In this document: positions 1 through 29,043 of the stretch, one piece after another
Position numbering within the stretch: position 1 is the stretch's first letter
How the letters are laid out: each line of letters begins with the position of its first letter
From: a virus
DNA: 29,043 nt
Reading direction: 5' to 3' (one strand)
IMG/VR virus record: IMGVR_UViG_3300045950_000211
Span: 1 to 29,043 of that record
Translations under genes and position numbers: made by a program
Notes under the pieces: model-generated
Seen by the model: the letters and a program-made list of their open reading frames with translations, nothing else
What the model was told of the DNA's origin: nothing
Database searches by the model: none

Positions 1-2
1 GC

Positions 3-473
3 TTCGTGTTCAACGAGCTCAGGGTGGGGGCGCTGCTGCGCATCCGCGGGCCGCTCGGTGCCTTCACCCTGCGGGAGAGCTCGCCACGGCCACGGCTCTT
101 CGTGGCGGGCGGTACCGGCTTCGCGCCGGTGAAGGGCCTCATCGAGCGCGCGCTCGAGACCGGCGACCCACGGCCGATGCGGCTCTACTGGGGCGCCCGC
201 GCCCAGCCGGACCTCTACCTGCACGACCTGGCGCGCGGCTGGTCGCCGCGGGTCGCCTACACCCCGGTGCTCGACGAGCCGGCCGCCGGCTGGGAGGGTC
301 GCTCGGGCCGGGTCCACGAGGCGGTGGCCGCCGACATCGGCGACGCCAGCCACCTCGACGCCTACGTGAGCGGTCCGCCGCCCATGGTGCAGGCCGTGCG
401 CGCGGTGCTCATCGCGCGCGGGCTCGACCCGGAGCACTTCCACTCGGATGCCTTCGAGTCCGCGCGGAGCTGA
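3..473 (+). CDS. NAD(P)H:flavin / ferredoxin-type reductase, C-terminal part (host gene, 5' truncated by window)
   Basis: The frame is open to the left edge, so the true start lies outside the window and the GTG at 6 is not a credible start. What remains is the end of the flavin-binding barrel (RIRGPLGAFTLRE) followed by a complete NAD(P)-binding domain. The nucleotide-binding motif GGTGFAPVK is near residue 36 of the fragment, then LYWGAR, and the closing YVSGPPPMV motif followed by HFHSDAFE at the C-terminus. This is the ferredoxin-NADP reductase superfamily in the arrangement of CDP-6-deoxy-glucoseen reductase-like and NAD(P)H-flavin reductases, which pass electrons from NAD(P)H through a flavin, often to an N-terminal 2Fe-2S domain. 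Whether such a domain is present cannot be seen. Codon use is GC-rich like the phage. It is a chromosomal gene flanking the prophage. The superfamily is clear; the exact substrate is not. Confidence 0.85.
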   Translation, partial: FVFNELRVGALLRIRGPLGAFTLRESSPRPRLFVAGGTGFAPVKGLIERALETGDPRPMRLYWGARAQPDLYLHDLARGWSPRVAYTPVLDEPAAGWEGRSGRVHEAVAADIGDASHLDAYVSGPPPMVQAVRAVLIARGLDPEHFHSDAFESARS

Positions 474-551
474 CGCAGCCCCGCGGACGCACGGAGCCCC
501 GGAAGGGGTCATCGCGATCGGAGCGCACGGCAGGATCACTCTCGAGCCATC
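474..551. other. Short convergent intergenic gap between host genes
   Basis: Seventy-eight bases separate the reductase stop from the fpg stop. The two genes converge. A weak hairpin (CCCC-GGAA-GGGG, about 497-508) is present but has no T-run, so no terminator is claimed. Confidence 0.4.
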
Positions 552-680
552 TCAGCGCTGGCAGTGCGGGCAGTAACAGCTCGAGCGCTGGCCGATGCGT
601 GACATCCGGATCGGGGTGCCGCAGCGGGGGCAGGGCAGGCCCTCCCGGCCGTAGACGCGCAGCCGCTGGGCTTGCGCGAA
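552..680 (-). pseudogene. mutM: 3' fragment of formamidopyrimidine-DNA glycosylase (Fpg/MutM) cut by the prophage
   Basis: Reading the minus strand from 680 gives [17 protein letters not shown] and then a zinc finger ending ...CPHCQR and TGA (stop at 552-554). The four cysteines have the spacing C-x2-C-x16-C-x2-C of the Fpg C-terminal zinc finger. VYGREG followed by CPRCGTPI and IGQRS is the family signature. Fpg removes 8-oxoguanine and other oxidised purines, and the zinc finger is needed to bind DNA. Only 42 codons remain. Immediately upstream in frame (681-683) is TAA, where the family would continue with a residue such as Tyr of a GYF motif, so the coding sequence is interrupted here. 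The phage terminal repeats start at the same place. The rest of fpg should lie beyond the other prophage end, outside this window. Confidence 0.88.
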
Positions 681-686
681 TTAAAT
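676..686. other. Host-prophage junction (late end of the phage)
   Basis: Fpg coding sequence is continuous up to 680 (codon for Phe at 678-680), and the next codon is a stop. The phage-type repeat begins at 680-681, so the junction is within one or two bases of this point. Mu-type insertion normally makes a 5-bp target duplication; bases 676-680 (GCGAA) would be one side of it. The canonical 5'-TG of Mu ends is not at the junction (the first TG is at 686), so the exact end is uncertain. Confidence 0.6.
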
Positions 687-818
687 GCGACGGAAGTGAA
701 CTCGTGCTGACATTAGAGGCAACTTAACGCCAGAAACCCGTCGCCGTGCTGACATTGCACGCGACGCGCCGCATGTCGTGCGTCAGAGTTCCGACGCCGT
801 GCTGACATTAGAGGCGAC
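680..818 (+). repeat. Phage-end repeat array: three full and one terminal partial copy, probable transposase-binding sites
   Basis: Three direct copies of a 21-bp motif lie at 703-723, 745-765 and 798-818, with consensus CGTGCTGACATTRSASGCRAC. The first has GCAAC where the others have GCGAC, and the second has GCACG in the variable part. A fourth partial copy, ATTAAATGCGAC at 680-691, matches ATTAGAGGCGAC at 10 of 12 positions and sits at the host junction. Measured from the final C of each copy (691, 723, 765, 818) the spacings are 32, 42 and 53 bp, close to 3, 4 and 5 helical turns. Mu-family transposase A is known to bind several sites inside each phage end, and this array is in the right place for that role. 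The binding itself is inferred. Confidence 0.7.
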
Positions 819-841
819 GCAATCCACGCCCGCAAGGGTAC

Positions 842-3511
842 TCAAGTGCGTCCCACGGTGACGTCGTGGCGCTGGGTGGAGGCCAGTCCGGCGCGCTCCG
901 ACCAGAGCCGGATCCGGACGCTGGTGTTGAGCCTGGTGAGCGCGAAGTTGTCGAAATCGACCGTGACGGTGCCGTCCCCAGCCAGCAGGCCCACCTCGCC
1001 CGCGGCGGTGGCGTGGACGTCGTTGACGTCGATGAGGGGGGTGGCGCCGAGCCAGATCCGGTGGCGCTGGCCGACGAACTCCACGCGCAGGCGCACGGTG
1101 GCGCCGGGGGTGAGGGTCACGGCCGCCGAGCTGACGATGGTGAGGCTCGGCACCGTGCGGGCGAGCCGGACGTGGCCGGTGCCGGTGTCGATCCAGGCCG
1201 CCCAGGTCCAGCCGCTGGCGAGCGTGGAGCGGTAGACGATGCCGGCGATGGCGGCACCGCTCGGCACCACGATGTCCACCTCGGCCGCGCCGTCGGCCCT
1301 GGCGGCGATGGCGTCGAAGCGGCTCCGGCCTTGGGCGGTGACGCTCAGGCGGTAGCGGCCGCCGACCACCGAGTGCGTGGGCGTACCGCCGCCGAAGAGG
1401 GTCTGGCCGGTGACGAGGCCGTCGGTCCAGTCGCGGCTGAAGACCGTGCGGGCGCTGTCGCCGATCTCCTCGTCCCAGGTGCGGGTGGTGCCGGTGAGGC
1501 CGGTGACGGTGCGCCGGAGCGCCCCGGTCTCATCGTGGAATTCGAGGCTGTAGGTAGTGCCGGCCTCGGGGCCGATGCTGGCGGCCGCCTCGTCGATGAG
1601 CTGATCGGACTGGGTGATGCGGTCGCGGTGTGCCCAGCTCACCGCGAGCGGGCCGCTCACGCTCGCCGGGTAGGCGGCGCCGTTCAGACGCAGCCGGCCG
1701 GGCGGGTAGGGCCGATGCTGGCGCTGGTCCATGAGCAGGCTCGCGCTGGGGGCGCTGGCGTCGGCGAGGCGATCGGCGGTGGTCACGGTGATGAAGCGGG
1801 CGTGCACCGTCTCGCCGGGCGCGTACTCGCGGCTGTCGTTGGCGCCGAAGCCCTGCTGGACCCAGACGCGGGTCCCGGCCGGCCACGCCGCCGCGACGGT
1901 GTCGGCACAGCCGCGCGCCACCGTGAGCGTGCCGGCGGCGGTGTCCACCGCGACCACGCGCACGATCTCCGTCCCGACCAGCGCCGCGACACCGGCGACC
2001 ACCTCGGCCAGCCGCGTGGTGCCGGCCAGCGGCAGGACAGTGGCTGCGGGGCCGACGGCCGCGCTCAGGGTGCCGGTGGGTGACCAGTCGCCCTGGCCGG
2101 CCTCGGCGAAGGCGGCGGTGCCGAGGCGCGTGTGCAGCTCGTAGTGGGTGGCGAGCCCCGCCGGACGGGCGGCGGCGGCAACCAGGTAGCAGGCGGCGGC
2201 GGGGATGGCCACCGGCCCGAAGGCCCGCACGAGATCCACGTAGCTGGCCTCCCAGACGGCCACGACGGGGGCCGGGTGCGCGACCGTGCTGGGGGCGCTC
2301 CAGAGGCCAGGCTGCTGGGCTGCGTAGCTGGTGGCCGGCAGGCCGAAGACGTCCTCGGCTGCCTCGAGCGTGATGGCCCCGTCGCGCAGGCTGCCCCAGT
2401 CGACGCTCAAGATCCGCAGCGGCATGTCGGTGATCCCGAGCGGCGGCCAGGTGAGCCGGATCACGTCGCCAGGCAGCAGCGCCCAGGCGTCGCGGTTGAC
2501 GCGCAGGCTGAGCTTGGCCAGCGGTGTCGAGAGCACGCGTAGCTCGCGCTCGGCGATGCGCGCGGCCAGCGCCGCCGTCGGCAGGCCGGGGAAGGCGCGG
2601 GTGGCGGCCACCACGCCGCCCTGGGCCTGGATGGCCGCGAGGTTGTGCACGGTGATGGCGGCCTCGCGGCCGCTCTGGGCCAGATCGGTGTAGGTGACCG
2701 TGATCTCGTTCACCTGCTCGGCCGTGCCCGGGCGCTGCAGCGAGGCGAGCTCGAGCACGTTGCCGGGGTGAAAGAGCGGCAGGGCCGGCACGCTGTAGCC
2801 ACCGCGCACCGGGCGGATCACGAAGAGGCCGGTCCTCCGATCCTGCCCGACCACCGCCCCGGCATGATCGGCCACCGTTTGGATGAAGCGCTCGATGGTG
2901 TCCTGGCGCTGCCAGGCGAGGCAGAGGCCCAGGCCCTCGGCATGAAAGGTGTCGGCGGCAGCCGCGAAGTTGGCAGCGTCGATGAGCCCGGTGCCGTAGC
3001 CCATGCCCCAGTGCGGGTTGGTGAGGCACTCGTAGATGATGTGCGCCGGGTTCATGGCGAGCTCGCCGCCCGGGAGCCCGATCTCGGCGCGCGCGGCGTT
3101 CCACAGCGCCGTGCCCCAGCCGGCGCGCGTGCGCCTGACCAGGAAGGCCCAGGGCTTGACGTAGGGGTTCTGGGCGGCGACGCGGCCACCGCGCCAGACC
3201 GCGCTCAGGATCCCGCGGTAGGCCGGCTGCGGCGTGCCCTGGACGGCGGTCAGGTAGTCGTTCGCGGGCTGGCTCGACTCGCCCATCATGATGTCGAGGT
3301 CACCCAAAAGCCCGCCCTCGCGGCTCTCGCCACCGAAGAGGTTCGGCTGATGGATGCTGATCCGCCCCGAGCCGGTGACGTTGCCGGTGAAGGCGCGGCG
3401 CTCGCCGACGTCGATGGCGCGCACGCTGTCGACCGGGCCGTGACAGAGGCCGAAGTGCAGCCCCATCGAGTACCAGAAGCCGACCGTGACCGTGCGCCCG
3501 CCGCCGCTCAT
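842..3511 (-). CDS. Central tail fibre / tip attachment protein, gpJ-like
   Basis: This 889-residue protein is the last gene of the tail operon, 24 bp from the final terminal repeat. The ATG at 3511 overlaps the preceding stop as ATGA. The N-terminal ~480 residues resemble the phage tail-tip (gpJ-type, Phage-tail_3) core: an N-terminal segment with the GLHFGLCHGPVD motif, a middle part around NPAHIIYECLTNP (a conserved motif of this family), and a following segment with GDVIRLTWPPLGI. After residue ~500 come beta-rich segments. Residues ~720-865 have the pattern of a concanavalin-like carbohydrate-binding domain (RLRVEFVGQRHRIWLG, then VGLLAGDGTVTVDFDNF). At the tip of a flexible tail such a protein binds the host receptor and determines host range. 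It is shorter than lambda gpJ (1132 residues). No separate side-fibre or fibre-chaperone gene follows, so this is the only evident receptor-binding candidate apart from the other tip proteins upstream. Confidence 0.85.
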   Translation of the reverse strand: MSGGGRTVTVGFWYSMGLHFGLCHGPVDSVRAIDVGERRAFTGNVTGSGRISIHQPNLFGGESREGGLLGDLDIMMGESSQPANDYLTAVQGTPQPAYRGILSAVWRGGRVAAQNPYVKPWAFLVRRTRAGWGTALWNAARAEIGLPGGELAMNPAHIIYECLTNPHWGMGYGTGLIDAANFAAAADTFHAEGLGLCLAWQRQDTIERFIQTVADHAGAVVGQDRRTGLFVIRPVRGGYSVPALPLFHPGNVLELASLQRPGTAEQVNEITVTYTDLAQSGREAAITVHNLAAIQAQGGVVAATRAFPGLPTAALAARIAERELRVLSTPLAKLSLRVNRDAWALLPGDVIRLTWPPLGITDMPLRILSVDWGSLRDGAITLEAAEDVFGLPATSYAAQQPGLWSAPSTVAHPAPVVAVWEASYVDLVRAFGPVAIPAAACYLVAAAARPAGLATHYELHTRLGTAAFAEAGQGDWSPTGTLSAAVGPAATVLPLAGTTRLAEVVAGVAALVGTEIVRVVAVDTAAGTLTVARGCADTVAAAWPAGTRVWVQQGFGANDSREYAPGETVHARFITVTTADRLADASAPSASLLMDQRQHRPYPPGRLRLNGAAYPASVSGPLAVSWAHRDRITQSDQLIDEAAASIGPEAGTTYSLEFHDETGALRRTVTGLTGTTRTWDEEIGDSARTVFSRDWTDGLVTGQTLFGGGTPTHSVVGGRYRLSVTAQGRSRFDAIAARADGAAEVDIVVPSGAAIAGIVYRSTLASGWTWAAWIDTGTGHVRLARTVPSLTIVSSAAVTLTPGATVRLRVEFVGQRHRIWLGATPLIDVNDVHATAAGEVGLLAGDGTVTVDFDNFALTRLNTSVRIRLWSERAGLASTQRHDVTVGRT

Positions 3512-3717
3512 GCGCGCTCCCGGGCGGCCGTCTCGGCCTCTGCCACCTCGGCCACGCGCCGGCCGAGCTCGTCGCCCTGCGCCAGCACGACGGCGAGCGG
3601 CAGGCCCTCGCGCACGAAGTCGAGGTAATCGAAGCCGTGTGCGGCACACCAGGTGCGCACGCCAGCGGCGCAGTAGCCGAGCGCACGCGCGTGCTCCATG
3701 CGCACCGTCACGCTCAC
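3508..3717 (-). CDS. Small conserved tail-tip protein (69 aa)
   Basis: The protein is short and mostly helical, with the pattern VTVRMEHARALGYCAAGVRTWCAAHG, then a segment ending LAQGDELGRRVAEVAEAE. Small proteins of this kind are commonly found between the hub and the gpJ-like fibre in transposable siphoviruses, and they have no assigned function. The start ATG at 3717 overlaps the stop of the preceding gene, and its own stop overlaps the fibre start (both ATGA), so the three genes are translationally coupled. Cytosolic; no membrane segment. The role in tail-tip assembly is inferred only from position. Confidence 0.75.
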   Translation of the reverse strand: MSVTVRMEHARALGYCAAGVRTWCAAHGFDYLDFVREGLPLAVVLAQGDELGRRVAEVAEAETAARERA

Positions 3718-3950
3718 TTCTTGCCCCCGCGGCGGCGGATGGCGGTGGTGCGCAGATCCCCGAACCAGAGCACGTTGGGGCCATTGAGCCAGACGGTGCC
3801 GAACACCACCGGGATCTCGCGGCCGTCGTCGGCGGTGGGGGCCTGCACGTCGTCGAGCGCGGCCGGTCGCGGCGCCGGCGGGCGCGGCGCCAGCGCCTGC
3901 GCGATGAGCGAGGTCACCACGAACCAGAACACGTTCACCAGGAACTTCAT
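3714..3950 (-). CDS. Small tail-tip-region protein with N-terminal hydrophobic segment (78 aa)
   Basis: Residues ~3-20 (FLVNVFWFVVTSLIAQAL) form one hydrophobic helix. A proline/alanine-rich linker follows, then a conserved tail EIPVVFGTVWLNGPNVLWFGDL. This last motif (P-V-FG-T-x-x-x-x-GPN-x-x-W-x-GD) is typical of small proteins encoded between the hub and the central fibre in many siphoviruses, and it resembles the start of tail-tip proteins that describe an entry interface. The gene lies 7 bp after the hub gene and overlaps the next gene by 4 bp. The hydrophobic helix could be a membrane anchor or a buried virion helix; the sequence does not decide between them. Confidence 0.72.
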   Translation of the reverse strand: MKFLVNVFWFVVTSLIAQALAPRPPAPRPAALDDVQAPTADDGREIPVVFGTVWLNGPNVLWFGDLRTTAIRRRGGKK

Positions 3951-3957
3951 GGGTGCC

Positions 3958-4764
3958 TCAGAAAAGCGGGTTCTGACCGGCGAAGGGATTGCGGAGCGGG
4001 ATGTAGGGCATGCCGCCGTAGTTGAGGGAGTTGTTGAACTTGCCGTGGCAGGTGGCGAGCGTGCGATCGCAGCCCGGGAACAGCCGCACCACCTGGCCCA
4101 CGGCGAGGCCGTGCGGGGCGGCGGTGAGCTCGACGTTGGGGCCCACCTGGCGCGCGATCATGCGCCGCTCGTTGAGGCCGGCCGTCTCCCATTCCAGATA
4201 GCCGCCGGCGTACCAGCCATCGCCGAAGGCGCCGGCACCCGTCACCTGCACGGTGAGGCCGGCGATGCTGTCGGCCGTGCTGACGTGCTGCCAGGCGGTG
4301 CGGAGCACGCCGCAGCCGGCGCCGTAGAGCGCGAACGGGCAGGCGCGCTGGTAGCGGCGGCGAAGCCCCAAGCGGCGCACGCTGGTGTAGACCGGCTCCA
4401 GCGACAGCTCGGCCTGCGCCCCCGACCAGTCCACGCCGACGATGCGCCCGGACCAGAGCGCCACCCGCTCGCTCGAGCCTTCGTGCATCTGGCTGATGAC
4501 GCAGGTGACGACGTCGGAGGGCGGCGCGATCCGGAACAGCTCGGCGACCGGGTTGTCGCGCGCCACGGTGATGGCGAGTGCGTTCCGGGCCAGCTCGCGC
4601 GAGGCGCTGATCCCGGCGTGCTCGATCGCCACCGGCTGATAGACCTCGAAGCCGATGGTGATGGGCTGGGCGGCCGAGGTGAAGCGCCAGTGCAGGTGCT
4701 GGCGCGCAAACTCGTAGAGATCGAGCGGGCGGCCGTGGCCGCGCTCCTGCGCGTCATAGGACAT
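3958..4764 (-). CDS. Tail hub / tip protein, BR0599 (DUF2163) family, probable iron-sulfur protein
   Basis: This 268-residue protein has the two conserved blocks of the BR0599 phage family: R-x-CPFALYGAGC at residues 142-151, and a C-terminal GCDRTLATCHGKFNN at 231-245 followed by YGGMPYIPLRNPF. The cysteine pairs are C142-x8-C151 and C232-x6-C239. The same two spacings hold the [4Fe-4S] cluster of lambda tail-tip protein gpL and of the gene transfer agent hub, so a cluster is likely here. The distance between the two pairs is larger (80 residues). The protein should form the tail hub linking the tube end to the gpJ-like fibre. The gene starts with an 11-bp overlap on the preceding gene. Family assignment is firm; metal binding is inferred. 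Confidence 0.85.
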   Translation of the reverse strand: MSYDAQERGHGRPLDLYEFARQHLHWRFTSAAQPITIGFEVYQPVAIEHAGISASRELARNALAITVARDNPVAELFRIAPPSDVVTCVISQMHEGSSERVALWSGRIVGVDWSGAQAELSLEPVYTSVRRLGLRRRYQRACPFALYGAGCGVLRTAWQHVSTADSIAGLTVQVTGAGAFGDGWYAGGYLEWETAGLNERRMIARQVGPNVELTAAPHGLAVGQVVRLFPGCDRTLATCHGKFNNSLNYGGMPYIPLRNPFAGQNPLF

Positions 4765-6421
4765 CGGGCACCATCCGGAAGGCCGCGCGCGATTGCGCCA
4801 CGGTGTCGGTCTCCCAGGCGATCTCGATCGCGTCGGCGTCGAGCCGCGAGGGCTGCAGGAAGCTCACGCGGCGGATCTCGGTGAGGCTCAGGCTCACGCC
4901 CAAGGCCGCATCGAGGGTGATCTGCTCGATGCTGCCGCTCAGCTCGATGCTCGCGAGCACGCGCCTGAGGAAGGTGCCGGCACTGGTCTCGATGCGCAGA
5001 TCGCGGCGGCCGATCTGGACCTGGGCGTAGAGCGTGTAGCCGCACCACTCGACGTCCAGCGTCACGGCGATGGCGCTGATCGGGCTGACCACGCGCAGAT
5101 CGTCGGTGGCGGAGTCCAGCCACAGGGCGCCCTGGCGGCCGCAGAGGGCCTGAAGCAGCCGGCGCCAGGTCTCGGCCTCGGCGCGCGAGCGCAGCGTGAA
5201 GTGCCGGCTCTGGCGCGTCGCCGGCCGGCCGAAGCGGTCTTCGCTGAAGCGCACGCCGGTCTCGTTGTCGAGGGTCGAGAGGGCGCGCTCGAAGTGGCTG
5301 TCCGGGCCTTCGCTGAAGTTGTGGCGGAGCGTCAGGAGCGGCGCGCCACGATAGCTCGGCAGGCCGTGGGCGGTGCTGGCGCTGGCCGGGGCCTCGTCGT
5401 CGAAGCGCACGCGGCCGCGCGAGAGCGTATCTGTCGTGTGCGCGAGCTCGGCGGCCTCGGCCAGGCGCGCGGTGTGTGCCGGGTAGAGTCGCGTGCCGGC
5501 CGGCCAGTGCTGGCCGAGCGCGCGGGTGAGCGTGATGGTGCTGGGTGACAGGGCCGCGATCTCGATGAGCTCGGCGCGGGTGGCGCCGTCGTGCAGGAGG
5601 GCGATGCCGCCGACCACGAAGCCGCTCGTGCCGTCGGCCGTGAGGCTGGTGGCGCCGGTGCTCGCGGCCGCGCCCAGGTGCGTCACGGCGTGCCAGTCGG
5701 GGCGGGCCCAGACGCGCGCGCCCCAGCCGTGCAGCAGGAGCTCGAGGCTGCGACGCGCGGCACCGCTTGCCAGGTAGCTGAACTCGTAGCTTCTGCGCGG
5801 TGCGGCGCGCAGTGCGCGCCGACGCTCGCTGCCGTCGTGGGCGATGAGCACGTCGGTCAGCCAGTGCAGGCGCTCGATCACGGGCTCCGACCAGTCGGCG
5901 AGCCAGATCCAGGCCGTGACCCGGTTGCCGGTGACCGGGATCGGCACTGCCTGCAGCCGATCGAAGCGGAAGGTGAGGGTCGCCTGGATGATGGGCGGGC
6001 CGTCCTGCGTCACCCGCACCGTCCAGGCGAGCTCCTGCAAGGGCTGCAGCTCGGCCGGCACCGGGCCGGCCGCGATCAGCACGCCCTCGGCGGCCGTGCG
6101 ATCGATGGCGTGGAGCTGACGGGCGCTGAAGTGTGCATTCCAGATCCGGATCTCGCGCTCCTGCACCCCGACCACGTTGCCGAGGGCGAGCGCCACGGGG
6201 AAGAAGTGCAGGCGCTCGTAGATGTCGCCGCCGAAGGCCGGCGCCAGGGCGCCTGCGATCGCGCCCGCGGGTGCTGCGTAGGTCACCACCGTCACCGGTG
6301 CGCCGGCCGAGGTGAGGCTGGCGAGCGAGAGCGGCCCGGGCACGGCCTTGAGCGGCGCGCCCGGGAAGAAGGCCTGGCGGGCGAAGGTGTAGTCCCAGAG
6401 CGGGCGCTCGACGGGCAGCAT
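4754..6421 (-). CDS. Large tail protein upstream of the hub, distal-tail-like (555 aa)
   Basis: I recognise this as a tail structural protein of transposable siphoviruses by its place between the tape-measure/tip genes and the BR0599 hub, and by its beta-rich composition. The N-terminus begins WDYTFARQAFFPGAPLK. A middle part has short valine/threonine-rich strands of immunoglobulin type (TGATSLTADGTSGFVVGGIALL). A C-terminal part near residues 370-460 (RHFTLRSRAEAETWRRLLQALCGRQGALWL) resembles a recurring segment in distal tail and virion proteins. No enzyme motif is visible. It starts 3 bp after the preceding stop and ends overlapping the hub gene by 11 bp. A distal-tail or baseplate-ring role is an inference from order. 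Confidence 0.7.
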   Translation of the reverse strand: MLPVERPLWDYTFARQAFFPGAPLKAVPGPLSLASLTSAGAPVTVVTYAAPAGAIAGALAPAFGGDIYERLHFFPVALALGNVVGVQEREIRIWNAHFSARQLHAIDRTAAEGVLIAAGPVPAELQPLQELAWTVRVTQDGPPIIQATLTFRFDRLQAVPIPVTGNRVTAWIWLADWSEPVIERLHWLTDVLIAHDGSERRRALRAAPRRSYEFSYLASGAARRSLELLLHGWGARVWARPDWHAVTHLGAAASTGATSLTADGTSGFVVGGIALLHDGATRAELIEIAALSPSTITLTRALGQHWPAGTRLYPAHTARLAEAAELAHTTDTLSRGRVRFDDEAPASASTAHGLPSYRGAPLLTLRHNFSEGPDSHFERALSTLDNETGVRFSEDRFGRPATRQSRHFTLRSRAEAETWRRLLQALCGRQGALWLDSATDDLRVVSPISAIAVTLDVEWCGYTLYAQVQIGRRDLRIETSAGTFLRRVLASIELSGSIEQITLDAALGVSLSLTEIRRVSFLQPSRLDADAIEIAWETDTVAQSRAAFRMVPDVL

Positions 6422-6424
6422 GGA

Positions 6425-7372
6425 TCAGGCGCGCCGGTAGGCGAGCCCGAGCCTCAGGCTCGACGGCTGGCCGATGCCGCCATCGCGGCGGATGACCGGG
6501 AAGACCATCCACTGCTCGGTGCCAATGGTGAGCAGATCCTTGGGCTGCAGGTGATCCAGGCGCACGAAGCGCACGTCCGGCGGCTGGCCGAGGGGGCTGA
6601 ATAACCCGCCGCTCCGCGCCGCGGCGGTGAGGATGGGCCAGAGCACGGCGCGGCCGGTCAAGGTGCTCGCCTGCGCCTGCTGCGCCGGCAGGGTGTCCGG
6701 GCGCGGCGGGGCCTGGCCGCGCATGCCGCAGCGGACCTCGTTGACGTTGGCATGGGCGCTCAGCAGATAGCGCGGGCTCACGGCGTCGCTGTCGGCGCGC
6801 AGCAGCACGCTCGGGGCGCCGGTGCCGCTGTCGAAGGAGTCCCAGGGCACGGCGTGCGCCGGGGTGCTGAAGGGGCTGGCGCGGTCCGCCGGAGCGTAGC
6901 TCCAGAAGGAGTTGACCACGTAGCCGCCGGTGGTGACGGCACCGAAGCGCCGCAGGCGGCCGGTGCCGAAGTGCCGGAACTCGCCGTCCACCACCTCGAC
7001 CACGGCGTGCAGGTACTCGGCGCCAGCGAAGAAGTGGTAGCCGGTGTACTGCGTGCTGCCCAAGCCATTGGTGAAGCTCAGTTGCGAGCGATTGGCCTGG
7101 GCCATGTTGCCGAGGCCGGCGTCCCAGGCCGGGTAGAGGAAGCCGCCCACGTACTGGCCCGGGTTGTCCGCGGTGCCGGCGCCCAGATCGGCGTAGAGGC
7201 CGGCGTGCAGATCGCCGCGCTGCAGGTTGAGCGCCCAGCCGCCGCTGCCCAGGCCGTCGCTCCGCACCGCCCAGCGCTGCACGGTCCAGCCGTTGGCGGC
7301 CGCGAACACGCGCAGCCGATCCAGCAAGTCGTTCGCGTGCAGGGCCGTGCCCGTCTCGTAGACCACGCTCAC
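6425..7372 (-). CDS. Tail virion protein, shorter paralogue of the next upstream gene (315 aa)
   Basis: The N-terminus (ETGTALHANDLLDRLRVFAAANGW) matches the pattern of the 522-residue protein encoded just upstream (GTAANYLDLLDRLDVFLANAG), so the two share an N-terminal domain, probably by duplication. Beyond that lie glycine- and aromatic-rich beta segments (YVGGFLYPAWDAGLGN, then GYHFFAGAEYLHAVVEVVDGEFRHFG), a pattern found in virion proteins of the D3112/B3/YuA kind of siphoviruses. A tyrosine/histidine-rich surface suggests a structural rather than enzymatic role. It lies 10 bp after its paralogue and 3 bp before the next gene. Function within the tail tip is not known. Confidence 0.68.
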   Translation of the reverse strand: MSVVYETGTALHANDLLDRLRVFAAANGWTVQRWAVRSDGLGSGGWALNLQRGDLHAGLYADLGAGTADNPGQYVGGFLYPAWDAGLGNMAQANRSQLSFTNGLGSTQYTGYHFFAGAEYLHAVVEVVDGEFRHFGTGRLRRFGAVTTGGYVVNSFWSYAPADRASPFSTPAHAVPWDSFDSGTGAPSVLLRADSDAVSPRYLLSAHANVNEVRCGMRGQAPPRPDTLPAQQAQASTLTGRAVLWPILTAAARSGGLFSPLGQPPDVRFVRLDHLQPKDLLTIGTEQWMVFPVIRRDGGIGQPSSLRLGLAYRRA

Positions 7373-7382
7373 GGCGCCCCCT

Positions 7383-8951
7383 TCAGTCCAGGCGCACCGC
7401 GCCCCAGTGCTGGACGGCGGTGCGGAAGACGTTGTTGATGACCAGGTGATCGAAGCCCTCGGCCGCGATCAGGTTCTCGGCCGCGTTGTTGAAGCCCGAG
7501 GTCCAGAAGAGCCCATCGAGCTCGCCCCAGTGGTGGAACACCGGGCTCACGGCGTGGACGATGCTGCAGGGCAGGAGCACCTGGCCGCCGTCCAGGCGAT
7601 CTCTGAGGTAGGCGAGCGCGGTGCCGACGGTATCGAGGGCGCTCGGCCAGACATTGCCGGAGGCGGCATCGCCGCTGCCGTCGTCGCCGGTGCCGCTGGT
7701 GCGGTTCCTTACCCGGCGCCAGAGGTTGTCCGGGTAGTAGGCGTGCATGCCGTTGCCCGGCATGAAGGCCAGGCGGTGGGGGGGGTCGGTGGCGCTCCAG
7801 CGGATGTTGGCCTCGCTGGTGCCGGCGCAGACGCCGGGCCAGGCGTGCACGGCGGGCGGCTCGTAGGGCAGGCCCAGGCCCAGGTAGGCGAGCTGGTAGA
7901 TGGTGGAGATGCGCGCCACGACGATGACGCGGCGGGCGTTGGCCACGAACCAGTAGGGGATGGGGCCGTTGTGCAGGGACAGGCTCGCCCACGGCGCCCC
8001 GTCCACCTGGCCGAACACGCCGAGGCGTGGCTCGTGGAAGCGCCAGCTCGTGAGCTGCCAGTTGTGGATGTCGGCGGCGGTGTTGCGCCAGAGCGCCCCG
8101 CCCACGTGCACCGGCCCACCGCCGGAGCCGGGCGCCGCCCAGGCGAACTCGAAGCGATCCTCGAGGCTCCACTCGTCGTTCGGGTGGGTCCTGAGCTCGA
8201 TCTCGGCCACGCGGATGGTGGTCTGCCCGGTCTGCGGCGCGGTGAAGTTGACCCGCCAGTGCAGGTGGGCACCGGGGGCCGGCGTGATGTCGTAGATCCG
8301 GGTCTGCCAGGCGAGGGTCCAGCTCTGGCCAGTGAAGGCCTGCACGTCCACCCAGGTGACGCCGTCGGCCGAGCGCTGCAGGGTGAAGTCGCGCGGGCCG
8401 ATGGCGGGCGCATCGCCCGCGGTGAGCCGGAGCTGGCGCACCTCGGAGGGCTTGTGCAGGGTGACGCCGAGCTGGCTCGGGAAGGCGGTGGCGATCGCCT
8501 GGGTCGTGCCCGAGTTGTCGAAGGCCAAAGACGGCGGATTTGCGCCGGCCCAGGTGCCGGTGCCCCAGCGGCTCACATCGCCGATGGAGCCGGCGAAGCG
8601 CAGCCGCTGCCAGGGCGGGCTCGTGTTGACGCGGATGATGTCGCCCGCCACCCAGGCGGTGCTGCCGGCGGTGAGGGTGAAGGCGATGCGCGCGGCGCTG
8701 TAGGCGCTGCCCACGGTGGCGTTCGGCTGCGCCCCCGAGACCGAGCCCGTGACCGAGAAGGTGGTGGGGTTCAAGGCGGTCAGGGTGTAGGTCTCGGCCA
8801 CGCTGGTCGCGGTGCCGCGATAGGCGGTGAGCCGCCCGTTGCCGACGCCGGTGTAGGCGACACCCCAGGCGTGGCCGGCATTGGCCAGGAAGACGTCCAG
8901 CCGATCCAGCAGGTCCAAGTAGTTGGCGGCGGTGCCGATCTCGGTGCTCAT
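7383..8951 (-). CDS. Tail virion protein with discoidin-like carbohydrate-binding domain (522 aa)
   Basis: Residues ~5-27 carry the shared N-terminal motif GTAANYLDLLDRLDVF. Residues ~165-265 look like an F5/8 type C (discoidin) beta-sandwich: KPSEVRQLRL, then RDFTLQRSADGVTWVDVQAF, and a closing strand HWRVNFTA...TTIRVAEIEL. Such domains bind sugars or surface polymers, so the protein may help the tail contact the host envelope or decorate the tail. The C-terminal half shows a second beta-rich domain also represented in the shorter paralogue (for example ARRVIVVARISTIYQLAYLG). It starts 3 bp after the tape-measure stop. No catalytic motif is evident. The tip location is inferred from gene order. 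Confidence 0.7.
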   Translation of the reverse strand: MSTEIGTAANYLDLLDRLDVFLANAGHAWGVAYTGVGNGRLTAYRGTATSVAETYTLTALNPTTFSVTGSVSGAQPNATVGSAYSAARIAFTLTAGSTAWVAGDIIRVNTSPPWQRLRFAGSIGDVSRWGTGTWAGANPPSLAFDNSGTTQAIATAFPSQLGVTLHKPSEVRQLRLTAGDAPAIGPRDFTLQRSADGVTWVDVQAFTGQSWTLAWQTRIYDITPAPGAHLHWRVNFTAPQTGQTTIRVAEIELRTHPNDEWSLEDRFEFAWAAPGSGGGPVHVGGALWRNTAADIHNWQLTSWRFHEPRLGVFGQVDGAPWASLSLHNGPIPYWFVANARRVIVVARISTIYQLAYLGLGLPYEPPAVHAWPGVCAGTSEANIRWSATDPPHRLAFMPGNGMHAYYPDNLWRRVRNRTSGTGDDGSGDAASGNVWPSALDTVGTALAYLRDRLDGGQVLLPCSIVHAVSPVFHHWGELDGLFWTSGFNNAAENLIAAEGFDHLVINNVFRTAVQHWGAVRLD

Positions 8952-8954
8952 GGC

Positions 8955-11900
8955 TCAGTTCTGCAGGATGGTGCGCACGGCGCCGGCATTGCGGGTGATG
9001 AAGTTGAAGAGCACGCGCTCGCCGCTCGCGCTCTCCAGGTAGTCGCGGGCGAGCTCGGGGTCGATGCTGTTGACGATGCGGATGGCCTGGGGGGCGGCGC
9101 TGGCGGCCGGCGCCGGCAGGTTGACGAGGCCGCCCTCGGCGTAGTTGAGGCGCGGCCGGGCCGGCACGATGGCGCCGCTCGCGAAGCGATGCAGCGCCGC
9201 CAGCGAGCGCACGCCGAGCCGGCGCACGGCGTCGGCCGGGAACACGTACTCGCCGGCGTGCACGATCCCGGCGGGCTGCAGGCGATGGCCGGGGCCGGTG
9301 TAGCCGCCGCGGGCGAAGCCCAGGATCCGCGACAGGAAGCCGCCGATCCCGCCGCCGCCACCCCCGCCGCCACCCCCGCCGCCACCGGCACCGGCGAGGC
9401 CACCTAGCAGCCGATCGGTCAAGCGCTGCGCCAAGATCCGCTGGATGGAGCCGATCACCGAGCGGGCGAAGTCGCGGAAGGCGTCCCCGGCGCTCTTGGT
9501 GCCCTGGCCGATGCTGACGAAGAGCTCCTCGAAGGCGCCGCGCACCGAGGTGTTGATGGCGGCGGCGATCGGATCGACCACCAGCCTGAGTTGGGCGAGC
9601 TCCTGGCCGAAGGCGGCCACACGCTGACCGGCCTCGGGCCCGAGCACCTGGGCCACGGCCTGAAGGCGCGGCAGGAGGCCGTCGAGCTCGGCGGCAGCGG
9701 CGCGGTGCGCCTCTGCGATCTGCTGGCGCGACTCGAAGATGCTGACCAGCCCCTGCTCGGACATCACGTTCGCGGCCAGCTCGGCGCCGCGCATGCGCTC
9801 GAGCGCCTGGCGCCATTGCCCCTCGAGGGCGGCGAGCTCGGCCTGGGCGAGGCCAGCGGCGGCGCGCCGCTCGACGTCGGCCAGCCGCCGCTCGGCCAGC
9901 GCGATGTCGGTGCCGAGGCGTGCCACCACGCCCTCGGCAGCCAGTGCGGCGGGCTCGTCGCCACCGGCCCGGGCACGCGCCACGTCCGCCCCGGCGGCCT
10001 GGCGGCGGCGCGTGAGCGCGGCGACCTCGTTTGCCACCTCGGCCCGCTGCAGCTCGGTCAGGCGCGCGTAGTAGTCCTCGGCCGAGATCCGGCGCGCGGC
10101 CCAAGCCTCGTGGTTGCGCTCGATCTCGCGGGCGATGGTGTCGGCGGAGAGGCGATCGGCCTGCTCGGCCAGATCCGCCACCAGATCGCGCTGGGCGGCG
10201 GCCAGGCGCTCGGCGGCCTCGCGCTCCCGGGCCAGCTCGGCGGCGCGCTGGCGCTGGCGCTGCTCGGCCTGACGCTGGCGCTTTGCGGCCTGCTGCTCCA
10301 GATCTGCCGCGGCGCCGGCCGCGGGGATCGCCCCTTCGGCGCGGGCGATGGCCTCGGCCAGGCGGCGCTCGCGCTCGGCATCGGCGCGGGTCGAGGCCTC
10401 GATCTCGGCCACGAGGCGCGCCCGCTGCGCCTCGATGGCGGCCCGCGCCTCGTTGTACTGCGCGACCATCTCCGCGAGCCCGGTGTCGGGCCGGTCGAGC
10501 ATCCTGAATCGACCGCGGGCGATGCGCTGCCGGATCGCCTCCTGACGCTCGGCCAGCTCGCGCTCGGCGGCGTCGAGCTCGGCCATGCGCGGATCGGCCG
10601 CGGCGGCGCGCTCGGGCGCCGGCAGGGCCTGCTGGCGCCGCCACTCGCGTTCGCGCTCGATGACGGCATCGAGGGCGGCCGTGCCCTCCTTCCGGAAGCC
10701 GACCCAGGCCATGGCCGCGAGGCCAATCGACACCGCGAGCCCGACCGGCCCGGTGAGGACGCCGAGCAGCGTGCGCGCGGCCAGCGTCACCGCGCCGAGC
10801 GAGGCGGTGGCGGTGACGCCAGCGGCGGCGTGGGCGGCGGCCACGGCGCCGACACCGCGGAGCTCGGCGGCCTGGGCGGCGGCGGTGGCCGCGGCCTGGC
10901 GCGCCGTGGCCTGGAGTTTGGCCACCTCGGCCGCCACCTCGGCCGCGCGCACCGCAGCGATGCCGGCCAACTGGCGCGCAAAGAAGGCCGCCGCCGCCGC
11001 GGTGAGTCCGGCCAGCACCGCAGCCAGGTTGTCGGCCAGCGCCGTCACCGCCGAGGCGAAGACACGGAAGACGCCCACGCCCTCGTTGACGCGGCCTACG
11101 AGCAGCATGAACTCATTGCGCAGGTGGACGAAGGCACCGCCCACCGTGAGCGGCATGGCGGCGGCCTCGGCGCGCAGATCGGACAGCGCCTTGGGCAGCG
11201 CCAGCGCCAGCACCTCGGCGGTCAACTGGCCCTGCTCGGCCATGCCGCGGAGCGCCTCGCGCGGGCGGCCGATGGCGTCCGCCAGGGCCTGCATCAGGCG
11301 CGGCGCCGCCTCGTTGACGCTGTTGAACTCGTCACCCCTCAGCACACCGCTGCCGAAGGCCTGCGAGAGCTGCAGGATGGCGCTGCCGGCCTCCTGGGCG
11401 CTGGCGCCGGAGACACGCAGCGCCAGCGCCACGGTCTCGGTGACCTTGGCCACCTCGGCCTGGCCCAAGCCGAGCGCGCGGACGCTCGGGGCCAGGCGCG
11501 CGTAGAGCACGGCGGTCTCGCCGATCCCGGCGGCGGCGGTGCGGGCGATGCGGGCGACGTCGTCCTGGGCGGCGGCCAGATCACCGCCGCCCCGGGTGGC
11601 GAGCGCGAGTTGGGCGTTGAAGTTGGCGTACTCATCGGACAGGCGCGCCAGCGCCTGGCCGTAGGGCAGGAGCTGCTGTGCCGCAAACACGGTTGCCGTA
11701 AGATGGCCCATGAGCCCGATCTTCTGGGTCAACCGATCGACGGAGCCCTCGATGCGCGACAAGCCCTCCTGGTCGATATTCGACAGCCTGTTCCTGGGTG
11801 CGTGCCTGCCCTTCCTGGGCATTGCCGTGGTCGCGCTCATCGGCGCCGTTATCGAGTGGCTGTCCTGAGCGGCCTTCAGCCGCCGCCAGTCGGCGGCGAG

Positions 11901-12200
11901 GCTGGCCACGCTCACGCCCTGTGCCGCGAGCGCGCGACGCAGGCGCTCGGTCTCGAGCTGCTGGCCCTGGAACTCCCGCTTGGCGCCGGCCGCGGCCTTC
12001 TTCAGCCGCTCGAACTCGCGCGCTAGCGCCGCGTCACCCGGCGCCGCGCGCACGCGGCGCGCCGCCTCGGCCACCGCCGCGGTGGATTGCTTGAAACTGC
12101 CCTCGAGGTCCTTGAGCGAGCGCTTGCTGCGCGCGAACTGCTGCACGAGCTCGCGCGGATCGGCGCTGATGCGGACCTTGAGCGTGGGGTCAAGCGCCAT
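8955..12200 (-). CDS. Tail tape measure protein (1081 aa)
   Basis: This is the longest gene of the window, in the expected place after the chaperone. The N-terminus is the usual ALDPTLKVRISADPRELVQQF. Long alanine/arginine coiled coils occupy ~20-110 and ~610-900. A tape-measure core domain lies at ~150-340 with the motif GSGVLRGDEFNSVNEAAPRLMQALA. Hydrophobic helices lie near 370-520, and the C-terminal end has FARGGYTGPGHRLQPAGIVHAGEYVFPADAVRRLG, typical of tail tape measures. It sets tail length and is ejected into the host on infection. Protein length would correspond to a tail of roughly 150-170 nm by the usual scaling. Residues ~112-153 differ in codon use (four AGG arginines in about a dozen codons) and overlap a possible plus-strand ORF. 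The start overlaps the previous stop by 11 bp. Confidence 0.92.
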   Translation of the reverse strand: MALDPTLKVRISADPRELVQQFARSKRSLKDLEGSFKQSTAAVAEAARRVRAAPGDAALAREFERLKKAAAGAKREFQGQQLETERLRRALAAQGVSVASLAADWRRLKAAQDSHSITAPMSATTAMPRKGRHAPRNRLSNIDQEGLSRIEGSVDRLTQKIGLMGHLTATVFAAQQLLPYGQALARLSDEYANFNAQLALATRGGGDLAAAQDDVARIARTAAAGIGETAVLYARLAPSVRALGLGQAEVAKVTETVALALRVSGASAQEAGSAILQLSQAFGSGVLRGDEFNSVNEAAPRLMQALADAIGRPREALRGMAEQGQLTAEVLALALPKALSDLRAEAAAMPLTVGGAFVHLRNEFMLLVGRVNEGVGVFRVFASAVTALADNLAAVLAGLTAAAAAFFARQLAGIAAVRAAEVAAEVAKLQATARQAAATAAAQAAELRGVGAVAAAHAAAGVTATASLGAVTLAARTLLGVLTGPVGLAVSIGLAAMAWVGFRKEGTAALDAVIEREREWRRQQALPAPERAAAADPRMAELDAAERELAERQEAIRQRIARGRFRMLDRPDTGLAEMVAQYNEARAAIEAQRARLVAEIEASTRADAERERRLAEAIARAEGAIPAAGAAADLEQQAAKRQRQAEQRQRQRAAELAREREAAERLAAAQRDLVADLAEQADRLSADTIAREIERNHEAWAARRISAEDYYARLTELQRAEVANEVAALTRRRQAAGADVARARAGGDEPAALAAEGVVARLGTDIALAERRLADVERRAAAGLAQAELAALEGQWRQALERMRGAELAANVMSEQGLVSIFESRQQIAEAHRAAAAELDGLLPRLQAVAQVLGPEAGQRVAAFGQELAQLRLVVDPIAAAINTSVRGAFEELFVSIGQGTKSAGDAFRDFARSVIGSIQRILAQRLTDRLLGGLAGAGGGGGGGGGGGGGIGGFLSRILGFARGGYTGPGHRLQPAGIVHAGEYVFPADAVRRLGVRSLAALHRFASGAIVPARPRLNYAEGGLVNLPAPAASAAPQAIRIVNSIDPELARDYLESASGERVLFNFITRNAGAVRTILQN
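9348..9386 (-). repeat. Tandem 12-bp repeat encoding a 13-glycine run
   Basis: About three copies of GGTGGCGGCGGG encode 13 consecutive glycines in the C-terminal part of the tape measure, just before the FARGGYTGPGH motif. It is a likely slippage tract; a change in copy number would keep the reading frame. Confidence 0.8.
11752..11868 (+). CDS. Possible small antisense membrane protein inside the tape-measure gene (38 aa)
   Basis: The plus strand has ATG-CGC-GAC... to TGA, preceded by GGAG with a 6-base spacing (an acceptable ribosome binding site). The product is MRDKPSWSIFDS, a hydrophobic helix of about 22 residues (LFLGACLPFLGIAVVALIGAVI), then EWLS. This is a textbook single-pass membrane protein with a charged N-terminus. 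Its codons are GC-rich at the third position (about 34 of 37). The overlapping tape-measure frame here uses four AGG codons in a short run, which is unlike the rest of that gene, as if the plus strand were the original coding strand. A weak -10-like TAAGAT is at 11699-11704. Transcription against the late operon is needed, and no homologue is recognised. It may still be chance. Confidence 0.3.
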   Translation: MRDKPSWSIFDSLFLGACLPFLGIAVVALIGAVIEWLS

Positions 12201-12630
12201 CCGCGCCGGCTCCGCCCAGGATCGCCGTCACCAGTGCGCGGGCGGCCGCACGCGCGGCCTCACCGGCGGCCTCCTCCGCCCAGCCGATCAGCCGCTCGCC
12301 GAGGCTCACCGCCGGCGGCGTGAGCGCGGCCGGCAGGCGCTCGAGCGCCAGCAGTCCCCGGGCGGTCAGGCGCACGCCGGAGAAGGCCTCGCCAGCGCCC
12401 GGGCCGACCTTGGCCGCGTACTGGAGATAGCCCTCCTCGGCCAGGAAGGTGAGCGTGGCGGCGTGGATGGCGCGGCGCGTGGCGAGCCGCCCGGCGCGCT
12501 CTTCCGGCAGCAGATCGGCCCCGGCGTCGAGCTCGCCCACACGCAGCACGATCGGCGTCGGGAAGTGCGCGTACAGGTGCCCGAGGATGAGTACCACGCC
12601 GCGGTGGAAGTCCTCGATGTGATGGTCCAT
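12190..12630 (-). CDS. Conserved phage protein between chaperone and tape measure (146 aa)
   Basis: The N-terminal ~95 residues look like a compact winged-helix-like domain: DHHIEDFHRGVVLILGHLYAHFP, then RRAIHAATLTFLAEEGYLQY, and FSGVRLTARGLLALERLP, the order expected of helix-helix-wing with a tail. The C-terminal ~40 residues are an alanine-rich amphipathic helix (LGERLIGWAEEAAGEAARAAARALV). Proteins with this first half occur in phages and in some bacterial genomes. I cannot assign a function. It sits 10 bp after the chaperone and overlaps the tape-measure start by 11 bp, so it is coexpressed with tail genes. A role in DNA binding is possible from the fold pattern but unsupported. Confidence 0.65.
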   Translation of the reverse strand: MDHHIEDFHRGVVLILGHLYAHFPTPIVLRVGELDAGADLLPEERAGRLATRRAIHAATLTFLAEEGYLQYAAKVGPGAGEAFSGVRLTARGLLALERLPAALTPPAVSLGERLIGWAEEAAGEAARAAARALVTAILGGAGADGA

Positions 12631-12640
12631 CGCCTTGGCC

Positions 12641-13203
12641 TCAGCGCTCCAAAGCCTTGAGCCAGCCGGCCCAGCCCTTGGCGTCGGTCTGGGCCGCGCG
12701 CGCCGCCACCGCCGCCAGGCGCAGCCGCTCGCGCTCGAGCGCGACCAGCGCGGTGGCGTAGCCCTGCACCTGGGCCAGCGTCATGTCGGCGACCCCGCCG
12801 AGGCCGGCGGCGCGGAAGCGGGCGTCGAGCTCGAGCCAGCCGCCGCCAGCGTCGTGCTCACCCGTGCGGCCGCCTGCGTCAGCCGTGGCGCCAGCCGGTG
12901 CACGAAAAAATCCGCGTTCACCTCGGTCACCGCCTCGGCCAGGTCGAGGAGCTCGTCGAGGCCCAAGCCCTCGATGAAGGCGGGGTCCACGCGCGCGCCC
13001 ACCGCCACCGCGGCGATGAGCTCACCGGTGTGCAGGGCCAGGAGCTCGGGCAGCTCCGCGCCCGCGGCCAGGGCGTGGGCGAGTGGTTGCATGGCGGCGG
13101 CGAAGGCGGCCAGCTCGCGCACGCGGATGGGCGTGACCTCGATGATCTGCCCGCCCGCCGCGACCCGGCGCGGCGCCGGGCAGAGGGTGTGGATGTCGTC
13201 CAT
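12641..13203 (-). CDS. Tail assembly chaperone, long (GT-like) form made by -1 frameshift
   Basis: If ribosomes slip -1 on T-TTT-TTC (minus strand, 12910 to 12904), the new frame stays open for about 90 codons to the TGA at 12641-12643. The added part ends in a regular helical domain: GWLELDARFRAAGLGGVADMTL, then QVQGYATALVALERERLRLAAV and KGWAGWLKALER. This resembles the small T domains attached to G proteins in long-tailed phages. A stand-alone reading from the ATG at 12784 (47 residues) is the alternative, overlapping the short form's stop as ATGA. I favour the frameshift because the slippery run is the only run of six A or T noticed in this GC-rich window, and because the region between the slip site and the ATG is open. 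Confidence 0.6.
12781..13203 (-). CDS. Tail assembly chaperone, short (G-like) form
   Basis: This 140-residue product follows the tail tube gene and precedes the tape measure, the position of lambda gpG/gpGT. The N-terminal ~100 residues are a helical domain (TPIRVRELAAFAAAMQPLAHALAAG, then LGLDELLDLAEAVTEVNADFF). After residue ~100 the zero frame turns into a low-complexity serine/alanine/proline tail (STPASAPPASAGSPT), as expected of a sequence that is mainly selected in another frame. Chaperones of this class coat the tape measure during tail assembly and are not in the virion. A slippery sequence lies inside the gene at 12904-12910. The start has a fair Shine-Dalgarno (AAGGAG upstream). 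Confidence 0.8.
   Translation of the reverse strand: MDDIHTLCPAPRRVAAGGQIIEVTPIRVRELAAFAAAMQPLAHALAAGAELPELLALHTGELIAAVAVGARVDPAFIEGLGLDELLDLAEAVTEVNADFFVHRLAPRLTQAAARVSTTLAAAGSSSTPASAPPASAGSPT
12904..12910 (-). promoter_or_regulatory. Putative -1 ribosomal slippery heptamer T-TTT-TTC
   Basis: In the zero frame the codons are GCG-GAT-TTT-TTC-GTG, so both tRNAs can re-pair after a -1 slip (X-XXY-YYZ with all T and final C). It sits where tail chaperone frameshifts are usually found, about 100 codons into the gene. No clear pseudoknot was identified downstream. Confidence 0.55.
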
Positions 13204-13234
13204 GGGGCTCCTTGGCCGCTCGGCTGCTCAGAAG

Positions 13235-13256
13235 GCGCGCAGCCGAAGCTGCGCGC
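13235..13256 (-). other. Perfect 9-bp hairpin with cUUCGg tetraloop between tail tube and chaperone genes
   Basis: The transcript reads GCGCGCAGC-UUCG-GCUGCGCGC: nine base pairs closed by a C-G pair on a UUCG loop, an exceptionally stable combination. No U-run follows, so a classical terminator is unlikely. It lies 3' of the abundant tail tube gene in a 122-bp spacer (13204-13325). It may protect the tube mRNA or partly attenuate transcription. Confidence 0.65.
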
Positions 13257-13275
13257 GGGGTGGCACGGTGGGGCC

Positions 13276-13305
13276 GGATTGCGTCGCCTGTAATGTCCGC
13301 ACGGC
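13276..13305 (-). repeat. Interior inverted copy of the phage-end repeat (28 of 30 identical)
   Basis: Read on the minus strand, this 30-mer matches bases 796-825 of the phage end at 28 of 30 positions, including the flanking GACGCAATCC that the other end copies do not share. It lies in the spacer directly after the tail tube stop codon. Orientation is opposite to the end array. Confidence 0.8.
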
Positions 13306-13325
13306 GCCGCCCTCCGGACCCGATC

Positions 13326-14348
13326 TCAGCGCAGCAGGCGCTCGCGGTAGAAGCGCGAGGAGCCGGCCGGCTGCAGGCCGTCGAGCAGGAGCGAGCCCTC
13401 GATGGTGAAGTTGGCTGCCTCCTCGCCGGAGATGAGGGCGAGCTGGGCGGCCGGATCGGCCACGAAGCGGAAGGCCTCCACCACCACCGGGTTGTTGCCG
13501 TCCAGGGTGTTCAGGCCCTCGAAGCGCAGGAAGCGCTCGCGCGGGCCCTGGGTGAGCGCGTCCACCTGCGCCTGGGCGGCGTGGGTGTAGTCCACCGTGA
13601 GCGCCTGGCCGGAGAAGCAGGAGAGCGGCGTGCCGAGGGTGATGGCGCGGCCGACCGTGTTGAGGGCGAGCACCACCTGGGTGGCGGTGGCCGAGACGAT
13701 CCGGTGCGCGCGGCCGTTGATGAGGGCCGCATCGGCGCCGGCGAAGCCGGTGAAGACGGCGAAGTCGCCGGCGACGGCGCTGTTCGCCACCGTGACGGTG
13801 GTGGTGGCGCCGACGCTGATGGCGGTGGGGGCGACGCCGCCGGTGGTGATGGCCGAGACCAGGGCGGTGGCGCCGTCGTTGAAGAGCAGGCTGCCGGCGC
13901 CCGTATTGACGCGGAAGTCCCAGGGCGTGGTGTCGTTGACCCAGGCCGCGAGCGCGGTGGCGCCGCGGCGCACGGTCACGGCCGAGATCTGCACGCGGTT
14001 CAACGGCATGACGCCGCCCGGGTGCCAGGCGGTGGCCTCGCCGGTGATGCTGCCGGCCGCGTGCTCGGTGAAGTCGCCGCGCAGGGCCAGGGCCAGGGTG
14101 TCGCGGGCGACGTTGAAGAGCGTCATCGAGAGCGAGACGTTGGTCTCGGTCACCAGGCGGAAGGCGGTGGCGCGCTGGCCGCTTTGTGCCTCCTTGTGCT
14201 CGACCGTGCTGGTCTCGGTGGCGATGGTGAGGGCCGAGCAGTCGCCGACCGGGCGCAGCCGCACGGCGCGCCCGGCGCTGTCGCGGTCACCGATCATGAG
14301 GACGCCCTGGCCGGAGTAGTAATGCGTGGCGCGGTCAAAGGTGGACAT
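13326..14348 (-). CDS. Major tail tube protein (340 aa)
   Basis: The start ATG at 14348 is chosen because GGAG lies just upstream and the longer frame to 14444 overlaps the previous gene. The protein begins STFDRATHYYSGQGVLMIGDRD. It contains beta-rich segments of the tube fold (ALTIATETSTVEHKEAQSGQRATAF, then SLSMTLFN) and ends FTIEGSLLLDGLQP. An insertion of strand-rich sequence around residues 130-230 (AISVGATTTVTVANSAVAGDF) looks like an extra immunoglobulin-like or decoration domain. In a flexible-tailed phage, hexamer rings of this protein stack to form the tail tube. The downstream UUCG hairpin and strong Shine-Dalgarno fit high expression. Position between gp37-like and chaperone supports the call. 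Confidence 0.8.
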   Translation of the reverse strand: MSTFDRATHYYSGQGVLMIGDRDSAGRAVRLRPVGDCSALTIATETSTVEHKEAQSGQRATAFRLVTETNVSLSMTLFNVARDTLALALRGDFTEHAAGSITGEATAWHPGGVMPLNRVQISAVTVRRGATALAAWVNDTTPWDFRVNTGAGSLLFNDGATALVSAITTGGVAPTAISVGATTTVTVANSAVAGDFAVFTGFAGADAALINGRAHRIVSATATQVVLALNTVGRAITLGTPLSCFSGQALTVDYTHAAQAQVDALTQGPRERFLRFEGLNTLDGNNPVVVEAFRFVADPAAQLALISGEEAANFTIEGSLLLDGLQPAGSSRFYRERLLR

Positions 14349-14361
14349 CGGGTGATCTCCT

Positions 14362-14802
14362 TCAGGATCCGAGGGTGGATACCGCGCTCTCGAAGGCGAG
14401 CGGGTAGTAGACGAAGCCCGGGGAGTGCCCGGGCCTTGGGGCATCGGTGCGGATGAGCGATCGGTGGGCCGGCGTGGGGGCCCAGCCCTGCAAGGCGGCG
14501 AGCAGCGCGCTCAGGAGCGGCCCGGCCAGGGCGGCGCTCGCTGCACCGCCGTCGCCCTGGGCGGCGTGCCGCACCGCCAGCACCACCAGCCAGCGCTGGT
14601 GGACGATCTGGGCCTGGCCCTGGCCTGCCTCGTCGCCCAGGCGATCGCCGTCGTAGATGACGAGCGCCGCCGGGGCGGCGAGCACGCTCTCGTCCACGGC
14701 GGCCCGTCCGGTGGCCTGGCGCACCGAGGCGAGCGCCGGCACGCGCGCGCCGATGCGGGCGATGATGGCGGGGCCGGCGGCCAGGTAGTCGGCGGGCATC
14801 AC
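14362..14802 (-). CDS. Gp37-like tail terminator / connector protein (DUF1834)
   Basis: The 146-residue protein starts MPADYLAAGPAIIARIGARVPAL and contains a strand-rich middle (AALVIYDGDRLGDEAGQGQAQIVHQRWLVVLAVRH) and a C-terminal YYPLAFES segment. This order is that of Mu gp37 family proteins, which close the tail tube at the head end or help join tail to connector. It starts in an ATGA overlap with the gp36-like gene and precedes the tube gene by 13 bp. Family assignment rests on pattern and on the gp36-gp37-tube gene order, which is conserved in Mu-like phages. Confidence 0.78.
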   Translation of the reverse strand: MMPADYLAAGPAIIARIGARVPALASVRQATGRAAVDESVLAAPAALVIYDGDRLGDEAGQGQAQIVHQRWLVVLAVRHAAQGDGGAASAALAGPLLSALLAALQGWAPTPAHRSLIRTDAPRPGHSPGFVYYPLAFESAVSTLGS

Positions 14803-15206
14803 GACAGGCCGGCCGTGTCGTCGCGCCGGAACACCGGCGGGCTGCCGGCGAAGGCCGCGGCCAGGCTCGGGCGTACTGCCTCGGCCGCGGGCAGGCCGAG
14901 CGACACGCGCCCGGCGGCCAGGTGCTCGAGCAGGCGGCGCGCGTCCTCGTAGCGCTGGCGCACCTCCTCGCTCGCGGCGTGGCGCCAGAGCCGGTAGCGG
15001 GCGATGTCACAGGTGAGGTTGCGCACCAGTGGCGGCACGCTCGGCAGCGGCAGCGGATAGCGCGCCGCCAGGTGCGCGCTGACCTCGGCGGCGGCATCGG
15101 CCAGCGCGCGCTCGAGGGTGGCGGCATGGGGCTGGCCGCTCGTCAGTTGGTTGAGTTCGGCCGCGCCGAAGGCGGTCTCGAGATCGGCGATGCTGGCGTA
15201 GTTCAC
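14799..15206 (-). CDS. Gp36-like head-tail connector protein (DUF1320)
   Basis: The 135-residue protein begins MNYASIADLETAFGAAELNQLTS, the characteristic start of the DUF1320/Mu gp36 family. An alternating helical part follows (ALADAAAEVSAHLAARYPLPL, then LVRNLTCDIARYRLW, RYEDARRLLEHLAAG), giving the HK97 gp6-like all-helical connector fold. Such proteins extend the portal ring and receive the tail. The first residues (ADLETAFGAAEL) are repeated in the small protein encoded immediately upstream (ADLEAAFGAAEL), and so is the DNA, indicating a local duplication. It overlaps both neighbours by 4 bp. Confidence 0.85.
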   Translation of the reverse strand: MNYASIADLETAFGAAELNQLTSGQPHAATLERALADAAAEVSAHLAARYPLPLPSVPPLVRNLTCDIARYRLWRHAASEEVRQRYEDARRLLEHLAAGRVSLGLPAAEAVRPSLAAAFAGSPPVFRRDDTAGLS

Positions 15207-15401
15207 GGCCGCCGGGCCTCGTCCAGGGCGGCCGTCTCCGCGGCCGGCGTCACCGCGCCGACGGCGAGGAGCGGCTCGGCGCGGGCGGCCGGCAGATGCA
15301 GGATCTCGCCCACCGCGTAGCGCACCCGATCGTGCAGGATGGGGGTGAGCGCGCGGTAGGGCGCGAGCTCGGCCGCGCCGAAGGCGGCCTCCAGATCGGC
15401 G
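15153..15401. repeat. 37-bp near-identical direct repeat (15153-15189 and 15365-15401)
   Basis: The two copies differ at 3 of 37 positions. Each encodes the start of a gene (ADLE-x-AFGAAEL): copy one in the gp36-like gene, copy two in the 71-residue gene. It is the clearest DNA trace of the duplication that made the 71-residue gene. Confidence 0.8.
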
Positions 15402-15418
15402 CCGGGGGCGGCCATCAT
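15203..15418 (-). CDS. Small chimeric protein: start of gp36-like joined to end of the upstream small protein (71 aa)
   Basis: Residues ~7-19 (GADLEAAFGAAELAPY) match the N-terminus of the downstream gp36-like protein. Residues ~23-58 (LTPILHDRVRYAVGEILHLPAARAEPLLAVGAV) match the C-terminal half of the upstream 83-residue protein (FPVDHDRVYHPAGEVLHLTPVTAEALIAAGAA). An N-part from the downstream gene and a C-part from the upstream gene is exactly what tandem duplication across the gene boundary would create. It overlaps both neighbours by 4 bp, so the reading frame and coupling are kept. The repeated half resembles small phage proteins with the pattern HDG-x-x-Y-x-PGE-x-x-x-L. Function unknown; possibly a head-region accessory. 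Confidence 0.7.
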   Translation of the reverse strand: MMAAPGADLEAAFGAAELAPYRALTPILHDRVRYAVGEILHLPAARAEPLLAVGAVTPAAETAALDEARRP

Positions 15419-15666
15419 GCCGGCGGCAGCGGCAGCGGCAGCGGCAGGTCGGCGAGCGGCACGGCCGCGCCGGCCGCGATCAGCGCCTCTGCCGTCACCG
15501 GGGTCAGGTGCAGCACCTCACCGGCCGGGTGGTAGACCCGATCGTGATCGACCGGGAACAGGAGCTTGACCGGCGCGCGCGGCACTTCTTCCACCGGTGG
15601 CAGCGGCGGCAGTGCCGGGGCGGTGCTGTCCTCTGGACTCGGGGTCGGAGTCGGGGTGCGGGCCAT
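15415..15666 (-). CDS. Small head-region protein with V-x-HD-x-V-Y-x-PGE motif (83 aa)
   Basis: The first ~30 residues are proline-rich and low in complexity (TPTPTPSPEDSTAPALPPLPP). The rest is a compact domain: VKLLFPVDHDRVYHPAGEVLHLTPVTAEALIAAGAA. This resembles a short domain seen in many phage head-tail regions (the pattern of a hydrophobic strand, HDG, Y-x-PGE, then a helix ending GAA). The end consists of alternating Leu-Pro from a GGCAGC-type repeat (about 15421-15450), which may slip. It lies 9 bp after the preceding paralogue-type gene and overlaps the chimeric gene by 4 bp. No function is assigned. Confidence 0.68.
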   Translation of the reverse strand: MARTPTPTPSPEDSTAPALPPLPPVEEVPRAPVKLLFPVDHDRVYHPAGEVLHLTPVTAEALIAAGAAVPLADLPLPLPLPPA

Positions 15667-15675
15667 GGGATCTCC

Positions 15676-16026
15676 TCAGATGTCGTCAAAGCCGATGAGC
15701 AGGAGGGTCACGTTGCTCTGCGCGGTGACGCCGTTCTCGTAGCGCACTCGATGTAAGCGGCCTGTCCTCAAGGCGGTGGTCTGCGCGAAGGTGTCCATAT
15801 CGGTTGGAGCCTGCGCCCGGTCCCACAGCGTGCGACTCGGACACACTCGCCACGTCGTGCCATCGTCCGACCACTCGACCGATATGCGCTGAACGTTCGA
15901 CGCCACGGCGCTGTACATGACGAGCACCAGGGCGGCGAGGCCCGGTGAGTCGGCGAGATCGACGACGGGCGAGATCCATTGCCCACTCGCCGCGACCGGT
16001 CCGAGATCCCAGCGCCAGCGCCGCAT
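15676..16026 (-). CDS. Capsid-proximal beta-sandwich-like protein, second of a tandem pair (116 aa)
   Basis: It is a paralogue of the 115-residue protein encoded just upstream: both share GxVAAS-x-x-x-I-x-P-x-VDL near the start, EWSDDG-x-x-W in the middle, and NG-x-TAQ-x-N-x-x-x-x-x-x-GFD at the end. The SDDG-x-x-W pattern is also found in discoidin-like domains, and the tail protein at 7383-8951 has a comparable SADGVTW. The base composition is a little less GC-rich than its neighbours. Position directly after the major capsid and its paralogue suggests a head decoration or head-fibre protein. That is an inference; no homologue of known function is recognised. Confidence 0.62.
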   Translation of the reverse strand: MRRWRWDLGPVAASGQWISPVVDLADSPGLAALVLVMYSAVASNVQRISVEWSDDGTTWRVCPSRTLWDRAQAPTDMDTFAQTTALRTGRLHRVRYENGVTAQSNVTLLLIGFDDI

Positions 16027-16040
16027 CGTCCTGCCTCCGC

Positions 16041-16388
16041 TCAGTAATTATCGAAGCCCATGACGCGGATGCGCAGGTTGGTCTGCGCGGTCGTGCCGTT
16101 CCGGCCGCGGATCCGCAAGTAGCGCCCGAAGCGCACGCAGGGAAAGGGCACCGTCGTGCCGGCCCAGTTGCTCACAGCCAGATGCTGGCCGATGATGTTC
16201 GGCCCCATGAACCATTCGACGCCATCGTCCGACCACTCCGGCCAGATCTGGTGGCCCGAGCTGTGCAGGCCGATGGCGCCGACGTACAGGTTCTTGGTGC
16301 CGGCGCGCCCCTCGAGGTCGACGGGCGGCGTGATGTACTCGGCGCTGGCCGCGACCGCGCCCATGTTGAATTGCATGATGAGTGACAT
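16041..16388 (-). CDS. Capsid-proximal beta-sandwich-like protein, first of a tandem pair (115 aa)
   Basis: The protein reads MQFNMGAVAASAEYITPPVDLEGRAG, then PEWSDDGVEWFMGPNI, then RFGRYLRIRGRNGTTAQTNLRIRVMGFDNY. Strand-rich throughout, with several aromatic residues, no membrane segment and no enzyme motif. It is encoded 25 bp downstream of the major capsid gene and 14 bp before its own paralogue. The arginine-rich RYLRIRGRNGTTAQ segment could contact the capsid or a sugar. A tandem gene duplication has clearly happened; the paralogues have diverged to roughly one residue in four identical by eye, so it is not recent. A head decoration function is likely only by location. Confidence 0.65.
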   Translation of the reverse strand: MSLIMQFNMGAVAASAEYITPPVDLEGRAGTKNLYVGAIGLHSSGHQIWPEWSDDGVEWFMGPNIIGQHLAVSNWAGTTVPFPCVRFGRYLRIRGRNGTTAQTNLRIRVMGFDNY

Positions 16389-16413
16389 CGCGTGCTCCTC
16401 GTTGGGGCCGGCC

Positions 16414-17358
16414 TCAGCCGACCGCGTTCTGGAAGAAGTACCCGGCGGCCGGCGCGCTCACCACCTCGCGCACGCTCTCGCCGACGCGCAGGCGAGTGCC
16501 GCCGCGCAGGCCCGAGCGCGGCTCCTCGATCTCGCCGGCGATGCGCGTGCCGAACTGCGCGGTGAAGCCGAAGGTCGGCTGATCGGTGGCGGCGGCGTCC
16601 TCGGAGACGTAGAGCAGCGCGCAGTGGTTGCCCCAGACGCGCTGGAAGGCCGGCGGCTGGCCGCGGCGGGCGGTGTTGACGAAGCCGCTGCCGACCAGCA
16701 CGTTCGGCAGCTCGAGCAGCTCGGCCAACTGCTGGCGGGTGACGGCGCCGCCGGTCTGGGCGCTGGCGTTGGCGGCCTGGATGAGGCGCGGATGCTGGCG
16801 CAGGCGCGTCCAGGTGCGCTGGCCGAGCACGATGGTGTTGGGGCGCACCAGCGGCACGTCGAGCGCCGTCAGGAGCGCATCCAGCGGATGGCTGCTGGCG
16901 AAGTCCGACCACTGGCTGGTGCCGGAGAGGGTCACGGTGTGACCGGCGGCGTAGCTCGCGAGCGCGAACACCCGGTTCGCCACCCGCACCTCGCGATCGA
17001 GCATGACGAGACCGGCCAGGAGCTGCGTCGAGCGCGCGAGCGGGCTCGCCGCCGGGCCTGCGCCCATGGCCTCGTAGGCCTCGGTCTCCTCGTGCGGCAC
17101 CAGGTCATCGAGGCCGAAGTCCACGCACTCCTCGGTGGTGAGGCTGCCGCCGAACTCCACCATGGTGGGCTCGCTCCTGCGCCCGACCAGGGTGTTCGGC
17201 ACCGTGTAGGCGTCGGCCTGGTGATAGACCGTGTAAGCGAAGCGCTTGGCGGTCTGGATGCGCGGCAGCACCCGATCGGCGATGAGGTCGACGTCGCGGT
17301 TCCTGTAGCCGATCGCGATCGCGGTCAGCTCGGGGTTGAGCGGAAAGGCAGTGCTCAT
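16414..17358 (-). CDS. Major capsid protein (314 aa)
   Basis: The sequence matches the family of siphophage capsid proteins that begin with an IAIGYRNRDVDLIADRVLPR segment, followed by TVPNTLVGRRSEPTMVEF and LTTEECVDFGLDDLVP. A central helical part has QLLAGLVMLDREVRVANRVF. The C-terminal half has RPNTIVLGQRTWTRLRQHP, NVLVGSGFVNTARRGQPP, VWGNHCALLYVSEDA and a closing RVGESVREVVSAPAAGYFFQNAV. It is not Mu gpT itself but the family found with Mu-like head genes in other transposable siphoviruses; the HK97 fold is assumed. Several hundred copies form the icosahedral shell. The gene order decoration-capsid-small proteins-gp36 and good Shine-Dalgarno (CGGAG) support it. Confidence 0.88.
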   Translation of the reverse strand: MSTAFPLNPELTAIAIGYRNRDVDLIADRVLPRIQTAKRFAYTVYHQADAYTVPNTLVGRRSEPTMVEFGGSLTTEECVDFGLDDLVPHEETEAYEAMGAGPAASPLARSTQLLAGLVMLDREVRVANRVFALASYAAGHTVTLSGTSQWSDFASSHPLDALLTALDVPLVRPNTIVLGQRTWTRLRQHPRLIQAANASAQTGGAVTRQQLAELLELPNVLVGSGFVNTARRGQPPAFQRVWGNHCALLYVSEDAAATDQPTFGFTAQFGTRIAGEIEEPRSGLRGGTRLRVGESVREVVSAPAAGYFFQNAVG

Positions 17359-17390
17359 GGCGAGGGCTCCGGGGTCAGGTCAGCGGGCGC

Positions 17391-17750
17391 TCAGAGCACG
17401 CCCTGGGAGATGAGGCAGCGGATGCGATCGCCGGCCGCGGCGGCATCCTCGAGGGCGAAGCCGACGACGCGGTTGCCGACGGTGGCGGCCGGTATCGCGC
17501 GGCCGGTGGCGTCGGCCGTGAGTGGCGCCCCGCGCGCGATCGCGGCACCGGCCGTGACGAAGGCGATCCCGGTCATGAGCACGTCCACGCGCTGGCCGGC
17601 GGCGATCGCGAGCTCGTCGCTGATGCCGATGCTGGCGGCGGTGGCGCTGTTGGCGAGGCCCACGGTGTCGTTCGCGGTCAGCATCACGATCCGGCTCGGA
17701 TCGAGTGCGGTGCCGGCGAGGTAGCTCTTGGCGAGGATCGGGTTGGCCAT
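17391..17750 (-). CDS. Head decoration / capsid-stabilising protein (119 aa)
   Basis: The protein begins ANPILAKSYLAGTALDPSRIV, with the rest a beta-rich domain (TVGLANSATAASIGISDEL, then GQRVDVLMTGIAFVTAGAAIARGAPLTADATGR and VVGFALEDAAAAGDRIRCLISQ). This is the pattern of DUF2190-like decoration proteins, where repeated glycine and alanine-rich turns (RGAPLTAD, VGFALEDA) form a small beta-barrel. It sits immediately upstream of the major capsid gene, the usual location, with a strong AGGAG ribosome binding site. The trimer sits on the shell surface after expansion. The call is firm in class; the exact family name is from memory of the pattern. Confidence 0.8.
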   Translation of the reverse strand: MANPILAKSYLAGTALDPSRIVMLTANDTVGLANSATAASIGISDELAIAAGQRVDVLMTGIAFVTAGAAIARGAPLTADATGRAIPAATVGNRVVGFALEDAAAAGDRIRCLISQGVL

Positions 17751-17762
17751 GGCGGGCTCCTG

Positions 17763-18338
17763 TTACGGGGTGGGGTGGGCCTGGCCGCGCAGCACCTGGG
17801 CCACGGCCTCGGCGAAGGACAGGCGCAGGCCGGCGCGCTCGCGCTCGGCCTGGTGGGCCTGGGCGGCGCGGGCGATGGCCTCCGGATCGGCGGCCGCGGC
17901 GGCGGCCGGCTCGGTGGCACCGGCCGGGGGCGTCAGCGCCGGGGCGTGGGCGACGAAGGCGGCGAAGCCCTCGGGGTCCTGGCGGGCGTAGGCCAGGGCC
18001 CAGGGCAGGAGCGCGGGCGTCAGGCGGCCGGCGGCCTGGGCGGCGGTCACGGCCTGCTGGGCGCTGGCCTCGGCCTCAGCAGTCTCCGCCGCGGCCAGGC
18101 GGGCCTCCAGCTCGGTGCAGCGGGCCGCGAGCTCGGCGTGGGTGGCTGCGGGCACCCACGCCGCTGGATCGGGCGCGGCCTGCGTCGCCTGGGCGGCCAG
18201 GGCGACCGTCTCCTCGGCCGCCGCCAGGCGCTCCATCAGGCGCTGCAGGTGATCGAGCAGATCCTCCACGCTCGCCTGGCCGGGCAGGCTCAGGTGGTGA
18301 CAGACACGCTCCAGGATCTCGGCATCGGCGGGGGTCAT
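17763..18338 (-). CDS. Possible internally started scaffold protein (Z-like, 191 aa)
   Basis: An in-frame ATG at 18338 follows GAGG with an 8-base spacing on the minus strand, right at the boundary between the protease domain and the helical scaffold. The product would begin MTPADAEILERVCHHLSLPG. Mu makes a separate scaffold (Z) from the 3' part of the protease gene I in the same way. Whether it is used here is an inference from the motif and that precedent. Confidence 0.45.
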   Translation of the reverse strand: MTPADAEILERVCHHLSLPGQASVEDLLDHLQRLMERLAAAEETVALAAQATQAAPDPAAWVPAATHAELAARCTELEARLAAAETAEAEASAQQAVTAAQAAGRLTPALLPWALAYARQDPEGFAAFVAHAPALTPPAGATEPAAAAAADPEAIARAAQAHQAERERAGLRLSFAEAVAQVLRGQAHPTP

Positions 18339-18881
18339 GGCGTGGGCCTCGGGGGTCGTGAGATCCGGCGGCCGCGTCGCGCTCGCCGCCGCCGTGAGCT
18401 CGGCCAGGTTGGGGGTGTGGGTGAGAGCGGCGCCCTCGAGGGCCAGCACGCGGCCGCTGGCCGGCTCGTAGCGGAACACCGGCGACAGGTAGCGGTACTC
18501 GCGGGCGGCGAGCAGGGCGGCCGCGCGCTCGGTCCAGCGCACCCGGCCCCAGATCCCGTCCGCGCGCGCCTCGATGGCCTCGATCCAGCCGGCGGCCGGG
18601 ACCGGTCCGCTCTTCAGGGCGGCGTCCAGGCTCTGGTGCTCGTAGTCGACGGGGAGCTCGCCGCCGTGGGCGGCGAAGGCGGCCAGCACCGCCGCCACGT
18701 CCACCGTGTAGGGGCCGCGGCCGTCGCGGCCGCTGACGGTGCCGGCCGGCAGCAGGTGCACCCAGTCCGGGGCCGCCGCCGGCTCGGCCGTCTGTGGCGC
18801 GGCGACCGCGAGCCCCACGCCGCCGGTGATGCGGGCGGACGGGCTCGGATCGGAGGGCGCGGACAGGGCAGTGGCAGGCAT
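17763..18881 (-). CDS. Head maturation protease with C-terminal scaffold (Mu I/Z-like, 372 aa)
   Basis: The first ~185 residues are a phage I-like protease: DWVHLLPAGTVSGRDGRGPYTVD, PVDYEHQSLDA with AGWIEAIEARADGIWGRVRWTERAAALLAAREYRYLSPVFRYEP, then ALTHTPNLAEL. The C-terminal ~190 residues are alanine-rich helices of a scaffold, with coiled coil around ELAARCTELEARLAAAETAEAEA. The protease processes scaffold and capsid during head assembly. The start ATG at 18881 was preferred to 18917 because the protein family begins near there and the extra 12 residues (WRDGA etc.) look non-coding. An internal ATG at 18338 could start a separate scaffold, as for Mu gpZ. It follows a 273-bp non-coding gap. 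Confidence 0.85.
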   Translation of the reverse strand: MPATALSAPSDPSPSARITGGVGLAVAAPQTAEPAAAPDWVHLLPAGTVSGRDGRGPYTVDVAAVLAAFAAHGGELPVDYEHQSLDAALKSGPVPAAGWIEAIEARADGIWGRVRWTERAAALLAAREYRYLSPVFRYEPASGRVLALEGAALTHTPNLAELTAAASATRPPDLTTPEAHAMTPADAEILERVCHHLSLPGQASVEDLLDHLQRLMERLAAAEETVALAAQATQAAPDPAAWVPAATHAELAARCTELEARLAAAETAEAEASAQQAVTAAQAAGRLTPALLPWALAYARQDPEGFAAFVAHAPALTPPAGATEPAAAAAADPEAIARAAQAHQAERERAGLRLSFAEAVAQVLRGQAHPTP

Positions 18882-19154
18882 GGCGCCATCTCGCCAGCAC
18901 CCCGCCCGGGGCACCACGGAACCCCCGTTAGAGCCGCAAAGGGGCGCTGACGGGCGCCAGCGCCGCGATCGGGCGCCACCGGCCCGCTAACATCGACGGG
19001 AACCCGGTTCAGTTCGGTTCAGTTTCGGGGTGCAACGTCTCGGCAATACCCTACTGGCGGGTCGGGCCTCCGACGGCTCCTGCGCGCTCTCAGGGCCTCT
19101 GGCGTGAGGGGGGCAAAATGCCGCCCGAGGGCGCCCCGGGGGTGGGGTCGAGCC
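18882..19154. other. 273-bp non-coding spacer upstream of the protease/scaffold gene
   Basis: This is the longest gap inside the structural operon. It has no supported ORF. On the minus strand just after the gpG stop there is an imperfect hairpin (GGGCGGC-ATTTT-GCCCCCC, one C-C mismatch, about 19111-19129) without a T-run, then a tandem 10-mer (19005-19024). A separate promoter for the capsid genes could lie here, but no convincing -35/-10 pair was found. In Mu the I gene also has its own late promoter. Confidence 0.45.
19005..19024. repeat. Tandem 10-bp direct repeat CGGTTCAGTT x2
   Basis: Two exact head-to-tail copies of CGGTTCAGTT, one helical turn apart, lie in the spacer before the protease gene. 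AT content is higher than around it. It may be a binding site for an activator. Confidence 0.55.
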
Positions 19155-19601
19155 TCAGCCCTCGATCTCGTCGGTGAGGAACTCCGAGAGCAGCTCGAGG
19201 ATGCTCTCGCGGTCGCCCGCGCCCAGGCTGCCCCGCGCCGGATCGGCCAGCAGCAGGCCGCGCCGGGGCATGTGCCGGGTGCCCCACTCGTGGAAGGTGG
19301 CGTAGTGCTGGCCGAAGCCGACCTGGGCCCAGTCGGCGCCGGCGGCCGAGGTCAGGCTGCCCTGCATGTCGCCCTCGTCGTAGAGGATGGCCGTCTTGCG
19401 GCGCTTCTTCTTCAGGGTGGCGGGGGCGAGCGGCTCCCAGGGCCGGCCGTTGGGGTCCATCTGGCGCTCGAAGCGCGCCTCGACCCGGGCCTCGAGCTCG
19501 GTGGCAATGCCGCGCATGACCGGCCGCAGATCGGACAGACGGCGCGCCAGCCGTGCCAGCGTCGTCAGAAGCTCGCGGTCGTCGACGGTGATCTCGAGCA
19601 T
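19155..19601 (-). CDS. Virion morphogenesis protein (Mu gpG family)
   Basis: The 148-residue protein shows the gpG pattern: ELEARVEARFERQMDPNGRPWEPLAPATL near residues 35-62, then a basic KKKRRK, ILYDEGDMQGSLTS, and the conserved YATFHEWGT motif near residue 105. A short helical end EDRESILELLSEFL-like closes it. This protein acts in tail completion or head-tail joining. It starts with a GAGG site 11 bases upstream and is separated from the MuF gene by 106 bp that contain a 99-bp palindromic element. It is followed by the 273-bp spacer. Confidence 0.88.
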   Translation of the reverse strand: MLEITVDDRELLTTLARLARRLSDLRPVMRGIATELEARVEARFERQMDPNGRPWEPLAPATLKKKRRKTAILYDEGDMQGSLTSAAGADWAQVGFGQHYATFHEWGTRHMPRRGLLLADPARGSLGAGDRESILELLSEFLTDEIEG

Positions 19602-19619
19602 GCGGTGCTATCCTCTCCG

Positions 19620-19718
19620 GCCTGGAGTGACGAGCCGTGGAAATTTTCGGAGTCCACGGAAGACGTCCAGTTTTGGGCGGCTCGATGAGGGGACGTCCGG
19701 CCCTCCGTCACTCCAGGC
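19620..19718. repeat. 99-bp palindromic element with 13-bp perfect inverted ends, between MuF and gpG genes
   Basis: GCCTGGAGTGACG at 19620-19632 is the exact inverted complement of 19706-19718. Inside are nested inverted pairs: CGAGCCG (19631-19637) with CGGCTCG (19678-19684), and CCGTGGA (19635-19641) with TCCACGG (19653-19659). The right arm contains the last codons and stop of the MuF gene. The size and architecture resemble a REP/MITE-like palindromic unit. No target duplication was seen. Confidence 0.7.
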
Positions 19719-21045
19719 TTCCCCACAGGACTTCGATTTCTGCGTTGCGCAGGCGGTCGCGCAAGTCTGACAGGTTTGCTCTGTAGGCAGACTTCACCGC
19801 ATTGGTGCTGCGTTTCGGCCGCTCCAGCACGAAGTCCACCTCCATCGCCAGTTGCGCCGGCTCGCCGCGCCGGCCGGGCAAGAGCCAGAGGAGCTTGCCG
19901 CTCTTGACGTCGAGCAGGAGTGCCTGGGCGCCGCGGGCGAAGGCCGCCGGCAGTTGCTGCCAGTCGCTCGCGCTCAGGGCGTTGCCCGCCGCCTCGTGCC
20001 GGCGCGCCTTCGGCCCGTGCACCACGCCGGGCCGCACCATCACCTCGGCCGTGAGCGGTCGGATGCCGGCGGCGCGCAAGTGCGCCAGATCCGTGGCCGA
20101 GAGCACGCCGAGCCAGCCCTGGCGCCGCCCGGCCCGCCCGGCCTGCGCCTGCGGCAGCCACTCGGCCCAGTCGCGCGCGGCCAGCGCATTCAGGACATCG
20201 GCGTTGCCGGCGCCGATGTCGGCCGCGTAGCGCGCCACCTTCTGCCGGCCGGCATCGACGAGGCCTTGCCAGCGGCTCGCCGCCTCGCCGACGTTGTAGG
20301 CGAAGCCCGGATCCACCGCGGCCGGTACCTCACGCACCGTGCCGGTGCGCGTGTCCACCCAGGGCACCAGCGGCTCCTCGGGCGCGCGCTTCTTCAGATC
20401 GGCCCGGCGCTCGTATTCGCTGGCGCGCATCGGCACCGCTTTGCACCTGCAGCGCCACCCATTGGGTGGATAGTGCGTCTGCCACCACGGGTCATCCACC
20501 GTCAGGGTCAGGTTGTGCCAGGGGCGATGACTCTCGCGCACGCGCTCGTCGGCGCGCGTGACGTAGCGCAGATAGGGATGCGTGCCGCGGGAGGCCTCGA
20601 TCCGCTCCCAGCGTCCGGCGGCATAGGCCATGCGGGTGTTCACGTCGTAGATGAGGCGCAGGCGCGCCGGGTTGAACACCGTGCGCACGAGCTGGCCCTC
20701 GGGGGTGGGCACCCAGCGCTCGCCCCACCAGCCGGCCGCGCCCAGGAGTTGGCGCGCGCTCCGGGTCCAGTCGCGGCGCGTGAGATCGCCGCCAACGCTG
20801 GCCTCGAGGCCCTGGCGCAGGCTCTCGAGCAGGTCGGCGTGGGCCAGCCGCGAGACGGTGAACTGGCGGGCGTGCTCCTCGTGCCAGAGCTCGCGCCAGT
20901 CGTAGGTGACGCGCACGCGGTCGCGCTCGCGCATGTAGCGCGCCGCCTCCTCGGGCGGCAGCCTGAAGGCGCGCGCGAACTCGGTCGGGCTCGCCGCCTG
21001 GAAGAGCGGCTGCGGGCCGGGATCAGCGTCGAGCCGGACCGGCAT
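19708..21045 (-). CDS. MuF-type minor head protein with C-terminal nuclease-toxin-like domain (445 aa)
   Basis: Residues ~1-250 are the MuF/SPP1 gp7 minor head domain: VFNPARLRLIYDVNTRMAYAAGRWERIEA, then YLRYVTRADERVRESHRPWHNLTLTVDDPWWQTHYPPNGWRCRC, the family signature ending in NGWRC-x-C. This protein sits inside the head at the portal. Residues ~325-445 form a separate domain (VVHGPKARRHEAAGNALSASDWQQLPAAF, then GKLLWLLPGRRG, LAMEVDFVLERPKRS, and a final NAEIEVLWGS). It resembles the phage-barnase-EndoU-colicin-RelE-like (PBECR) nuclease fold found at the C-terminus of many MuF proteins. A histidine-arginine pair and tryptophan in that domain are plausible catalytic or binding residues. 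The start overlaps the previous gene by 23 bp. The domain assignment is from pattern only. Confidence 0.82.
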   Translation of the reverse strand: MPVRLDADPGPQPLFQAASPTEFARAFRLPPEEAARYMRERDRVRVTYDWRELWHEEHARQFTVSRLAHADLLESLRQGLEASVGGDLTRRDWTRSARQLLGAAGWWGERWVPTPEGQLVRTVFNPARLRLIYDVNTRMAYAAGRWERIEASRGTHPYLRYVTRADERVRESHRPWHNLTLTVDDPWWQTHYPPNGWRCRCKAVPMRASEYERRADLKKRAPEEPLVPWVDTRTGTVREVPAAVDPGFAYNVGEAASRWQGLVDAGRQKVARYAADIGAGNADVLNALAARDWAEWLPQAQAGRAGRRQGWLGVLSATDLAHLRAAGIRPLTAEVMVRPGVVHGPKARRHEAAGNALSASDWQQLPAAFARGAQALLLDVKSGKLLWLLPGRRGEPAQLAMEVDFVLERPKRSTNAVKSAYRANLSDLRDRLRNAEIEVLWGSLE

Positions 21046-21244
21046 CGGCCTCGCTCCCCTTCAGGCGCTGCCAGTCGTCGCGGCAGTCGGCGTCGCACCA
21101 GCGCCGTCCGGGCGGCGTCTCGGCGCCGCAGGCATGGCAGCGGCCCCGATCCGGCAGTGGCGGCGGCCGCAGGCCGTGCCGGGCGAGCGCGAGCTCGAGC
21201 GCCTGCTCCTCGAGCGCCTGGGCCCGATCGGCCTCATCCGCCAT
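21023..21244 (-). CDS. Small zinc-finger protein between portal and MuF genes (73 aa)
   Basis: The start ATG at 21244 gives MADEADRAQALEEQALELALARHG, an acidic helix, followed by RCHACGAETPPGRRWCDADCRDDWQRL. The four cysteines C-x2-C ... C-x3-C are a small zinc ribbon of the kind found in DUF2116/DksA-TraR-like phage proteins. It overlaps the portal stop by 11 bp and the MuF start by 23 bp. The longer frame from 21322 would lie inside the portal gene, so it is rejected. It could regulate transcription or act structurally in the head; the sequence does not say which. Confidence 0.72.
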   Translation of the reverse strand: MADEADRAQALEEQALELALARHGLRPPPLPDRGRCHACGAETPPGRRWCDADCRDDWQRLKGSEADAGPARR

Positions 21245-22808
21245 CGGCTGGTGCCTCGACGACGTCCTCGCGCCCGTGCACGCCGGCCAGCCGGGCGGCG
21301 TAGGCGGCGCGGGCGAGGGCATCGGCCAGGGTGGCCGCGTGCGGCTCGGCGAGGCTCTCGGCCAGGGCCTCGATCAGCTCGGCGGCGGTCCAGTCCTCGC
21401 GCTCGGCGCGCCCGAACAGGATCTCGAGCGGCGTCACCAGGGGCCCCAACTGCTGGCGCCAGTCGGCCATGGCCTCGTCCACCAGGGCGTCCATCGCATC
21501 CGGCGGGGCCGGTGCCGGCTGCGGTTGCGTCGCCTGCAATGTGCGCACGGGCACCGCTACCGGCGGCTGGCGGGCGGCCAGTGCCAGCGGATCGGCGGCG
21601 GGCGTCAGCAGCGGCTCGGTGCCGTCGGGCTCCGGGATCCCCCACTTGGCGCGCGCCCAGGCGAGCGGCACCGGCAGCCCGAGCCCGACCAGGCGCTCGA
21701 GCTGCTCGGCCAGCGCGCCCAGATCCTCGGGCTCGACGACGCGCAGGGCCAGGCGCGGCAGCGGCGCCGCCTCGCCCAGGTTGAGGTGCACCAGCGGGGT
21801 GACCAGATCGCGCTCGAGGGTGGCAATCAGGGCCTGGGCGTCGGCGCGCAGGAGCTCGCGGCGGACGTCGTCGTGTACGCGCGCCTGGGCCAGGCTGCCG
21901 CTCGCCCCCTGATCGGTGGTGAGCGTCTGGCCGAGCACGGCCTTGGACACCGCCCGGTCCAGGTACTCGAGCAGGCGCTGGTAGAGATCGGCGCTCGCGG
22001 CCTTGCCGCCGGCCTCGATGAGCTCCACGCCCATGCTGGCCGGGATCACGGCGGCGGCGTCCGCGCCGAGCCCGAGCACCGCCTCCTTCAGCACCTCGAC
22101 GTCGGCCGGGGTGGCGGCGGCGTCGTACTTGCCGAGCCGGAGCGGCTGGCCGTAGAGCTCGCAGAAGCGCGCCCAGTCGCGGAGCGCGTAGCTCTTGATG
22201 ACCCAGGCCCAGAGCACGGCGCGGGCCACACCGGCGGTGAGCGGCGAGTCGGCGTGCGCCAGGCGGTGGACGATGAAGCGCGCCGGGGGCAGGGCCTCGC
22301 CGCTGTGCGGGGCCGTCTCGCTCAGGAGCCTGAGCTCGGCCGGGCCCTGGCGGCTGAAGCGGAACCAGTGCGCCGGCCGTGGCAGCACCCGCTCGGGCAG
22401 CCACGGGCTCTGGCGCGTGTCCCAGACGATCTCGGCCACCGCGTAGCCCTTGGCCACCGCGTCCATCAGGTGCATCAGGAGCTCGCCCACCGGCAGCCGG
22501 GCGAGGGCGCTGCGCGTCAGCTCGGCGGCGGCGTGGGCGGCGGCGCTGTCGTCGGCCGCCTCCACCTCGAGCGGCAGGGCGGCGACCGCCATGCGGCGGG
22601 TGGCGAGCACGGCGCGGTAGTGCAGATCCTTCTCCGCGATCTCCTCGGCGGCGAGCAGGTAGTCGCGGGCGTCGCCCTGGGCGGCGCGGCGCAGCAGGGC
22701 CGCCACCCGGCCCGGGGTGAGGCTGGTGAGCGGGCGCCAGGCGGCGGCCGCGCGCGGGCCGCTGACCGTGGGGGTGGCGATCTCGGTCGTCAGATCGGGG
22801 CGGGCCAT
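21234..22808 (-). CDS. Portal protein (DUF935, Mu gp29-like, 524 aa)
   Basis: The ATG at 22808 (MARPDLTTEIATP) was chosen since the family starts here; the open frame upstream overlaps the terminase gene. Landmarks of the DUF935 family are LTPGRVAALLRRAAQGDARDYLLAAEEIAEKDLHYRAVLATR, EIVWD-x-R near residue 120, YALRDWARFCELYGQPLRLGKYD, and GLTLTTDQG-like QTLTTDQGASGSLAQARVHDDVR near residue 320. A C-terminal helical tail follows (LVDEAMADWRQQLGPLV). The dodecameric portal is the DNA channel of the head. It overlaps the terminase end by 19 bp. A copy of the phage-end repeat lies within the coding sequence at 21523-21552, encoding VRTLQATQPQ in a variable linker. Confidence 0.9.
   Translation of the reverse strand: MARPDLTTEIATPTVSGPRAAAAWRPLTSLTPGRVAALLRRAAQGDARDYLLAAEEIAEKDLHYRAVLATRRMAVAALPLEVEAADDSAAAHAAAELTRSALARLPVGELLMHLMDAVAKGYAVAEIVWDTRQSPWLPERVLPRPAHWFRFSRQGPAELRLLSETAPHSGEALPPARFIVHRLAHADSPLTAGVARAVLWAWVIKSYALRDWARFCELYGQPLRLGKYDAAATPADVEVLKEAVLGLGADAAAVIPASMGVELIEAGGKAASADLYQRLLEYLDRAVSKAVLGQTLTTDQGASGSLAQARVHDDVRRELLRADAQALIATLERDLVTPLVHLNLGEAAPLPRLALRVVEPEDLGALAEQLERLVGLGLPVPLAWARAKWGIPEPDGTEPLLTPAADPLALAARQPPVAVPVRTLQATQPQPAPAPPDAMDALVDEAMADWRQQLGPLVTPLEILFGRAEREDWTAAELIEALAESLAEPHAATLADALARAAYAARLAGVHGREDVVEAPADGG
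21523..21552 (-). repeat. Second interior inverted copy of the phage-end repeat, within the portal gene
   Basis: On the minus strand this copy contains CCGTGCGCACATTGCAGGCG and matches the end repeat (starting at 797) at 22 of 26 positions, through to GACGCAA. It has the same orientation as the 13276 copy. It encodes a proline/glutamine-rich linker where sequence can vary. Confidence 0.65.
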
Positions 22809-24121
22809 GGCAGGGCCTCCTCGGCGGTGCCGGCGTAGTGGCGGCGGGTGACCGGCTGGTAGTCGTAGACGGGGGCGCCGTCGCCGGCGGCGGCGCAGGC
22901 GAGTGCGATCGCCCAGAAGCGATCGGCGTGGCCGGCACCGGTGCGGGGCGCGGCCAGGCGCGGCAGGCCACCGGCGCCGGGCTCCATGCGCACCGCGCGC
23001 AGATCGGCCGCGAGCGAGCTCTGCTCGGTAGCGGCCACCGGCAGGCCGAGGCGGCGATCCTGCAGTCGCTGCTTCAGCGCCACGGCGAGCTCGAGCTTGC
23101 GCGCCGGGGTGAAGAGCACGCCGGCCACGCGGTAGCTGCCATGGCGGCGCCTGGCCTCCTCGACCGGCATCTCGCCCATGCCGGTCTGATCGATGGCGGC
23201 GCGCACCACGCGGTAGCTCTGCATGACCCGATCGAGCTCGGCCAACTGCGCGGCGAAGGAGGCCCCGCGCATGACGACGAGCTCGCGCAGCACCAGGTGC
23301 TGACGGCCGTCGGCCTCGAGCACCGCGATCACGGCGAGGTCGCCACGCGCGGCGATGTCCATGCCGACGAAGACCGGGCTGCCGCCGTAGGCGGCGAGCG
23401 GCAGGGCCTCGAGGGCCGGCCCGATCTCGGCCCAGGTGAGCCACTCGCGGCCGGCGCGGTCCAGGAAGGCGCACTCGAACTCCTGGGCGAAGGTGTCGGG
23501 GTCGGCGGCGGCGCGCTTCAGCTCCTCGATGTCGCGTGGCAGGCCGTCGGCCACGGCGTCGTGCAGGGTCACGGTGTGGCGGGAGAAGAGTCCGCCCAGG
23601 CCCGTGGTCATGATCTCGTGGAACATGTCGCCGGCCCCGGCCGGCGTGCTGATGACACGCAGGCGCAAGCCCGGGCGCGAGACCACCGGCACCAGCGCGC
23701 TCCAGAGGGCGCGGCTGTCGCGGTGGTGCGCGAACTCGTCCAGGATCAGGTTGTCGCTCATGCCGCGCGCGGTGGTGGCGTTGGCGGCCACGGCGCGGAT
23801 GTAGGAGCCCCCGGGCAGCTTCACCACGTGCGCGAACTGATCGGCCTCGAAGGGCTCCTCGAGGGCCTCGAAGGCGGCCCCGATGGCGCGCAGGTGCAGC
23901 TTGACGCCGGCCTCCATGGCATCGACGGCGCGGTCGCGCGAGATGGAGAGGATGGTCCAGCGCGCGAGCCGGCCGCTGGCCTCGGCCTCGAGGGCATCGA
24001 GCACGGCCTCGAGCGTGGTGGTGAAGGTCTTGCCGGACTGGCGGCTCCAGCAGGCGGCCTTCCAGCGGCTGCTGTCGGTGAGGTAGCGGCGCTGGTAGGC
24101 GTAGAGGACGGGCGCGCTCAT
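22790..24121 (-). CDS. Large terminase subunit (Mu gp28-like, 443 aa)
   Basis: The ATPase motor has a Walker A motif near residues 26-32 (SRQSGKT), a Walker B near 125-129 (LILDE, with FAH following) and a coupling motif VISTPAG near residue 158. The nuclease domain has an acidic motif FVGMDIAARGDL near residue 245, AIDQTGMGE near 310 and a closing HADRFWAIALA near 405. These are the acidic residues that bind two metals for DNA cleavage. The protein pumps DNA into the head; in Mu-type phages packaging starts from the left end and takes flanking host DNA. The gene overlaps the upstream methyltransferase-like gene by 4 bp and the portal gene by 19 bp. Confidence 0.93.
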   Translation of the reverse strand: MSAPVLYAYQRRYLTDSSRWKAACWSRQSGKTFTTTLEAVLDALEAEASGRLARWTILSISRDRAVDAMEAGVKLHLRAIGAAFEALEEPFEADQFAHVVKLPGGSYIRAVAANATTARGMSDNLILDEFAHHRDSRALWSALVPVVSRPGLRLRVISTPAGAGDMFHEIMTTGLGGLFSRHTVTLHDAVADGLPRDIEELKRAAADPDTFAQEFECAFLDRAGREWLTWAEIGPALEALPLAAYGGSPVFVGMDIAARGDLAVIAVLEADGRQHLVLRELVVMRGASFAAQLAELDRVMQSYRVVRAAIDQTGMGEMPVEEARRRHGSYRVAGVLFTPARKLELAVALKQRLQDRRLGLPVAATEQSSLAADLRAVRMEPGAGGLPRLAAPRTGAGHADRFWAIALACAAAGDGAPVYDYQPVTRRHYAGTAEEALPWPAPI

Positions 24122-24828
24122 GGCGACTCGATGAGGAGCTCGGTCAGCGGCCGGCGGGCCTCGCCCTGGCGGCGCGTGAAGGCGGTGATCGACAGGCCGG
24201 CGTAGAGCGCGCGCAGCCCCGGCGCTTCGCGGCAGCGGAGCACGAAGCGGCCGGAGAGGGCCTTGAGCGCGGCCGCGAGCGCCTGCTGCAGGGCGGCGTC
24301 GGCGGCGTCGGGCAGATCGCAGTAGAAGACGCTCCCGGGGCTGTCGTAGAGCGCGAGCAGGCGCGGCCAGGGCGCATCTTCCAGGATCACGTGCTGCAGC
24401 CGCCGGGTCACGGCCTGCATGGCGGCGATGAGCCGCTCGAGCGCGGGCGCCGGCGGCCGCGATCGCCCGCGCGCGGTGCTGTAGGTGCTGACCGGGGCCA
24501 GGCGCTGCCGCCGCCAGATCATGAGGGCGGCCTGCGCGACCTCGCTCGTGCCGGCCGGCGCGTCCGGGTGGGCGAGCCGCTCTGTCAGCGCCTCTGCCAG
24601 CGGCCCCGAGTGGAACTTGAGGCAGCGGAAGAGGTTGGTGAGTGCCGGATCGCGGCCGGCCCAGATCTCGATCGTGCTGCGGGGCTTCGCCAGCAGCACC
24701 GCGCCCGGGCCGCCCATGAGCTCGACGTAGCAGGTGTGCGGCGGCAGCCGGGCGAGGATGTGGCGGACGAGGCGACGCTGGCCGGGCGGCTCGGTGAAGA
24801 GCGGGGGCGGGCGCTCACGCGGCGCCAT
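24118..24828 (-). CDS. D12-class DNA adenine methyltransferase-like protein lacking the DPPY motif (236 aa)
   Basis: The ATG at 24828 begins MAPRERPPPLFTEPPGQ and overlaps the gp27-like stop by 14 bp. The S-adenosylmethionine-binding motif is recognisable: CYVELMGGPGAVLLAKP near residues 33-49, corresponding to the FEPFGGG-x-x-V motif of Dam enzymes, then EIWAGRDPALTNLFRCLKF, the counterpart of the ND-x-x-x-x-L-x-N-x-F segment. The catalytic DPPY motif, however, is replaced by DLPD (residues 171-174, in YCDLPDAAD). The protein probably cannot methylate adenine in the usual way. The family is expected to be active in Mu-like phages at this locus. It may be decayed or repurposed as a DNA-binding protein. 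Family call is by motif order. Confidence 0.75.
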   Translation of the reverse strand: MAPRERPPPLFTEPPGQRRLVRHILARLPPHTCYVELMGGPGAVLLAKPRSTIEIWAGRDPALTNLFRCLKFHSGPLAEALTERLAHPDAPAGTSEVAQAALMIWRRQRLAPVSTYSTARGRSRPPAPALERLIAAMQAVTRRLQHVILEDAPWPRLLALYDSPGSVFYCDLPDAADAALQQALAAALKALSGRFVLRCREAPGLRALYAGLSITAFTRRQGEARRPLTELLIESP

Positions 24829-25348
24829 AGAGCGCCTCGCGGATGGTGGCGAGCGTGCCCGCATCGAGGCTGCGGCCGGCGCGCGTGGCGGCGCGCTCGG
24901 CGGCGTCGAGCTTGCTCTTCACCTCCTCGGCGAAGCGCTTCTGGCCGATGCTGGCGCGGCTGGCGTCGGCCACGGCGCGGGCGGCGGCCGACAGGAGCTT
25001 GATGCGGGCACCGGCGTCGTCGCTGTCCTGGGCGTCGGCGATGCGGGTCAGGGCCTCGAAGAGCGAGGCCTGCACCATGCGGATGGTGGCCGCGCCCTGC
25101 TCGTCGGCGTCGTCGGGCGCGGCGCGGTTGAGCAGCACGGCCGCCTCGGCGGCGGCGCGGATCCGCCCCATGACCGCGTGCAGCCGCTGGTCGTAGCGGT
25201 GCACGGCGGCGTGGCTGATCTCGTAGCCCTGCTCCTTCAGCCACTCCGACAGCAGCACGTAGCCGCCGTGGGTCTTGTCGAGGAGCAGGCGCTCGAGCTC
25301 GGCCTTGAGCGTGGCTGGCAGGCCATCGACCTTGCTGCGCCGGGGCAT
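24815..25348 (-). CDS. Small terminase subunit (Mu gp27-like, DUF3486)
   Basis: The 177-residue protein starts PRRSKVDGLPATLKAELERLLLDKTHGGYVLLSEWLKEQGYEISHAAVHRYDQRLH. This is the DUF3486 signature: a basic start, then a helix-turn-helix whose recognition part ends in S-x-x-A-V-H-R-Y. The middle and C-terminal parts are alanine-rich coiled helices (RIKLLSAAARAVADASRASIGQKRFAEEV, the conserved end). The protein binds phage DNA and recruits the large subunit. It starts 3 bp after the gp26-like stop and overlaps the methyltransferase-like gene by 14 bp. Confidence 0.88.
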   Translation of the reverse strand: MPRRSKVDGLPATLKAELERLLLDKTHGGYVLLSEWLKEQGYEISHAAVHRYDQRLHAVMGRIRAAAEAAVLLNRAAPDDADEQGAATIRMVQASLFEALTRIADAQDSDDAGARIKLLSAAARAVADASRASIGQKRFAEEVKSKLDAAERAATRAGRSLDAGTLATIREALYGAA

Positions 25349-25351
25349 GGC

Positions 25352-25675
25352 TCAGCCCCGGCGTGGCCGGGCGACGTCGATCGGGGCCTCGGCGCGGTAG
25401 TCCACCACCGCCTCGCCGTCGGCGGTGAGCTCGGCGATCCACTGGGCGCGGCGCTTGATGGTGACGAGGTTGCGCTTGGCCAGGCTCACGAGCTCGCGGC
25501 GCACGTCGTCGTTGGTCGCGCGCACCGGGATGTCGCGGCAGGCGCCGAGCAGCACGGACTCGTTGGTGCCGTAGGGGCGGGCGTGCCAGAGCGCGAGCAG
25601 CAGCACCCAGCGCAGGTATTCGCGCTCGGCGCGGGCGTGGTCGATGGCGTGCCCGAACTTGTCATCAGCGGCCAT
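25352..25675 (-). CDS. Gp26-like winged-helix protein (107 aa)
   Basis: The sequence HAIDHARAEREYLRWVLLLALWHARPYGTNESVLLGACRDIPVRATNDDVRRELVSLAKRNLVTIKRRAQWIAELTADGEAVVDY shows a helical start and then a winged-helix arrangement (helix-helix-recognition helix, then strands WIAELTADGEAVV). In Mu-like phages a protein of this kind lies directly before the gp27 small terminase, and this one has the same spot. Its function is not established; DNA binding or a role in assembly is possible. It starts within the end of the preceding gene (11 bp overlap) and ends 3 bp before the small terminase start. Confidence 0.72.
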   Translation of the reverse strand: MAADDKFGHAIDHARAEREYLRWVLLLALWHARPYGTNESVLLGACRDIPVRATNDDVRRELVSLAKRNLVTIKRRAQWIAELTADGEAVVDYRAEAPIDVARPRRG

Positions 25676-26141
25676 GGCGGGCCTCCATCATCGTTTCCCA
25701 GATCCGATCCAGCTTGGCGTTCATGGCCGTGTACTCGCGGATGGCGTCGTCGCGGCGCTGGTACTCGCGCTTGCCCTCCTCGACGCTGCCCTCCATGGCG
25801 GCGATGCGCCGCTCGGCCTCCTGCACGCGCTCGCGCAGGACCGCGATCACGTGGTCCACCGCCTTCTGGTAGCGCGACTCGGCGTGCTCGAGCAGGCGCA
25901 GCGTGTCCTCGCGGCGCTGGTACAGGGTGGGCAGCTCGGTCAAGGTCTGCTGCAGGCGCTCGTCGACCTGGGCGGTGTGGCGGGCGACGTCGCCGATCTC
26001 GGCGATGCGGGCCTCGAGCTGGGTCATGATGCGGGCGCCCATCCAGCGCACGATGGTGAACAGGCCGCCGAGCAGCGTGACGGCGCCGGTGACGAAGGCC
26101 GGCAGCAGGTAGTCGAGCAGCAGGTGGCCGTCGAGGGTCAC
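25665..26141 (-). CDS. Membrane-anchored coiled-coil protein of the lysis region (158 aa)
   Basis: The first ~35 residues include a transmembrane helix (LLPAFVTGAVTLLGGLFTIVRWMG), the rest is a long charged coiled coil (MTQLEARIAEIGDVARHTAQVDERLQQTL, then REDTLRLLEHAESRYQ, VLRERVQEAERRIAAMEGS). The pattern resembles DUF2730-like Mu gp25 proteins and inner-membrane spanin subunits (Rz-like), an N-terminal anchor with a periplasmic coiled coil. The N-terminal ~70 residues are paralogous to the next upstream gene (LLD-x-LLP ... IA-x-x-G-x-VAR-x-T-x-x-VDERLQ). It overlaps that gene by ATGA. A spanin or Rz-like role is plausible but not shown. Confidence 0.7.
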   Translation of the reverse strand: MTLDGHLLLDYLLPAFVTGAVTLLGGLFTIVRWMGARIMTQLEARIAEIGDVARHTAQVDERLQQTLTELPTLYQRREDTLRLLEHAESRYQKAVDHVIAVLRERVQEAERRIAAMEGSVEEGKREYQRRDDAIREYTAMNAKLDRIWETMMEARHGR

Positions 26142-26470
26142 GGCTGGCCCTCGGCGGCGGTCGGGGTCATGGCGGCCGGCGGCTCGCCGCGGGCGATGGC
26201 GGCGATGCGGGCGCGGCTCTGCTCGATCTCGGTGAGCGCCTGGGCGGTGCGGCCGGCGATCTCGGCGGCGCCGGTCAAGAGGCCCTGCAGCCGCTCGTCG
26301 ACCTCGCGGGTCTGGCGTGCCACCTCGCCCAGATCGGCGATCTGCGTCTCCAGCTCGGTCAAGATCCGGCGGGCCCAGCGGCCGAGGGCGCGCGCGAGCC
26401 AGCCGGCGAGGGCGAGGAGACCCGCGCCGGCCCCGCCGGGCAGCAGCCAGTCGAGGAGCTCTGGGCTCAC
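26138..26470 (-). CDS. Chimeric membrane protein: N-half like the downstream gene, C-half like the upstream gene (110 aa)
   Basis: The first ~65 residues (MSPELLDWLLPGGAGAGLL, then RRILTELETQIADLGEVARQTREVDERLQGLLTG) match the start of the 158-residue downstream protein. The last ~45 residues (GAAEIAGRTAQALTEIEQSRARIAAIARGEPPAA) match the end of the 99-residue upstream lipoprotein (GAADLADRTARALIELELCQARVAAIARGEPLEA). A transmembrane helix lies at ~10-28. The chimera keeps 4-bp overlaps with both neighbours. Such an N-downstream/C-upstream protein is what tandem duplication over a gene boundary would give. Function unknown; it may be a holin-, spanin- or membrane-scaffold-like protein. Confidence 0.72.
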   Translation of the reverse strand: MSPELLDWLLPGGAGAGLLALAGWLARALGRWARRILTELETQIADLGEVARQTREVDERLQGLLTGAAEIAGRTAQALTEIEQSRARIAAIARGEPPAAMTPTAAEGQP

Positions 26471-26766
26471 GGCGTCACCTCCACCGGCGGCAGCACGTCC
26501 ACGGACGGCAGCACGGGCACCGGGGCGGACTCCGGCGCGGGCGGGGCGGCCTCAAGCGGCTCGCCGCGAGCGATGGCCGCCACCCGCGCCTGGCAGAGCT
26601 CGAGCTCGATGAGGGCGCGGGCGGTGCGATCGGCCAGATCGGCGGCACCGAGCAGGAGCTCGGTCGAGCGCTCGCCCGGGCGGGTGGCGAGCTGTGGCGA
26701 GCAGCCGGCGAGCGCCCACAGGCAGAGGGCGAGGGCGAGGTAGAGGACGAGCGTGGGCCTAATCAT
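26467..26766 (-). CDS. Small lipoprotein of the lysis region (99 aa)
   Basis: The start ATG at 26766 is fixed by an unusually strong ribosome binding site. The protein opens MIRPTLVLYLALALCLWALAGC, a signal peptide with a lipobox (L-A-G-C, Cys at residue 22). The mature part has QLATRPGERSTELLLGAADLADRTARALIELELCQARVAAIARGEPLEA, and a proline-rich tail (PVPVLPSVDVLPPVEVTP). A short lipoprotein after a phage lysozyme is the layout of an outer-membrane spanin (Rz1-like), here not embedded in another gene. The partner inner-membrane spanin could be one of the two following genes. The C-terminal half is duplicated in the chimera encoded next. Confidence 0.72.
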   Translation of the reverse strand: MIRPTLVLYLALALCLWALAGCSPQLATRPGERSTELLLGAADLADRTARALIELELCQARVAAIARGEPLEAAPPAPESAPVPVLPSVDVLPPVEVTP

Positions 26767-26767
26767 C

Positions 26768-26780
26768 GGATCACCTCCTT
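26768..26780 (-). promoter_or_regulatory. Full-length Shine-Dalgarno, 13-base match to the 16S rRNA 3' end
   Basis: The minus strand reads AAGGAGGTGATCC, the complement of the complete 3' end of 16S rRNA, one base before the ATG at 26766 (AGGAGG core is 7 bases from ATG). It sets the start of the lipoprotein gene. Confidence 0.75.
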
Positions 26781-26810
26781 CGAGTGGCAGCGGTGCATGG
26801 CGCGGGGTGG

Positions 26811-27326
26811 TCATGGGCGTGCCTCGCGCGCGAGCGGCGGCAGGGCGGGGGCTTGACCCAGGCACTTCTGGTGCTCGGCGGCGCGGCGGCGGACGAGGCC
26901 GCGGAGCTCGCGGCCGCCGGCGCGGGTCCAGCGCAGGATCTGGCGGCAGGCGCCGGCGTAGTCGGGCGGCTGTTGCTTCAACAGGCGCACCATCGTGCTG
27001 TTGCACCAGGCCGGCGCGCCGATGTTGTAGGCGAGGCTCACGTAGGCGTCCCACTCGTGCTGGGCGAGCGGCACCGGCCCCAGGCAGTTGCGCATCTGCC
27101 GCTGCATCGCGTCGACATCGTGGGCGAGGCGGACGATGGCGCGCTCGGGGCTGATCCGATCGCCCGGCCGGATGGGCGAGCCGTCGGCGCGCCGGGTGGT
27201 GCCGAAGCCCACGGTCTTGATGCCGACGCCGTCGTCGTAGGCGTGCTCGCGGAAGGCCTCGTGCACGGCGATGCCGGCGACGGCCAGGGCGGAGACGGTC
27301 AGGGCGGTGGGCAGCATGCGTGGCAT
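26811..27326 (-). CDS. Endolysin: phage lysozyme with signal-anchor N-terminus (171 aa)
   Basis: Glu23, Asp32 and Thr38 have the exact spacing of the T4-lysozyme triad (E-x8-D-x5-T), in HEAFREHAYDDGVGIKTVGFG. The rest of the fold is present (RAIVRLAHDVDAMQRQM, QHEWDAYVSLAYNIGAPAWCNST, and a C-terminal GRELRGLVRRRAAEHQKC). The enzyme cleaves the glycan bond of peptidoglycan. Residues 5-22 (LPTALTVSALAVAGIAVH) form a weakly hydrophobic helix rich in Ala, Gly, Thr and Ser, typical of signal-anchor-release endolysins that reach the periplasm through Sec and are later released. Four cysteines in the enzyme domain may pair. It starts 46 bp after Mor and precedes the lipoprotein. An alternative start (MLPTAL) is at 27317. 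Confidence 0.88.
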   Translation of the reverse strand: MPRMLPTALTVSALAVAGIAVHEAFREHAYDDGVGIKTVGFGTTRRADGSPIRPGDRISPERAIVRLAHDVDAMQRQMRNCLGPVPLAQHEWDAYVSLAYNIGAPAWCNSTMVRLLKQQPPDYAGACRQILRWTRAGGRELRGLVRRRAAEHQKCLGQAPALPPLAREARP

Positions 27327-27344
27327 GTGCCCGAGCCTCGCAAA

Positions 27345-27361
27345 GGCCGCCGGTGGCGGCC
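27345..27361 (-). terminator. Hairpin after mor, possible terminator
   Basis: On the minus strand, shortly after the Mor stop, GGCCGCC-ACC-GGCGGCC makes a 7-bp perfect stem with a 3-base loop followed by TTT and then G. The T-run is short, so termination may be partial; the lysozyme start is 19 bases further on. Confidence 0.5.
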
Positions 27362-27372
27362 ATGAAAGCCCG

Positions 27373-27741
27373 TTACTTCCCGCCCTGGATCGGTCCGGGC
27401 GTGAGCTGCGGCAGCGACAATTGCTCGGCGTGGCGGGCGCGCATGCGCTTCACCAGGCGATAGACGTGCACGGTGGTGACGCCGTGGGTGCGGGCGAGCT
27501 CGGCGTGGTTGCGGCCGTCGAAGTGCGCCCAGATCTTGAGATCGCGCTCGTGCCGCTGCACCGAGTCGATCTTGGGCAGGTAGACGTTGGCACCGCCGAT
27601 GTGCTCGATGATGCGGCACATGACCAGGTAGCCGGCGTATTCGGCCTGTGCGCGATCGAGGCCGAGGCCGTCCGCCAGGGCGGCGGCGGCGTGGTCGGCC
27701 ATCTCGACCAGGAGCGGGGTGGCCCCGTCGCGCCAGCTCAT
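27373..27741 (-). CDS. mor: Mor/C-type transcription activator (122 aa)
   Basis: The C-terminal domain shows the Mor family pattern: VYLPKIDSVQRHERDLKIWAHFDGRNHAELARTHGVTTVHVYRLVKRMRARH. This is a short region that binds the dyad followed by a helix-turn-helix (HAELARTHGVTTVHVYRLVKR). In Mu, Mor activates the middle promoter for the C gene, and C activates the late promoters. Only one member is seen here, directly ahead of the lysozyme and late genes, so it may activate late transcription by itself. The N-terminal ~60 residues (LLVEMADHAAAALADGLGLDRAQAEYAGYLVMCRIIEHIGG) form the dimerisation domain. It starts in an ATGA overlap with the preceding gene, and a hairpin follows. Confidence 0.9.
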   Translation of the reverse strand: MSWRDGATPLLVEMADHAAAALADGLGLDRAQAEYAGYLVMCRIIEHIGGANVYLPKIDSVQRHERDLKIWAHFDGRNHAELARTHGVTTVHVYRLVKRMRARHAEQLSLPQLTPGPIQGGK

Positions 27742-27959
27742 GGCCGCGACTCCGGGGCGAGCGAGTACAGCCAGCGGCCGCGCCCGACGCGCCGGCAGCG
27801 GACGTCGTAGCCGTTGGCGCGGAGCTCTGCCGCGCAGGCGCTGACGGCGCAGACACCGGCGGCGACGATGATGTCGAGGGTGCTGTGCTCGCCGCCGGTC
27901 GCGAGCAGGGCCAGCATGCGCTGGAGGCGTGGCGAGGTCTCGATGCGGGCGGCCTTCAT
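27738..27959 (-). CDS. Small winged-helix protein upstream of mor (73 aa)
   Basis: The sequence KAARIETSPRLQRMLALLATGGEHSTLDIIVAAGVCAVSACAAELRANGYDVRCRRVGRGRWLYSL is a compact winged helix: helix (SPRLQRMLALLA), helix (STLDIIVAAGV), recognition helix (VSACAAELRANG), then a wing (DVRCRRVGRGRWLYSL). Small proteins like this occur in early or middle regions of transposable phages. It overlaps the gene before it (ATGA at 27959-27962) and mor (ATGA at 27738-27741). The larger open frame to 28379 on the same strand is a shadow of the preceding gene. A DNA-binding role is likely, target unknown. Confidence 0.7.
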   Translation of the reverse strand: MKAARIETSPRLQRMLALLATGGEHSTLDIIVAAGVCAVSACAAELRANGYDVRCRRVGRGRWLYSLAPESRP

Positions 27960-28366
27960 CAGCGGGTCTCCTTCTCGTGGCGGGCGGGATCGCGAGCGGG
28001 CGCGGCGGCGTCGCCGCGCGTCAGGATCTGCTGGATGAGCGCCTGCACCCGGGCGCGGCCGGGGCCGGGCGCGGCGCGGGGCGCCGGCAGGGCGGTGGGC
28101 AGGCGGCGGCCGGGCAGCGCCGCCAGGAGCTGTGCCGGCGCCGGCCAGCGCTCGGCGCGGCGCTCGAGCTCGTCGAAGGCGGCATGCACGCGCGGGCCAT
28201 CGAGGGCCGGATCGGGCGCGCCCAGGCGCCGGGTGAGCACCTCGGCCCAGATCACCGTGACCTCGCCCATGGAGCGGCCGAGCGGCTGGCCGTCGAGGCC
28301 AAGCAGGCGCAGGCGCTCGATGCGCGCCTTCACGATCTCGCCGAGCCAGGGCGGCACCGGCCTCAT
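27959..28366 (-). CDS. Replication-associated phage protein of unknown function (135 aa)
   Basis: The protein begins RPVPPWLGEIVKARIERLRLLGLDGQPLGRSMGEVTVIWAEVLTRRLG. It contains a central helical part WPAPAQLLAALPGRRLP and ends in a basic C-terminal tail. A protein with this start, a WPxPA-QLL motif and a length of about 130 residues is common next to the following zinc-ribbon protein in early regions of transposable and other phages. There it is thought to serve replication, possibly as a helicase loader or primosomal partner; that role is not established. Its stop overlaps the next ATG, and it overlaps the zinc-ribbon gene by 4 bp. Confidence 0.65.
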   Translation of the reverse strand: MRPVPPWLGEIVKARIERLRLLGLDGQPLGRSMGEVTVIWAEVLTRRLGAPDPALDGPRVHAAFDELERRAERWPAPAQLLAALPGRRLPTALPAPRAAPGPGRARVQALIQQILTRGDAAAPARDPARHEKETR

Positions 28367-28887
28367 GGCAGCTCACCATCGGGCAGCTCGGCGCCGGGCA
28401 GATCTGCCGCCACAGTGCCGAAGTCCACGGCGCGGATGGCGAGCACCGCCTCCTCGGTGGCCGACAGCGGGCGCGCCGGGGCGCGCGCCGGGCCGCGCGT
28501 GATCGCCGGGGCCGGTCGCGCGAGGGCGGTGCCGTCGGGTGCCGGTGGCAGCCCTTCCAGCACCCGCCTCAGGTAGTTCTGATTGCCGAGCGGGGCCGCG
28601 TGCCCCTGCTCGCGCTTGGCATGCAGGGCCTCCACCGTGGCCTCGAGGCCCGCGGCGAGTTGCCTGTAATCCGCGCACAGGGCGAGTGCCTGGCGCGCGA
28701 TCCTGAGTGCGCGCGCCCAGGCGAGCGCGCGGCGTGGCGAGCGGAAGAGACCCAGATAGGCCAGCAGCGGCCGCGCCACCTCGGCCGGCAGGCCGGCCAA
28801 GAGCGCCAGCAGCTCGCGCGCGCAGTCGTCCTCGGCCACGGCGTCGAGCGCGCTCTCGGCGTGGCAGACCGGGCAGCGGAGCTTCAT
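28363..28887 (-). CDS. Zinc-ribbon phage protein, probably replication-linked (174 aa)
   Basis: An N-terminal half zinc ribbon, CPVC at residues 5-8, precedes ESALDAVAEDDCARELLALLAGLPAEVARPLLAYLGLFRSPRRALAWARALRIA. This pattern (one or two C-x2-C, then a helix, then YL-x-LF-x-x-x-x-RAL) recurs in phage proteins found with replication or early genes. The C-terminal part is a charged helix followed by a low-complexity alanine/proline segment (ARPAPAITRGPARAPARP). It overlaps the GemA stop by 4 bp (ATGA) and precedes the 135-residue protein by a 4-bp overlap. The second metal-binding pair is not obvious, so the zinc site may be incomplete or intermolecular. Function is inferred from context. Confidence 0.65.
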   Translation of the reverse strand: MKLRCPVCHAESALDAVAEDDCARELLALLAGLPAEVARPLLAYLGLFRSPRRALAWARALRIARQALALCADYRQLAAGLEATVEALHAKREQGHAAPLGNQNYLRRVLEGLPPAPDGTALARPAPAITRGPARAPARPLSATEEAVLAIRAVDFGTVAADLPGAELPDGELP

Positions 28888-29043
28888 GGCCGGCCCTCTT
28901 GGCGGCGCTGGCGCGTGGCCACCCAGCGCCGGAGCCCCGTGATCACCTGCGTCGCCTGCCGGTTGCTGGCGAAGCGCAGATCATCGAGGCCGAGCGTGCG
29001 GCGCACGAAGCCGCGCAGGGCGGCGCTGTCCACCCCGTCGGCC
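28884..29043 (-). CDS. gemA: GemA-like protein, C-terminal part (5' end beyond the window)
   Basis: The 52 codons visible end ADGVDSAALRGFVRRTLGLDDLRF, then ASNRQATQVITGLRRWVATR and a basic tail. This matches the C-terminus of Mu GemA (DUF1018), whose end contains a VRR-x-x-G-x motif and a final helix V-I-x-x-L-x-x-W. GemA is an early protein that affects host gene expression and DNA supercoiling in Mu. The reading frame is open to the window edge. Its stop overlaps the start of the zinc-ribbon gene (ATGA). It marks the early side of the phage. Confidence 0.75.
   Translation of the reverse strand, partial: ADGVDSAALRGFVRRTLGLDDLRFASNRQATQVITGLRRWVATRQRRQEGRP

Follow-up and report, generated by a model that had tools for sequence, protein, structure and literature searches.

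A small gene in a Mu-like phage with the start of its downstream neighbour and the end of its upstream neighbour, probably derived by duplication of their boundary

The 29-kb contig analysed here, referred to throughout as the window (the whole stretch of 29,043 nt, available as a single-contig IMG/VR virus record), is a metagenomic Mu-like phage. Within its late operon a gene of 71 codons, termed B, carries the start of the gene downstream of it (C) and the end of the gene upstream of it (A). B very probably arose by duplication of the boundary between these two genes, whichever genome, its own or that of a close relative, supplied the second copy. The direct repeat and its collinearity, the intactness of both parents, the gene overlaps, the absence of B from related phages and the predicted integrity of its domain are established. 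The present evidence does not distinguish duplication inside a single genome from unequal recombination involving two related phages.

The locus and its direct repeat

The late operon lies on the minus strand and runs in the order major capsid (16414–17358), two genes of 115/116 aa, A, B, C and tail terminator (14362–14802). Gene A (15415–15666, minus; 83 aa) is DUF7210-like and is the intact upstream parent; its N-terminus is Pro-rich, as in the lone DUF7210 gene of close relatives. Gene C (14799–15206, minus; 135 aa), the intact downstream parent, is a gp36/DUF1320 head–tail adaptor that matches the Pfam profile PF07030 at 119.5 bits and is related to the solved structures 9khx, 5ydn and 8rka. 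Both flank B, are full length and have orthologues in relatives. Gene B (15203–15418, minus; 71 aa) is chimeric, with codons 1–18 corresponding to the C start and codon 19 to the stop corresponding to the 3′ part of A. The stop of A and the start of B share an ATGA (15415–15418, minus), and the stop of B and the start of C share a GTGA (15203–15206, minus), so that each junction overlaps by exactly 4 nt. The GC content of B by codon position (0.85/0.57/0.94) is similar to that of neighbouring genes and is coding-like. The full-length gp36/DUF1320 profile matches C only, B holding merely the first 18 adaptor codons. As a whole protein B scores 27.8 bits against DUF7210 (PF23843), over the Pfam curated cut-off of 27 bits; A scores slightly under it at 24.7 bits and is recovered by an iterated profile at 3.8e-11.

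The two genes between capsid and DUF7210 (window 15676–16388) are paralogues, 34 % identical, and are absent from the three closest phages. The second of them has a weak F5/8-type-C (galactose-binding-like) match, and the pair are possible head-surface proteins.

The first-pass annotation had described the start of B as copied from the gp36-like gene over 37 bp, and exactly this match was found: 34/37 bp are identical between B (15365–15401, minus) and C (15153–15189, minus), with both genes aligned from their start codons. The local score of the B–C start comparison is 59, against 26.9 ± 4.0 (maximum 47) for 2000 codon shuffles of B and against 38 for the next best of 67 DUF7210/gp36 gene pairs taken from the window and from related loci. 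Outside the window, no DUF7210 gene was found to resemble its own gp36 start at the DNA level. Among these pairs, then, the start similarity is not general to DUF7210 and gp36 genes. The other half of the proposed chimera, an end resembling that of the upstream 83-residue gene, is equally apparent. The 3′ part of B matches A at 9e-8 by BLASTP, and 91/162 nt agree in register, a value reached by none of 20000 shuffles (null 59 ± 5.8). Each arm of the repeat on its own exceeds all 20000 codon shuffles.

These two matches, of the B start with C and of the B end with A, lie on a single collinear direct repeat whose offset stays at 212 bp throughout, which makes the self-alignment of the region stronger than first claimed. 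By self-BLAST, 15153–15334 aligns with 15365–15546 (E 1.8e-8; 117/182 ungapped). In an ungapped 182-nt scan of the window at all offsets from 182 to 3000 this repeat ranks first; ranks two and three belong to a repeat in the lysis region (110/182), and nowhere else in the window does a match exceed 97. The edges of the unit are inferred from the points at which similarity stops, which places copy 1 at 15365–15576 (minus; A codon 31 to B codon 18) and copy 2 at 15153–15364 (minus; B codon 19 to C codon 18), the two being identical at 130/212 positions. B is as long as one 212-bp unit plus one 4-nt overlap, 216 nt. Divergence is uneven along the repeat: start codons 7–18 agree at 33/36 positions, the tail at 78/132 and codons 1–6 at just 9/18.

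Origin and age of the chimera

A tandem duplication of 212 bp, reaching from A codon 31 across the A/C boundary to C codon 18, would yield in a single step an intact A, an ORF that begins as C and ends as A, and an intact C. Both junctions would overlap by exactly 4 nt because the boundary itself was duplicated, and the new ORF, one unit plus 4 nt long, would be in frame because A and C overlapped by 4 nt. An in-frame chimera would require a unit length of 2 mod 3, a one-in-three outcome that 212 satisfies. Flanked by 4-nt overlaps, B could be translated by termination–reinitiation after A, needing neither its own promoter nor its own ribosome site, and on this anatomy it is probably co-expressed with A and C. 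The breakpoint would lie just ahead of the first DUF7210 strand, so that B would hold a complete second copy of the domain behind a short leader of adaptor-helix sequence. The earlier proposal that B is a chimera of this kind is thus borne out by intact parents, a single offset and relatives without B.

Tandem duplications that ignore gene boundaries are known to give chimeric genes in Drosophila (PMC5460883, PMC4503668). As here, breakpoints inside two neighbours fuse a 5′ portion from one gene with a 3′ portion from the other, while the parents stay intact; the phage case differs in that its parents overlap within an operon, its unit measures 212 bp and its new ORF has 4-nt overlaps at both ends. 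A search of the open-licence literature for the same mechanism in overlapping phage genes found nothing direct. The mechanism is known elsewhere; its occurrence twice in a single phage, at tightly packed junctions, is unusual.

The three closest phages (G001–G003; capsid 82–83 % identical to that of the window) each have one DUF7210 gene between capsid and gp36, spaced 19–24 nt from gp36 as against the 4-nt overlaps of the window, and none has B. The survey of related phages for the middle gene, which had been suggested as a check, thus found it absent from all close relatives. Among 102 loci with a DUF7210 hit, the window alone has two DUF7210 genes beside gp36. The matches to B in relatives are of DUF7210 type, covering residues 20–60 in G003 and 14–57 in G001; in G002 residues 3–64 match at 45 %, across an Ala-rich linker. 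A survey of 369 bacterial genomes gave one hit to B (residues 20–66), in a lone DUF7210 gene directly after a capsid gene. Protein searches of viral contigs found no relatives of B, degenerate patterns designed on its core and on its chimeric junction matched no other contig, and tblastn of phage records with B or with the G003 DUF7210 protein likewise found none.

As a separate observation, the G002 DUF7210 gene (L010 5958–6164) has an Ala-rich leader, EAPAAEVQQWR, that is superficially B-like; a gp36 origin for this leader was unsupported by DNA comparison.

Over codons 7–18 (36 nt), B agrees with the G003 gp36 gene at 34/36 positions and with its own C at 33/36, while C and G003 agree at 31/36; the apparent freshness of the 37 bp reflects the conservation of gp36 starts from phage to phage. 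In the tail arm, compared over 30 codons (90 nt), A and B agree at 60/90, A and G003 at 61/90 and B and G003 at 64/90. Tail dS, from few sites, is 0.74 between A and B as against 0.46 and 0.47 to G003, and A and B form the closest pair in 569 of 5000 bootstraps of the DUF7210 core, which is too short to order A, B and the orthologues. The A and B tails are thus as distant as orthologues of different phages, and it cannot be demonstrated that the duplication postdates the split from G003. Either an old duplication would have been lost elsewhere, or evolution after it would have been fast, or two phages would have recombined unequally. Additionally, the unequal divergence of the arms calls for unequal constraint, conversion or a two-phage origin.

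Unequal (illegitimate) recombination would take the left side, A with the gp36 start, from one phage and the right side, the DUF7210 tail with gp36, from another. This is a variant of boundary duplication rather than its opposite, as it produces the A–B–C layout without an old duplication, and it is a possible though tentative account of B. One recent event would explain both levels of divergence, the A and B tails differ as orthologues do (60/90, beside 61/90 and 64/90 to G003), and the B start is slightly nearer to G003 gp36 (34/36) than to its own C (33/36). However, in gene-by-gene identities to G001–G003 the nearest relative does not clearly change at 15.4 kb. B has also lost the YA(S/T)I motif that marks the gp36 start in G001–G003, so that its start has evolved independently.

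Rather unlikely is that B is a mere by-product of the duplication, under weak or no selection, translated as a passenger at best and on its way out. Such a fate would fit a gene that no relative has kept, whose codons 1–6 have diverged freely and whose leader is predicted to be poorly ordered. It fits less well with a frame that has stayed open at both overlaps despite much divergence, with a DUF7210 score above that of A (27.8 as against 24.7 bits) or with an A–B dN of 0.34, below the dS of 0.74 (few sites).

The contig is single and unreplicated and the two copies resemble two strains, as would be expected had two co-occurring strains been misjoined in metagenome assembly; a public phage record (L143) with a perfect 196-bp duplication and an N at the join is probably an artefact of that sort. 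Nevertheless, a misjoin is very improbable here, given that no long identical word common to the C start and the middle of A is available at the B breakpoint, that both sides keep exact frames and 4-nt overlaps, and that the lysis region independently has the same anatomy. An old, separately conserved family, the finding that was to have counted against a recent chimera, can hardly be entertained: B does belong to DUF7210, a widespread phage domain, but no such family was seen among the relatives surveyed, viral contigs and phage records hold no B-like start, and the 369 genomes and the close phages give DUF7210-type matches only. Chance or compositional similarity between Ala-rich, GC-rich coding sequences (74 % GC, with Ala-rich linkers such as the superficially similar one of G002) is a negligible prospect, rejected by the shuffle and gene-pair nulls and by the exact register of both arms and the boundary.

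Predicted structure and possible role of B

In the AlphaFold model of B, residues 21–60 form a block with pLDDT of 90–94, and residues 1–10 lie at about 51. The compact beta DUF7210 domain is thus predicted to be intact and the leader to be weakly ordered. Structural neighbours in BFVD include named DUF7210 proteins, all with E-values above 0.001. In the model of C, the sequence equivalent to the leader forms the first adaptor helices (H6–13, H15–21). Taking boundary duplication as the origin of B, the gene most likely provides a further, diverged DUF7210 protein whose leader derives from the adaptor, although this is read from models.

DUF7210 (PF23843) genes of Mu-like and related phages occupy the same slot between capsid and adaptor as A and B. 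Relatives have one copy with a variable leader, whereas the window has two, the second with an adaptor start as its leader. Whether B does the work of the capsid-to-connector accessory protein represented by A, as its second and diverged copy, is evenly poised. Small proteins are found at the same operon position, between the capsid and head-completion genes, in Mu (gp35, FluMu_N) and in lambda, where gpFI is encoded between the capsid and head-completion genes. The B model superposes on the C-terminal domain of gpFI (2lsm) with Z 5.8 over 52 residues and an rmsd of 2.0, a score tied with those of unrelated small folds (ribosomal protein L9 and GINS); gpFI and B have no sequence link. The gpFI protein is described as binding the capsid and helping terminase to dock (PMC4856287). 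By this analogy the nearest lead for DUF7210, if a doubtful one, would be a helper of the gpFI type, bound to the capsid while DNA is packaged.

The lysis-region case and the generality of the route

The first-pass annotation had counted two independent boundary-duplication chimeras in this phage, the other lying in the lysis region, and this holds up. The two halves of the lysis-region gene (M, 26138–26470) match separate places in G003. The start of M is like that of the downstream gene Y (25665–26141) and its end is like that of the lipoprotein-like upstream gene X (26467–26766). The repeats (window 25665–26766) lie at offsets of 335 and 377 and are about 75 % identical. In G003 the two parents adjoin, without M. 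As with B, a downstream start is combined with an upstream end, the junctions overlap, the parents are intact and the gene is absent from G003; the lysis case differs in its gene families and its larger unit (about 329 bp between junctions). Different genes, different unit sizes and parents that are adjacent in G003 without M indicate that the two cases are independent.

M matches the start of its own Y at 29/64 residues, compared with 18/65, 13/66 and 21/59 for the Y orthologues, and the end of its own X at 28/46, compared with 30/62 for X in G003. The arms of M are thus closer to each other than to relatives, and the lysis event looks later than the split from G003. The gp36-region copy had been taken to be the younger on the strength of its closer DNA match, which is unsupported; the lysis case looks at least as young. 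The relative dating of the two events is more likely the reverse, with the lysis event the younger, as far as these comparisons can tell.

That overlapping ATGA junctions are a route to new small genes, as the first-pass annotation proposed, is plausible in itself, but as a general statement it rests on two events in one genome, which are suggestive and not proof. Under such a route, duplications across 4-nt overlaps would recurrently make small phage genes, a third of them in frame and translationally coupled, with two made here and both kept; as a recurrent process this is unlikely on present cases. When related loci totalling about 1.2 Mb were scanned by protein arms (4223 candidate triples), the lysis case came first by a wide margin and the gp36 case third by its weaker arm (55/108). 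Among the hits read out, no third clear chimera was found in this DNA. The hit ranked above the gp36 case (L131, 57/60) is a low-complexity ORF, as is a further hit in L133. A DNA scan for similar chimeras missed the lysis case, its repeat being split by indels, and an apparent extra chimera from that scan (L079–L081) is an out-of-frame ORF inside an 821-aa gene. The perfect 196-bp tandem copy in L143 (10567–10959; OP380511.1) repeats a holin start and was set aside for the N at its join; it is annotated as a separate membrane protein gene.

How phages acquire their many small unique genes is still debated, since age has made most cases illegible. In the present one the unit and its breakpoint can be seen together with both parents, and relatives preserve the gene order that preceded duplication. 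Additionally, the rule that emerges, a 4-nt overlap spanned by a unit of 2 mod 3, is so simple that every phage genome could be searched for it.

Other repeats were noted in relatives. In G003 the stretch that separates the portal-like gene from the gp30-like gene (L136 1192–2700) contains strong, long direct repeats with up to 139/150 identical positions, and it is much longer there than in the window. Likewise, G004, a more distant relative, has in its late region a tandem repeat with a period of 114 bp (L138 6703–6960; 125/150 identical).
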